This document shows positions 1 through 51,424 of a stretch of 51,424 nucleotides of DNA, piece by piece. Positions within the stretch are counted from its first letter, which is position 1. Each line of letters begins with the position of its first letter. The notes under the pieces were generated by a model. That model saw only the letters and a list, made by a program, of their open reading frames with translations, made no database searches and was not told the DNA's origin. A program made the translations under genes and the position numbers. This DNA comes from Blautia sp. (GTDB taxonomy: Bacteria > Bacillota > Clostridia > Lachnospirales > Lachnospiraceae), in assembly GCA_017459635.1 (NCBI GenBank), contig JAFUCO010000099.1, forward strand, positions 1-51,424. Direction: 5' to 3'.

Positions 1-118
1 AAAATAAGACTGAGAACCGTCCCCTGTCTCATTAATAACATATTGCTATATCAATACTATAGGCGTGCCCGGGGAAGGAGGGGTGTGGGGTGGAGAAAAA
101 GACTTTTTTCACACCTTC
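1..118. repeat. Dispersed repeats at the window start
   Basis: Two repeat types are visible. Positions 5-30 carry an AGAACCGTCCCCTGTCT word that recurs at about 19137-19167. Positions 61-118 are a shortened copy of the G-rich hairpin family seen in full at 19363-19484 and 40608-40769: it keeps the CGTGCCCGGGG and GGGGTGTGGGG segments and the CTTTTTTCACACC end but lacks the middle. It lies directly after the stop codon of the penicillin-binding protein gene, as the other copies lie after their genes. Confidence 0.6.
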
Positions 119-121
119 TAA

Positions 122-1639
122 TTATCTGCTGTAATATGCATCAAACAATTCTGCTGCGATAGGCACGGCGGATTCGCTGCCGGTGCCTCCGTTTTCTACT
201 ATTATTGATACCACAAGATCCGGATCATCAAGATTTGAATAGCCTATGAACCAGGAGTGGCTTGAGCCGTTCTCATCAAATTCAGCCGAACCTGTCTTGC
301 CGGCCGCCGTATATGTCCTGCCGGACAGGGCCGATGCTGTGCCATAGTCAACAACGCCTTTCATCAGGGTTTTTAACACTTCCGCCTCCTGCTCGCTGAA
401 CAGCCGCGCAGCCACAGCGGGCTTTGTTGTTGAGACAACTTCGCCGTCAACATTCTTCACACTGTCGATCAACGTCGGCTTCATTATGGTTCCGCCGTTT
501 GCGACCGCGCAGGTGATAAGCGCCATGTGTGCCGGTGATACCAGAGTATTTCCCTGCCCGATGGCCGTCTGCATGACCAGCGGCACCGGAGAGGAAGCCT
601 GCAGGTCAAAGGTGCTGGTTTTATAAGACTCAAAGGGCAGACTCTTATTAAAAAGAAGATCCTCAGCGGTTTTCCTGAGGCTTGCACCGCCAAGCGTTAT
701 CCCGATATCCGCGAAAGCACAGTTGCAGGAAGAAGCAAATGCCTGATAAAAGTTCTCACTGCCATGAACGGTATTGGCATAACAGTGGATGCTGTGATCC
801 TGCCTTGTTATGGTACCCTCGCAAAGATAAGTATAGCCTTCAAGAGTCCTGTTCTGGCGGTAATAATCAAGTGCTGTTACCAGCTTGAAAGTGGATCCGG
901 GAGGGTAAGCCCCGTTCGTAGCCCGGTTTAAAAGTGAACTGTCATTTTCATCCGCTATAATGTAATTCCAGTTGTATTCGATGGTATTTGGGTCAAAATC
1001 CGGCTTGCTTACCATGCACAGTATCCTTCCTGTGTCAGGCTCCATCGCTATCACGGCCCCTCTTCGGTTTCCCAGGGCATTATAAGCCGTCATCTGCAGG
1101 ACTGCGCTGAGACTGGTAACCACATCATCTCCCCGGTTTTTACTTCCCGTCAGCTCATTTTTCAGCTGGTCCAGGAAGAACTGATGTGAAGTAAGCAGCT
1201 GGAAATTGGCCTCTGACTCCAGCCCGCTCTTGCCGTTGGAAGCATACCCGATAACATGGGCAAAAGCGTTTGAATATGGATAAACCCTCTGTTCAGAGCC
1301 GTCATCTGAAACATCCGTTCTTGCCAGAACTTCTCCTTCCGAAGAAAGCAGCCGCCCCCTTACGACTCTGTCCGAAAAAGTATCCTGCCTCGTGTTATAA
1401 GGACTGTTAATAAAAGAGGCTGCCACGTGGGTATTAAAATAAACGACATAGGCCATGAGCGATGCGAACATCAGGAATATTATCCATGTTACTATCGCAT
1501 ATTCACGATTCCGCGCGTGACGTTTCCTGCTTTTTTTATTGTTAGTACGAACCGGATCCTGTCCCGGAGCCATTCCGCCCTGATCTATATCGCCCGGAGC
1601 GGTATACAGCTTCCCGCCTCGATCGTTCATATTCTTCAT
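122..1639 (-). CDS. Class B penicillin-binding protein (PBP2/PbpA-type transpeptidase)
   Basis: Peptidoglycan D,D-transpeptidase that cross-links the wall, acting outside the membrane with a SEDS glycosyltransferase. The 505-residue protein has a basic cytoplasmic N-terminus, one membrane segment (about 47-69), a dimerisation region, and a transpeptidase domain with the SxxK motif as STFK (about 250), an SCN motif in SSCNCAFADIG, and KTGS in AAGKTGSAEF (about 448). The start at 1639 has a GAGGG ribosome binding site 9 bases upstream inside the preceding gene. The gene overlaps the 3' end of the rodA/ftsW-like gene by 98 bases in another frame. The SEDS-PBP pairing supports an elongation or sporulation role; which one cannot be decided from sequence alone. 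Confidence 0.93.
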   Translation of the reverse strand: MKNMNDRGGKLYTAPGDIDQGGMAPGQDPVRTNNKKSRKRHARNREYAIVTWIIFLMFASLMAYVVYFNTHVAASFINSPYNTRQDTFSDRVVRGRLLSSEGEVLARTDVSDDGSEQRVYPYSNAFAHVIGYASNGKSGLESEANFQLLTSHQFFLDQLKNELTGSKNRGDDVVTSLSAVLQMTAYNALGNRRGAVIAMEPDTGRILCMVSKPDFDPNTIEYNWNYIIADENDSSLLNRATNGAYPPGSTFKLVTALDYYRQNRTLEGYTYLCEGTITRQDHSIHCYANTVHGSENFYQAFASSCNCAFADIGITLGGASLRKTAEDLLFNKSLPFESYKTSTFDLQASSPVPLVMQTAIGQGNTLVSPAHMALITCAVANGGTIMKPTLIDSVKNVDGEVVSTTKPAVAARLFSEQEAEVLKTLMKGVVDYGTASALSGRTYTAAGKTGSAEFDENGSSHSWFIGYSNLDDPDLVVSIIVENGGTGSESAVPIAAELFDAYYSR

Positions 1640-2927
1640 CGTCTTCTTCCCTCAGGATATATAGTCCCTGTATGATAGAAAGCACAAACAATGTGCTCAT
1701 AAGTGATGTACCGCCATAGCTTACAAGCGGAAGTGTGATTCCGGTCATCGGTATGAACTTGACAGCCCCTCCCACCGTCAGGAAGACCTGCACCGCATAC
1801 TCTGTTCCGAGTCCCAGCGCGATCAGCTTGTAGAAAGGATTTCTGATCTTAAGCGAGATGTTCATGATCATCATGAAAAAGCTCATGCATACCAGAATGA
1901 GACATATCCCGAATATCCCGCCAAGCTCCTCACATATCGCGCTGAAGATAAAATCGTTCTTGACTACCGGAATCCTTTCAGGTGAGCCCTGGCACAGTCC
2001 CATGCCGAACCATCCTCCGGTGCCTATCGCGAAAAGCGACTGTACTATCTGGTAGCCTTCATCTTCATAAACCGCCATTGGATCCTTCCATGCACTGACC
2101 CTCTGCCTTACATGCCCGAACAGATAATACGCAATGACTGAGGCAGCCGCACCGCCGGCAAGCCCGGCACCAATGTAGCGTATCTTTTTGGTTGCGACAT
2201 ACACCATAACCACATAGGTCACGAAGAAGATAAAGGCACTCCCAAGATCTCTTGACGCGACCAGTATGAAAACATGGATTGCCGCGATAACAGCTGAGAC
2301 CGCCACTTTTTTGAAGTCAGCCCCCCTGCACAGATATGATGCCATGAAAAACACAAAGGTTATCTTAATCACCTCGGATGGCTGTATTCCCATCAGAGTC
2401 AGCTTGGCTCCGTAGCTTGTCCTGGCAAGGACGAACACAGCTCCCAGCAGCAGGACACCCATGGCCGCATACAGCCAGGTGAGCTTCCTTAAGAACCTCA
2501 GCTTCTTTATAAGGACAGGGATCAGCATGCATACAGCACTGCCGCCTGCCGCGATCATCAGCTGCTTCTTCGCTGAATCAATATCCAGCCGGCATAACAT
2601 GATAAACCCTACGCTCAGCAGCATGCACATATTGTTTATGAGCAGCATTGAAGCATTACTGTAGAATATGCGGTAAAAAACCTGAACCGCCGTAAAAAAA
2701 GCCATCATCGCAAGGTAAAAAAGAACGATGCGCCTGTCACGGGTCTTCAGATACAGAACCAGAAACGCGGTAAAATCCATGAAGAAGATCAGCATTATCT
2801 GTTTCAGAAGAGAAAACCTGCGCTCCTCGTCGTTCTGCCTCCTGACAAGGAAAAAGCAGTAAAAGGTATATATCACCATCAGTGTCAGTATAACATATTT
2901 GGACAATTCAACGATCACATTGACCAT
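1542..2927 (-). CDS. SEDS peptidoglycan glycosyltransferase (RodA/FtsW/SpoVE family)
   Basis: Polytopic membrane enzyme that polymerises lipid II into glycan strands with a partner class B PBP, here the gene directly downstream. The 461 residues contain about ten hydrophobic segments and SEDS signatures: a GIQPSEVIKI segment, the ASRDLGSAFIFF segment holding the family's conserved Asp, and the C-terminal PLVSYGGTS motif. The C-terminus ends in a charged then Ser/Gly/Arg-rich tail (about 425-461), and the 98-base overlap with the PBP gene encodes most of it, so the tail may be shaped by the overlap rather than by function. The U32 peptidase gene ends only 4 bases upstream, so the genes are probably co-transcribed. 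Confidence 0.93.
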   Translation of the reverse strand: MVNVIVELSKYVILTLMVIYTFYCFFLVRRQNDEERRFSLLKQIMLIFFMDFTAFLVLYLKTRDRRIVLFYLAMMAFFTAVQVFYRIFYSNASMLLINNMCMLLSVGFIMLCRLDIDSAKKQLMIAAGGSAVCMLIPVLIKKLRFLRKLTWLYAAMGVLLLGAVFVLARTSYGAKLTLMGIQPSEVIKITFVFFMASYLCRGADFKKVAVSAVIAAIHVFILVASRDLGSAFIFFVTYVVMVYVATKKIRYIGAGLAGGAAASVIAYYLFGHVRQRVSAWKDPMAVYEDEGYQIVQSLFAIGTGGWFGMGLCQGSPERIPVVKNDFIFSAICEELGGIFGICLILVCMSFFMMIMNISLKIRNPFYKLIALGLGTEYAVQVFLTVGGAVKFIPMTGITLPLVSYGGTSLMSTLFVLSIIQGLYILREEDDEEYERSRREAVYRSGRYRSGRNGSGTGSGSY

Positions 2928-2931
2928 ATTT

Positions 2932-5340
2932 CTACAAAACTCCTCTTTTAAAATGTCCTCTCGTTATATTCATTTTTCCGGACGGTTCGGCATCATGAAG
3001 AAATACATCCCTGTACATCCGGAAAATACGTACAGCCTCCGCCGGTTCCTCAACGGTGAAAGAAAGCCTTACGGAATTGATTCCACATGCAGCGATCTTT
3101 TCTCTCTGATCCGCAAGACCAATGGGAAGACTATTATATATTATATTATAACACGCCTGGCCTTCACCTGTATCCTGTGTTTTCCATGGTGAGCACTCAC
3201 ACTGTACCGGAAACCTGTTCCCATATCTGTCATAAAGCGCAGCTTTATCACGGCGGGCGGTACATCCATTCATGGTATCCTGATATCCTTTTATGGTACC
3301 CTGACAGTCTTTCACGGTACCGTGCTTTCTGTCCTTCCCCATAGTACCATTACATAACAGGCATTGGGCTGATACCATAAGAGGAACATATCCGTACACC
3401 TGCATCTCCGAATCGGAATTGTCCCTGTGCCTTATTTCTCCCTCATTAAGTTCCGGAGAGACCGTATTCCCGCGCACTCCCAGCTCCTTCAGGAACCTCA
3501 CCGCCTCATCGTTCCAGGCATAAAGAGAAGCATCCGCAAATGTATGCTGCAGCAGGCCTTCATCTGCAAGAACTGCAAGCATTTCCAGATCTCTTACAAG
3601 AAAACCTTCCGCACCGTTATCAAGACAGCTTCTCAGCAAATCAGGCAGCTCCGCCGGCATCTTCCGTGAAATCATCGGCAGTGATACATAAATACTGCAG
3701 GGAACATCCCCGGATATTTCCCCGGTTATTCTTTCTATTGAGATAAGTTCACTTCTCGCTTTGAGAACATCAGGAGCAATCCGCAGGGGCACATAAAGCC
3801 TGACAATATCTCTTTCCCTGAGCATCATAACAGCAGTCTCTGCGTCTTCGCATGAAACCGAAAGATTAACCTCCGATGTTCCGGACACTTTCCGGCGGGT
3901 ATCATCATGGCGGTACTCTGCCCTGTCAGTCCTCTCATATCTTCCGGCGATCTTTCCTGCAAGCGCGTCAACTGCTTCCCGTCTCAGGTCATTAAGCTGG
4001 CTGACAGGCACAAACAGCCCGTCCTCCATCTCGATATCAAGAGAGCCAAATGAAAAAGAAGTATTGCCAAGCCGGCTGAGCCTTGTACGGATATCCTGTT
4101 CAGAAACGGGCCTGGAAGACGCTTTCTGCGGCGGATCAGAGACTGCCTCGGCCTTCTCTCCGCCCCCTTCGAGGGTAAGCTTCACAGGCTGACCGGCAGC
4201 AAGCTTCGCCCTTCCATTTATAACTTCCCTGTGTTCTGTACAGGTTACCTGAATATCCCCGGTCTTCTTCGTATTATGTAGATCTATCATTGATCTGCCA
4301 TGATATTTCTTATAATACCCCTCGCAGGAACCTCCTCTGCTGAAAAGCTCAATAAGCCGCTTCCTGTCCTCTTCCTCCACAGTATAAGCCGCTGCATCCT
4401 GCCCCTCCAGAAGACATCTGTCCAGATATTTCCTGTAGATTTCCGTGACTCCGTAGGCATACTCCTTTGATTTCATCCTTCCCTCTATCTTGAGTGAAGA
4501 AATTCCCGCACCTACAAGCTCCGGAAGTATGGCCAGGGTATTCATGTCCTTCATGCTGAGAGGAGTCTCCGTACCGCCCTTGACCTTGGACCGCCCCTCA
4601 GGCTGTCCGGAACCGCAGGGCCTTACCTCATATGGAAGCCTGCACGGCTGTGCACATCGTCCCCGGTTGCCGCTCCTTCCACCTATCATACTGCTCATAA
4701 GGCACCGGCCGGAGTAGCAATAACAAAGTGCGCCATGAATAAAAGCTTCAATTTCCAGGTCAGAAGCTTCATGCATCCTCCGAAGCTCCGCAATAGAAAG
4801 CTCCCGTGCCGCAACGATCCGCGTGACCCCAAGCGATGACAAAAACCGCATCCCATATTCTCCGGTGACAGCCATCTGAGTGCTGGCATGAAGCGGCAAA
4901 GAAGGAAAATACTTCCTCAAAAAACAAAGCACCCCAAAATCCTGCACAAGCACAGCATCAAGCCCCGCATCATAAAGCGGCCCAATGTAATCATAAAGCT
5001 CCCCATAAAGCTCTCTGTTCTTAACCAGCGTATTAACCGTCAGATAAAGTCTCTTCCCCAGAACATGCGTCTCCCGTATGGCACAAAGAAGCTCCTCCTG
5101 CCCGAAATTTCCCGCATAAGCCCGGGCCCCGAAAACCTTCCCTCCAGCATAAGCCGCATCAGCCCCCGCCCCAAAAACCGCCCGAAGACAATCATAATCC
5201 CCCGCCGGCGCCAAAAGCTCCACACGTCTATTATTTCTATAAATCTTATCATCGGTCTTACCACAATTAACCCGTTTCCCATCGGATTGTGAAGCAGCAA
5301 ACTGAGAGCCATTATTCTGTGAACAATCCAAATTCTCCAT
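2932..5340 (-). CDS. U32 family peptidase with C-terminal extension
   Basis: Member of the U32 (collagenase-like) family; related proteins take part in tRNA or ubiquinone hydroxylation or in proteolysis, so the substrate is uncertain. The N-terminal part starts ELLAPAGDYDCLRAVFGAG and carries the cysteine cluster CYCYSGRCLMSSM...GRCAQPCR (about 205-235), which suits iron-sulfur binding. The 802-residue length, with a C-terminal region ending in CYNIIYNSLPIGLADQ..., matches the long clostridial form. A loop near residues 660-690, between CLLCNGT and the RYGNRFPV segment, holds imperfect 7-residue repeats (GTVKDCQ, GTIKGYQ, DTMNGCT) that look like a recent 21-base tandem expansion. The gene sits between zapA and rodA/ftsW. 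The ribosome binding site is weak (AGGGGAT). Confidence 0.88.
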   Translation of the reverse strand: MENLDCSQNNGSQFAASQSDGKRVNCGKTDDKIYRNNRRVELLAPAGDYDCLRAVFGAGADAAYAGGKVFGARAYAGNFGQEELLCAIRETHVLGKRLYLTVNTLVKNRELYGELYDYIGPLYDAGLDAVLVQDFGVLCFLRKYFPSLPLHASTQMAVTGEYGMRFLSSLGVTRIVAARELSIAELRRMHEASDLEIEAFIHGALCYCYSGRCLMSSMIGGRSGNRGRCAQPCRLPYEVRPCGSGQPEGRSKVKGGTETPLSMKDMNTLAILPELVGAGISSLKIEGRMKSKEYAYGVTEIYRKYLDRCLLEGQDAAAYTVEEEDRKRLIELFSRGGSCEGYYKKYHGRSMIDLHNTKKTGDIQVTCTEHREVINGRAKLAAGQPVKLTLEGGGEKAEAVSDPPQKASSRPVSEQDIRTRLSRLGNTSFSFGSLDIEMEDGLFVPVSQLNDLRREAVDALAGKIAGRYERTDRAEYRHDDTRRKVSGTSEVNLSVSCEDAETAVMMLRERDIVRLYVPLRIAPDVLKARSELISIERITGEISGDVPCSIYVSLPMISRKMPAELPDLLRSCLDNGAEGFLVRDLEMLAVLADEGLLQHTFADASLYAWNDEAVRFLKELGVRGNTVSPELNEGEIRHRDNSDSEMQVYGYVPLMVSAQCLLCNGTMGKDRKHGTVKDCQGTIKGYQDTMNGCTARRDKAALYDRYGNRFPVQCECSPWKTQDTGEGQACYNIIYNSLPIGLADQREKIAACGINSVRLSFTVEEPAEAVRIFRMYRDVFLHDAEPSGKMNITRGHFKRGVL

Positions 5341-5389
5341 AATAATCCCCTAACCCAACAAGCTATTATCTATATCGTAATAATACTCC

Positions 5390-5612
5390 TCTTAATCAAA
5401 AAGAGCCGTGAAAAGACTATTTCACAGCCCCAAAGAAGTTAATAACAAATCATAATAAGCATGTCTCAAGTGAATTTCTCCAAAAAAACAAATCCAGTAC
5501 CGGAACGGAGTGTAGAGCATCGGGCTTCGCAACTCTGAGAGCGTTTCCTCCACACCTTTATCTTACGGCCCCAATAACCTTCCTCCGTTAGAAAAAGTGA
5601 GGGTTTTAGGGC
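5390..5612. repeat. Intergenic repeats between zapA and the U32 peptidase gene
   Basis: This 298-base gap has no gene that I can support. At 5398-5436 is a small hairpin (GCCGTGAAAAG ... TTTCACAGCC) with relatives near 19198-19230 and 51190-51205. At about 5507-5612 is a partial copy of the G-rich hairpin family, including the CGGGCTTCGCAACTCTGAGAG core shared with the copies at 19363 and 40608. It lies just after the zapA stop codon on the minus strand and may act in transcript ending. Confidence 0.55.
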
Positions 5613-5637
5613 TGCTTCCTAACCACCCTGCCTGTGG

Positions 5638-6045
5638 TCAGGCCAGTAACTCATTAATTTGCTTCTCCAACTCCGCCACTTTCCCTTCCATCTCTGTCTT
5701 TTGCTCCGCTGCTTCCCTCACCTGCTTTTTTGCTTCCTCGATCTGCATGCGCAGCTGTACCAGTTCATGCTTCAGGTCGTACATCTCCTGGTCCTTCTGC
5801 TGAAGGTCCTGCTCAAATACTTCAGCCTGCTTTTTGGCCTTGAAATAGTCATCCGTTATATTGAGTTCCAGCAGCATATGCTTTGTCTCCATAGGCTGCC
5901 GGGAATATCCCTGCATGGTCTCAAATTCAGAAATCTTGTTGTTGATATAAACAGCAACCTTCTGAAAATATTCCTCGGACTCGTAGCCACCAAGGGTTAT
6001 GATCTTTCCGCCTATTATAACCTGTGCGGTATTCTTGACTGCCAT
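5638..6045 (-). CDS. zapA: Cell division protein ZapA
   Basis: Small FtsZ-ring-associated protein that promotes bundling of FtsZ filaments. The 135 residues comprise a ZapA globular domain (1-80, with IGGKIITLGGYESEEYFQKVA and the ALELN-like LLELNITDDYFKA segment) followed by a long coiled coil (about 80-135, rich in Glu, Gln, Lys and Leu heptads). The start has GGGAG 11 bases upstream. The gene lies downstream of ruvB, as in other Clostridia, with two hairpins in the gap. Confidence 0.93.
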   Translation of the reverse strand: MAVKNTAQVIIGGKIITLGGYESEEYFQKVAVYINNKISEFETMQGYSRQPMETKHMLLELNITDDYFKAKKQAEVFEQDLQQKDQEMYDLKHELVQLRMQIEEAKKQVREAAEQKTEMEGKVAELEKQINELLA

Positions 6046-6075
6046 AAAACAGGTCTCCCTTCATTATTAACATAA

Positions 6076-6144
6076 GTATCTGTTCAGAACCCGCTCTGAA
6101 CAGATACACATCGGGCGGTGCTCCGCATGCAAAACTGCCCGATG
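6076..6144. other. Two tandem hairpins between ruvB and zapA
   Basis: Positions 6076-6107 form a perfect 13-base inverted repeat (GTATCTGTTCAGA, 6-base loop). Positions 6109-6144 form a second (CATCGGGC pairing with GCCCGATG). Neither is followed by a convincing T-run on the minus strand, so these could be RNA-processing or stability elements rather than simple terminators. Confidence 0.55.
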
Positions 6145-6276
6145 CCGGCTGCATTTGTGTTTTCTTACTCCCTCAGCAGCAAGTGCTTCGGGCTGTTCAG
6201 AAAAGTTACTATACATAATATCACAAAATCATATTAAAACCTACAGGTTTTTTTCTGAAGAAAAAATTCTTCGTTA

Positions 6277-7296
6277 TTATTCTTCATCTGCCGTTTCTTC
6301 CTCCGGAAGAGTATATCCCAGATGTCTGTATGCAAGGACGGAAGCCGTCCTGCCCCTTGGTGTACGGTTAAGAAATCCGTTCTGCAGCAGATAAGGTTCA
6401 TATACATCTTCAAGAGTTCCCGAATCCTCTCCTATGGCTGCAGCAAGGGTTTCAACACCAACGGGACCGCCCTGGAAATTGACAATCAGAGTCTGCAGTA
6501 TTCTCCTGTCGATCTTGTCAAGCCCGTACTGGTCGACCTCAAGGAGGTCAAGGGCAAAACAGGCAACCTCATGGGTTATCACCCCGTCATACTTAACCTG
6601 GGCAAAATCACGCACCCTTTTAAGAAGACGGTTGGCCAGCCTCGGCGTCCCTCTCGACCTTTTTGCGATCTCCCGTGCGCCTATGCTGTCTATCTCGACC
6701 TTCAGCACCTCTGCCGAACGCATTACAATGGTAGTGAGTTCATTTACCGTATAAAACTCAAGGTGATGCATGACTCCGAATCTGTCTCGCAGCGGAGCAG
6801 AAAGAAGGCCCGCCCTTGTAGTGGCTCCTACCAGGGTAAACTTCGGAAGATTGAGCCTTATCGACCTGGCCGTTGCTCCTTTGCCGATCAGAATATCAAT
6901 GACAAAGTCCTCCATTGCAGGGTACAGTACCTCCTCGACCTGACGGTTGAGACGGTGTATCTCGTCAACAAACAGTATATCCCCTTCCTGCAGGTTGTTG
7001 AGGATTGCCGCCATATCTCCGGGCTTTTCGATAGCAGGTCCGGATGTTACCTTGAGATTTGTGCCCATCTCATTTGCGATTATTCCGGAAAGTGTTGTCT
7101 TTCCAAGGCCGGGCGGCCCATAAAAAAGCACATGATCCAGTGCATCGTGCCTCTGCTTTGCCGCCTCAATGTAAACACGCAGAGTGTTCTTGGTTTTTTC
7201 CTGTCCTATATATTCATCGAGTGTCTGCGGGCGGAGGCTGCCCTCGAGCGAAAAATCCTCCTCCGTAACGTCTGTCGTTATGATCCTTTTATCCAT
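6277..7296 (-). CDS. ruvB: Holliday junction branch-migration helicase RuvB
   Basis: AAA+ motor that, with RuvA, drives branch migration of Holliday junctions in recombinational repair. The 339 residues show the normal RuvB N-terminus ([15 protein letters not shown]), Walker [12 protein letters not shown] (about 60), Walker [11 protein letters not shown] (about 108), sensor 1 LVGATTRAG (about 157), the arginine-finger region APLRDRFG, and the winged-helix C-terminus with [16 protein letters not shown] and TPRGR. Length is normal. ruvA lies 100 bases upstream on the same strand. Confidence 0.98.
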
Positions 7297-7396
7297 TATA
7301 ACCTCACGGCTGTATTAAACAGCCTTGCTTTTACAAGTCCGGGCTGCATGATCTGCGCCGGGATGCTCACCTGATTCTGGCGGCGTTCTGTAGTTT

Positions 7397-8023
7397 TTAC
7401 AGGAATTTAAGCGCAGCTTTAAGAACTGCTTCTACATCCGGCTCCGTGTTTTCAGGAACCTTTCGCACAGCTTTAAGAGATTCAGTCGGAGAATATCCGA
7501 GTGTAATAAGAGCCTCAACCGCGTCTTCACGTGCTTTATTGGTTTCAGCGGAATCATTTTTCTCACCTGAAGCCGAAGCCATTGAAGATGAAGAGATGCC
7601 TGTTTTTCTCTCAATGATTTCTTCAAGGTCAAGCTTGTCCTTGAGCTCCAGAATAAGTTTTTGAGCCGTTTTTCTTCCTATGCCGGGCGCTTTTGATACA
7701 GTCTTGACATCATCTGAAAGTACTGCAAAACGCAGTTCATCAGCTGTAAGGCCGCTGAGGACTCCAATCGCGCCTTTAGGCCCTATCCCGTTAACACCGA
7801 GCAGCATGCGGAACATCAGCAGGTCGTCTTTGGTAAAAAAACCATAAAGCTGCATTCCGTCCTCTTTTACATTAAAATATGTATGTATCTTATATTCACT
7901 GCCCACAGTTATCTGCGCGAGATTCCTTCCCGTCATGTAAATCTCATATCCGATGCCGTTATTGTCAAGGATAACACTGCTCTCAGTAATATCCTCCGCG
8001 GTTCCTCTGATATACGCTATCAT
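7397..8023 (-). CDS. ruvA: Holliday junction DNA helicase subunit RuvA
   Basis: Binds four-way DNA junctions as a tetramer and loads RuvB. The 208 residues begin with the OB-fold domain (MIAYIRGTAEDI...), followed by helix-hairpin-helix motifs (LLGVNGIGPKGAIGVLSG and APGIGRKTAQKLILELKDKL), an acidic/serine-rich linker (about 140-160) and the C-terminal RuvB-contacting domain (AREDAVEALITLGYSPTES). The linker is somewhat long but within the family's range. Confidence 0.97.
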   Translation of the reverse strand: MIAYIRGTAEDITESSVILDNNGIGYEIYMTGRNLAQITVGSEYKIHTYFNVKEDGMQLYGFFTKDDLLMFRMLLGVNGIGPKGAIGVLSGLTADELRFAVLSDDVKTVSKAPGIGRKTAQKLILELKDKLDLEEIIERKTGISSSSMASASGEKNDSAETNKAREDAVEALITLGYSPTESLKAVRKVPENTEPDVEAVLKAALKFL

Positions 8024-8109
8024 AAAAACCTCCTCATAATTTCTGTCATTATGTTATAATAACACAGTACGGAACGAAAAAAAAGATATAATTATTATGT
8101 TGACCGCTA

Positions 8110-8142
8110 TTCATGGCACAGCCGTCTGCGGCTGGCCGTGAA
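8110..8142. repeat. GTTCACGGCC-type dispersed hairpin
   Basis: Imperfect palindrome (TTCATGGC ... GCCGTGAA, with CAGCCG/CGGCTG inside) in the divergent gap between ruvA and the plus-strand exonuclease gene. Related hairpins occur at 10144-10160 (partial), 21056-21092, 37323-37390 and 44947-44972. Confidence 0.6.
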
Positions 8143-8186
8143 CAGGAGCAACACTGTATGTATGATCCTTACAGGGAGTTTGACAG

Positions 8187-9335
8187 ATGAAGACTATCAA
8201 GAGACCAATGGAAACCGGTTTTGCTCCGGAAGAATATGTAAATATCCTTTTAAAAGACAGGAAATGTGATAAAACTGATCTTCTGTTTTATGACATTGAA
8301 ACTACAGGGCTCTCGCCATTACAGGACATGGTATACCTTATCGGAACTGCCGCATATAACGGAGTCAGCTGGGAATACACCGGATATTTCTGCGAAGAAG
8401 AGGCTGACGAGCCGCTGATTCTTGAAGCTTTTACTAAGCTCTCGGAAAAATACAGTATTTATATACAGTACAATGGCAGCACCTTTGACAAGCCGTTTAT
8501 CTCTAAGAGATGTGAAATACACCGAATCCCATATACTGCTCCAGATAATGAAACAGATCTGTTTCGTGAATTCAGTAATCTCAAAAGGCTGCTGTCTCTC
8601 CCTTCAATGAAGCAGATCACACTGGAAAAGTTTTTATCCATAAGCCGAAGCTTTCCCGGCGGAAAAGATGGGATAAAGCTGTGGAAAGCCTTCCTTGCAG
8701 ATCATGATCCTATAAAGGAAAAAATGCTCATAGGGCATAATTATGAAGATCTTTCCGGGCTTGTGAATATTACGGTAATGGCTGCGTATCTTCAACTGTA
8801 CCATGGAATGATATATGTACCAGAACCCGCCGCTTCAAAGCGTGTGATTTCAGACTTTGTACAGATTACTTCAGGCTCTGAACAGATCAATGCAAACTCC
8901 GGGCAGATAAATCAGGATACAGAACAGATTTCTGTAGATACAGAATACTATACCTCAGTTTCAGAGCACATTACTATAACCCCGGACAGGATAGCGCTGC
9001 GGTTCTGTCCCGTGATACAGTTTCCTGTGGATTTTGCTTATAAGAGTGATCAGTTATATTTAAAAGTCTGTGGTGAAAATGCATTTGCAGTCTTACCCCT
9101 TAAGGACGGAAAAATGCGTCTTTATTACCCGGATTACAGAAATTACGATTATATACCCTCCGAGGATACCGCCATTACCAGAAGCCTCAGCTGTTTCCTG
9201 GACAAAAGCCTGAGAAAAAGAGCACGTCCTGAAACCTGCTATACCTGGTTTGACCCGTCGGATGGTTTCCTGAAGGATGCCGCCCGACAGGAGAAATATC
9301 TTAAGCAGGTACTCCCGATCATACTTAGGTTATAG
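8187..9335 (+). CDS. YprB-type RNase H-like exonuclease domain protein
   Basis: Predicted 3'-5' exonuclease of the DEDD/RNase H-like superfamily (YprB group); the cellular substrate is unknown. The 382 residues carry motif I LLFYDIETTGLSPLQD (about 32, catalytic Asp and Glu), motif II YNGSTFDKPF (about 97) and a motif III-like HNYEDLSGLVNI segment (about 190). Between the nuclease domain and the C-terminal region is a low-complexity loop (about 225-262) of repeating 7-8-residue units such as SEQINANS, GQINQDT and EQISVDTE, resembling the expansions in two other proteins here. The ribosome binding site CAGGGAG precedes the ATG. This is the only gene on this strand, divergent from ruvA. Confidence 0.82.
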   Translation: MKTIKRPMETGFAPEEYVNILLKDRKCDKTDLLFYDIETTGLSPLQDMVYLIGTAAYNGVSWEYTGYFCEEEADEPLILEAFTKLSEKYSIYIQYNGSTFDKPFISKRCEIHRIPYTAPDNETDLFREFSNLKRLLSLPSMKQITLEKFLSISRSFPGGKDGIKLWKAFLADHDPIKEKMLIGHNYEDLSGLVNITVMAAYLQLYHGMIYVPEPAASKRVISDFVQITSGSEQINANSGQINQDTEQISVDTEYYTSVSEHITITPDRIALRFCPVIQFPVDFAYKSDQLYLKVCGENAFAVLPLKDGKMRLYYPDYRNYDYIPSEDTAITRSLSCFLDKSLRKRARPETCYTWFDPSDGFLKDAARQEKYLKQVLPIILRL

Positions 9336-9497
9336 TATTCCCAAAAGACCGCGCCATAAAGATGGTTCAAATTTACCGCCCTGGCTTCGATGAGCGAAAT
9401 GATACTAAGGACACACAGAATAGCCGCCCCGGTCAAACCTGGACGGCTGTTTCGGGTATCTCTATCGTTTAAATGATGTTTCAGGGACAGTCCCGGT

Positions 9498-10070
9498 TTA
9501 TTCTTCGTTTCCTGTCAGCCTGAGCTCCTCTGCATGAGCTTTCATTCCTTCTATAACGATAGCAGACACTTCTTTAATGTCCATGCCCAGCATCTCGCAT
9601 CCCTTAAGTATCAGTGGACGATCACATTTTGCCGCAAATCTTTTATCCTTCCACTTCTTCATGAAACTCTTCACTTCCATGTCAGTTATGCCATTCGGGC
9701 GCATCCTGGCAGCGGCCTGTACGATTCCTGTCAGTTCATCCACGGTAAATAAGCTCTTTTCCATATCCGTCAACGGCTCAACGTCTGTGCATATCCCGTA
9801 GCCGTGAGAAAGTATCGCGCGAATATCCTCTTCCGGAACACCCAATTCCCGAAGCGGCTCCTCGGTATGCGCAAGATGCTCATCAGGATATTTCTCGTAA
9901 TCATAATCATGAAGCCAGCCTACCGCTTCCCACTGCTCCTTATCTGCCCCGAAATGCTCTGCCATCGCGCCCATCGCTGCAGACACATTGGCCGCATGCA
10001 ATATAAGATGCTCTTCCGTAACCATCTGTGCATTAATCTCTTTAGCTACCTCTAATGTAAGTCTATCCAT
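9498..10070 (-). CDS. HD-domain hydrolase-like protein
   Basis: Predicted metal-dependent phosphohydrolase of the HD superfamily; substrate unknown. In the 190-residue protein an early conserved His (EEHLILHAANVSAAM) is followed by WLHDYDYEKYPDEHLAHTEEP, the HD pair, and by an ILSHGYGIC segment, as in small clostridial HDIG proteins. I chose the ATG at 10070 because the AGGAGG ribosome binding site (10081-10087) lies between it and the earlier in-frame ATG at 10091. The gene stands alone, between the plus-strand exonuclease and the RloAB pair. Confidence 0.8.
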   Translation of the reverse strand: MDRLTLEVAKEINAQMVTEEHLILHAANVSAAMGAMAEHFGADKEQWEAVGWLHDYDYEKYPDEHLAHTEEPLRELGVPEEDIRAILSHGYGICTDVEPLTDMEKSLFTVDELTGIVQAAARMRPNGITDMEVKSFMKKWKDKRFAAKCDRPLILKGCEMLGMDIKEVSAIVIEGMKAHAEELRLTGNEE

Positions 10071-10242
10071 CTTATGTTTTGCCTCCTGCATCTGTCAAAC
10101 TCAATATATTCTTTACAAATCTTCCAGTTCTTCCACGAAGTTATTCACGGCCCAGCCGCTATTTTACAACAGTTTTTATCTACACATGAACTCTTTCATT
10201 TTTCCATATTTCTCAATGTTTACTCTTCAATCACAGAATTGA

Positions 10243-10899
10243 CTATTGCTTGCTTTCTTTGCTTCTTATTTCCCCGATCAATTCATATACCGTCGTATAT
10301 GGGCACATCTGAGATGGAATTGTGTATCCGTTCTTTCTGCACTGCTCATATTTCCTCTGTGCAATAGACAAAGCACTTTCTTCATCGCCATTCTCAATCA
10401 GACGTCGATACATATCTTCATCTTCCTTAGAATATTTCTTTTTGGTTCTCTTTTCATATACTTCGCCAAATTTGCTGCAACATGTCCAGGACTCGTGAAT
10501 TGCAGGCATACTTCCAAAGTAGGCATACATCCATATTTCGAAACATGGATTTGACCAGCCGACATGGATGCCTGCCTTCTTTGCGTCTCTTATGATTTTA
10601 TCGAAATCAACCACTTCATCACGGTCAAATACGATCCAGGGAATTCTGTATTGTGCTTCATAAGCAGTCAGTTCCAGACATTTCTGAATCATATTCTGAG
10701 TTTTGGTCTCCACCACTTTGATTACAAGTTTATGTTGTATTCCAGAAGGCAGACTTTTATGCAGCCCCATAAAATAGCAGCGTTTCGTTGCCTCCGTATC
10801 TGTTACCACCAGATAATATCCCATTTCCGGGATACGCCGGACTGCTCTTTGTTCCATTGTTGCCTGATTACCTGTTCTGTCTTTTCTGGCCAGGTTCAT
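10243..10899 (-). CDS. RloB-like protein, predicted TOPRIM-type nuclease of an AbiL/RloAB defence pair
   Basis: RloB-family proteins pair with an ATPase (RloA) and in some phages-versus-host systems (AbiL type) stop infection. The 218 residues show the family layout: YLVVTDTEATKRCYFMGL at about 28-45, IPWIVFDRDEVVDF (about 88-101, the DxD-containing strand), and the conserved SNPCFEIWMYAYF block (about 116-128). The first motif differs from the usual EGEKTE-type sequence: here it reads TDTEATK, so an acidic position is changed, and activity cannot be assumed. The start overlaps the stop of the ATPase gene in an ATGA, with GGAGGG just upstream, indicating coupled translation. The function is inferred from family and context. 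Confidence 0.8.
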   Translation of the reverse strand: MNLARKDRTGNQATMEQRAVRRIPEMGYYLVVTDTEATKRCYFMGLHKSLPSGIQHKLVIKVVETKTQNMIQKCLELTAYEAQYRIPWIVFDRDEVVDFDKIIRDAKKAGIHVGWSNPCFEIWMYAYFGSMPAIHESWTCCSKFGEVYEKRTKKKYSKEDEDMYRRLIENGDEESALSIAQRKYEQCRKNGYTIPSQMCPYTTVYELIGEIRSKESKQ

Positions 10900-12155
10900 C
10901 CCTCCTTAAACAGATCAATGCTCTTTAAAGTGGGAATCGCACCGTATTTTCCTATCAGGTAATTTTTCTCATAGCTTTCGTCTTTCCGGATTCTTGCACC
11001 GTCTTCATCAACAAAGTCGGCAAGTGAATATAAGGTTGAAACTTCCCGTGCATCCTTTTCGGTGAACCAAATCTCATCCCGTCTGAGCAGGCGATTGGAA
11101 AGCTGCCAGGTATCATGTGTGGTAAATACAAGCTGTGCATGCTGTGTATTGATCTCCGGATTTAGAAATGTCAGGATAAAATTCCGAACAAGAAGAGGAT
11201 GCAGCCTTGCATTTAACTCATCAATAAAATACACCCCGCCTTTCTGGAGAACATCCTGCAGTTCAGGATAAAGGGCAAACATCTTCAGTGTACCGGCTGA
11301 TTCTTCTTCCAGGGGAATCTCTGCAAATTGATCTGATCCATTTTTTTTGTGTAATGCGGTTATTTTATAGACATTTTCTCTTCCTTCGTTTCCATCGGAA
11401 GGAACCTTCTCCACACGAAAATCCCTGATCGTTTCGTCAAAAGAAGCGAAATATTTAACAACATTCGCCCGCACAGCAGGATCATCGACAAATCCTTTCG
11501 GTAGTCTTGTATGCACAAAGAAACTGGTAACAGGATCACCAAAATCGTCAAATTCATTGCCCAGGAACCAGTCACGGATCTGCTTACATTTTGCCACCTT
11601 CAATTTCGCCCCGAGGGAGATTACCAGCACCTGCTTTTCCAGTGCCACTTCGATATTGCTTCGGCTCCTCTTAGGCAGGCCACTCAGGTCAAGAGTCTCC
11701 GCATCACGATAAAATACTTGAGAAAACTTACGTGCCGTCCGTGCCCGCGAATTTAACCATTCTTCAGTAATACCACTGTTATCAACACAGAAACCATAAT
11801 TGTATACCTTTTCGGCTTTATCTCCCGGTATCGTAAAATACACCTCAAAGCTGGTTTCTGCATTTTCAGTCTCATCAGAGAAAAGGAATGGCATCGGCCT
11901 TATATTAAGAAAAGAATCTTCCTCATCTCCATATTTGAAGGACTGAACAACATATTTTGACATATATTCGAATGCGCTGTAGACGTTAGATTTCCCACTG
12001 GCATTTGCGCCATAAATTGCTGCAACCGGCAATATCCTTTCATTACCGATTGTAACCACCCGATCTGAAAACTCTGTCATTTTAGCAGCCGAGAGATCAA
12101 GAATGGATTCATCTCTGAAGGATTTATAATTTTTGAAATTGAATTGAATAAGCAT
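10896..12155 (-). CDS. RloA-like AAA/ABC-type ATPase of an AbiL/RloAB defence pair
   Basis: ATPase partner of the RloB-like protein. The 419 residues start MLIQFNFKNYKSFRDES, typical of the AAA_21/OLD-like ATPases found in abortive-infection operons. Walker A is IYGANASGKSN (about 48-58); the Walker B region is GVYFIDELNARLHPLL (about 310-325), followed by LVFTTHDTWQLSN (about 347-359) with the switch His. A long insert between Walker A and the signature region is usual. A GAGGGAGGG ribosome binding site precedes the start. The defence role is inferred; no phage-sensing domain is visible. Confidence 0.85.
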   Translation of the reverse strand: MLIQFNFKNYKSFRDESILDLSAAKMTEFSDRVVTIGNERILPVAAIYGANASGKSNVYSAFEYMSKYVVQSFKYGDEEDSFLNIRPMPFLFSDETENAETSFEVYFTIPGDKAEKVYNYGFCVDNSGITEEWLNSRARTARKFSQVFYRDAETLDLSGLPKRSRSNIEVALEKQVLVISLGAKLKVAKCKQIRDWFLGNEFDDFGDPVTSFFVHTRLPKGFVDDPAVRANVVKYFASFDETIRDFRVEKVPSDGNEGRENVYKITALHKKNGSDQFAEIPLEEESAGTLKMFALYPELQDVLQKGGVYFIDELNARLHPLLVRNFILTFLNPEINTQHAQLVFTTHDTWQLSNRLLRRDEIWFTEKDAREVSTLYSLADFVDEDGARIRKDESYEKNYLIGKYGAIPTLKSIDLFKEG

Positions 12156-12276
12156 AGATGTCCCTCCCTCAATTGCTATTATACACAGAAATATCTACAA
12201 ATCAAGATTTAAATGTGAAATATTCTCATTTAAATGTATATTTCTGGTTCGTTTTGTGAATTGTGTACGTACCGGG

Positions 12277-12603
12277 TCATCCTCGTCTTGTACCGGTTCC
12301 GTATTTTAAGTCCCATCCTCTCTCGCGTGCCGCCACTTCGGCATGCCCCAGGGACACCTCAAATTCGTAGCCGCAGGTAAGGATAAAAAAGAAATAATCT
12401 GTCTTAATTTCTGCCTTCTTCATGAAATCCACGATCATAAACGGAAGCTCTACTGCATACACCGGACAGACAATACCCACCGCATCGTCCTCGATCTCTA
12501 TTTTTTTCTGGCGCATCATCTGAGGTATCGAAAGGAGCGTTCCTCCAATCCTTCTTGCCGCGTAGAGGCAATTACCTGATGCCGTAAAATAGCAGACTGT
12601 CAT
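12277..12603 (-). pseudogene. Truncated flavodoxin-domain (EFR1-type ferrodoxin) gene
   Basis: The 108-residue product begins MTVCYFTASGNCLYAARRIGG, which matches the flavodoxin-like FMN-binding start of EFR1-family ferrodoxins, and includes GIVCPVYAVELPFMIVDFM. Intact relatives are about 250-270 residues and end in two 4Fe-4S motifs, which are missing: the frame stops after KYGTGTRRG. The start overlaps the stop of the upstream nuclease gene (ATGA) with an AAGGAG ribosome binding site, so the fragment may still be translated. It is probably a remnant left by rearrangement; a short functional protein is possible but less likely. Confidence 0.7.
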
Positions 12604-13526
12604 ATTGCTTCTAACTCCTTATTGTTTTTCAATATTGCCTGGATCTGGTCGGCAGTAAAACCACTGATCTCCACTATCTCATCAACACTGATTCCACGTT
12701 CATGTAACTTTTTGACCATTCTGAACCTTGCTGATTTTTCTGAATCTGCATCTCTCTTTGCCTTGTATGCTTCCTGCTTTGTTTTTATAAGCTCTTCTTC
12801 AAGTTCTTCCACTGCTTCAGCCCTTTGTACCCTGATATCCTCATCATAATTGTACTCTGCAATCAGCATATTCACTGCCTCTTTTCCTTTCCGGGACAGA
12901 TATTCACTCAGAATTCCCCTGTCCATGCAATTCATCACTGCTTTCTCGAGCGCCTCTTTATCATTCCCATATTTCCGTGTTTCTTCCACAAGGCAGCTGT
13001 AACCCCTCAGAACTTCACGCTTCTTAAGAATTTCATGATTCTTGTCGAGATTGATATTGATTACTCTTACCTTTAACTCCAGCATCGAATTTTCATCATT
13101 CTCGATGAAAGAGTCCGAAAGCTTCATGATTGTTTCAAGCGGGAAATCATCTGGCCCATTGTAAAACGTAATGAATTCCGGCGTTGGTATCTTCACTGCT
13201 TTTCTTTTGTATCTCACACTGGTCGGGAAAAACTGCTCATATTCCCGTGCTATATACAGCAGATCCCTGAGCGGGACATTATAGTTGATCGTAGACTGGT
13301 GCTCACTCAGGATAATTCTCTGGTTCCTCACGGAAAACGCCACGTCATTATAAAAATTCATGAACATTGTGTTTTCCAGCCTCATCAGCGTTACTTCTTC
13401 CGGATCTGTAATATCTGTATTATGAAGTGCATTATAAAGGCTCAAATCATTGATCTTGGCATCTTTGTCCAGGTAAAACAAATCACAAAATACAGTATCC
13501 TTATACTTCCGGTTCATCTTTGACAT
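12600..13526 (-). CDS. Rpn/PD-(D/E)XK family nuclease (transposase-like)
   Basis: Member of the recombination-promoting nuclease / PDDEXK putative transposase family, whose characterised members are DNA endonucleases that increase recombination. The 308 residues have the nuclease domain at the N-terminus (about 1-130), with YNDVAFSVRNQRIILSEHQ supplying the Asp and the Glu-x-Gln of the active site, and a helical, Glu/Lys-rich C-terminus (about 215-285) ending in a motif like VDEIVEISGFTADQIQAIL that may contact DNA. The start has GGGAGGAAG upstream and a good promoter at 13565-13594. It neighbours a defence pair and a CRISPR array, so a mobile or defence role is plausible. Confidence 0.82.
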   Translation of the reverse strand: MSKMNRKYKDTVFCDLFYLDKDAKINDLSLYNALHNTDITDPEEVTLMRLENTMFMNFYNDVAFSVRNQRIILSEHQSTINYNVPLRDLLYIAREYEQFFPTSVRYKRKAVKIPTPEFITFYNGPDDFPLETIMKLSDSFIENDENSMLELKVRVININLDKNHEILKKREVLRGYSCLVEETRKYGNDKEALEKAVMNCMDRGILSEYLSRKGKEAVNMLIAEYNYDEDIRVQRAEAVEELEEELIKTKQEAYKAKRDADSEKSARFRMVKKLHERGISVDEIVEISGFTADQIQAILKNNKELEAI

Positions 13527-13564
13527 TTTTCTTCCTCCCTTTCATCTATGCTCGTGTTAATGCA

Positions 13565-13594
13565 AGTATACGGCAGCCGGGAGGAATGCCTCAA
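13565..13594 (-). promoter_or_regulatory. Predicted sigma-A promoter for the Rpn-family gene
   Basis: On the minus strand, TTGAGG (13589-13594) and TATACT (13565-13570) are separated by 18 bases, about 40 bases upstream of the start codon. Confidence 0.55.
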
Positions 13595-13954
13595 GAAAAA
13601 GATTTCGAGAAATATCGACAAAAGCTCCGCCTTTTATTAACAAGTATCATCCCCACCTATGTTCTCATCATCTTGAACATACCCATGCATAATGCTTAAA
13701 TGGGCTTACAGAAATACACCGGTTCTAAGGTCATAAAGCATTATCGTTCTTACCATTTATGATGCTCTTCTCTCCTATATGAGATGCTCTATCAAAGTTA
13801 GTGTTCTTAGTCATATCCAGAAATGTCTCTATAGAAAATAGAGAAGAACAGATAGTGTAAAACATAAATCTCCGTGAGTTTTTCCCTTTTACAAAAAGGA
13901 TCTCTGCCTGTGGAGATAGCCACATGCAAGGATCCTTTTATTGTCTTACAAATA

Positions 13955-14202
13955 TTAAGCTCATGCTCAAGCGGGAGGAGCCATTTCTACCGTTTAGCTA
14001 ACAAGGTTAATGTAGCCTATGGCTGTATCAATGCCCTCAAGCGGGCTAAGTCATTTCCACACCTTGTAGTCGGTCGCTATGAAACCCGGCGATTGTATCA
14101 ATGCCCTCAAGCGGGCTAAGTCATTTCCACCCTGTACTGTGGTGGAACGGAATCCTATATGTTGGAGTATCAATGCCCTCAAGCGGGCTAAGTCATTTCC
14201 AC
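13955..14202 (-). CRISPR. Small CRISPR array without adjacent cas genes
   Basis: Three identical 36-base repeats lie at 14025-14060, 14095-14130 and 14167-14202, with a degenerate fourth at 13955-13990. Spacers are 34, 34 and 36 bases (13991-14024, 14061-14094, 14131-14166). Read on the minus strand the repeat starts GTGGAAATGACTTAGC, has a GCCC/GGGC stem, and ends GGGCATTGATAC, close to the ATTGAAAC-type 5' handle of type I and III systems. That ending and the decayed repeat at the low-coordinate side both place the leader at the high-coordinate side, where 14203-14400 is AT-rich. No cas gene is within the window, so any crRNA would depend on Cas proteins encoded elsewhere. Confidence 0.9.
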
Positions 14203-14530
14203 CCCTCCCTCTGAGAAGCCTTGAAAATCAAGGGGTTTCAGGCCTGTTTTTGACGGTATTTATCTGACAATTCTGATAAAAGGCCTGCTTTTGGGGTTTT
14301 AACAACTCTGTAACATTTTGAAGGGCATAATATCCCTTTAGTAATATAATAACATATTTTGATTTCCCGGGCAATACTCTTTAATATAAAATACCAACTC
14401 ATCAAAAAGGCCTGGCATCTTACGCCTCACTTTTTCTTAAAGGCTCACTCCCTTTACTTTTTCTGGTAATTTGTTTCATACGCATTTTGGAACTGCATTG
14501 GCAGTTCTCCTTGCCACTGTCACTGAAGGA
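14203..14530. other. Putative CRISPR leader and otherwise empty intergenic DNA
   Basis: No gene is visible in this stretch. The first 200 bases beside the array are AT-rich with T-runs and would fit a leader for minus-strand transcription. The gap on the other side of the array (13595-13954) also shows no supportable feature. Confidence 0.35.
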
Positions 14531-14532
14531 AC

Positions 14533-14568
14533 AAAAAACGGCATAGCCGCGTTTCACGACTATGCCGT
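14533..14568 (-). terminator. Intrinsic terminator after the S1 gene
   Basis: A 9-base perfect stem (ACGGCATAG with CTATGCCGT, 13-base loop) is followed on the minus strand by six T residues (14533-14538). It ends the cmk/ispH/S1 gene group about 75 bases after the stop codon. Confidence 0.85.
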
Positions 14569-14641
14569 ATCTTCCTTAATTATTAAATTCCTAAGCTGCG
14601 TCAATTAAATACACGAGCTTCAATTTCTTTATTTATAGAAA

Positions 14642-15751
14642 TCAGAATTCCTCATCGTCTTCTGCCGGTGCTTCATCTGCAGGAGCCGGTGCAGGATTAT
14701 TATTCTCAAGAACCTTCATGCTCAGGCTGATCTTTCTGTCGCTGCCGTTGAAGTCAACGACCTTTGCTTCGATCTCCTGGCCGATGGAAAGAACATCTGA
14801 CGGTTTTGCAACATGCTCTCTGGAAATCTGGGAAACATGAAGCAGTGCATCAACTCCGGGAGCCAGCTCTACGAATGCGCCGAAGTCTGTCATACGTGCA
14901 ACCCTGCCGGTAACGATATTTCCAACAGCAAATTTCTCGGCAGCGTCAAGCCACGGATTCTCCTCCGGGAACTTCTTGGAAAGAGCGATCTTCTCACCGT
15001 TGATGTCTTTGATAAGGACTTTAACTTCATCGCCTACATTAAACACCTTGCGTGGATTCTCAACCCGGCCCCAGGACATCTCTGAAATATGAAGCAGACC
15101 GTCTGCACCGTCAAGATCGATAAATGCACCGAAATCGGTTACATTCTTGACTTTACCAACAACGGTATCACCAATATTGATGCGCTCCATAAGAGCTTTC
15201 TGCTTCTCGGCCTTCTCTGCAAGAAGAAGCTGCTTGCGGTTGCCGATGATCCTGCGCCTTCTGGGGTTGAACTCGGTAATGATGAATTCTATCTCCTGAT
15301 CCTTATACTTAGAGAGATCCTTCTCGTAAGTATCTGAAACAAGGCTTGCCGGAATAAACACTCTGGTTGCCTCAACGTTAACACAAAGACCGCCCTCAAG
15401 TACCTGTGTTACAGGAGCCTTAAGAACTTCCTGTGATTCGAAAGCTTCCTCAAGACGTTTGTTGCCCTTCTCTGCAGCAAGACGTTTGTATGTCAGGATT
15501 ACCTGGCCTTCTCCATCGTTAACTTTGAGAACCTTGGCTTCAAGCTCGTCACCGACATGAACTGCATCGGTAAGTACAAGGCTTGAATCATCGGAATACT
15601 CGCTTTTGCTGATAATTCCGTCAGCTTTGTAGCCGATGTTGAGGATGATCTCGTCATCCTTTACGTCGATAACCTCACCCTTAACGATCTCGCCGTTCCT
15701 GATGGTTTTAACGTTTTCTTCCAGCATCTCTTCAAAACTCTGTTCTGACAT
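14642..15751 (-). CDS. rpsA: 30S ribosomal protein S1 family protein (four S1 domains)
   Basis: RNA-binding protein related to ribosomal protein S1, probably acting in translation. Four OB-fold S1 repeats are visible in the 369 residues: GEIVKGEVIDVKDDEIILNIG, VLKAPVTQVLEGGLCVNVE, GDTVVGKVKNVTDFGAFIDL and GNIVTGRVARMTDFGAFVEL. The tail is acidic with Ala/Pro (ending PAEDDEEF). The start is the ATG at 15751, which has GAGGAGG 9 bases upstream; a longer reading would use a TTG lying within that site. The gene overlaps the ispH 3' end by 20 bases in another frame. In many Clostridia IspH and S1 are one fused protein; here they are separate. Confidence 0.92.
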   Translation of the reverse strand: MSEQSFEEMLEENVKTIRNGEIVKGEVIDVKDDEIILNIGYKADGIISKSEYSDDSSLVLTDAVHVGDELEAKVLKVNDGEGQVILTYKRLAAEKGNKRLEEAFESQEVLKAPVTQVLEGGLCVNVEATRVFIPASLVSDTYEKDLSKYKDQEIEFIITEFNPRRRRIIGNRKQLLLAEKAEKQKALMERINIGDTVVGKVKNVTDFGAFIDLDGADGLLHISEMSWGRVENPRKVFNVGDEVKVLIKDINGEKIALSKKFPEENPWLDAAEKFAVGNIVTGRVARMTDFGAFVELAPGVDALLHVSQISREHVAKPSDVLSIGQEIEAKVVDFNGSDRKISLSMKVLENNNPAPAPADEAPAEDDEEF

Positions 15752-16598
15752 GTTCGCGAACCTCCTCAATAATTTTCTTGGGGGTTGAAGCCCCTGCTGT
15801 AATACCTACATAACTACTGCGTTGGAACATTTCAGAATCCAAGTCAACAGGTGTTTGTATATAGTAAGTATTGCCGCACACTTCCGAACAGATCTCAAAC
15901 AGTTTCTGCGTGTTGGAACTGCTGCGTCCGCCAATAACCAGCATGACATCTGAACGGGCAGCGATCTCGCGTGCCTCACGCTGCCGCTCCTCAGTTGCAC
16001 TGCAGATCGTGTTTAAAATTGTCGGTGTGCCTAAAACGTGATTATTATAACTCTTTTTTTTAATGATTTCAACTAGTTCTTGAAATTTGTTTAAATTAAA
16101 TGTTGTTTGTGAAACCACACACAATTTCCTCGATTCGGGCGCTTCAAATGCTTCAGCTTCTGCCGCATTTTTAATTACAGCATAGTCGTCTCTGCACCAT
16201 CCGCATATCCCCTGAACCTCCGGATGGGACGAGTCACCTATAATCACTATATAGTCGCCTTTTTCGCTTCTTTCCTTCACTATCCGGTGAATCTTAAGGA
16301 CAAAAGGACAGGTTGCATCCACGGTTTTAAGCCCCTTTTCTTCAAAAAGCCTGTATATATCCTCGCCTGCTCCGTGTGACCTGATGACAACTGTAGCGTT
16401 ATCGAGTGCACCAATTGAATCGGCGTCGACTATGTGTACTCCTTTCTCTTCAAGGTCACGCACTACTTCCTCATTATGAATGAGCGGTCCAAGAGTAAAA
16501 ATACGCTCATTTCCTTCACGCAGAAGATCGTACACCTTGTCTATCGCCCTCTGGACTCCGAAGCAGAATCCTGCTGTTTTTGCGGTTGTAATATTCAT
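15732..16598 (-). CDS. ispH: 4-hydroxy-3-methylbut-2-enyl diphosphate reductase IspH
   Basis: Last enzyme of the MEP pathway: reduces HMBPP to isopentenyl and dimethylallyl diphosphate using a 4Fe-4S cluster. The 288 residues contain the three cluster cysteines in GFCFGVQRAID (about 13), DATCPFVLKIH (about 97) and NTICSATEERQREA (about 191), plus substrate-binding IRSHGAGE and GDSSHPEVQGICGW segments and the SSNTQKL and AGASTP motifs. I chose ATG at 16598 (MNITTAKTAGF), the usual IspH start with AGGTG upstream, over an in-frame GTG at 16607. It overlaps the S1 gene downstream. Confidence 0.96.
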   Translation of the reverse strand: MNITTAKTAGFCFGVQRAIDKVYDLLREGNERIFTLGPLIHNEEVVRDLEEKGVHIVDADSIGALDNATVVIRSHGAGEDIYRLFEEKGLKTVDATCPFVLKIHRIVKERSEKGDYIVIIGDSSHPEVQGICGWCRDDYAVIKNAAEAEAFEAPESRKLCVVSQTTFNLNKFQELVEIIKKKSYNNHVLGTPTILNTICSATEERQREAREIAARSDVMLVIGGRSSSNTQKLFEICSEVCGNTYYIQTPVDLDSEMFQRSSYVGITAGASTPKKIIEEVREHVRTEF

Positions 16599-16604
16599 AT
16601 CAAT

Positions 16605-16724
16605 CACCTGCCGGTACTACGTTTTCAGATTCCTTTTCCCGGCAGATATATCTCAACACCTTCCGGTACTATTTTTTTCATAAACGATTTCCCGGCAGAT
16701 ATATCTAAATACCTGCCGGATATG
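16605..16724. repeat. 52-53-base tandem repeat between cmk and ispH
   Basis: The segment starting ACCTGCCGGTACTAC (16605) recurs as ACCTTCCGGTACTAT (16657) and partly as ACCTGCCGGATATG (16710). Each unit also contains CCCGGCAGATATATCT (16638 and 16691), so CCTGCCGG and CCGGCAG words alternate and can form hairpins in several pairings. It fills most of the gap upstream of ispH. Confidence 0.7.
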
Positions 16725-16781
16725 TCTTTCTGTCCGGTAATCGTCAAACCCGCCCTGGTTCATTTCCTGCCGGACCTGACT

Positions 16782-17453
16782 TTATTCAGTTCCTGTCGAA
16801 CTTATAAGTGACATAATCTCCAAAAGCACTTCTTCCGGAGTCATGTACGAGCTGTCGATGAGATGTGCGTCATCTGCGCGGCGGAGCGGAGAAACACTCC
16901 GGTTCATATCCCGCTCATCCCGCTCCCTTATATCCTTCAGGACATCCTCGTAACTCACCTGTTCACCCTTCTCTTTAAGCTCGGCATATCGTCTGTCTGC
17001 CCTTACTTCATCACTTGCCGTAAGGTAGATCTTTAAGGATGCATCCGGCAGAACGGTTGTCCCGATGTCACGTCCGTCCATCACAGTATCATGTGTCCTG
17101 GCAAGGCTCCGCTGCAGCTCAAGAAGATGCTGCCTTACCTCCGGAACCGCAGAACTTCTGGAAGCCATTATGCTTACCTCTTCAGTACGGATGTAAGAAT
17201 TAACATTCTCACCGTTAAGAAGCACTATCTGCTCGCCGTCTTCATAACGTATCTCAATATCTGCACCGGTACAGGCTGCCGCTATCGCTTCCGTATTATC
17301 CGGATCAATGCCCTCTTTCAGCAGATAGTATGCAATTGCCCTGTACATCGCCCCGGTATCAACATAAATAAACCCCAGCATCTCCGCTGCCTTCCGGGCA
17401 ATGGTACTCTTACCTGCCCCCGCAGGGCCGTCTATAGCTATATTAAAACTCAT
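16782..17453 (-). CDS. cmk: Cytidylate kinase
   Basis: Phosphorylates CMP and dCMP with ATP for nucleotide supply. The 223 residues have the P-loop AIDGPAGAGKSTIARKAA (about 5-22), the CMP-binding FIYVDTGAMYRAIAY segment, the VMDGRDIGTTVLPDA motif (about 123-137), the LTASDEVRADRRYAEL lid region, and the DxxDxxR-like RDERDMNRSVSPLRRADDA segment. Length is normal. It lies upstream of ispH and S1, a common clostridial order. Confidence 0.96.
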   Translation of the reverse strand: MSFNIAIDGPAGAGKSTIARKAAEMLGFIYVDTGAMYRAIAYYLLKEGIDPDNTEAIAAACTGADIEIRYEDGEQIVLLNGENVNSYIRTEEVSIMASRSSAVPEVRQHLLELQRSLARTHDTVMDGRDIGTTVLPDASLKIYLTASDEVRADRRYAELKEKGEQVSYEDVLKDIRERDERDMNRSVSPLRRADDAHLIDSSYMTPEEVLLEIMSLISSTGTE

Positions 17454-17651
17454 TATCTATCTTTCTCCTTTATCATATCATGAATGTAATACAGAGAATC
17501 GTTCCAATGTCATTTCATAAGTATTTTTAATAAGTATCTGTAAAATTGCCAACAAACAGCCGTAGGAAGGATAGCCAATAATTAACCGGAGCCACAGTAC
17601 CACAGATTCCAAACTTCGGTACTATCTAAATGATATGGAACCGTTTCCTGC

Positions 17652-19046
17652 TTATTCTATAGCTTTCGCCGCAAGATAAGCGGTCGACCAGGCTATCTGC
17701 AGATTAAAGCCGCCGGTCATTGCGTCAACGTCAAGCACCTCACCTATGAAATACAGGTCTTTGACGTGCTTTGACTCCATCGTACCCGGATCAATATCCT
17801 TCACAGAAACTCCACCCTTTGTAATAACCGCTTCCCTGTATTCACCTTTTCCGGTTATCGTAAACGGAAAAGCTTTGATAAGCTGTACAAGACGTGTCCT
17901 CTCCTCCCTGGTAATCTCGTGGATGCGCTTCTCAGGTGCAATCTCTGACAGGCGTATTATCACCGGAGTAAGAAGGGAAGGAAACAGACTTCCTATCACG
18001 TTCCTGAACTGCCGGTTGGGGAAGCTTCCGAATTCCCTCAGTATCCTTTCGTCCAGTTTTTCGGGTGTGAGGGCAGGCTTAAGATCCAGATAAGCATTCA
18101 GAGGTCCTTTTTTCAGATATTTCCCGATCACAGCGCTTGCCGAAAGTATCATAGGTCCCGTAACACCTTTATGGGTAAACATCATCTCTCCAAAATCATC
18201 ATAGATCTTTTTCTTACCCGACTTAATAGAGAGCCCGGTATTTTTAAGCGAGAGTCCCTGCATTTCGGGAATATATTCCTCCGCTGTCAGAAGCGGAACA
18301 AGCGAAGGCTCAGTGTCTGTAACCCGGTGTCCCGTATCCAAAGCAAGCGTATAACCGTCCCCGGTTGAACCGGTCGAAGGATAAGAGAGACCCCCGGCAG
18401 CTACAATGACAGCATCAGCATAATAAGTGTCCCCCGCATAGGTTTTTACCCCCATGGCTCTTATCTTATCATTAGAATCCTCTGATACCAGTTTCCCAGC
18501 CGAACCTTCGACCAAACTCTCAGCCGAACCTCTGGCCAAACTCTCAGCCGAACCTCCGACCGAACCATCAGTCAAACCTCCGACCGAACTCTCAGCCGAA
18601 CCTTCGCCGTCATCTGTGATTTCCTCAGAAAAGCCTGTAATAATTCCTGAAACCCCTGTATTCAGATGTACAGTAACCCCTCCGCGTCTCATAGCCTTTT
18701 CCAATGTACGAATCACATCCGACGATCTGTCAGAAACCGGAAAGACCCGGTTTCCTCTCTCCGTCTTAAGCGCCAGTCCCTCTTTTTCAAAGAACTCCAT
18801 AACATCCCTTGAAGTAAAGGAATAAAAAGCACTGTACAAAAACTTCGGATTAGTAACAACATGCGAAAGCAGCTCCTGCGGCTCACAATTATTAGTGAGA
18901 TTGCACCTGCCCTTACCGGTAATAAAAAGCTTCTTCCCAAGCTTCTCATTATGTTCAAAGACATGAACCTCATGCCCCCAATTTCCCAGCAGCGCCCCAG
19001 CCATCATCCCCGAAGCACCACCCCCAACAACAATAACTCTACTCAT
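17652..19046 (-). CDS. BaiN/HI0933-type NAD(P)/FAD-dependent oxidoreductase with a repeat insertion
   Basis: Flavoprotein of the HI0933/YhiN/BaiN family; relatives include a bile-acid-reducing enzyme, but the substrate here is not known. The N-terminal Rossmann motif is VIVVGGGASGMMAGALLG, followed by GKKLFITGKGRCNLTNNCE; the second FAD segment is VIVAAGGLSYPSTGSTGDGY, and the C-terminus has FIGEVLDVDAMTGGFNLQIAWSTAY. An insertion of about 45 residues near 150-195 consists of 8-residue units of the GSAESLxx type, making the protein 464 residues rather than about 410. ATG 19046 was chosen because MSRVIVVGGG is the usual start; an upstream in-frame GTG (19076) is less likely. Confidence 0.9.
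   Translation of the reverse strand: MSRVIVVGGGASGMMAGALLGNWGHEVHVFEHNEKLGKKLFITGKGRCNLTNNCEPQELLSHVVTNPKFLYSAFYSFTSRDVMEFFEKEGLALKTERGNRVFPVSDRSSDVIRTLEKAMRRGGVTVHLNTGVSGIITGFSEEITDDGEGSAESSVGGLTDGSVGGSAESLARGSAESLVEGSAGKLVSEDSNDKIRAMGVKTYAGDTYYADAVIVAAGGLSYPSTGSTGDGYTLALDTGHRVTDTEPSLVPLLTAEEYIPEMQGLSLKNTGLSIKSGKKKIYDDFGEMMFTHKGVTGPMILSASAVIGKYLKKGPLNAYLDLKPALTPEKLDERILREFGSFPNRQFRNVIGSLFPSLLTPVIIRLSEIAPEKRIHEITREERTRLVQLIKAFPFTITGKGEYREAVITKGGVSVKDIDPGTMESKHVKDLYFIGEVLDVDAMTGGFNLQIAWSTAYLAAKAIE
18499..18608. repeat. In-frame 24-base tandem repeat inside the flavoprotein gene
   Basis: Units start at 18499, 18523, 18547, 18571 and 18595, each 24 bases long and beginning GCCGAACC or GTCAAACC on the plus strand. 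Because the period is a multiple of three it adds 8 residues per unit without shifting the frame. The last unit is incomplete. Confidence 0.9.
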
Positions 19047-19076
19047 ACCAATTCTCTTTACAACAGTATTATGCAC

Positions 19077-19492
19077 TAGAATATAATGAAATAATAACCC
19101 TGCTAATGCCAGTTCTCTATACTACAGTACTATACAGAATAAGACAGAGAACCGTCCCCTGTCTTACGTTCTTATTTATGTCGTTTAATAATAATAAAGG
19201 GGCCGTGAAAAGTCATTTTTGTCACAGCCCATGTTTCTCAATTAATACAAAAACAAATAAAACCTAAAGTAAACAAAAAGCAATACTTTGTCATTCACAT
19301 TATAAAGAAAAATCAATACAGTGAATGAAAGTAAAAGCATCCATGTAGTTTACTCAAAAAAGAGCGTGCCCGGGGAAAGGGGGGTGTGGGGGGAAAACGT
19401 CGGGCTTCGCAACTCTGAGAGCGTTTCCCCCCCACACCTTCCGGGAACACTAACTCCCGATGAGAAAAAGGGTTTTTCGTCACCCTGTTTGA
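19077..19492. repeat. Repeat-rich gap after the Na+ pump operon
   Basis: No gene is visible. Positions 19137-19167 hold a second copy of the AGAACCGTCCCCTGTCT repeat found at the window start; 19198-19230 holds a GCCGTGAAAAG...CACAGCCC hairpin. At 19363-19484 is a full copy of the G-rich hairpin family: GGTGTGGGGGGAAAACG pairs with CGTTTCCCCCCCACACC across 19383-19438, with an internal CAACTCTGAGAG loop region. It lies right after the oadA stop codon and probably helps end the transcript. Confidence 0.75.
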
Positions 19493-20905
19493 TCAAACAG
19501 GATAAGCCCCATTTTTTTTGTCTGAGACTGTATCATCTACCCCTGTCTTCTGTGCGTCACGATACTTGAAGAAGTCGGTTGCTACCTGCGGGAACAGTGC
19601 GTAGGACAGAACGTCCTCGTCCTGCTGCTTGTAGGCAGCCATCTCGCTCTCAAGCTTGTCGAGCTCGTTCTCGATAAGGTCGGCCGGACGGCAGGTGATA
19701 ACTTCTGCGTCACCAATGCACTTTTTCTGTATTTCAGGATTAAACGGCTTGACTGTAGCACCGTATTTTCCGGTCAGGATATCCTTGGTCTCCTTGGTGA
19801 CCATCTTGTATCTCTCGCCCATGATTACGTTGAACACGGCCTGTGTTCCGACGATCTGTGATGACGGAGTAACAAGCGGCGGCTCGCCCATATCCTTACG
19901 TACGCGCGGAACCTCTTCAAGAACATCATAGAACTTGTCTTCAGCATGCTGCTCTTTAAGCTGTGAAGTAAGGTTCGAAAGCATACCGCCCGGAACCTGA
20001 TAAAGCAGAGTCTTGATGTTGACGCCCATGTTCTTCGGGTTGAGAAGGCCGCTCTCCAGGCACTCGTCACGGAACGGACGGAAGTAGTCGGCGATCTCGG
20101 CCAGAAGCTTCTGGTCAAAGCCTGTATCATACGGTGTACCCTTGAAGGTCTCTACCATAACCTCGGTTGCAGGCTGTGAAGTACCAAGAGCAAACGGAGA
20201 CATAGCGCAGTCGATGATATCAACGCCAGCCTCGACAGCCTTAAGGTAAGTCATGGATGCAACACCTGAGGTGTAATGTGTATGAAGGTCGATCGGAATG
20301 CTGACAGTCTCTTTAAGAGCGCTTACAAGCTCGGTAGCGGTATACGGAAGAAGAAGGCCTGCCATATCCTTGATGCAGATGGAATTGGCTCCCATTTCCT
20401 CGATACGCTTTGCTGTCTCTTTCCAGTAATCAAGTGTATAGGCATCGCCAAGTGTGTAGGAAAGAGCTACCTGTGCATGAGCTTTTTCCTTGTTGGCTGC
20501 ATTGACAGCAGTCTGAAGGTTACGAAGGTCATTCAGGCAGTCGAATATACGGATGATATCAATTCCGTTAGCAACTGATTTCTGGACAAAGTACTCAACA
20601 ACATCGTCAGCATACGGACGATAGCCGAGAATGTTCTGCCCGCGGAAGAGCATCTGCAGCTTTGTATTCTTGAAGCCGTCGCGAAGCTTCCTGAGTCTCT
20701 CCCACGGATCCTCATGCAGGAAACGAAGTGAAGCATCAAAGGTAGCGCCGCCCCAGCACTCCACTGCGTGATAGCCGACCTTGTCGAGCTTGTCAACGAT
20801 CGGGAGCATCGTCTCGGTGCTCATACGGGTCGCGATAAGGGACTGATGAGCATCACGCAGAATCGTCTCGACGATCTTTACGGGTTTTTTCTCAATCTGT
20901 GCCAT
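19493..20905 (-). CDS. oadA: Oxaloacetate decarboxylase alpha-type carboxyltransferase subunit (5S type)
   Basis: TIM-barrel carboxyltransferase that moves CO2 between oxaloacetate/pyruvate and carrier-bound biotin. The 470 residues show VKIVETILRDAHQSLIATR (about 9-27, metal-ligand Asp), VECWGGATFDASLRFL (about 53), a QMLFRGQNILGYRPYADD segment (about 83), the SICIKDMAGLLLPY lysine region (about 176), and the metal-binding DLHTHYTSG. It has no biotin domain of its own, so it must use the separate carrier at 22266-22637. It is the last gene of the operon, separated from the beta subunit by 195 bases that include a hairpin. Confidence 0.93.
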   Translation of the reverse strand: MAQIEKKPVKIVETILRDAHQSLIATRMSTETMLPIVDKLDKVGYHAVECWGGATFDASLRFLHEDPWERLRKLRDGFKNTKLQMLFRGQNILGYRPYADDVVEYFVQKSVANGIDIIRIFDCLNDLRNLQTAVNAANKEKAHAQVALSYTLGDAYTLDYWKETAKRIEEMGANSICIKDMAGLLLPYTATELVSALKETVSIPIDLHTHYTSGVASMTYLKAVEAGVDIIDCAMSPFALGTSQPATEVMVETFKGTPYDTGFDQKLLAEIADYFRPFRDECLESGLLNPKNMGVNIKTLLYQVPGGMLSNLTSQLKEQHAEDKFYDVLEEVPRVRKDMGEPPLVTPSSQIVGTQAVFNVIMGERYKMVTKETKDILTGKYGATVKPFNPEIQKKCIGDAEVITCRPADLIENELDKLESEMAAYKQQDEDVLSYALFPQVATDFFKYRDAQKTGVDDTVSDKKNGAYPV

Positions 20906-21055
20906 AGTGAAAATCTCCTTTTAAGAAGTTGCGTTTCTGTTCGCATTAAAATATAAAGTCCGGCCAGCGTCCCCTGCAGAAGGACTGTGTGTTTTAAAAC
21001 TCACTTTTTCCAGCTTAAGCAGGGTATTCGCCTGATTTTTTCATTGAACGTTACT

Positions 21056-21092
21056 GTTCACGTCCCGGCCGCAGGCGGCCGGGGCTGTGAAC
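21056..21092. repeat. GTTCACGGCC-type hairpin between beta and alpha pump subunits
   Basis: A long palindrome (GTTCACG ... TGTGAAC, with CCGGCCGC and GCGGCCGG inside) lies 9 bases after the beta-subunit stop codon. It has no T-run after it on the minus strand, so an mRNA stabilising or differential-expression role is as likely as termination. Confidence 0.7.
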
Positions 21093-21100
21093 TGCAAACA

Positions 21101-22249
21101 TTAAACCCCGAAAATTGCCATGAAGGTACCTGCTGCAACGGCAGTACCGATAACACCTGCAACGTTCGGCCCCATCGCGTGCATCAGAAGGAAGTTGGTG
21201 GGATCAGCCTCAGCACCGACCTTCTGCGAAACACGTGCAGCCATAGGAACTGCCGAAACACCGGCTGAACCGATAAGCGGATTGATCTTTCCGCCTGATA
21301 GCTTGCACATAAGTTTGCCGAGCATTACACCGCCAAAAGTACCAAACGCAAAAGCTGCAAGTCCGAGAACGACTATCTTGAGTGTAGCGACGTTGAGGAA
21401 TGCCTCAGCGCTGGTGGATGCGCCGACTGAAGTACCGAGCAGGATAACAACGATGTACATCATTGCGTTGCTGGCTGTTTCCATAAGCTGTTTTACAACA
21501 CCTGACTCACGGAAAAGGTTTCCGAGCATAAGCATACCGACGAGCGGAGCGGTTGTCGGAAGGATCATACACACAACGATGGTGATGATGATCGGGAAAA
21601 GGATTTTTTCAAGCTTTGATACCGGGCGGAGCTGATCCATCTTGATCTTTCTCTCCTTCTCGGAAGTAAAGGCTTTCATGATAGGCGGCTGGATGATCGG
21701 AACCAGTGACATATATGAATATGCTGCCACGGCGATCGGTCCCATAAGGGTAGTCTGACCCAGCTTGCCTGCGAGGAAAATGGATGTCGGGCCGTCTGCG
21801 CCGCCGATGATTGAGATGGCTGCCGCAGCCTTGCCGTTGAATCCGAGGAAAATAGCCAGGAAATACGCAACATAGATTCCCAGCTGCGCCGCAGCTCCCA
21901 GAAGGAAGCTGATCGGATTTGCGATGAGAGGACCGAAGTCTGTCATCGCGCCGACTCCCATAAAGATCAGAGACGGCAGTATACTATATTCATCCAGAAT
22001 ATAGAAATAATGAAGAAGACCGCCAACACCGTTAGACATCTCTTCCGGATGAGCCATGATATCCGGATAAATATTCACGAGAAGCATGCCAAATGCGATC
22101 GGTACCAGAAGCAGCGGCTCGAAATCATGGCGTATTGCCAGATACAGGAACACGCATGCCACTGCGATCATCAGATAATTGCCCCAGGTGAGGTTGAAGA
22201 AAGCTGTCTGATGAAGCAGGTTGGACAGTGTATCTGTTACATAAGACAT
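21101..22249 (-). CDS. Na+-translocating decarboxylase beta subunit (OadB/GcdB/MmdB family)
   Basis: Integral membrane subunit that decarboxylates carboxybiotin and uses the energy to export Na+. The 382 residues have about ten hydrophobic segments and the family hallmarks: LIFMGVGAMTDFGPLIANP (conserved Asp), ISIIGGADGPTSIFLAGKLG, VGMLMLGNLFRESGV, and the C-terminal GSAGVSAVPMAARVSQ and DPTNFLLMHAMGPNVAG motifs. A GGGAGG ribosome binding site precedes the start. The beta subunit alone does not reveal which acid is the physiological substrate. Confidence 0.95.
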   Translation of the reverse strand: MSYVTDTLSNLLHQTAFFNLTWGNYLMIAVACVFLYLAIRHDFEPLLLVPIAFGMLLVNIYPDIMAHPEEMSNGVGGLLHYFYILDEYSILPSLIFMGVGAMTDFGPLIANPISFLLGAAAQLGIYVAYFLAIFLGFNGKAAAAISIIGGADGPTSIFLAGKLGQTTLMGPIAVAAYSYMSLVPIIQPPIMKAFTSEKERKIKMDQLRPVSKLEKILFPIIITIVVCMILPTTAPLVGMLMLGNLFRESGVVKQLMETASNAMMYIVVILLGTSVGASTSAEAFLNVATLKIVVLGLAAFAFGTFGGVMLGKLMCKLSGGKINPLIGSAGVSAVPMAARVSQKVGAEADPTNFLLMHAMGPNVAGVIGTAVAAGTFMAIFGV

Positions 22250-22265
22250 CTGATTACCTCCCGTC

Positions 22266-22637
22266 TTAGTTCATGGTAGCAAGAGTATCGCCGCTCTCTA
22301 CTGAAGCACCCTCGTTCACATCGATGCTTGCCACTGTACCGTCCTGCGGAGCAACGACCGGGATCTCCATCTTCATGGATTCAAGAACTACTACCGTATC
22401 GCCGGCCTTAAGGGACTGTCCGATAGATGCGGAAACCTTAACGACCTTGCCCGGAACAGATGCGTTGACCTTGATCGAGCCGCCGCCTGCAGCTGCTGCA
22501 GCTTTCGGAGCAGCCTTTGGAGCTGCTTTTGGTGCAGCCTTAGGAGCCGCTGCAGCTGCCGGAGCCTGTCCGTTTGCCACTTCCTCAACTGTTACATCAT
22601 AAGCGGTTCCATTAACGGTAATTGTATAGCTTTTCAT
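22266..22637 (-). CDS. Biotin carboxyl carrier subunit of the Na+ pump decarboxylase
   Basis: Carries carboxybiotin between the cytoplasmic carboxyltransferases and the membrane subunit. The 123 residues comprise a short N-terminal strand region, a flexible Ala/Pro/Lys linker with repeated APK units (about 25-50), and a biotinyl domain with the biotin lysine in VLESMKMEIPV (about 88). The usual motif is AMKM; the SMKM form is an accepted variant. It lies 16 bases upstream of the beta-subunit gene. Confidence 0.93.
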   Translation of the reverse strand: MKSYTITVNGTAYDVTVEEVANGQAPAAAAAPKAAPKAAPKAAPKAAAAAGGGSIKVNASVPGKVVKVSASIGQSLKAGDTVVVLESMKMEIPVVAPQDGTVASIDVNEGASVESGDTLATMN

Positions 22638-22794
22638 TTTAAGAATCCTCCTGATATATAATTATATGCCTTTCGAGAAGCCTTCAAAGTGCGTCTCAAA
22701 ACCCGCTGATGCCGGGTATGCGGCTTTGCCGCCAGGCAAGTCCGGTTATTGAGCTTATTATACAGCCTCATAACCTTTGCATATGCAACAGATA

Positions 22795-23697
22795 TTATCT
22801 TCTGGAACGGCCTGCTCTTCTTATGGAGCGAACAACAAATCCATCCGGAGCGGTGCCTTCGGCTGCAGCAATGGCCGCTGCTATAACGGCTGCCAGCTCA
22901 AGGTCATCAGTCTCATCCACATATTCCGGCTCCGGCGCGGATGCACGTACGGGTACCGGCGCGGGTGCCTCTTCGGCCTTCTTCTTTTTGCTGCCGTTCG
23001 GAATATACTTGAACAGCGAGATGATGAAGCAGAGGAAAACAAGCATTAAGAATACTGTTCCAAGGCCCATAAGAGTATTAAGGCCGGCTCTGCCAAGAAG
23101 GACCGATTTCGGGTAATTGACGTTTATGACAAGATTCGACGGAGTAAGGTTCTTGTCGAATGTATAGACAAAATCCGCGTCCGCTTTTTCGAATACAACA
23201 TTCTGTGTAGCTATAAAATTGTCGCCGTCTTCTTCAACTTTTACTTTGACTTCATCGCTTGTGCGCGCTCCAAGCTCATCCCTGACGCCCTTCCATGCTT
23301 CAGGTGCCTGTTTGGAAAAGCCTTCCGCATTTGCGATGTAGCCTTCTATATCCTCATCACTCATCGTAATAAGAACATTGGTTAAATCAGTGTCTATCGA
23401 TGACTCCAGGAACTGCTGAAGATACTCAAGCTCACTCAGTTCCTCTCCCTCGGCAGCAGCCGTATTACCGGCTTCAAGATCCTCATCGGAGACCTCATCA
23501 GCCGCAGGTACTGCTTCGCTCTCATCAAACTCCTCGTCCGGTTCAATCGTTTCAACTTCATCCCCGGCACTTCCTTCGGCGTCTTCTGTGATCACCGCAT
23601 TTTCCTCGGCCATCACCGCCGGACCGGTCACCATAAGAGCTGCCGAGAGGACAAGCGCTGTGCCGAAGGCTGTAATGTTTAAATATTTGCGTCTCAT
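22795..23697 (-). CDS. OadG-family Na+ pump decarboxylase gamma subunit with an exported domain
   Basis: Small accessory membrane subunit that holds the pump complex together. The 300-residue product is longer than typical OadG. It has a signal-like N-terminus (about 5-30), an acidic exported region (about 31-225), one membrane segment (GLNTLMGLGTVFLMLVFLCF, about 230-250), and a cytoplasmic Pro/Ala/Glu tail ending in a conserved-looking FVVRSIRRAGRSRR. I chose ATG 23697 because GAGGTG lies just upstream and the previous gene stops at 23711; an earlier in-frame start would overlap that gene. The role of the exported domain is unknown. Confidence 0.85.
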   Translation of the reverse strand: MRRKYLNITAFGTALVLSAALMVTGPAVMAEENAVITEDAEGSAGDEVETIEPDEEFDESEAVPAADEVSDEDLEAGNTAAAEGEELSELEYLQQFLESSIDTDLTNVLITMSDEDIEGYIANAEGFSKQAPEAWKGVRDELGARTSDEVKVKVEEDGDNFIATQNVVFEKADADFVYTFDKNLTPSNLVINVNYPKSVLLGRAGLNTLMGLGTVFLMLVFLCFIISLFKYIPNGSKKKKAEEAPAPVPVRASAPEPEYVDETDDLELAAVIAAAIAAAEGTAPDGFVVRSIRRAGRSRR

Positions 23698-23710
23698 ATA
23701 CACACCTCGC

Positions 23711-25144
23711 TTATACGGAACAATGTTTTTTTGCCGGGCGGTCTTCACTCTTGGTGTAGAGCATCTCGAAAGCATTGATCACATACTTACGTGTGTCAGA
23801 CGGGGCGATAATGGTATCCACATAGCCTCTGGCCGCTGCTGAAGCGATCCCGGACTGAAGAGCCCTGTATTCCGCCGCTTTCTCCTGCTGTTCTGATGCG
23901 CTCTTATCAGCGTACATGATCTTGGCCGCCATAGCTGCATCCATCATTCCGACCTCGGCGCTCTCCCATGCAAATACCGCGTCAGCTCCAATAGCCTTGC
24001 TGTTCATCACAGTGTATGCACTGCCGTAAGCCTTGCCCGTGATAACGTTGACCTTCGGTACGGTCGCGTTAGCAAATGCCTGAACAAGCTTTGCCGCTGC
24101 CTGAGCAATGTGTCTTTCACTGCAAAGTGTAGCCTTGAAGCCTGATGCATCAGTAAGTGTAAGTACCGGAATGCCGAAAGCATCGCAGAAGGTGACGAAA
24201 GCAGCTGCCTTCTTTGCGCCGTTTGCCGATATTGTACCGTCAAAGGTTTCCGCTTCCTTGCCTTCGTCGTCAAAGACTACAGTCCTGTTTGCGACAGCTC
24301 CCACGACTGCGCCGTTAAGACGCATAAAGCCTGTTACCATGTCGCGTCCGTAAGCCGGAGTTGTCTCGAAGAAATCCTCACCGTCAGCTATGCGTGAAAG
24401 AGCAAGAGCTCCGTCAGATATGCATGCTTCAAGGTCGCTGCAGACACGGTTGAGATCATCATCACAGTCTGCGAAAGCTTCGTCCTCACAGTTGGAAGGA
24501 AGCAGAGAGACAAGTGTACGGATCTTTGCTATAACTTCGTCCTCGCTGCCGCATCCGTCTACAATGCCGGTCTCAGCGCTCTGGAATTCGGCTGATGAGG
24601 TGTCGCGTTTGGAAACATGGTTTCCCTCAAGTGCGTTCGGGCTGTTTACAAACAGTTTGCCGTTCTTTTCATCCATGAAGGTAAAGTCACTCATGGCTGC
24701 CAGGAGTGCCATACCGCCGCCGCAGGTTCCGAAGATACCGGTAATCTGCGGAATAATCCCGGATGAAAGTGTTGATTTCATGTAGATCTCGCCAAAAGCT
24801 TCAAGTGCGTCTGTTGATTCCTGAAGGCGGATACCCGCACAGTCTAAAAGGCCTACAACCGGAGCGCCTGTCTTCCTTGCCAGGTCATAAAGCCTGGTGA
24901 TCTTTCTGGCATGCATCTCTCCAACGGTGCCGCCGAGAACGGAGGCATCCTGGCTGTATACATACACCGGATTTCCGTCTATAAGACCATAGCCGGTAAT
25001 AACGCCATCGGAAGGTGCTTTGTTCTCAGCCATGTTGAAATCCGTCGATCTGGCTGTAACGGCCCGGCCGATCTCAACAAAACTGTTCGCGTCCAGCAAG
25101 GCTTCAATTCTTGCTGCCGCTTTGCTTTGTGCTGCATTACTCAT
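23711..25144 (-). CDS. Acyl-CoA carboxyltransferase subunit (MmdA/12S-like)
   Basis: Crotonase-fold carboxyltransferase that moves CO2 between an acyl-CoA (for example methylmalonyl-CoA) and biotin. The 477 residues show the two halves of the family: an N-terminal half with YVYSQDASVLGGTVGEMHA and GLLDCAGIRLQES, and a C-terminal half with LTDASGFKATLCSE, NVITGKAYGSAYTVM and DAVFAWESAEVGMM. It is the first gene of the operon, with its own promoter upstream. Both halves are more diverged than classical MmdA, and I cannot assign the acyl-CoA. Confidence 0.85.
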   Translation of the reverse strand: MSNAAQSKAAARIEALLDANSFVEIGRAVTARSTDFNMAENKAPSDGVITGYGLIDGNPVYVYSQDASVLGGTVGEMHARKITRLYDLARKTGAPVVGLLDCAGIRLQESTDALEAFGEIYMKSTLSSGIIPQITGIFGTCGGGMALLAAMSDFTFMDEKNGKLFVNSPNALEGNHVSKRDTSSAEFQSAETGIVDGCGSEDEVIAKIRTLVSLLPSNCEDEAFADCDDDLNRVCSDLEACISDGALALSRIADGEDFFETTPAYGRDMVTGFMRLNGAVVGAVANRTVVFDDEGKEAETFDGTISANGAKKAAAFVTFCDAFGIPVLTLTDASGFKATLCSERHIAQAAAKLVQAFANATVPKVNVITGKAYGSAYTVMNSKAIGADAVFAWESAEVGMMDAAMAAKIMYADKSASEQQEKAAEYRALQSGIASAAARGYVDTIIAPSDTRKYVINAFEMLYTKSEDRPAKKHCSV

Positions 25145-25203
25145 TATTGTATGCCCTCCATTTGTAAAATGATAAAATTAAAAACAAAAAACAGCCACTT
25201 TAT

Positions 25204-25231
25204 ATTATATATTCAGTTCAAAAAAAATCAA
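25204..25231 (-). promoter_or_regulatory. Predicted promoter of the Na+ pump operon
   Basis: On the minus strand TTGATT (25226-25231) and TATAAT (25204-25209) are separated by 16 bases, in the 96-base gap between the phospholipase-like gene and the operon's first gene. Confidence 0.5.
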
Positions 25232-25240
25232 GGCTTTTTT

Positions 25241-26059
25241 CTAATCCTTAAGCCCTCTGTAGTCCATGTGCCATCGCTCTGAAAGCCTTAATCTTGTCTC
25301 TTCATCAGACACTGCCATCTGGTAGAGAATGTTGAGTTCGTAGGCGGCTTCAGGCACGGTTTCGTTAAAAATATGGACAAGCCTTCTGACCGGTATCTCG
25401 GCCTCCTTTGCGGCTGTCTGACGCATAAAGTAATCCGCCAGCCTGTCCGCGTTCTTCTTTCCCGCCATCCTGGCAATGCTGTAATAGATCTCCCTCTTTT
25501 TACCGCCTTTCCGGCAGATCATGTGATTTGTTATGAACTTCATCCACTTCATGGTAAGGTAGATGTTGCGGGTGCTTATGGCAGGTATTGCCCTGTGGAT
25601 AACACGCGCGTATTCCACGCGGGGATGTACGGCATCGGAGGGACGGTAGCTGTGCGGGTCCTTTCCGGTTGCTTCCATCAGGTAACGGTCAAGCTCCTTT
25701 TCGAGCAGTGTATGAGATATCACATTCCGTCCGGCCAGCTCATTAATGTAAGGATGCGATGCCGAATCCAGCATGTAGTGACACGCAAACCCCAGCAGAT
25801 AGGCCAGAAGCTCACGGTCATGGTTCTTCCGTATCAGATCAATGTTCCGTTCGAAGAACGCATCCGCCCTTTCATTGTGCATTTTTACGCCGTGGCTTGT
25901 TACAGGGTTTTTGGACAGCATAAAATAAAACAGAATATCCGGGCCATGAAGACCTATTCTGTAAAGATCCCCGCTCTCCCTGACAATCTGTTTTACTTCC
26001 GGGGGAAGATGATGATACACTCTCTTCCCGAAATAATCATGTGTATAGGTTGTAGGCAT
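25241..26059 (-). CDS. Zinc-dependent phospholipase C family protein
   Basis: Predicted metallohydrolase related to bacterial zinc phospholipase C; the substrate is unproven. The 272 residues begin MPTTYTHDYFGKRVYHHLP, with metal-ligand-like His in THDYF, then GLHGPDILFY (about 38) and LLGFACHYMLDSASHPYIN (about 88-106), which provides the His-x3-Asp and His ligands typical of this group. No signal peptide is visible, so it is probably intracellular. A GGAGGG ribosome binding site precedes the start. Confidence 0.85.
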   Translation of the reverse strand: MPTTYTHDYFGKRVYHHLPPEVKQIVRESGDLYRIGLHGPDILFYFMLSKNPVTSHGVKMHNERADAFFERNIDLIRKNHDRELLAYLLGFACHYMLDSASHPYINELAGRNVISHTLLEKELDRYLMEATGKDPHSYRPSDAVHPRVEYARVIHRAIPAISTRNIYLTMKWMKFITNHMICRKGGKKREIYYSIARMAGKKNADRLADYFMRQTAAKEAEIPVRRLVHIFNETVPEAAYELNILYQMAVSDEETRLRLSERWHMDYRGLKD

Positions 26060-26190
26060 TATTTACCCTCCTTCTGCCCATGCATCTTATGGATGAGGCT
26101 CAGGCGATGCTTGTAAAGCAGATAAAAAACCGCCTGTGCAGCCCCTTATCCTTAACGTATCTGTCCGGAAACCGTTCCGGACAGCTGTTC

Positions 26191-26757
26191 TTAAACATCA
26201 ACCCTGACCTGGATCTCCTCTTCTGCTTCGGCCTTGAAATCCGCAAGCTTTACAGGATCTATGGATGGAAGATCATCCGTATTCTCAACACCCAGCGACC
26301 TCAGGAACTCTTCGGTAGTTCCGAACAGTATCGGCCTTCCGGGCGCATCCAGCCGTCCAAGCTCCTTTACCAGATCATACTCAATCAGTTTGTTGACTGC
26401 ATGATCGCATTTTACGCCGCGGATCTTTTCTATCTCCGCTTTTGTAACCGGCTGTTTGTAAGCGATAATGGACAGGGTTTCCAGCATTACATCAGTCAGC
26501 GTGATCTTTTTGGGATGCATCGCAATACGTATCAGCTGCTCATAATAATCCTTTTTAGTGCAGAGCTGACAGGCATCCTCAAGTATTATTATCTCTATTC
26601 CTCTTTCTGAAGAGCTGTAATCGTCAGCCATCTCCTGCACCAGGGAGCGCACCTCGGATACTTCGGTTTCCAGTGCTTTTGCCAGGGTTCCGAATTCCAC
26701 CGAATTTCCCATTGCAAAAAGAACGGCCTCGATTGCAGCTTTCGGATTTGATATCAT
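26191..26757 (-). CDS. scpB: Segregation and condensation protein ScpB
   Basis: Winged-helix partner of ScpA in the Smc-ScpAB complex that condenses and separates chromosomes. The 188 residues include AIEAVLFAMGNSVEFGTLAKAL at the start and TLSIIAYKQPVTKAEIEKIRGV and the LIEYDLVKELGRLDAPGRPILFGTT segments that are characteristic of ScpB. The start codon overlaps the end of a possible 43-codon reading frame (26754-26885). ScpA lies 186 bases upstream. Confidence 0.95.
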   Translation of the reverse strand: MISNPKAAIEAVLFAMGNSVEFGTLAKALETEVSEVRSLVQEMADDYSSSERGIEIIILEDACQLCTKKDYYEQLIRIAMHPKKITLTDVMLETLSIIAYKQPVTKAEIEKIRGVKCDHAVNKLIEYDLVKELGRLDAPGRPILFGTTEEFLRSLGVENTDDLPSIDPVKLADFKAEAEEEIQVRVDV

Positions 26758-26885
26758 TTAAAACACTGCTCCTTCATAGAGTCATTATCTGTTGCTGTTA
26801 TTCCTTCACGTACTCCGCGAGATTGTTTCTTCTCTGCGGGTTCAGCGGAGGCTTTATTTTGATCCTTATGATCTTTGCTTCTCAT
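26754..26885 (-). CDS. Possible 43-residue reading frame between scpA and scpB
   Basis: An ATG at 26885 opens a 43-codon frame (MRSKDHKDQNKASAEPAEKK...) whose stop overlaps the scpB start in an ATGA arrangement. The product would be very hydrophilic. I see no ribosome binding site and recognise no family, so this may be chance. It is recorded because of the overlap and because the gap is otherwise empty. Confidence 0.2.
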   Translation of the reverse strand: MRSKDHKDQNKASAEPAEKKQSRGVREGITATDNDSMKEQCFK

Positions 26886-26942
26886 CTATAACAGGCGGTT
26901 TTCCGGCTGCAATTTCTACCTTACAGACATACGTCTGACAGG

Positions 26943-27728
26943 CTATTCCTCATCCGCGAACTCCGTGAGGTTCTTCCAGGTATCCGGGTCATCCACGACT
27001 TCTATCTCAATATCTCCGAACACAGTCTCCTGGGCTGCTTTAATGTGACCCATCTTCATAAGCTCAAGGATAGAAAGAAATGTAACGACCAGCTGGGTTC
27101 GCGAAGATTTACGGTTAAGCAGGCTTTTGAAGGAAAAGCGTCTGTTCTCCTTTGCAAATTCCTTCATCTCAAGCAGCTTGTCCGAAAGGGAGATCTCTTC
27201 CTTTTCGATCTTCCCGAAACGGCTCCTTATCGGGTCAATGCGCGTTTCCTGCCGCAGCATTACCGAGCGGAACAGCGCGTTCAGCTTTTCAAGTGTCATA
27301 TCGCCAAGCAGTTCTGTCGGGTCAACGGGTTCACGGTACATAAGCACCTCGGACGGCAGCTGCTGCTTTTTGAAATAATGGCCTGAAGCATTGTCCATCC
27401 TGTCTTTAAGGTCATATGAAAGCGACTTGTACATCTTGTACTCAAGCAGCTTCTGTACCAGTTCGTCCCGGGGATCCTCCTCTTCCTCCTCCCCCTTTTC
27501 AGATGGCAGGAGCATACGGCATTTTATATCAAGAAGCGTGGCCGCCATGACCAGGAACTCACTCATTATCCCTAAGTCCTCCTGCTCAGCCTGCCGTATG
27601 AATTCCATGTACTGGTCAGTGATCTCCGCAATCGGAATATCGAATATATCTACTTTGTTTTTCTCTATAAGGTGAAGGAGAAGGTCAAGAGGGCCCTCAA
27701 AATCACTTAGTTTTACGTCAAGCGCCAT
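26943..27728 (-). CDS. scpA: Segregation and condensation protein ScpA
   Basis: Kleisin subunit linking the Smc heads. The 261 residues begin with the diagnostic VKLSDFEGPLDLLLHLIEKNKVDIFDIPI, followed by the TDQYMEFIRQ and SEFLVMAATLLDIKCRMLLP segments; the C-terminal winged-helix part contains TFLSILELMKMGHIKAAQ. An acidic stretch (EEEEEDPRDE) separates the domains. The start overlaps the end of the phosphoesterase gene by 11 bases. Confidence 0.96.
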   Translation of the reverse strand: MALDVKLSDFEGPLDLLLHLIEKNKVDIFDIPIAEITDQYMEFIRQAEQEDLGIMSEFLVMAATLLDIKCRMLLPSEKGEEEEEDPRDELVQKLLEYKMYKSLSYDLKDRMDNASGHYFKKQQLPSEVLMYREPVDPTELLGDMTLEKLNALFRSVMLRQETRIDPIRSRFGKIEKEEISLSDKLLEMKEFAKENRRFSFKSLLNRKSSRTQLVVTFLSILELMKMGHIKAAQETVFGDIEIEVVDDPDTWKNLTEFADEE

Positions 27729-28566
27729 TTAGAGTCTCCTGCTCCCCGGAGGGTATCAGATCTATGGTCACAAATTCCCGGGGATTGTTGTATCTCAGCG
27801 GCAGATGCGGGTGCGGAAAGCCGGGCAGGAAACCATGCTCGCCAAGACCTGCTCCCGTTATCAGAGTACTGCCGCCCTTTTTGAATTCCCCACAGCAGTA
27901 ACGAGGGAAAAGGACAAGCTGCGGGCTTACTGCCCCGTGGTGCTCATCAAACCTTACAACGCCGCCATGATAGTGCCCGCACAGAATCAGGTCGGCTCCC
28001 CAGGCAAAATACTGCTCAGCATACAGCGGCGTATGTGCAAGGAGTATGCATAGACGGTCATCCGGGACCTTGCCGACAGTTCTTTCAAATCTTGCATATG
28101 AAAGCGAAGGCGGAAAGGGCTTCCGGTAGTATCCCATAGGCAGGGAGAAGCCGTATATCTCGATCTTGTTTCCGCCGGTTTCAAAGGTTTCATGTGTGTT
28201 GTCAAGGAAACATACACCGGCTTTTTTCAGCCTGTGTATATATTCCATGTATCTCTTATGTGAAAGATCACTCTGGTACAGCCTTGTTTCATGGTTCCCT
28301 CTTGCATAGTATACCTGCCATCTCCGGCCGGCTTCCCGCATAAATCTGTCGGCAGTCTTAAGGCTTTCAAAACTGGCGGCGGTTGCCATATCCCCGCCCA
28401 CCAGTATCAGGTCCGGATTTTCCTGGCGAAGGATATTGATGAGGAAAGAACCCGTAAGGCTTTTTTTCGAAGCATGCCAGTCCGTAAGGAAACAGATCCT
28501 TACCTCATGGTCAAGCTTTGCCGTCGGTATACGGTACCGTCTGATCCTGAAATCGTTGTTATGCAT
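27718..28566 (-). CDS. Calcineurin-like metallophosphoesterase
   Basis: Predicted two-metal phosphoesterase of the YkuE/YaeI-like group, substrate unknown. In the 282 residues the metal-binding motifs are CFLTDWHAS (about 29, a variant of the usual D-x-H), LILVGGDMATAASF (about 52, GGD), YYARGNHETRLY (about 87, GNHE), LLAHTPLY and LILCGHYHGG (about 207, GHxH). I chose ATG 28566 because GGAGG lies just upstream; a longer reading from 28638 would run into the 27-base tandem repeat. No signal peptide is visible at the chosen start. Confidence 0.87.
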   Translation of the reverse strand: MHNNDFRIRRYRIPTAKLDHEVRICFLTDWHASKKSLTGSFLINILRQENPDLILVGGDMATAASFESLKTADRFMREAGRRWQVYYARGNHETRLYQSDLSHKRYMEYIHRLKKAGVCFLDNTHETFETGGNKIEIYGFSLPMGYYRKPFPPSLSYARFERTVGKVPDDRLCILLAHTPLYAEQYFAWGADLILCGHYHGGVVRFDEHHGAVSPQLVLFPRYCCGEFKKGGSTLITGAGLGEHGFLPGFPHPHLPLRYNNPREFVTIDLIPSGEQETLNGA

Positions 28567-28609
28567 GTGTCCTTCCTCCCGGATTTCCAGTATGCAGGTG
28601 CGGTATGAC

Positions 28610-28715
28610 ATGCCCTCGCAGGGCTGCAGGCATACCACGCACTCTCAGAGTTGCAGTCATACCATGCTCTCTCAGAGTTGCAGGCATGCCATGCCCTCGC
28701 AGGGCTGCACACCGG
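28610..28715. repeat. 27-base tandem repeat upstream of the phosphoesterase gene
   Basis: Three full units (28610-28636, 28637-28663, 28664-28690) and a partial fourth (28691-28715) with exact 27-base spacing. Each unit carries a short palindrome, GCCCTCGCAGGGC in units 1 and 4 and CTCTCAGAG in units 2 and 3. The word CTCTCAGAGTTGC in units 2 and 3 also occurs, as its reverse complement, in the core of the G-rich hairpin family. Confidence 0.9.
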
Positions 28716-28781
28716 AAGCGAAGATCATCCTCAAATAAACCGGTCCTGTATATGCCTGAAAAGCATATCTATGCTAAAAAA

Positions 28782-30374
28782 TCACAGCATGGGCGCTACC
28801 AGGCGCAAAAGTCCCTGCATTACTTTGACAGGCCACTTGCGTTCCCTGCAGAATTCAAGAGATTCCTTTTCGCACATGTCGGTGGTTTTTAAAAAGTCAT
28901 CTTTAATCTCGCGGACCACTGAACTTTTGTACATCCATACCCCGTTTTCAAAATGCAGGTAAAGGCTGCGGTAGTCGAGGTTGATAGTACCCACAACACA
29001 TATCTCATCGTCACATACGAATGACTTTGCATGAAGAAAACCGGGCTGGTATTCATATATCTTTACGCCCGCGGCAAGAAGCTGCTCATAATATGACTGT
29101 GTGACCAGAAAAACGATCTTCTTGTCTGGAGTACCAGGAGTCATTATCCTAACATCCACCCCTCTTTTTGCCGCAATGGACAGCGCCGTTACCATTTCAT
29201 TGTCAATTATAAGGTAGGGGGTACAGATATAGACATACTTTTTGGCCTGATTGATGATATTCAGATAAATATACTCCGAAACCGTCTCATTATCAAGTGG
29301 AGAATCTGTGAACGGCTGCACAAAGCCGGAAGACCTGACGGGTTCAAAGCGGGTCATGTCGGGCCTGTAATCCTCGTAATTGATGGGCCCGCTCTCGTTG
29401 TTTACCACATACCACATGCGGAGGAACATGACGGTCATGCTCCACACGGCGTCACCCTTCAGCATCACCGCGGTGTCCTTCCAGTGCCCGAAGCGGTTCT
29501 TCCGGTTGATATACTCGTCAGAAAGATTAATGCCTCCGGTAAATCCGGTAAAACCGTCAATGACACATATCTTGCGGTGGTCACGGTTGTTGGCCACGAT
29601 ATTAACTATGGGACGGAAAGGATTGAAAACCATGCACTTGATCCCCATTTCTCTCAGCTTTTTGTAATAACCCGAGGGCAGTGTGGACAGGCAGCCGAAG
29701 CCGTCATAGATGATCCGTACATCGACCCCTTCATGAGCCTTCTTTATAAGGATGTTCAGTATGGTCTTCCACATGATTCCGTCGTTTATGATGAAATATT
29801 CAATAAATATATATTTTTCCGCTTTTTCAAGCTCACGTACCAGCACAGGGAACATCTCATCCCCTACCTGGAAGTACTCAGCACTTGTTCCCCTGTATAC
29901 AGGATAACCGGAGTTTCTGGTAATGTATTCCGACTGATTTGACACACCGGCATCGGTATTGTACAGCTCCCGGCGGATCACCCCGTCCTCCGGCAGGGCA
30001 TCAACGCCGTCCCTGCAGACGTTTAAAAGCCTTCCCGCCATCTTCCGCCTGAACCTGGACTGGCCAAGCAGCAGGTAGAGGGTGAGCCCGAACACCGGCA
30101 CCGCAAGTATGGTGATACACCAGGCAAGCTTGTAGGACGGGTTCATATAGCGGTTTGAGATCCAGAACACTACAAGGATGGCAAGCACCTGGATCGCTAC
30201 GGTGATAAACGGGGAATATGCCATCAGCACGATGAACAGCTGGACTAACCAGGCAAGCTGGGCAATCATAGAAAGCGCAACGTAAAAGATCTTGTTGAAC
30301 AGAAGCTTCACGATCCTGCTGAAAAAGGCTATAACTATATTCTTTTTTCTTTCCTTGCTGCTTTCTGCTTCCAT
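28782..30374 (-). CDS. cls: Cardiolipin synthase (phospholipase D family)
   Basis: Condenses two phosphatidylglycerol molecules into cardiolipin at the membrane. The 530 residues have an N-terminal membrane region with two to three hydrophobic segments (about 15-110), then two phospholipase D domains with HKD motifs: NNRDHRKICVIDGFTGFTGG (about 265) and FLHAKSFVCDDEICVVGTIN (about 447). Length is standard for Gram-positive Cls. A GGAGGAG ribosome binding site precedes the start. rpsU lies 92 bases upstream with a hairpin in between. Confidence 0.95.
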   Translation of the reverse strand: MEAESSKERKKNIVIAFFSRIVKLLFNKIFYVALSMIAQLAWLVQLFIVLMAYSPFITVAIQVLAILVVFWISNRYMNPSYKLAWCITILAVPVFGLTLYLLLGQSRFRRKMAGRLLNVCRDGVDALPEDGVIRRELYNTDAGVSNQSEYITRNSGYPVYRGTSAEYFQVGDEMFPVLVRELEKAEKYIFIEYFIINDGIMWKTILNILIKKAHEGVDVRIIYDGFGCLSTLPSGYYKKLREMGIKCMVFNPFRPIVNIVANNRDHRKICVIDGFTGFTGGINLSDEYINRKNRFGHWKDTAVMLKGDAVWSMTVMFLRMWYVVNNESGPINYEDYRPDMTRFEPVRSSGFVQPFTDSPLDNETVSEYIYLNIINQAKKYVYICTPYLIIDNEMVTALSIAAKRGVDVRIMTPGTPDKKIVFLVTQSYYEQLLAAGVKIYEYQPGFLHAKSFVCDDEICVVGTINLDYRSLYLHFENGVWMYKSSVVREIKDDFLKTTDMCEKESLEFCRERKWPVKVMQGLLRLVAPML

Positions 30375-30427
30375 TGCATCAGCTCCTCCGTTGCTTCTCT
30401 GAAAATATGACAGTCTTTAATACACGA

Positions 30428-30454
30428 AATCCCTGACTAAAATAGTCAGGGATT
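30428..30454 (-). terminator. Hairpin after rpsU
   Basis: A perfect 12-base inverted repeat (AATCCCTGACTA, 3-base loop) lies 12 bases past the rpsU stop. The T-run after it on the minus strand is short, so readthrough into cls is possible. Confidence 0.65.
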
Positions 30455-30465
30455 CACTGCGCACA

Positions 30466-30642
30466 TTAATTATATTTACGTTTTCTCGCGGCTTCAGATT
30501 TCTTTTTGCGACGAACGCTCGGTTTTTCGTAATGTTCTCTTTTACGAATCTCCTGCTGAATGCCGGCTTTAGCACAGCTTCTCTTGAATCTTCTGAGAGC
30601 GCTGTCTAAAGTCTCGTTCTCTTTTACGATAACGTTTGACAT
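30466..30642 (-). CDS. rpsU: 30S ribosomal protein S21
   Basis: Small basic protein of the 30S subunit. The 58-residue product begins [20 protein letters not shown] and ends in an Arg/Lys-rich tail ([13 protein letters not shown]), which is typical of S21. The ribosome binding site GGAGGGAGG lies 12-20 bases upstream, and a near-consensus promoter is at 30723-30752, so the gene can be expressed on its own. Confidence 0.97.
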
Positions 30643-30722
30643 AGACTCACACCTAACCTCCCTCCAGTTGTAAATTTTGTGCGTAAATACAACTGTCTGG
30701 GTATTTTTATAGCACGTTGTGT

Positions 30723-30752
30723 ATTATATAACATACTGTGTGATTTCGTCAA
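30723..30752 (-). promoter_or_regulatory. Predicted sigma-A promoter for rpsU
   Basis: On the minus strand TTGACG (30747-30752) and TATAAT (30723-30728) are separated by 18 bases, about 80 bases upstream of the rpsU start. Confidence 0.75.
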
Positions 30753-30862
30753 CGATTTTTTTAAAATCTTTATGTAACTTTTAAGACCCGGCTGCTTTGC
30801 CGCCATTCACGCCCGGATACCTCACGCAGGAACCCGGTCATGTTATGAACAAATGCAGTTTA

Positions 30863-33505
30863 TCAGTTTTTTATCTGTGAAGCCAGGATTGATTCAGCGG
30901 CTTCCACTGCTTCGTCTGCCTTTGCGGGATTCTTGCCTCCGGCCTGTGCCATTCCGGGGCGTCCGCCGCCGCCACCGCCTACGATGGCTGCAGCAGCCTT
31001 TACAAGATTGCCTGCATGGGCGCCGGCCTTCTGGGCTGCATCTGTTGCCATGGCCAGCAGGTTGACCTTATCTCCGTTTACGGCTGCCAGGAGGACAACG
31101 CCTTCACCGAGCTTTTCTTTAAGCTGGTCGCCAAGATCACGGAGCTTGTTCATGTCGACGCCTTCTACCTTCTTGGCAAGAAGCTTGACACCGTTTACTA
31201 CTTTGATCTCATCTGTCACGTCGCCAAGGGCCTTCTGGGCAAGGGAGCTCTTAAGATGCTCATTCTCGCTTGAAAGAGCCTTAAGCTCGCTCTGCAGATG
31301 GCTGATCTTTGCAGTCAGCTCTGACGGTGAACTCTTGAGAAGAGCCGCTGCCTGATGAAGGAGCTTCTCCTCTTCTTTGTAATACTCGATGACTCCTTTG
31401 CCGGTAAGTGCCTCAATACGGCGCACGCCGGATGCGATGCCTGATTCAGAAACTATCTTGAACAGCGTGATCTTTCCTGTGTTTGTGACATGAGTTCCGC
31501 CGCACAGCTCGACTGAGAAGTCTCCCATACTTACAACACGAACCTCGTCGCCGTACTTCTCGCCGAACAGAGCCATGGCTCCGGTCTTCTTAGCCTCGTC
31601 AAGGCTCATGATGGCTGTGAGGACCGGCAGATCCTCCTCGATCTCCTGATTGACGATCTTCTCAACCTCAGCGATCTCCTCGTCTGTCATAGCCTGGAAA
31701 TGCGCAAAGTCAAAACGCAGACGGTCCGGAGTCACAAGCGATCCTTTCTGCTCGACATGAGATCCGAGCACCGTGCGGAGCGCTTTCTGAAGAAGGTGCG
31801 TTGCGCTGTGGTTCTTCTCGGTGTCCTCACGTGCCGGTACATTTACCTTCAGAAGTACATCTTCGCCGTTTGATATCATTCCGGATACCATGTGGCCTAC
31901 ATGACCATACTTGCCGCCGCGAAGCTTGATGGTCTCTTCAACCTCAAACTTTCCGTCGGTTGTCTCAATAGTCCCGGTGTCGCCGACCTGACCGCCCATT
32001 GTGGCATAGAACGGAGTCTCCTCCGTAAATATCGTGCCCTTCTGACCTTCCATCAGGGATTCAACAATCTCCTTTTCGGTAGTCATTACGGTAACGCGCG
32101 AGATGGTCTCAAGTCTGTTGTAGCCTACGAACTCAGATGTGATGTTCACATCGATCTCATCATAAACTGTGGCGTCAGCGCCCATATAGTTTGTAGTCTC
32201 TCTTGCTTCGCGGGCTTTGGTCCTCTGCTCTTCCATGCATTTATGGAATCCGTCCTCATCGACCGTACAGCCTTTTTCTTCAAGGATCTCCTTGGTAAGA
32301 TCAAGCGGGAAGCCGTATGTGTCATAAAGCTTGAATGCGTTCTCACCGGAAAGGTTCTTATCTCCGGCTTTTTCCATATCATCTTCCATCTCCGAAAGGA
32401 TGCGGAGGCCCTGGTCGATGGTTTTGTTGAACTGGTTCTCCTCGTTTGTCAGAACCTTGAAGATGAACTCGCGCTTTTCTTCAAGCTCCGGATAGCCGTC
32501 CTTTGAGCCCTCGATCACTTCACGTGAAAGATCGGCAAGGAATGTACCCTTTATGCCGAGCAGCCTGCCGTGACGGGCAGCGCGGCGGATGAGACGGCGG
32601 AGCACATATCCGCGTCCTTCGTTGGTAGGCATTACACCGTCCGAGATCAGAAATGTCGCTGAACGGATATGGTCGGTTATCAGGCGGATAGAGACATCAT
32701 CGTTATAATTCTTTTCGTACTCTTTGCCGGCAATTGTGCAGACACGGTTGCGGAGTGAACATATAGTATCAACATCAAAGATGGAATCCACATCCTGGAC
32801 AACAACAGCCAGACGCTCAAGTCCCATACCGGTATCGATGTTCTTCTGTGAAAGCTCGGTATAATTCCCGTTGCCGTCATTCTCGAACTGTGTGAAAACA
32901 TCGTTCCACACTTCGATGTAGCGGTCACAGTCGCAGCCAACCGTACAGCCCGGTTTGCCGCAGCCGTATTTCTCACCACGGTCATAATATATCTCCGAGC
33001 AGGGGCCGCATGGGCCTGCGCCGTGCTCCCAGAAGTTGTCCTCTTTTCCAAAGCGGAATATCCTGTCCTCAGGTATTCCTATCTGTTTGTTCCAGATCTC
33101 AAAAGCTTCATCATCGTCAAGATATACTGAAGGATAAAGACGGTCCGGATCAAGCCCCACAACCTCGGTAAGGAATTCCCAGCTCCAGGCCAGCGCTTCT
33201 TTTTTGAAATAATCTCCGAAGGAGAAGTTTCCCAGCATCTCGAAGAAAGTGCCGTGACGTGCAGTTTTACCTACATTCTCGATATCGCCTGTACGGATAC
33301 ATTTCTGGCAGGTCGCGACTCTTTTACGCGGCGGGATCTCGGCGCCGGTAAAATATGGCTTCAATGGAGCCATGCCCGCATTGATAAGCAGAAGGCTCTT
33401 GTCCCCCTGCGGTACCAGTGAAAAGCTGTTCATGATCAGATGTCCCTTGCTCTCCATGAAATCAAGGAACATTTTGCGAAGCTCGTTTACTCCGTATTTC
33501 TGCAT
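30863..33505 (-). CDS. alaS: Alanyl-tRNA synthetase
   Basis: Charges tRNA-Ala. The 880 residues cover the class II catalytic domain at the start (MQKYGVNELRKMFLDFMESKGH, then PLKPYFTGAEIPP and GRGYVLRRLIRRAARHGRLL), the editing domain with NHSATHLLQKALR (about 570) and SVELCGGTHVTNTG (about 670), and the C-terminal C-Ala region with GGGGGGRPGMAQAGG. Length is normal. tyrS ends 2 bases upstream, so the two form an operon. Confidence 0.98.
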   Translation of the reverse strand: MQKYGVNELRKMFLDFMESKGHLIMNSFSLVPQGDKSLLLINAGMAPLKPYFTGAEIPPRKRVATCQKCIRTGDIENVGKTARHGTFFEMLGNFSFGDYFKKEALAWSWEFLTEVVGLDPDRLYPSVYLDDDEAFEIWNKQIGIPEDRIFRFGKEDNFWEHGAGPCGPCSEIYYDRGEKYGCGKPGCTVGCDCDRYIEVWNDVFTQFENDGNGNYTELSQKNIDTGMGLERLAVVVQDVDSIFDVDTICSLRNRVCTIAGKEYEKNYNDDVSIRLITDHIRSATFLISDGVMPTNEGRGYVLRRLIRRAARHGRLLGIKGTFLADLSREVIEGSKDGYPELEEKREFIFKVLTNEENQFNKTIDQGLRILSEMEDDMEKAGDKNLSGENAFKLYDTYGFPLDLTKEILEEKGCTVDEDGFHKCMEEQRTKAREARETTNYMGADATVYDEIDVNITSEFVGYNRLETISRVTVMTTEKEIVESLMEGQKGTIFTEETPFYATMGGQVGDTGTIETTDGKFEVEETIKLRGGKYGHVGHMVSGMISNGEDVLLKVNVPAREDTEKNHSATHLLQKALRTVLGSHVEQKGSLVTPDRLRFDFAHFQAMTDEEIAEVEKIVNQEIEEDLPVLTAIMSLDEAKKTGAMALFGEKYGDEVRVVSMGDFSVELCGGTHVTNTGKITLFKIVSESGIASGVRRIEALTGKGVIEYYKEEEKLLHQAAALLKSSPSELTAKISHLQSELKALSSENEHLKSSLAQKALGDVTDEIKVVNGVKLLAKKVEGVDMNKLRDLGDQLKEKLGEGVVLLAAVNGDKVNLLAMATDAAQKAGAHAGNLVKAAAAIVGGGGGGRPGMAQAGGKNPAKADEAVEAAESILASQIKN

Positions 33506-33507
33506 CT

Positions 33508-34749
33508 TTATGACCTCCCGGATACGATAATTTTGTGGAATTTCTTTTTGCCCCTCTTAAGAACAAGCCCTGCGGCCGGAATCACGGATTTACTTACTTT
33601 ATGTGCAATATCAGTGATTCTCTCGCCGTCTATTGATGCCCCACCCTGCAAGATGGCGCGTCTGCCTTCGCTTCTTGACGGTACAAGCCCTGACTTTACA
33701 AGAAGTGATATCAGGTCGATCTCATCATTCTCATCAAAGTCCCCGTCCTCAAGCTCGGTAGACGGCATGTTATCGGAATTGCTTCCGCCGCCGAACAGCG
33801 CTTTGGCCGCGTCCTGTGCCTTCTTTGCTTCCTCTTCGCCGTGTACAAGCGTGGTAAGCTCATAAGCCAGGATCTCTTTTGCCTTGTTGAGCTGGCTGCC
33901 TTCCCAGGTGGACATCTCTCTTATCTGCTCCATCGGAAGGAAGGTGAGGAGACGGATACACTTGATAACATCGGCATCGTCAACGTTGCGCCAGTACTGA
34001 TAGAAGTCATACGGACTGGTCTTTTCAGGGTCAAGCCATACAGCTCCCGAAACCGTCTTGCCCATCTTCTTGCCTTCGGAATTAAGCAGCAGAGTGATGG
34101 TCATGGCGTTGGCATCATCCTTGCCAAGCTTACGGCGTATCAGCTCGGTCCCTGCCAGCATGTTGCTCCACTGGTCGTCGCCGCCGAACTGCATATTGCA
34201 GCCGTAATCCTGGTATAATCTGTAAAAATCATAGCTCTGCATGATCATGTAGTTGAATTCAAGGAATGAAAGTCCGTTCGCCATCCTGAGCTTGTAGCAT
34301 TCGGCCGCAAGCATGCGGTTTACGCTGAAATGAGGGCCAACCTCACGCAGAAGCTCTATATAGTTGAGGTCCATAAGCCAGTCGGCATTGTTGACCATGA
34401 TGGCTTTTCCGTCCGAAAAATCGATGAAACGGCTCATCTGCTTTTTGAAGCAGGCGATATTATGGTCTATATCCTCTTTTGTCAGCATTTTGCGCATGTC
34501 GGTCTTACCGGAGGGGTCGCCTATCATGCCGGTGCCGCCCCCAAGCAGCGCTATAGGCCTGTTTCCGGCCATCTGGAGCCTTTTCATAAGGCACAGTGCC
34601 ATAAAATGGCCCACATGCAGGCTGTCCGCCGTCGGGTCAAAGCCGATATAAAAAGTGGCCCGGCCTTCATTGACCATCTTGCTGACTTCTTCCTCATTCG
34701 TGCACTGGGCAATAAGTCCGCGCTCCTTAAGTTCTTCCCATAAAGTCAT
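33508..34749 (-). CDS. tyrS: Tyrosyl-tRNA synthetase
   Basis: Class I enzyme charging tRNA-Tyr. The 413 residues include [20 protein letters not shown] (HIGH-type motif, HVGH at about 42-45), the tyrosine-binding [24 protein letters not shown] segment (about 168-191), KMGKTVSG as the KMSKS-type motif (about 230) and a C-terminal S4 RNA-binding domain (about 345-413). A TTGGAGG ribosome binding site precedes the start. No T-box is visible upstream, although many tyrS genes in this group have one; the upstream DNA instead holds an inverted-repeat element. Confidence 0.97.
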
Positions 34750-34807
34750 CTGTTTCTTTCCTCCAATTTTTTATTATTAAGCATCACGTATACCATGTTT
34801 GCTTATT

Positions 34808-34964
34808 AGGCACTGTCCACAAATAACTTCCGAAATCTGCTTGTCTAAATTCCGACCTGACTGCGTTGTCGTCAGTCGCCGTAGCCCGCTACGCCTCCTT
34901 CCTCCGCCTTGCAGGGCGAAATTTATCCTGCGCATCTTTCGGAAGTTATTCATGTACAGTGCCT
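34808..34964. mobile_element. 157-bp MITE-like inverted-repeat element
   Basis: The ends are 28-base imperfect inverted repeats: AGGCACTGT and AATAACTTCCGAAA at the left (34808-34835) match the complement at the right (34937-34964). Inside lie nested palindromes, AAATTCCGACCTG with CAGGGCGAAATTT, and GTAGC-CC-GCTAC, so the element can fold on itself almost completely. It has no coding capacity. It ends 2 bases beyond the flippase stop codon and about 60 bases upstream of tyrS. No target-site duplication is obvious. Confidence 0.75.
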
Positions 34965-34966
34965 TA

Positions 34967-36595
34967 TCATTTAATATGCCCGAAAAGCTTTGTGTATATC
35001 TTTGCCAGATATCGTCCGCCCGGTATAAGCATTATCTCGTCCGTGGACGGCCTGCTGATAACAAGATATACCCCGAAGTATACTATAACGGCAACGATAA
35101 CCGCCACACCCAGGCTCACAATATTCGAGTTTACCAGGACATGCACTCCTTTGTATACTCCGAATGCAGCCGCTCCCATCGGGACTGACGCGGCCAGCGG
35201 AATCAGGTAAGCCTTCTTCCATGGATTCCGGTAGCCGAGGTATTTGCGCACTGATAATGAGTTCACGACACACATGACCACTGCATATATTATCATGGCG
35301 ATAACGATGCTGTAAACGCCAAGATCGGTAAACTGAAGAAGCAGTACCATGGCGATAATATCAGCGACAAGCGATATCGCCGCATGCCTCATTGGGATGC
35401 CCGGTTTTCCTATCGCCTGCAGCACACCGTTTGTGATGTTCGAATTGCCGTTAAGTATGACCGTAATGCCGCCCAGTATCAGCAGATTTCCGGCAACTCC
35501 GTTAGTCCCGCGGAATATCAGCCTTGTGACCGGCTGTGACAGCACAGCCAGGCCTATGGCCGAAGGAATCGAGATTATCATGCTTATCCAGGTCGCACGG
35601 TCGATCTTTACGCAGGCAAGGTCAATGTCTCCCTTTGCATAGTGGGCCGAAACCTCGGGCAGCATAGATGTAGGCGCTGTCGCTGCCAGCGTCAGAGGTA
35701 TATTGATAAGGGTGCCGAAATAACCGAACTCGGCGTACATTGTCTGAAGCACCGACTGGTCCATCCCCCTGCGCCCCAGAATATATGTGTACATATAGCT
35801 GTTAATATAGCTGTTCACATTGTATATGAAGGCGCTGAAGATGATGGGCATGATGATCAGGATGATCGTCTTAATGACCTCGGCAGTCGGCTCATCGACA
35901 GAGACCCTGTCCCTCATTATCCTCTTTTTGATGATCTTCCGGTTGATGAAGTATACCAGCAGCATAAACAGAAGCGCCGCTGCAACTCCGGCCCCGGTGC
36001 CCATTGTCGCCCCGGCCGCGCCCCATCTCTGGATCTCCGCTTCGCCCTGGCCCGCATGCATCCGTATCATTGTTGAAGACATCAGGAGGGCAAATACTGC
36101 CACAAATATCTGTTCTATTATCTGCGACAGCGAAGTCGGCATCATATTCCGGTAGGCCTGAAAATATCCTCTGAAAACACCGAGTATTCCCGACAGGAAT
36201 ATGGTCGGAGCAAGCATCTGAAGAGCCAGCCTTGCACCCGCCATCTTTTCAGGCACCAGTATCGAAGCGCCGAAAACACAGAAAAGCGCTACTGCGCCTC
36301 CTGCAACGACAGCATAGATAAGAGAACAGCGGAAAACCTTCTGGGCGTCACGATATCTCTTAAAGGCAAGCTTTTCAGCCATTATCTTTGACACTGCCTG
36401 AGGAATGCTGAAGGATGCGATCATCAGAAGGATGAAATAAGCGTTCTGCGCATACTGGAACAGGGCAAAGCTCTGGCTGCCAAGCGTGGCAGAAAGCGGG
36501 CTTTTGTACAGCATCCCGATGATCTTCGAAACAAGGGCCGCGATCATCAGGAAAGATGCGTTTTTCATCAGGGTATTGCTGTTGTCTTTCGCCAT
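34967..36595 (-). CDS. MurJ/SpoVB-type lipid flippase (polysaccharide biosynthesis protein)
   Basis: MOP-superfamily flippase predicted to move lipid-linked wall or polysaccharide precursors across the membrane. The 542 residues contain about 14 hydrophobic segments. The start (NASFLMIAALVSKIIGMLYKSPL) and the PTIFLSGILGVFRGYFQAYRNM and PLTLAATAPTSMLPEVSAHYA segments match the SpoVB/clostridial group. A role in sporulation or in lipid II export cannot be told apart. The stop codon abuts the MITE-like element; the uracil-DNA glycosylase gene ends 1 base upstream of the start. Confidence 0.9.
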   Translation of the reverse strand: MAKDNSNTLMKNASFLMIAALVSKIIGMLYKSPLSATLGSQSFALFQYAQNAYFILLMIASFSIPQAVSKIMAEKLAFKRYRDAQKVFRCSLIYAVVAGGAVALFCVFGASILVPEKMAGARLALQMLAPTIFLSGILGVFRGYFQAYRNMMPTSLSQIIEQIFVAVFALLMSSTMIRMHAGQGEAEIQRWGAAGATMGTGAGVAAALLFMLLVYFINRKIIKKRIMRDRVSVDEPTAEVIKTIILIIMPIIFSAFIYNVNSYINSYMYTYILGRRGMDQSVLQTMYAEFGYFGTLINIPLTLAATAPTSMLPEVSAHYAKGDIDLACVKIDRATWISMIISIPSAIGLAVLSQPVTRLIFRGTNGVAGNLLILGGITVILNGNSNITNGVLQAIGKPGIPMRHAAISLVADIIAMVLLLQFTDLGVYSIVIAMIIYAVVMCVVNSLSVRKYLGYRNPWKKAYLIPLAASVPMGAAAFGVYKGVHVLVNSNIVSLGVAVIVAVIVYFGVYLVISRPSTDEIMLIPGGRYLAKIYTKLFGHIK

Positions 36596-36596
36596 T

Positions 36597-37286
36597 TCAA
36601 AGGCTCTCCTGTCTGATATTCTCGATCTGCCAGTCGATCGGTGCCAGAGCGTGTTCTTCCAGGAACTCGTTGGTCCTGCTGAAATGCCGGCATCCGAAAA
36701 AACCCCGGCTGGCCGAAAGCGGACTTGGATGGGCTGCGGTCAGCACCAGATGGGCAGGATTGTCAAGCATCGCCATCTTGCTCTGGGCAGGACGTCCCCA
36801 CAGCAAAAAAACGATGGGCCTGTCCGATTCATTGAGGACCTTTATCGCCGCGTCGGTAAACTGTTCCCATCCTATTCCACGGTGCGACATGGGCTGGTGC
36901 GCCCTCACCGTAAGCACCGTGTTGAGCATCAGTACGCCCTGCTCCGCCCATTTTACAAGATAACCGTTGTCCGGTATATAGCAGCCGCAGTCGTCATGAA
37001 GCTCTTTATAAATATTGACAAGTGACGGCGGAATATCGACACCGTGCTTCACGGAGAAGCAGAGCCCGTGGGCCTGCCCTTCGTTGTGGTAAGGGTCCTG
37101 CCCAAGGATAACTACCTTGACTTTGTCAAGCGGCGTCAGATGAAACGCGTTGAAAATATCATTCGGAGGAGGGAAGACCCTCACAGTGCGATATTCCTCA
37201 TTGATCTTTTTATAAAGCCCGGCATAGTAAGGTTTATGAAACTCGTCTTTCAGAGCCTCCAGCCATTCTCCGGATATTGCCGGCAT
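36597..37286 (-). CDS. ung: Uracil-DNA glycosylase (family 1)
   Basis: Removes uracil from DNA to start base excision repair. The 229 residues include the water-activating motif VVILGQDPYHNEGQAHGLCF (about 54-73), the GVLMLNTVLTVR uracil-recognition segment (about 117) and the C-terminal HPSPLSASRGFFGC motif (about 189). Length is standard. A GGGGG run 6 bases upstream serves as the ribosome binding site. Confidence 0.97.
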   Translation of the reverse strand: MPAISGEWLEALKDEFHKPYYAGLYKKINEEYRTVRVFPPPNDIFNAFHLTPLDKVKVVILGQDPYHNEGQAHGLCFSVKHGVDIPPSLVNIYKELHDDCGCYIPDNGYLVKWAEQGVLMLNTVLTVRAHQPMSHRGIGWEQFTDAAIKVLNESDRPIVFLLWGRPAQSKMAMLDNPAHLVLTAAHPSPLSASRGFFGCRHFSRTNEFLEEHALAPIDWQIENIRQESL

Positions 37287-37322
37287 AGATATCCCCCCTG
37301 TCGACCTTCAGATACGTTATTA

Positions 37323-37390
37323 TTCACAGCCCGGCCGCCTGCAGCAGGTTCCGGGCCATCCATTCGGAAGCTCGCCTTTACGGCCGTGAA
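37323..37390. repeat. GTTCACGGCC-type inverted repeat after hisF
   Basis: TTCACAGCCCGGCCG at 37323 and CGGCCGTGAA at 37381-37390 form the outer arms of a hairpin in the 111-base gap between hisF and ung. Its outer words match the other hairpins of this type in the window. Confidence 0.5.
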
Positions 37391-37397
37391 CAGTTGC

Positions 37398-38162
37398 TCA
37401 GATCCTTCTAACAGGAATCCCCTGACTGTGAAGATACTCCTTTACTTCACGGATTTCAAGTTCTTTGTAATGAAAAAGTGATGCCGCGAGCGCTGCGTCA
37501 GCTCCGCCATCTGTGAGCGCTTCCTTAAAATGAACGAGTTCTCCCGCTCCGCCGGAGGCGATAACAGGCACAGGAACCGCGTCAGAGACGGCTTTTGTAA
37601 GCTCGATGTCATAGCCGGCTTTGGTACCGTCGCAGTCCATGCTGGTAAGCAGTATCTCTCCGGCTCCGAGCCTTACAGCCTCTTTAACCCACCAGAGCGC
37701 GTCTATGCCTGTATCAAGACGCCCTCCATGCTTGTAAACATTCCAGCCCGAACCATCGCTGCGCCTTTTTGCGTCTACGGCAAGAACCACGCACTGGCTT
37801 CCGAATTTGAGAGCCGCTTCACTTATCAGGGCAGGTCTGTCTATTGCAGCAGAATTAACCGATATCTTATCTGCGCCTTCACGGAGCAGCCTGCGGAAAT
37901 CATCTACTGTGCGAATGCCGCCGCCTACAGTGAACGGGATAAACACCTTTGATGCGACAGCCCTGACCATATCAACTACCGTGTCACGCTCTTCGTTTGA
38001 AGCAGTGATATCCAGGAATACAAGCTCATCCGCGCCTGCCGCATCGTAAGCCTCGGCGATCTCCACCGGATCTCCTGCATCCCTTAAGTTTACAAAATTG
38101 ACTCCCTTTACAACACGGCCTTTATTCACATCAAGGCACGGGATTATCCTTTTTGTCAGCAT
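37398..38162 (-). CDS. hisF: Imidazole glycerol phosphate synthase cyclase subunit HisF
   Basis: TIM-barrel half of the enzyme that makes imidazole glycerol phosphate and AICAR in histidine synthesis. The 254 residues have the normal start ([20 protein letters not shown], catalytic Asp at about 11), [13 protein letters not shown] (about 78), the catalytic Asp in [15 protein letters not shown] (about 174) and the phosphate-binding PVIASGGAG. The start codon shares one base with the hisH stop (TGATG), so translation is coupled. Confidence 0.98.
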
Positions 38163-38782
38163 CAGCAGCCCTCCTTCCGTACAGAAACGAAATTTGAAAG
38201 CATCTTAAGGCCGCAGCTGCCGCTCTTCTCCGGATGGAACTGGCATGCAAACACATTCCCCTGCTCAACAGACGCATCGATAGTCACGCTGTATTCAGCA
38301 GTTGCCCTTACAATGCCCCTGTCTGCCGCTTCCAGATAATAGGAATGGACGAAATATACAAAAGCCTCATCCTCGATGCCCCTGAAAAGACGGCCATCAT
38401 TCTCAAGCTTCAGTGAATTCCAGCCCATATGAGGTATCTTAAGCCCCGGGGTGTCAGGGATCTTTTTTATCCTTCCCTTAAGTATTCCAAGTCCCGGTAC
38501 GCCCGGAGCCTCATCGCTCTCTTCAAAAAGAAGCTGCAGGCCCAGGCAGATCCCAAGAAACGGGATATCGCGTGATACAGTGCTGCGGATAGTATCGATA
38601 AGCCCGTAAGAGTTCAGCCTCTCCATCGCGTCTCCGAAATTTCCGACGCCGGGAAGTATCACATGGTCAGCCGAAAGGATTATCTCTTTTTCCCTGGTAA
38701 GGCATGTTTCGTACCCAAGCTTCTGAAGCGCCTTCTCAACACTCCTTATGTTGCCGGCATCATAATCAATGATCGCTATCAT
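38162..38782 (-). CDS. hisH: Imidazole glycerol phosphate synthase glutaminase subunit HisH
   Basis: Class I glutamine amidotransferase that supplies ammonia to HisF. The 206 residues begin [20 protein letters not shown], with the oxyanion segment [12 protein letters not shown] (about 47), the nucleophile elbow [14 protein letters not shown] (Cys about 79) and the His/Glu pair in [14 protein letters not shown] (about 184). No other histidine genes are in the window. Confidence 0.97.
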
Positions 38783-38849
38783 ATAAATTCCTCTGTATTC
38801 AAGTCTTACATCAAGTCTCAGTGCATATCAGGTCCGGATCGGAACTCAT

Positions 38850-38893
38850 GCACCGCTCAGTGCAATCCAGTGTAAACCAGGATCACGTATTGC
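38850..38893. repeat. Partial duplication of the histidine kinase 3' end
   Basis: The last bases of the kinase gene (GCTCAGTGCAGATCCAGTGTAAACCAG, shown here only in part as GCTCAGTGCA and TCCAGTGTAAACCAG) recur about 38 bases further along at 38854-38880 with two bases missing. It looks like a small tandem duplication just past the stop codon. Confidence 0.6.
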
Positions 38894-40510
38894 TCAGTGC
38901 AGATCCAGTGTAAACCAGAATTCCACACCATCCTCATGGTTTTTCACGCCATATTGCTGGTTCATGGCTTCCATTATCGCCTTAACGATCGAAAGGCCTA
39001 TGCCGCTGCCGCCGTATTCTCTGGTCCTGGCCTTATCGACCTTGTAGAACTTCTGCCACAGATTAGGCAGGTCATCCTCGGGAATCGGGTTTCCGGTGTT
39101 GAAAACAGAAACCCGGGCTTTGCCGTCCTCCTCTTTAAGCTCTATTACAATACGTCCTTCTCCGCCCAGATGATGGATGGCGTTGCTGGTATAGTTTGTT
39201 ATGACCTCTTCCACCTTGAATTCATCAGCCCAGACATAGACGGGATGATCCGCTTCAAATATGACCTCAGCACCGCTCTGCTGCAGCATAATGTCCATGT
39301 TCTGAAGAACCCCGCGGATGACCGGAACAATGTCGAACCTTTCCATGACCACCGGATCCTTGCCGGACTCCAGTTGGTTGAGGGTAAGCAGGCTTTTTAC
39401 GAGTTTATTCATCTTCTGTGCTTCATCCATTATGACGTCACAGTAGAATTCACGGCTTTCCGGATCGTCAGAAATGTTGTCCTTTAGTCCTTCCGCATAG
39501 CCCTGGATGAGCGCTATAGGCGTCTTCAGCTCGTGGGACACATTGTCGAGGAATTCCTTACGCTTCTCGTCAATGGCTATCTTGTTTTCAATATCCTTCT
39601 GAAGCGAAAGGTTTGCGGTTTTGAGTTCCGAGATCGTCTTTTCCAACTGGTCAGACATCTTGTTGAAGCTGTCTCCCAGAACGTCGATCTCATTGCCCGC
39701 ATTGCTCTGGTATCTCTCCTCAAAATTCAGGTTTGCCATGTGCCTTGAGAGCGTTGTGAGCTCCTTGATAGGTCTGGTTAGCCTTCGTATCAAAAGGGTG
39801 AGGATAATCGCGCTCACGATCGTGACAAAAAGTCCTACAAAAAGGTAAAAACGGTTGGATATCTCAGCGCTCTCCGTAATGCTCTCAAGAGGAGTGCGGA
39901 TCAGGAAATAAATATCTCCCGTAAGATTTCCCCAGCACTCGACATAATCCATCCCCGCAAATTTGTCGCTTACCTGCTGTACAACACAGGTGTCATTCTT
40001 CATTATGACCCTGTGCCTGCTGCTGTCAAGCTTGTACAGATATCCGAACAGCTTTCCACGCAGCATCTTATCGTTCTCGCCCCAGGCATACCAGCCGCTG
40101 TTCTCACTGTTGATGATAACCCAGGAAAGATTATTCCGTGAACTGTATCTCCCCAATTCGTTGAGCGCCGAGGAATCCCCGGAATACTCATTCTCATCAG
40201 AATACAACTCACCGAAACTCCCACTCTCCAGGTCATCATCGTCGTTTTCACCTATATAGAATTCATAGGTATCATCGTAATCCCCCGACAGCAGGCTGTC
40301 AAGGTCAAGTAAAGCAATAGAGTCCCTGGCCGACAGAAGCACTTTCGTCTTCACCGAAATATAATACTTCTCAAGAAAAAACCCGTTCAGCAGCGTAATC
40401 ACCCCGATAGAAACCATCAGGACAATGATAAAGATGAGTGTGATCTGCTGCTGCAAAGAATGAAATTTCCTGCCGCCCTCTTCCTTATTTTTTCTAATCA
40501 TCGCTGCCAT
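38894..40510 (-). CDS. Sensor histidine kinase without a neighbouring response regulator
   Basis: Membrane sensor of a two-component system; signal unknown. The 538 residues have a first membrane helix (about 22-45), an acidic extracytoplasmic sensor (about 46-215), a second helix (about 217-240), a HAMP domain (about 240-295), HisKA with the phospho-acceptor His in FLDNVSHELKTPIAL (about 322), and an ATPase domain with the N box NYTSNAIHH, the G1 box VFNTGNPIPEDD and GGSGIGLSI. The upstream gene is malQ, not a response regulator; the space where a regulator gene would normally lie holds a dispersed repeat. Confidence 0.93.
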   Translation of the reverse strand: MAAMIRKNKEEGGRKFHSLQQQITLIFIIVLMVSIGVITLLNGFFLEKYYISVKTKVLLSARDSIALLDLDSLLSGDYDDTYEFYIGENDDDDLESGSFGELYSDENEYSGDSSALNELGRYSSRNNLSWVIINSENSGWYAWGENDKMLRGKLFGYLYKLDSSRHRVIMKNDTCVVQQVSDKFAGMDYVECWGNLTGDIYFLIRTPLESITESAEISNRFYLFVGLFVTIVSAIILTLLIRRLTRPIKELTTLSRHMANLNFEERYQSNAGNEIDVLGDSFNKMSDQLEKTISELKTANLSLQKDIENKIAIDEKRKEFLDNVSHELKTPIALIQGYAEGLKDNISDDPESREFYCDVIMDEAQKMNKLVKSLLTLNQLESGKDPVVMERFDIVPVIRGVLQNMDIMLQQSGAEVIFEADHPVYVWADEFKVEEVITNYTSNAIHHLGGEGRIVIELKEEDGKARVSVFNTGNPIPEDDLPNLWQKFYKVDKARTREYGGSGIGLSIVKAIMEAMNQQYGVKNHEDGVEFWFTLDLH

Positions 40511-40607
40511 ACAACACCTTCAAATCCGTAAGTCGTAGTCTCCGCCTAAGGATTGCAAAAAAGTCCCACTTTTTTACAACCCTGTGTATTGATATGTTTA
40601 CTAAAAA

Positions 40608-40769
40608 AGGCGTGTCCGGGGAAAGGGGGGTGTGGGGGGAAAACGTCGGACTTCGCAACTCTGAGAGTGTTTTCCCCCCACGCCTTTTCGGTACCATTAT
40701 GTCCCGGTAACCCGAAAACCCAAAAGCAAAGGGGTTAGGGGTGGCGAAAAAAGTAAGGTTTTTCACATC
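40608..40769. repeat. Full copy of the G-rich hairpin family after malQ
   Basis: GGTGTGGGGGGAAAAC at about 40629-40644 pairs with GTTTTCCCCCCACGCC, with the CTTCGCAACTCTGAGAG core between. Several changes from the copy at 19363 keep pairing through G-U or swapped pairs, for example ACACC becoming ACGCC. The repeat overlaps the malQ stop region and fills the gap before the histidine kinase gene. Confidence 0.8.
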
Positions 40770-42286
40770 CCCTCATTCTTCTGAGGAATGCGGCTGTATG
40801 TTTCCGCCAGCTGCCTTATGCTGTATGCAAGATCGTCCGACAGGAAGTTGGGCCGCAGCCGCCACTGCCAGTTCTCACCGGCGGTTCCCGGAGTATTGAT
40901 GCGCGACTCATTACCTTTAACAAGATAATCCTGAAGCGGGATAATGCACAGATCAGATACGGAACGATAAGCTTCCCTGATAAAATCCCAGACCAGTGCG
41001 CCGTAATCCGTATTCATGGAATTCAGGTATCTTCTTAAGTAATCCCTCTCACCGTCATTTATCATGTCAAGCCATGCCCTTGTAGGCGGATTGTCATGTG
41101 TGCCTGTGTATACAACACTGTTCTTCTCATGTCTGTGTGTCATATAAACACTGTCCCAGCTGGTAAATGCAAACTGCAGCACCTTCATTCCCGGGAAACC
41201 GGAATCATCAAGCAGCTTTTTGTTTTCCTTTGTCACATTTCCAAGATCCTCGGCGATTACGCAGAGCCCGTCTCCCTTCATCTCCGGCACTTTCTTTTTG
41301 AGTACCGTAAACAGGTCCATTCCCGGTCCTTTAAGGAGCTCTCCGTTTTCGGCCGTCTCATCCTCCGCCGGCACTGCGTAATAATCGCAAAAGCCGTGGA
41401 AATGATCTATCCTCACTACATCATACAGCTCGTAGCTTCTCTTCATGCGAAGCACCCACCAGGGATATCCTGCCTTCTTCATGCTGTCCCAGTCATATAC
41501 GGGGTTGCCCCACAGCTGTCCGGTGGCGCTGAAGGCATCGGGCGGACAGCCTGCAACCAGTTCAGGAGTAAGGTCATCATTCATGCGGAACACCTCAGGA
41601 TGAGCCCATACATCAGCGCTGTCCATGGCCACATAGAACGGGATGTCGCCGATTATCTTCACATTTTTAGAAGCAGCGTACTCATGCAGCTTTTTCCACT
41701 GCCGGTCAAACTCATACTGCTGGAACATGAAGAAGCCAATCTCGTCCGCAAGTTCAGTCAGGGCTTTTTTGATGGCCGCCGGCTTCCTGGTACGGTACGG
41801 AAGGTCCCAGTCCTGCCAGTTCTTTCCCTGCTCCTCGGTTTTGATTGCCATAATGAGCGCATAATCCTGCAGCCAGTCCTTCTCTTCTTTTACAAACTCA
41901 AGATAGTCCTTCTCTTTATCAAGCCCTTTTTCGGTAAACCTCTCATATGCCTTGCGAAGCAGGGTGAAGCGTCCCTGATAAAGAGCGCCGTAATCAACCT
42001 TCTCCTCGTTGTTTCCAAAATCAGTCGAATTACACTCATCCCAGGTGAGAAGTCCTTCCTCGATGAGTTTTTCAAGCCCGATAAAATAAGGATTTCCGGC
42101 AAAGGCGGAAAATGGCTGGTAAGGTGAATCGCCGAATCCGGTCGGGCCGACCGGCAGTACCTGCCAGAATCCCTGTCCGGATTTTTCAAGGAAATCTACA
42201 AAATCATATGCTTCTTTTGAAACGCACCCGATCCCGAACCGTGACGGCAGTGAAAAGACCGGGAACAAAATTCCGCTTTCTCTCAT
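40763..42286 (-). CDS. malQ: 4-alpha-glucanotransferase
   Basis: Glycoside hydrolase family 77 enzyme that transfers maltodextrin chains, used in starch or glycogen metabolism. The 507 residues begin MRESGILFPVFSLPSRFGIG and contain WQVLPVGPTGFGDSPYQPFS (about 38), the nucleophile region VVRIDHFHGFCDYYAVP (about 284), CVIAEDLGNVT (acid/base Glu, about 338) and the YTGTHDNPPTRAWL motif (about 387). I chose ATG 42286, which has GGAGG upstream, over an in-frame TTG 12 bases earlier that lies on that site. Confidence 0.96.
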   Translation of the reverse strand: MRESGILFPVFSLPSRFGIGCVSKEAYDFVDFLEKSGQGFWQVLPVGPTGFGDSPYQPFSAFAGNPYFIGLEKLIEEGLLTWDECNSTDFGNNEEKVDYGALYQGRFTLLRKAYERFTEKGLDKEKDYLEFVKEEKDWLQDYALIMAIKTEEQGKNWQDWDLPYRTRKPAAIKKALTELADEIGFFMFQQYEFDRQWKKLHEYAASKNVKIIGDIPFYVAMDSADVWAHPEVFRMNDDLTPELVAGCPPDAFSATGQLWGNPVYDWDSMKKAGYPWWVLRMKRSYELYDVVRIDHFHGFCDYYAVPAEDETAENGELLKGPGMDLFTVLKKKVPEMKGDGLCVIAEDLGNVTKENKKLLDDSGFPGMKVLQFAFTSWDSVYMTHRHEKNSVVYTGTHDNPPTRAWLDMINDGERDYLRRYLNSMNTDYGALVWDFIREAYRSVSDLCIIPLQDYLVKGNESRINTPGTAGENWQWRLRPNFLSDDLAYSIRQLAETYSRIPQKNEGM

Positions 42287-42296
42287 TAAAACCTCC

Positions 42297-42323
42297 AAAA
42301 GGAGGGGGTATCTGCCCCCTCCT
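42297..42323 (-). terminator. Terminator-like hairpin between the VOR operon and malQ
   Basis: AGGAGGGGG pairs with CCCCCTCCT (stem 42300-42323) and is followed on the minus strand by TTTT. It sits just after the gamma-subunit gene and upstream of malQ, whose ribosome binding site follows directly; partial readthrough is possible. Confidence 0.7.
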
Positions 42324-42328
42324 CACTA

Positions 42329-42862
42329 TTATTCGTAATCTCTTCCGATCTCCATGCATTTAAGGTTAAGATCAAGAAGGTCTGCATGTCTTGCCGAGAT
42401 GCATTTGCCAAGAGCTTTTTTGACAAGCTCCTCATCATATTCTCCGAATACCTGCAGCAGCTTGCCTACAAGTATCATGTTCGCAAGTGTCGGAACACCG
42501 TTGTCGCCTGCCAGCTTTGTGGCGGGAACATAATATACGTTCACATCGTCACGGGTGACTTTTCTTTCGATAAGGCTGCTGTCGACAAAAATGCTGCCGC
42601 CCGGCTTTACCATCGGCTCGTATTTGTCGAGTGACGGAAGGTTCATGGCAACCAGCACATCCGGGTTGGAGATGATCGGAGCGCCAACCGGGTCATCGCT
42701 TAAGATAACGCTGCAGTTTGCAGTGCCGCCGCGCATCTCCGGGCCGTAGGACGGAAGCCAGCTTACGTTCTTATCTTCGATCAGTCCTTTGTATGCGATC
42801 ACCTTTCCGGAGAACAGAAGTCCCTGTCCGCCGAATCCTGCAAAAAGTAATTCTCTGGTCAT
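42329..42862 (-). CDS. 2-oxoacid:ferredoxin oxidoreductase gamma subunit (VorC/KorC-type)
   Basis: Gamma-domain subunit of a CoA-dependent 2-oxoacid:ferredoxin oxidoreductase, helping to bind CoA. The 177 residues start MTRELLFAGFGGQGLLFSGK, with the conserved GFGGQG, then SWLPSYGPEMRGGTANCSVI. ATG 42862 was chosen because it has GGAGGC upstream and overlaps the beta-subunit stop in ATGA; a longer reading would lie mostly inside the beta gene. Confidence 0.93.
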   Translation of the reverse strand: MTRELLFAGFGGQGLLFSGKVIAYKGLIEDKNVSWLPSYGPEMRGGTANCSVILSDDPVGAPIISNPDVLVAMNLPSLDKYEPMVKPGGSIFVDSSLIERKVTRDDVNVYYVPATKLAGDNGVPTLANMILVGKLLQVFGEYDEELVKKALGKCISARHADLLDLNLKCMEIGRDYE

Positions 42863-43641
42863 TTGGCTGCCTCCTTTGCTCCGGGGATGATCCCTGCGCT
42901 TCTGTCCTTGTAAACACCAAGCGGATAATACGGGATCATGTTGTCGTCGATCCATTTAAGAGCCTGTGAAGGAGTCATTCCCCAGTTGGTCGGACAGGCC
43001 GAGATGACCTCGACGAGTGAAAAGCCCTTTCCGTCAACCTGGTTCTGGAATGCTTTCTTTATAGCTTTCTTTGCTTTATTTACATTTTTGACATTGTTTA
43101 CCGCAACACGCTCAAGGTATTCCGGTCCGTCAAGCATTGAAAGCATCTCGCAGATCTTTACAGGATAACCGCACTGGGTGACATCACGTCCATATGGAGA
43201 TGTCTGTGTAACCTGTCCCGGAAGGGAGGTTGGAGCCATCTGTCCGCCGGTCATTCCGTAAATTGCATTGTTGATGAAGACTACGGTGATATTCTCGTTT
43301 CTGGCAGCAGCGTGTACTGTCTCGGCAGTACCGATAGATGCAAGGTCGCCGTCTCCCTGATACGTGAAAACGATAAGGCCTTCGGGATCAGATCTTTTTA
43401 CGCCTGTAGCAACTGCCGGCGCGCGTCCGTGGGCTGCCTCGATCATGTCACAGCGGAAATAATCATAAGCCATAACAGCGCATCCTACCGGAGCAACGCC
43501 TACTGTTCTTCCTTCTATTCCAAGTTCATCGATAGCTTCCGCCACAAGGCGATGCACTATACCGTGTGTACATCCCGGGCAATAATGAAGCGGAACATCT
43601 GTAAGTGCATGGGGTTTATCAAAAACTACCATATCATTCAC
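42859..43641 (-). CDS. 2-oxoacid:ferredoxin oxidoreductase beta subunit (thiamine diphosphate-binding)
   Basis: Binds thiamine diphosphate and carries out decarboxylation or, in reverse, carboxylation at the C1 of the 2-oxo acid. The 260 residues include HYCPGCTHGIVHRLV (about 20), VGVAPVGCAVMAYDYF (about 47), the ThDP motif YQGDGDLASIGTAE...NNAIYGMTGGQMAPTS (about 95-135) and SLVEVISACPTNWG. It overlaps the alpha subunit by 8 bases and the gamma subunit by 4, indicating coupled translation. Confidence 0.94.
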   Translation of the reverse strand: MNDMVVFDKPHALTDVPLHYCPGCTHGIVHRLVAEAIDELGIEGRTVGVAPVGCAVMAYDYFRCDMIEAAHGRAPAVATGVKRSDPEGLIVFTYQGDGDLASIGTAETVHAAARNENITVVFINNAIYGMTGGQMAPTSLPGQVTQTSPYGRDVTQCGYPVKICEMLSMLDGPEYLERVAVNNVKNVNKAKKAIKKAFQNQVDGKGFSLVEVISACPTNWGMTPSQALKWIDDNMIPYYPLGVYKDRSAGIIPGAKEAAK

Positions 43642-44698
43642 CTGCCTTTCCGGCTGCTTCCCTGATGGAATTGTAAACCTGTTCCGGAGACGGGATCATA
43701 CCGCCTGCTCTTTTGCAGAGAGTTACAGGAACTGCGCATCCGGTGGCCAGCCTTACATCCTCTATCATCTGTCCCATTGACAGTTCAACACTGATGAACT
43801 GTTTTGCGGTGCCAAGTGCCTTTTTGAAGGTCTTCTCCGGGAACGGCCAGAGGGTTATCGGCCTGATAAGTCCTGCCTTGATGCCTTCTGCCCTTGCGGC
43901 ATTAACAGCGTTCTTCGCTACACGGGCCGCAATACCGAAGGCTGCAACGACTATCTCGGCATCCTCAAGCATGTATTCCTCTGCAAGAGCTTCCTTTTCA
44001 CAGATCATCGCGTATTTCTCATAGCGTTCAAAATTCTTGGCTTCCAGGACATCCGGAACAAGATAAAGGGAATTGACTACATTGTGCTCTCTCTTCATCT
44101 GTGTACCGGTGGTAGCCCACGGTTTCTCCGGAGCTTCCTTGATCTCGAAGTCGAAGGAGACCGGCTCCATCATCTGTCCGATGGTTCCGTCGGCCAGGAT
44201 CATTGATGTCATCCTGTACTCATCGGCAAGCTCAAAGCCGCGGATAGTAAGCTGTGCCATCTCCTGCACTGAAGCGGGTGCAAGGACTATCATGTGATAA
44301 TCGCCGTGTCCGCCGCCTCTTGTCGCCTGGAAATAATCCGACTGGCTCGGCTGGATGCCGCCAAGTCCCGGGCCGCCTCTCTGGCAGTTGACTACAACTG
44401 AGGGCAGGTCGGCGCCTGCAAGGTATGAGATACCTTCACTCTTCAGTGAGATTCCCGGGCTGGAGGATGAAGTCATGACACGTTTTCCAGCAGCCGAAAC
44501 TCCGTAAACCATATTTATAGCAGCTATCTCACTCTCAGCCTGAAGGAAGGTACCGCCTATCTTCGGCATTCTCTTTGCCATATACGCGGCGATCTCAGTC
44601 TGGGGAGTGATCGGATATCCGAAATAATGACGGCAGCCCGCAATGATAGCAGCCTCCGCGATAGCTTCGTTTCCCTTCATCAATACTTTTTCTGCCAC
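43634..44698 (-). CDS. vorB: VOR-type 2-oxoacid:ferredoxin oxidoreductase alpha subunit
   Basis: Alpha subunit of the four-subunit enzyme, resembling 3-methyl-2-oxobutanoate (branched-chain) ferredoxin oxidoreductases. The 354 residues contain KGNEAIAEAAIIAGCRHYFG, the YPITPQTEIAAYMAKRMP motif (about 28), TSSSSPGISLKSEGISYLAG (about 77) and GGPGLGGIQPSQSDYFQATRG (about 106). The family label alone does not exclude related substrates such as arylpyruvates or 2-oxoglutarate. It lies 11 bases downstream of the ferredoxin-like delta subunit. Confidence 0.92.
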   Translation of the reverse strand: MAEKVLMKGNEAIAEAAIIAGCRHYFGYPITPQTEIAAYMAKRMPKIGGTFLQAESEIAAINMVYGVSAAGKRVMTSSSSPGISLKSEGISYLAGADLPSVVVNCQRGGPGLGGIQPSQSDYFQATRGGGHGDYHMIVLAPASVQEMAQLTIRGFELADEYRMTSMILADGTIGQMMEPVSFDFEIKEAPEKPWATTGTQMKREHNVVNSLYLVPDVLEAKNFERYEKYAMICEKEALAEEYMLEDAEIVVAAFGIAARVAKNAVNAARAEGIKAGLIRPITLWPFPEKTFKKALGTAKQFISVELSMGQMIEDVRLATGCAVPVTLCKRAGGMIPSPEQVYNSIREAAGKAGE

Positions 44699-44709
44699 AG
44701 CATTTCACC

Positions 44710-44916
44710 TCACTTTTCTATCTTAATGATACAGTCCGGACACATCGTCGCGCACGACCTGCAGGCGATGCACGCCTCGGGATCAGCGCATTCAGCGGGG
44801 TGATGGCCCTTTTTGTTGATGGTATCCTTCGAAAGGCGAAGGATTCCTTTGGGACATGCTTCTATGCAGAGTCCGCATCCCTTGCATTCATCAGTTTTGA
44901 ATGTCAGTTTTGCCAT
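44710..44916 (-). CDS. 2-oxoacid:ferredoxin oxidoreductase delta (two 4Fe-4S ferredoxin) subunit
   Basis: Electron-transfer subunit passing electrons between the catalytic subunits and ferredoxin. The 68 residues carry two cluster motifs, CKGCGLCIEACP (about 11-22) and CIACRSCATMCP (about 49-60). The order delta-alpha-beta-gamma on the minus strand is normal for VOR/KOR operons. Confidence 0.95.
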   Translation of the reverse strand: MAKLTFKTDECKGCGLCIEACPKGILRLSKDTINKKGHHPAECADPEACIACRSCATMCPDCIIKIEK

Positions 44917-44946
44917 AATATCCTCCTTTTTTATTTGGGGTTACCA

Positions 44947-44972
44947 TTCACGGCCCAGCCGCAGGCGGCTGG
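44947..44972. repeat. GTTCACGGCC-type hairpin upstream of the VOR genes
   Basis: TTCACGGCCCAGCCGC followed by AGGCGGCTGG can pair (CAGCCGC with GCGGCTG). It lies in the 71-base gap between the ParA-like gene and the ferredoxin subunit gene, so it may tune expression within the operon. Confidence 0.6.
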
Positions 44973-44987
44973 TCAGCTGCAGGTGTA

Positions 44988-45650
44988 TTATACAGGCCGC
45001 TTCTGCAGGTGCATAGGAAACAGATCGTCTATCTTTCCCTCCAGAAGGCGTGCCACTTTCTCTTCCACGCTTGTCATGACAAGCGGAAGTCCTGAAAGTC
45101 TTGATACTAAAGATGCATAAGCCATGGAAGACAGTACCGTTTCCGCATCCGTCTCCGCTGCAAGGTTTGAATTGTTGATTATTCCGGTGAAAGGCAGCGA
45201 GGCCGCCGTTTCTATTTCGTGCATGATCTCAAGCGTTGACTGCGCGTCCGGTGTGAGCGGGCGGTAACGGTTAACCACGAGGAACATGTCATAGTCGTTC
45301 TCCTCGCGGATAGCCCCGGATATTCTCCCAAGGGCGTAGGCTCCGCGGTCGTCCCCTCCCACATCAACAATGCATGTAAGGCTTCTGTCATCTACCAGAG
45401 AGTACATTTCCTGCGGAAGCGCCGGGATATCCACATTTGAGTTGGCGTATGAGGATACCACAAGCTTTACCCCGGCTTCCCTTAAGTCATCCGCGCTGTC
45501 CACGGTCCTGAAATAGGGATTTACGATGTCAAGGTCAGCGATAACGACCTTCTCATGGTCTTTCGCAATATTTATAGCCATATTTACCGCCAGGTTTGTC
45601 TTGCCGCTTCCGTAGTGGCCGCAAAGAAGTGTGATTCTTTTATAATTCAT
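44988..45650 (-). CDS. ParA/MinD-family P-loop ATPase of unknown function in the VOR operon
   Basis: SIMIBI-type ATPase. The 220 residues start with the Walker A LLCGHYGSGKTNLAVNMA (about 9-26), then VVIADLDIVNPYFRTVD (about 37-53) and CIVDVGGDDRGAYALG (about 95-110). Unlike plasmid-partition ParA, there is no DNA-binding domain or partner ParB. It overlaps the end of the acyl-CoA synthetase gene by 11 bases and precedes the VOR genes, so it may serve assembly or regulation of that enzyme; this is inference. Confidence 0.82.
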   Translation of the reverse strand: MNYKRITLLCGHYGSGKTNLAVNMAINIAKDHEKVVIADLDIVNPYFRTVDSADDLREAGVKLVVSSYANSNVDIPALPQEMYSLVDDRSLTCIVDVGGDDRGAYALGRISGAIREENDYDMFLVVNRYRPLTPDAQSTLEIMHEIETAASLPFTGIINNSNLAAETDAETVLSSMAYASLVSRLSGLPLVMTSVEEKVARLLEGKIDDLFPMHLQKRPV

Positions 45651-47925
45651 GTCTGATGATCTTTCCGCTTACAGTCTTAGGAAGTTCATCCTTAAAGACT
45701 ACGATTCTTGGATATTTGTATGGTGCCGTGTGTTCCTTGACGTAATTCTGGATCTCCTTCACAAGTTCATCCGTTCCTTCATATCCGGGAACAAGCACGA
45801 TGCTGGCTTTTACAACAAAGCCTCTCACCGGATCCGGCGCAGCGCTTACGCCGCATTCAAGCACATACGGCAGCTCCATAAGGACGCTCTCGATCTCGAA
45901 CGGTCCGATACGGTATCCGGAAGACTTGATGACATCGTCCTTCCTGCCAACATACCAGTAGAAGCCGTCCTCATCCCTCCAGGCAAGGTCACCGGTATGA
46001 TACCAGCCGTTCTTCCAGGTATCGCGGGTCTCTTCCTCGTTCATATAATAGCAGGTCGCGACACCGCAGGGTATGCCGTTCTTTATATTGATGCAGATTT
46101 CGCCTTCCTCACCGGACGGAACAGGCTTGCCGTCCTCGCCTAAAAGCTGTACATCATAGGTCGGAACCGGCTTGCCCATCGAACCGATCTTATGCGGGGC
46201 GCCTACAAGGTTGCCGATGATAAGAGCGGATTCCGACTGGCCGAAGCCTTCCATGATGCGGAGTCCGGTCGCCTTCTCGAACTGCCTGTAAACTTCAGGA
46301 TTCAATGCTTCGCCGGCCGTCGTCATATGTTTTACGGACGAGAAATCGTACTTGCTGATATCCTGCTTGATCATCATGCGCAGCATCGTCGGAGGCGCGC
46401 AGAAGGTCGTAATATGATATTTTGCGAACATCGGAAGGATCTTTGAAGCATCGAACCTGTCAAAGTCATATACGAATATTGCTCCCTCGCAGAGCCACTG
46501 TCCGTAGATCTTGCCCCAGGTGGCCTTTGCCCATCCGGTGTCGGAAATTGTAAGGTGAAGTCCGTCCGGATCCACGGTCTGCCAGTATTTTGCAGTGTGG
46601 AAATGTCCGAGCGGATATTTATATGTATGGGCAGCGATCTTGGGATATCCGGATGTGCCCGAAGTAAAGTACATAAGCATCATGTCATCACCGCACGGTG
46701 ATATGCCTGTACGGCGGAACCTTGAGCTGTAGAGCGGATATTCCTCATCAAAGGAACGCCATCCTTCTCTCTGACCATTAACTATCAGCATGTTCTGGAG
46801 CATGCCGCATTTTTCCTGGGCGATCTCCACCTGATGGGCGGTATCACCGTCTGCCGTACAGATGATGGAGGTGATGCCTGCAGTGCGGAACCTGTATTCC
46901 AGGTCATGGTCAAGCAGCTGGTTGGTTGCCGGTATTGCAATGGCGCCAAGCTTGTTAAGGCCAACAAGCGCATACCAGAACTGGTAATGCCTCTTCAGGA
47001 TGAGCATTACTCGGTCGCCCTTCTTGATGCCCAGCGATTTGAAATAATTCGCGCAGCGGGCCGACTCTTTTCGGACGTTTTCAAACGTTATCCTTCGCTC
47101 AGTGCCGTCCTTTGAGATATGCAGCATTGCAAGCTTCTCAGGGTCGCGGGCTGCAAGAGCATCGACCAGGTCAAAGGCGAAGTTGAAACGGTTCGCGTTT
47201 TTGAACGTGATGGAAACAGGAGTGCCCTTTTCATTCTCTTTGACATCGATAAAGTCGTGCCAGATGCGCTCGCTGTCATCTACGGTGCTTATTACCGTTT
47301 CTTCCTCGATTATCGGCTGCTGTGTAAGCTCCGGTATCGGCTCTCCGGCCGGGTTAAGGACGATAGCATAGAAGATGCAGTCCTGTCCGCCTACAGCGAT
47401 CATGCCGTGGGGCGTACTGCTGTCGTAATAAATGCTGTCCCCGGGTCCGAGTATCTCGCTGTGCTCGCCTATCTGTACCTTCAGGCTTCCTTCAACAACA
47501 ATGTCGCATTCCTGACCGTCATGCTTTGTCAGGTCAATCGGCTTATCCTGTGCCGCTTCATCAAACACGCTGCGCACGTAAAGGGGCTCGGCTATCCTGT
47601 TCTGGAATGCATAGGCAAGGTTGTAATAGGTCATGCCATGGGCACGCGATATCTTCTGCCCTCCGCCCGAACGGGTCAGTGTATAGGAGCGAAGATTCGG
47701 GCTGTAGCCTTCAAGGATGTCCGTAACGGAAACCTTCAGGGCAAGTGAGCAGCGATAGATGAAGGTGAAGTTCAGGTCCTGCATTCCGGATTCGCCCTCC
47801 AGATACTCCTGAACCGACAGATCCGTCGCCTGCGCCATCTCTTCCGGTGTTTTGTTTTCAAGCTCGCGGAGAACCCGTATTCGTCCGGCGATCTCCTGAA
47901 TCTTATAATCCAGTTCCTGTTCCAT
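45640..47925 (-). CDS. XRE-cupin-acyl-CoA synthetase fusion protein (copy next to VOR)
   Basis: A 761-residue three-part protein. Residues about 8-65 are an XRE helix-turn-helix (IAGRIRVLRELENKTPEEMA); about 105-195 are a cupin (LTKHDGQECDIVVEGSLKVQ, SIYYDSSTPHGMIAV); about 235-761 are a complete adenylate-forming acyl-CoA synthetase with MLMYFTSGTSGYPKIAAH, MEGFGQSESALI, WYHTGDLAWRDEDGFYWYVG and the C-terminal catalytic Lys in PKTVSGKII. All usual synthetase motifs are intact, so it should make an acyl-CoA from an acid, ATP and CoA. The N-terminal part resembles XRE-cupin regulators, suggesting that the enzyme also binds DNA or senses a ligand. Its mRNA leader is a T-box. Confidence 0.92.
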   Translation of the reverse strand: MEQELDYKIQEIAGRIRVLRELENKTPEEMAQATDLSVQEYLEGESGMQDLNFTFIYRCSLALKVSVTDILEGYSPNLRSYTLTRSGGGQKISRAHGMTYYNLAYAFQNRIAEPLYVRSVFDEAAQDKPIDLTKHDGQECDIVVEGSLKVQIGEHSEILGPGDSIYYDSSTPHGMIAVGGQDCIFYAIVLNPAGEPIPELTQQPIIEEETVISTVDDSERIWHDFIDVKENEKGTPVSITFKNANRFNFAFDLVDALAARDPEKLAMLHISKDGTERRITFENVRKESARCANYFKSLGIKKGDRVMLILKRHYQFWYALVGLNKLGAIAIPATNQLLDHDLEYRFRTAGITSIICTADGDTAHQVEIAQEKCGMLQNMLIVNGQREGWRSFDEEYPLYSSRFRRTGISPCGDDMMLMYFTSGTSGYPKIAAHTYKYPLGHFHTAKYWQTVDPDGLHLTISDTGWAKATWGKIYGQWLCEGAIFVYDFDRFDASKILPMFAKYHITTFCAPPTMLRMMIKQDISKYDFSSVKHMTTAGEALNPEVYRQFEKATGLRIMEGFGQSESALIIGNLVGAPHKIGSMGKPVPTYDVQLLGEDGKPVPSGEEGEICINIKNGIPCGVATCYYMNEEETRDTWKNGWYHTGDLAWRDEDGFYWYVGRKDDVIKSSGYRIGPFEIESVLMELPYVLECGVSAAPDPVRGFVVKASIVLVPGYEGTDELVKEIQNYVKEHTAPYKYPRIVVFKDELPKTVSGKIIRHEL

Positions 47926-48024
47926 TTGCTGTCCTCGGCTTTCTTTGTGATCTTTGAAACTGCCACAAAGTACTCAGTTTCTTGTTAAGGTTCCTGGGAC
48001 AGGTGCAGAAGTCTTCTTATACAG

Positions 48025-48326
48025 AAAAACGCACCCGTCTCAATTTCCTTTGAGACGAGTGCGTGAATATACACCCGCGGTACCACTCAAATTGCCGCTT
48101 AAATAAACGACCACTCATCGGGAATCCCATGAATCCCTGCGCTCCTCACGCGGCGCGGACGGGAAGCATCTACTGGGGCAGGTAATCTCTGAATTTGCCT
48201 GTATTGCCTGTCTGTTCTCGCTTCCGGCTCGGAAGGGACGGGCCTTGTGGAACTCCTCTGCCGCTTCACACCACACAGCGGCTCTCTGAAAGATTCTGTC
48301 CCGGGCCGACTTCGTCATCGCCTTTA
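48025..48326 (-). ncRNA. T-box riboswitch upstream of the VOR-linked acyl-CoA synthetase
   Basis: On the minus strand the leader begins GGCGATGACGAAG, has the AGAGAG and GGTGTGAA-type stem I features, and ends in the T-box sequence GAGTGGTACCGCGGGT (48073-48088). The terminator is a perfect 14-base stem (48030-48043 with 48050-48063) followed by five T. If GAAG pairs with CTTC at the base of the specifier loop, the codon position is GTC (48237-48239), which suggests Val; the alternative loop placement would give other codons, so this reading is tentative. Confidence 0.93.
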
Positions 48327-48333
48327 GTAAGCT

Positions 48334-48362
48334 ATAATATCACCAGTCTCAAAATCCGTCAA
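48334..48362 (-). promoter_or_regulatory. Promoter of the VOR-linked T-box transcript
   Basis: TTGACG (48357-48362) and TATTAT (48334-48339) on the minus strand are separated by 17 bases, placing the transcript start near 48327, at the beginning of stem I. Confidence 0.8.
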
Positions 48363-48382
48363 TATATTTTTTATTTACGGCC

Positions 48383-48546
48383 GTAAGGAAATCTACAATG
48401 CTCTGCCATGCTTGCATGAGCAGAGCATTGTAGATTTCCTTACAGGGTCTGAGCCCTTTATGAGGAATCCAGCCGCGAAGCGGCGATGAAGCCCGCAAGG
48501 GCGAGATTCCGAATGAAGGGCTCAGACCCGGCCGCTTGCGGCCGGG
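48383..48546. other. Block of three hairpins after the first acyl-CoA synthetase gene
   Basis: Hairpin 1: a perfect 24-base inverted repeat (48383-48406 with 48420-48443). Hairpin 2: a 14-base outer stem (GGGTCTGAGCCCTT, 48445-48458 with 48516-48529), an inner GGAATC/GATTCC stem, and two small hairpins inside (48472-48484 and 48491-48502), giving a four-way-junction shape. Hairpin 3: CCCGGCCG/CGGCCGGG (48527-48546), which competes for the last bases of hairpin 2. No reading frame is supported. It lies between the stop codon of one synthetase gene and the promoter of the next. Confidence 0.75.
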
Positions 48547-48566
48547 CCGTAAGTCACGATAATCGT

Positions 48567-50834
48567 TTACAGCAGATTTCTCTGAATCTTACCGCTGATG
48601 GTCTTCGGCAGTTCATCACGGAACACAACAAGCCTTGGATATTTATATGGCGCTGTATGCCGTTTTACATAGTTCTGTATTTCTTTCGCAAGGTCATGCG
48701 ATGGCTTGGTTCCCTTGGTAAGGACAATGCTCGCCTTCACGATCTGTCCTCTTACCGGATCCGGCTGTGCGCTGACACCGCACTCAAGTACATACGGAAG
48801 TTCCATGATGACGCTCTCGATCTCGAACGGTCCGATACGGTATCCGGAGGATTTGATGACGTCATCCACACGTCCGATATACCACAGGAAGCCGTCCTCA
48901 TCACGCCATGCCTGGTCGCCTGTATGGTAATAACCGTCATGCCATACCTTTCTGGTTGATTCTTCGTCTTTATAATATCCCTGGAAGAGGCCGTTCGGGA
49001 TCCCCTTGTCGGTCCTTATAACGATCTCGCCCGGCTCGCCGTCCGGTACCGGATTTCCGTCTGGATCCATCAGGTCAACATCATAAAGAGGTGAAGGCTT
49101 GCCCATTGATCCGACCTTGTGTGTGCCGCCCATAAGGTTTCCGACAGTCATGGTAGTTTCGGTCTGGCCGAAGCCTTCCATGATCTGCAGGCCGGTCGCT
49201 TTTTCGAATTGTACATAAACCTCGGGGTTCAGGGCCTCTCCGGCTGTAGTCATGTGAACTACCGATGAGAAATCATACTTGGAAAGATCCTCTTTTATAA
49301 GCATACGGAGTATGGTCGGCGGCGCGCAGAACGTTGTGATCTTGTATTTGGCGAACATCGGAAGGATCTCTGCTGCATTGAAGCGGTCAAAATCATATGT
49401 GAAAACTGCGCCTTCACAGAGCCACTGGCCGTAGATCTTGCCCCAAAGTGCCTTGCCCCATCCTGTCTCGGATATTGTAAAATGAAGGCCGTTGTCGCTC
49501 ACTCCGTGCCAGTATCTGGCGGTTATGTAATGTCCAAGCGGATAAGTGTAGGAATGTGCCGCGATCTTCGGATATCCGGTTGTGCCGGAGGTGAAGAACA
49601 TGAGCATCGTGTCCTTCCCGCAGGGGGCATCCTTCTTCCTGTAATAATGAGCGCTGAACTGTTCGATCTCCTCGTTATAGTCATGCCAGCCCGGACGGCT
49701 GCCGCCTACCAGTATCTTGAGTTCAAGTGTCGGGCTCTGTGGCTCGGCCTCTTCAACATGATCTGGAACCTGATCCTCTGTAGTTGCGACTATTGCTGTT
49801 ACATCAGCCAGATTGAAGCGATATTCGAAATCATGCTTCTGCAGCTGGCTGGTTGCCGGGATAGCGATGGCGCCGATCTTATGAAGCGCAACGATAACAT
49901 GCCAGAACTGATAATGACGTTTAAGCACAATCATTACCTTGTCGCCCTTCTTGATACCCAGGGATTTAAAGTAGTTTGCGCACTGGTTTGATGATCTCTT
50001 CATGTCACGGAATGTGAAGCGTCTTTCCGTACCGTCATTTGAGATATGCAGCATGGCGAGCTTGTCCGGAGATTTCCTCGCTATCGCGTCTACAACATCA
50101 AAGCCGAAATTGAACGTATCGTCATTCTTGAACTGTATGGATTTAAGTAGGCCGTTCTCATCCTCTTCAGTCTCCACAAAAGCATCGCAGACAAGCTTTC
50201 TCTGCGGCGCCCGTGTGCTGATGAGCGTGTTCCGTATGACAGTCTCCTTTTCTCCTGACCCCGGCATGATAAAGGCGAGGAAGGTACATGCCTGTCCGTC
50301 CGTCGCGATCATTCCATGAGGCAGACTGCTGTTATAGAAGATGCTGTCGCCTTCGCTTAAGTATTCTACCGTATCGCCGACCTGCACTTTCAGGCGGCCT
50401 GACATGATATAGTCAAATTCCTGTCCGGAATGCTGAGTCGTATGGATAGGCTTGTCCTGAAGATCCTCGGAATATTCATATTTTACCCAGTAGGGCTCCG
50501 CGATCTTATTCCGGAACATCGGAGCCATGTTCATGATCTGGATGCCATCCTCAGTAATGGGATCCTGAAGGTGGCCTTTCCTCATGACTGTACATGTGGA
50601 AAGTCTCGCGCTCTGGCCTTCAAGAAGATCACTCATACCAACATTAAATGTAAGAGCACATTTATGTATAAAGGTAAAGGGAATATCCGTTTTCCCTTCC
50701 TCGTATGTCATATACTGTTCTACTGATACTTCGGTCTTTTCCGCCATCTCAGATACGGAATAACCGGTGATCTCACGCATCTCACGGATACGGTGTGCAA
50801 GTTCCATCAGGTTTTTTTCGTCTACTGATGCCAT
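48567..50834 (-). CDS. XRE-cupin-acyl-CoA synthetase fusion protein (upstream paralogue)
   Basis: A 755-residue paralogue of the protein at 45640-47925, with the same three parts: an XRE domain (about 8-65, LAHRIREMREITGYSVSEMA), a cupin (about 105-195, TTQHSGQEFDYIMSGRLKVQ and SIFYNSSLPHGMIAT), and an acyl-CoA synthetase (about 230-755) with MLMFFTSGTTGYPKIAAH, MEGFGQTETTMTV, YYHTGDQAWRDEDGFLWYIG and PKTISGKIQ with the catalytic Lys. Its start has GGAGG upstream, and its leader is a separate T-box. The pair differ throughout, so this is not a very recent duplication; differing acid preference is plausible. Confidence 0.92.
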   Translation of the reverse strand: MASVDEKNLMELAHRIREMREITGYSVSEMAEKTEVSVEQYMTYEEGKTDIPFTFIHKCALTFNVGMSDLLEGQSARLSTCTVMRKGHLQDPITEDGIQIMNMAPMFRNKIAEPYWVKYEYSEDLQDKPIHTTQHSGQEFDYIMSGRLKVQVGDTVEYLSEGDSIFYNSSLPHGMIATDGQACTFLAFIMPGSGEKETVIRNTLISTRAPQRKLVCDAFVETEEDENGLLKSIQFKNDDTFNFGFDVVDAIARKSPDKLAMLHISNDGTERRFTFRDMKRSSNQCANYFKSLGIKKGDKVMIVLKRHYQFWHVIVALHKIGAIAIPATSQLQKHDFEYRFNLADVTAIVATTEDQVPDHVEEAEPQSPTLELKILVGGSRPGWHDYNEEIEQFSAHYYRKKDAPCGKDTMLMFFTSGTTGYPKIAAHSYTYPLGHYITARYWHGVSDNGLHFTISETGWGKALWGKIYGQWLCEGAVFTYDFDRFNAAEILPMFAKYKITTFCAPPTILRMLIKEDLSKYDFSSVVHMTTAGEALNPEVYVQFEKATGLQIMEGFGQTETTMTVGNLMGGTHKVGSMGKPSPLYDVDLMDPDGNPVPDGEPGEIVIRTDKGIPNGLFQGYYKDEESTRKVWHDGYYHTGDQAWRDEDGFLWYIGRVDDVIKSSGYRIGPFEIESVIMELPYVLECGVSAQPDPVRGQIVKASIVLTKGTKPSHDLAKEIQNYVKRHTAPYKYPRLVVFRDELPKTISGKIQRNLL

Positions 50835-50876
50835 TGTTGTACCTCCATGCTTTTCTGCTTAACGGGCTTTATGCAC

Positions 50877-51142
50877 AAAAAAAAGCCCGTCACAAAGTGT
50901 TCTTTGAGACGAGCATTTATACCCGCGGTACCACTCAAATTGCCGTTAATAAACGACCACTCACCGGGATCCATCAATCCCTATGCCTTGACGCAGCATA
51001 TACGGGAAACGTCTACTCGGATAACATCCTTTCGGGCTTCCGGCTCGGAAGTGATAAGTCATTAGGATGTCTGCCTCCGGTTTCCACCACCCACCGGCTC
51101 TCTGTGCGCTTCGTACCCTGACCGTCTTCGTCATCGCCTTTC
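50877..51142 (-). ncRNA. T-box riboswitch upstream of the second acyl-CoA synthetase
   Basis: The minus-strand leader starts GGCGATGACGAAG, carries AGAGAG (51098-51103) and an apical GGTGGTGGAAACC loop, and ends with the T-box GAGTGGTACCGCGGGT (50921-50936). The terminator is a 13-base stem with one mismatch (50885-50897 with 50902-50914) followed by eight T. With GAAG paired to CTTC, the specifier position is ATC followed by A (51053-51055), suggesting Ile. The upper part of stem I pairs poorly by eye, so the codon call is tentative. Confidence 0.93.
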
Positions 51143-51150
51143 AAATGTGC

Positions 51151-51179
51151 ATTTTAGCACCATCTGAAAATTCCGTCAA
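51151..51179 (-). promoter_or_regulatory. Promoter of the second T-box transcript
   Basis: TTGACG (51174-51179) and TAAAAT (51151-51156) on the minus strand are separated by exactly 17 bases, placing the start near 51144, just before stem I. Confidence 0.8.
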
Positions 51180-51424
51180 CCCCTTTTTTAAGGGGCTGTG
51201 AAAAAGTAAGCTTTAGTTCCCTATTATTTTTTATAAGCACTTACATTAGTAACTTTTGCTGCAGTCCCTAAACCCCTTATTTTTACAGGAATTTCGAAAA
51301 TAATAATTGAAATAATGCCAGATATATAGTATAATGTACTTATATATTTAATTGTATAAGCACATATTAAAAAGGTATTATTTATGTACATTATTTACTC
51401 TGGGAGCAGTAACCAATATGCTTC
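51180..51424. other. AT-rich window end without a recognised gene
   Basis: Positions about 51181-51205 hold a CCCTTTTTTAAGGGG hairpin merging with the GGGCTGTGAAAAAG repeat seen near 5398 and 19198. The remainder is AT-rich. A possible reading frame starts near the end (ATGTACATTATTTACTC from 51383), but it runs off the window and cannot be judged. Confidence 0.4.

Follow-up and report, generated by a model that had tools for sequence, protein, structure and literature searches.

The window analyzed here is a 51,424-nucleotide stretch of a Blautia sp. assembly (GCA_017459635.1, contig JAFUCO010000099.1) that carries two acyl-CoA synthetase genes, each behind a T-box leader, and a VOR-type oxidoreductase operon. 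The locus raises the question of why acid-activating enzymes and a ferredoxin-dependent oxidoreductase should be controlled by RNA elements that sense uncharged tRNA. The need of rumen bacteria for isobutyrate, 2-methylbutyrate or isovalerate, which they incorporate into amino acids, was recognized as early as the 1960s. We conclude that the window very probably holds a module for branched-chain amino acid synthesis under T-box control, one that converts isobutyrate and 2-methylbutyrate to valine and isoleucine.

Two T-box leaders carry isoleucine and valine specifiers

The cmscan matches to RF00230 cover model positions 1 to 219 in both leaders, a full-length match of sequence and structure, and bear out the original prediction of T-boxes ahead of the two synthetase genes (Table 1). 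The leader 5′ ends given in that prediction lie within one base of the cmscan ends, and its ranges also take in the terminators. Both leaders have the T-box sequence UGGUACCGCG (UGGN) and a competing terminator hairpin with a T-run. A gathering-level search of the whole window returned no T-box match, with the two leaders at 90.1 and 69.7 bits against the Rfam gathering score of 93 bits, which is a curation threshold. None of the five T-boxes in the window genome reaches 93 bits, and orthologous leaders score above it at L024 (108.8 and 93.3 bits), L082 (103.1 bits), L035 (100.7 bits), L025 (119.8 bits) and L031 (123.2 bits). The cmscan matches in the window and in the orthologous leaders rule out chance or false T-boxes, and the leader-gene arrangement was found again in 80 loci and thus is not due to chance. 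A regular expression matched a third site in the window (33417), which by eye lies at the start of an apparent alaS coding sequence and is no T-box.

The specifier codon had been named as a check on the predicted link to amino acid synthesis, with isoleucine, valine, leucine and phenylalanine as candidates. The cmscan alignments show AUC (Ile) in leader 1 and GUC (Val) in leader 2, both amino acids related to VOR products, which narrows the list to these two for this window. Three control leaders in the same genome confirmed the register, with UGG read for trpE, ACC for thrS and UGG for a trpB-like gene.

Table 1. Features of the T-box-controlled region of the window
Feature	Position	Strand	Basis
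T-box leader 1, isoleucine specifier	50902..51143	-	RF00230, cmscan, 90.1 bits, E 1.5e-19
Specifier codon AUC (Ile), leader 1, 6 nt ahead of Stem I GAG	51053..51055	-	cmscan alignment
Leader 1 intrinsic terminator hairpin, adjoining T-run	50881..50918	-	Hairpin search and fold, -16.8 kcal/mol
ACS1, MbcS/Macs-like acyl-CoA synthetase with fused N-terminal HTH-like and cupin parts; 2-methylbutyrate as inferred substrate	48567..50834	-	Pfam/NCBIfam
T-box leader 2, valine specifier	48048..48327	-	RF00230, cmscan, 69.7 bits, E 2.7e-14
Specifier codon GUC (Val), leader 2	48237..48239	-	cmscan alignment
Leader 2 intrinsic terminator hairpin, 15-bp stem then T-run	48029..48064	-	-24.8 kcal/mol
ACS2, MbcS/Macs-like acyl-CoA synthetase with fused cupin; isobutyrate as inferred substrate	45640..47925	-	Pfam/NCBIfam
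CbiA/MinD-like small P-loop ATPase	44988..45650	-	Pfam CbiA; in 73/80 loci
Ferredoxin-type subunit, two 4Fe-4S motifs	44710..44916	-	Pfam Fer4 families, conserved cysteines
VOR alpha subunit (NCBIfam name VorB)	43634..44698	-	PRK07119, 538 bits vs cut-off 399
VOR beta subunit, TPP-binding	42859..43641	-	Pfam TPP_enzyme_C; KorB/PorB-like under curated cut-offs
VOR gamma subunit; likelier start 42862, with the ORF open as far as 42955	42329..42862	-	Pfam POR

The synthetases resemble enzymes for branched short-chain acids

Pfam and NCBIfam assign both ACS1 and ACS2 to the AMP-binding synthetases with an N-terminal cupin, and the HTH family matches in ACS1 fall under the Pfam cut-offs. The closest solved structure to ACS1 is 3etc_A (E 1.3e-189), which we take to be Macs. 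ACS1 and ACS2 form two separate clades (support 1.0), and one position in the catalytic domain (Gly460/Ala466) is Gly in 72/72 ACS1 and Ala in 85/85 ACS2 sequences. Against the MbcS equivalog NF047394, ACS1 and ACS2 score 424.8 and 430.1 bits, far under the curated cut-off of 850, and we therefore call them only MbcS/Macs-like. They share the synthetase branch with MbcS of Staphylococcus aureus and Macs of Methanosarcina acetivorans but differ from both in the fused N-terminal HTH-like/cupin part and in scoring well under the MbcS cut-off. The known substrates of these two enzymes are 2-methylbutyrate and isobutyrate: MbcS is described as selective for both acids (PMC10026030), and Macs is described as preferring 2-methylbutyrate (PMC10455477).

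These substrates would also suit a role in membrane lipid synthesis, in which the synthetases make isobutyryl-CoA and 2-methylbutyryl-CoA as FabH primers for branched-chain fatty acids, and exogenous acids are needed when primers derived from amino acids run out. S. aureus MbcS is reported to have such a role (PMC10026030). Primer supply, however, leaves unexplained why the VOR genes share a transcription unit with the synthetase in 58/80 loci and why AHAS and KARI are missing, and we consider it very unlikely. The primer supply and amino acid synthesis uses could coexist.

A complete VOR-type oxidoreductase follows the valine leader

The operon behind leader 2 runs from ACS2 through the P-loop ATPase and ferredoxin genes to VOR alpha, beta and gamma. 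As had been predicted for one of the two synthetase genes, ACS2 is followed by a full VOR-type oxidoreductase: the Pfam and NCBIfam matches comprise alpha (POR_N/PFOR_II), beta (TPP_enzyme_C), gamma (POR) and a ferredoxin-type delta subunit (Fer4). Only alpha passes a curated NCBIfam cut-off, that for 3-methyl-2-oxobutanoate dehydrogenase subunit VorB (PRK07119). We moved the gamma start from 42955 to 42862, an ATG overlapping the beta stop, which is probably the true start because the profile match opens at ORF residue 32.

In principle, the T-boxes could respond as read while the VOR acts mainly on another substrate, since some VOR-like enzymes of Blautia hydrogenotrophica are described as favoring aromatic 2-oxo acids (PMC13290082). 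The alpha subunit nevertheless exceeds the cut-off of the 3-methyl-2-oxobutanoate model, and branched substrates fit the Ile and Val specifiers. We regard an explanation of this kind as extremely improbable. In the window, the VOR genes stand behind the Val T-box only, which counts against the amino acid synthesis reading as far as VOR expression under isoleucine shortage is concerned.

Specifier identity follows synthetase type in relatives

Among distinct leaders, an Ile specifier was found in 75/75 of the ACS1 type and a Val specifier in 66/66 of the ACS2 type. These totals leave out exact copies of L013, L024 and L028 among L101 to L104, as well as L087 (the L083 contig), and include eight new ACS1 leaders (all Ile) and five new ACS2 leaders (all Val) from the order sample. 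A third module with another synthetase, ACS3, has a Leu T-box in 23/23 cases. The specifier goes with the kind of synthetase whatever the locus or gene order, even where ACS1 and ACS2 each head a VOR operon of their own (L093/L094 and L186/L187). L079 is from the isolate YRB3002, in which the ACS genes carry Val and Ile T-boxes. With exact duplicates counted, a terminator lies 3′ of 77/77 ACS1 and 66/67 ACS2 leaders examined.

A strict specifier regular expression left 1/64 ACS1 and 7/61 ACS2 leaders unread or wrong (one as CAA); these were read by eye, and the expression was relaxed. The relaxed form was wrong on the trpE control and on the LeuAx leaders L024, L025 and L031, where the cmscan alignments give UGG and CUG. 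A replacement of ACS3 by LeuD in G000 and G003 was considered and dropped; by eye, the neighbors of LeuD in G000 are CaiB-, HMG-CoA lyase- and PrpF-like genes.

Nearly all genomes with the operon lack the classical genes

KARI was over the cut-off in 2/50 operon genomes, compared to 14/14 control genomes and 133/196 genomes of the order, and acetolactate synthase (AHAS) was present in 2/51 operon genomes. With nearly all of them lacking both enzymes, the operon genomes require a replacement route if they make valine and isoleucine. KARI loss by itself does not point to the VOR-synthetase route, because 52 order genomes without the fused synthetase also lack KARI. Genes for acid activation and ferredoxin-dependent carboxylation are present in the window, and a class-IV aminotransferase for transamination was found at E ≤ 1e-15 in 45/51 operon genomes. 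The window genome gave no aminotransferase match, and neither Val(GAC) nor Ile(GAU) was among the tRNAs seen; at its 66.8% completeness, these absences are uninformative.

Related VOR operons (L139, L140, L143, L147 and L151) have in common with the T-box loci the ferredoxin, VOR alpha, beta and gamma, cupin regulator-like and synthetase families. They differ in having no T-box, a downstream or last synthetase gene and a (XRE-)cupin that is mostly a separate reading frame, and KARI is present in most of those genomes. A T-box search of the VOR-synthetase operons of KARI-positive genomes found none, and loose T-box motif matches in the control stretches L169, L171 and L173 had no cmscan support.

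Such T-box-free operons in KARI-positive genomes can be cited both for the synthesis reading and for a rival one, a catabolic module. There, VOR would take part in amino acid fermentation by oxidizing branched 2-oxo acids to their acyl-CoAs, the synthetases would work in salvage or ATP recovery, and the T-boxes would be incidental. The gut Clostridia VOR enzymes measured to date are reported as oxidative, which counts against synthesis; those of Clostridium sporogenes, Intestinibacter bartlettii and B. hydrogenotrophica were oxidative in lysate assays, and one is said to be induced by branched-chain amino acids (all as described in PMC13290082). However, T-boxes boost expression under amino acid shortage, the opposite of what breakdown needs, and the specifier of each synthetase type is conserved without exception. 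AMP-forming synthetases, moreover, consume ATP, and KARI and AHAS are missing. On this evidence, we judge catabolism to be very unlikely.

Proposed pathway and relation to known systems

The regulation and gene content of the module are well supported; its substrates, reaction direction and actual tRNA response we infer. Uncharged tRNA-Ile would allow readthrough of leader 1 and production of ACS1, which would convert 2-methylbutyrate to 2-methylbutyryl-CoA. Uncharged tRNA-Val would likewise allow readthrough of leader 2 and production of ACS2, ferredoxin and VOR, with ACS2 converting isobutyrate to isobutyryl-CoA. Working in the reductive direction, VOR would combine acyl-CoA, CO2 and reduced ferredoxin into the 2-oxo acid, and a class-IV aminotransferase encoded elsewhere in the genome would complete valine and isoleucine. 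In most module-bearing genomes, the module would replace the missing AHAS-KARI-DHAD route. The order of steps, from acid to acyl-CoA, reductive carboxylation and transamination, is that of the original prediction, which the Ile and Val specifiers and the near-absence of KARI and AHAS support, with the direction presumed.

T-boxes and carboxylation of branched-chain volatile fatty acids (BCVFA) are each already known. The leaders resemble the RF00230 T-boxes of ilv/leu and aminoacyl-tRNA synthetase genes in their Stem I specifier, T-box sequence, antiterminator/terminator and starvation logic, but the genes controlled here encode fatty acid-activating enzymes and a ferredoxin-dependent oxidoreductase. 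In a term search, "ferredoxin" and "acyl-CoA" were absent from the main text of the T-box surveys PMC2494555 and PMC3766115. The chemistry is like that of BCVFA reductive carboxylation, for which leucine formation from isovalerate is cited in PMC7356843. That earlier work was physiology, whereas the window offers candidate genes together with matching RNA control. The original prediction held that such control had not been seen described for reductive carboxylation. Among the papers searched, which did not include two other main T-box surveys, we likewise found no report of T-box control combined with BCVFA carboxylation, and none that assigns the synthesis of amino acids from branched acids to genes under amino acid-specific control.

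The T-boxes would supply a physiological direction for an otherwise ambiguous enzyme class and point to the acid that each synthetase handles. They also make the old branched-acid question directly testable in cultured relatives. Gut bacteria, mostly of herbivores, that lack the usual valine and isoleucine genes appear to build these amino acids from short branched fatty acids. We lean slightly toward the further view that bacteria with the module are obligate cross-feeders of protein-fermenting neighbors, and that the T-box form arose when an older VOR operon under cupin regulation was rewired for anabolism, its regulator becoming part of the enzyme as a possible sensor. The T-box-synthetase module would be a genomic marker of dependence on branched-chain acids, which bears on rumen feeding and on cross-feeding in the gut.

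T-box leaders and their specifier codons

The original prediction placed T-box leaders before two acyl-CoA synthetase genes (ACS1 and ACS2), one of them followed by a full 2-oxoisovalerate:ferredoxin oxidoreductase (VOR), and matches to the T-box model RF00230 confirmed a leader at each gene. Both leaders span the whole model, and because their scores fall below its gathering score of 93, a gathering search of the window was empty. Each leader is followed by a hairpin and a T-run, like T-boxes that attenuate transcription, and leader 2 would still be met by transcripts coming from ACS1. A match to Clostridiales-1 RNA (RF01699; 50.6 bits, gathering 48) lies on the plus strand between ACS1 and leader 2 (48375-48552); it was seen in a small-range search only and was absent from the whole-window gathering search.

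Features of the synthetase-VOR run in the window and an example of the leucine module
Feature	Position	Strand	Remarks
T-box leader 1	51143-50902	minus	RF00230, E 1.5e-19
ACS1	50834-48567	minus	after leader 1 in transcription order
T-box leader 2	48327-48048	minus	RF00230, E 2.7e-14
ACS2	47925-45640	minus	after leader 2
CbiA/MinD-like ATPase, small	44988-45650	minus	between ACS2 and ferredoxin; motifs GHYGxGKTN and ADLDIVNPY
Ferredoxin, then VOR alpha, beta, gamma	run ends at 42329	minus	downstream of the CbiA-type ATPase
Leu T-box module (example)	L013:1230-5128		similar modules in other loci

We took the specifier from cmscan alignments as the triplet six bases ahead of the GAG that closes Stem I. 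In this register, the specifier check proposed in the original prediction read leader 1 as AUC (Ile) and leader 2 as GUC (Val). Three further T-boxes in the window genome pass E 0.001; the genes behind them, read by eye, are trpE, thrS, and a gene for a TrpB-like protein, and since their specifiers are UGG, ACC, and UGG, respectively, the register is sound. With exact duplicates removed, the specifier was AUC in 75/75 ACS1 leaders and GUC or GUA in 66/66 ACS2 leaders, sets that include 8 and 5 leaders, respectively, from an order-wide sample, with one duplicate left out of each. Leaders were read by script and some by eye; for 20, including both window leaders, cmscan alignments were used as well.

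A full-text literature search found no paper tying T-boxes to acyl-CoA synthetases or VOR, although it covered T-box surveys only partly and an earlier mention is possible. The terms "ferredoxin" and "acyl-CoA" are absent from the main text of two such surveys (PMC2494555, PMC3766115). Published work on VOR in gut Clostridia describes oxidative function (PMC13290082).

Conservation of the operon in relatives

A scan of genome contigs gave 451 ACS2 relatives, and we kept the best 80 loci. Judging by record titles, many are from metagenome-assembled genomes of the guts of ruminants or other herbivores (RGIG isolate name, host, and gut site in 34/80). The whole run ACS1-ACS2-ATPase-ferredoxin-VOR alpha-beta-gamma was present in 58 of these best 80 of 451, and the small ATPase was present in 73. 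Both T-boxes were found in 44 of the 58 whole-run loci, the Ile T-box only in 9, the Val T-box only in 2, and none was seen in 3. Contig ends truncate most of the remaining 22 loci, six of which have just ACS2 and its Val T-box.

The specifier codon tracks the synthetase gene and not its position. Genome G153 has one operon ordered Val T-box-ACS2-ferredoxin-VOR and another ordered Ile T-box-ACS1-ATPase-ferredoxin-VOR alpha (L093, L094), while in G016 and G019 an Ile T-box heads ACS1-ATPase-ferredoxin-VOR and ACS2 lies elsewhere with a Val T-box. In G041 and G049, an Ile T-box is also found on a more distant synthetase (54-57% identity); VOR is at a separate site, with no T-box within the stretch examined there.

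Classical branched-chain amino acid synthesis

Using TIGR00465, KARI was over the cut-off in 2/50 operon genomes (representing 50 of the 80 loci), compared to 14/14 control genomes and 133/196 genomes of the order. Acetolactate synthase (AHAS) was over the cut-off in 2/51 genomes, the same two, and IlvD in 4/51, these two and two others. Poor genome completeness might leave such gaps, but a class-IV aminotransferase was present in 45/51, which argues against this cause. In the two operon genomes that have KARI and AHAS, G033 (C59, L107) and G037 (C55), these genes cluster with IlvD and LeuD on a single contig, which is either a further complete pathway or contamination of the bin. By eye, LeuC/LeuD-like genes in G000 (C44, 88000-104810; L105) adjoin CaiB-, HMG-CoA lyase-, and PrpF-like genes and are probably not for leucine synthesis.

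In the order sample, 12 genomes have a cupin-fused synthetase of full or nearly full length with at least 48% identity, and KARI is absent from 11 of them versus 52/184 others (Fisher p 1.8e-5, kinship ignored). The exception, G207, has KARI, and a motif search found no T-box ahead of either of its synthetase genes (L097, L098). Within one genus (g40), the synthetase occurs without KARI in four genomes (G153, G169, G177, G193), and KARI occurs without a synthetase match in three (G080, G144, G231). Completeness of the window genome is 66.8%; G223, of the same genus, has KARI and no ACS2 match, and the window's nearer relatives by ACS2 sequence (L006, L009; genomes G001, G002) are without KARI.

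Related operons without a T-box

Our controls were 19 stretches from 16 genomes of the order, carrying a synthetase of about 45-60% identity that in nearly every case was not of the fused full-length form, and 17 further upstream stretches. No T-box was found in the 19 by gathering search, or in the 17 plus two at E<=0.01. The VOR operon start lies within six upstream stretches (G054, G148, G189, G222, G191, G101), all from KARI-positive genomes. G097 and G134 have no KARI and no T-box in their control stretches; elsewhere, G134 has ACS1 with an Ile T-box.

In those control operons the cupin protein mostly has a gene of its own, located between those for VOR gamma and the synthetase, whereas in both window synthetases an HTH-like/cupin module is fused on within the N-terminal ~190 residues. 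This module is possibly an amino acid or acyl sensor.

Proposed synthetase substrates and a leucine T-box module

The 72 ACS1 and 85 ACS2 sequences separate into two clades (support 1.0). Ten alignment columns strictly discriminate them: nine fall within the N-terminal HTH/cupin part, and the tenth is a position of the catalytic domain at which ACS1 has Gly460, ACS2 has Ala466, and 3etc, the nearest solved relative, has Gly. We take this site to border the acyl pocket, as in acetyl-CoA synthetase. The smaller residue stands where the larger acid is expected, which fits 2-methylbutyrate as the ACS1 substrate and isobutyrate as that of ACS2.

A further T-box stands ahead of a LeuA-like gene in 23 of the 80 loci kept; the LeuA-like gene is followed by ACS3, an acyl-CoA synthetase fused to a xylose-isomerase-like (TIM-barrel) domain. 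The specifier is CUC or CUG in 23/23 (20 by script, three by cmscan). Isopropylmalate synthase is expected to have RDGxQ and HxH motifs. Both are missing from the LeuA-like protein in an alignment of 14 sequences, of which three or more come from duplicate contigs. The protein keeps the leucine-binding LeuA dimer domain but is unlikely to be a working synthase. ACS3 was present in 49/51 genomes and was not found in G003 or in the window genome. The module suggests a possible conversion of isovalerate to leucine. Staphylococcus aureus MbcS prefers 2-methylbutyrate and isobutyrate and uses isovalerate poorly (PMC10026030), a pattern that would account for leucine having an ACS3 of its own.
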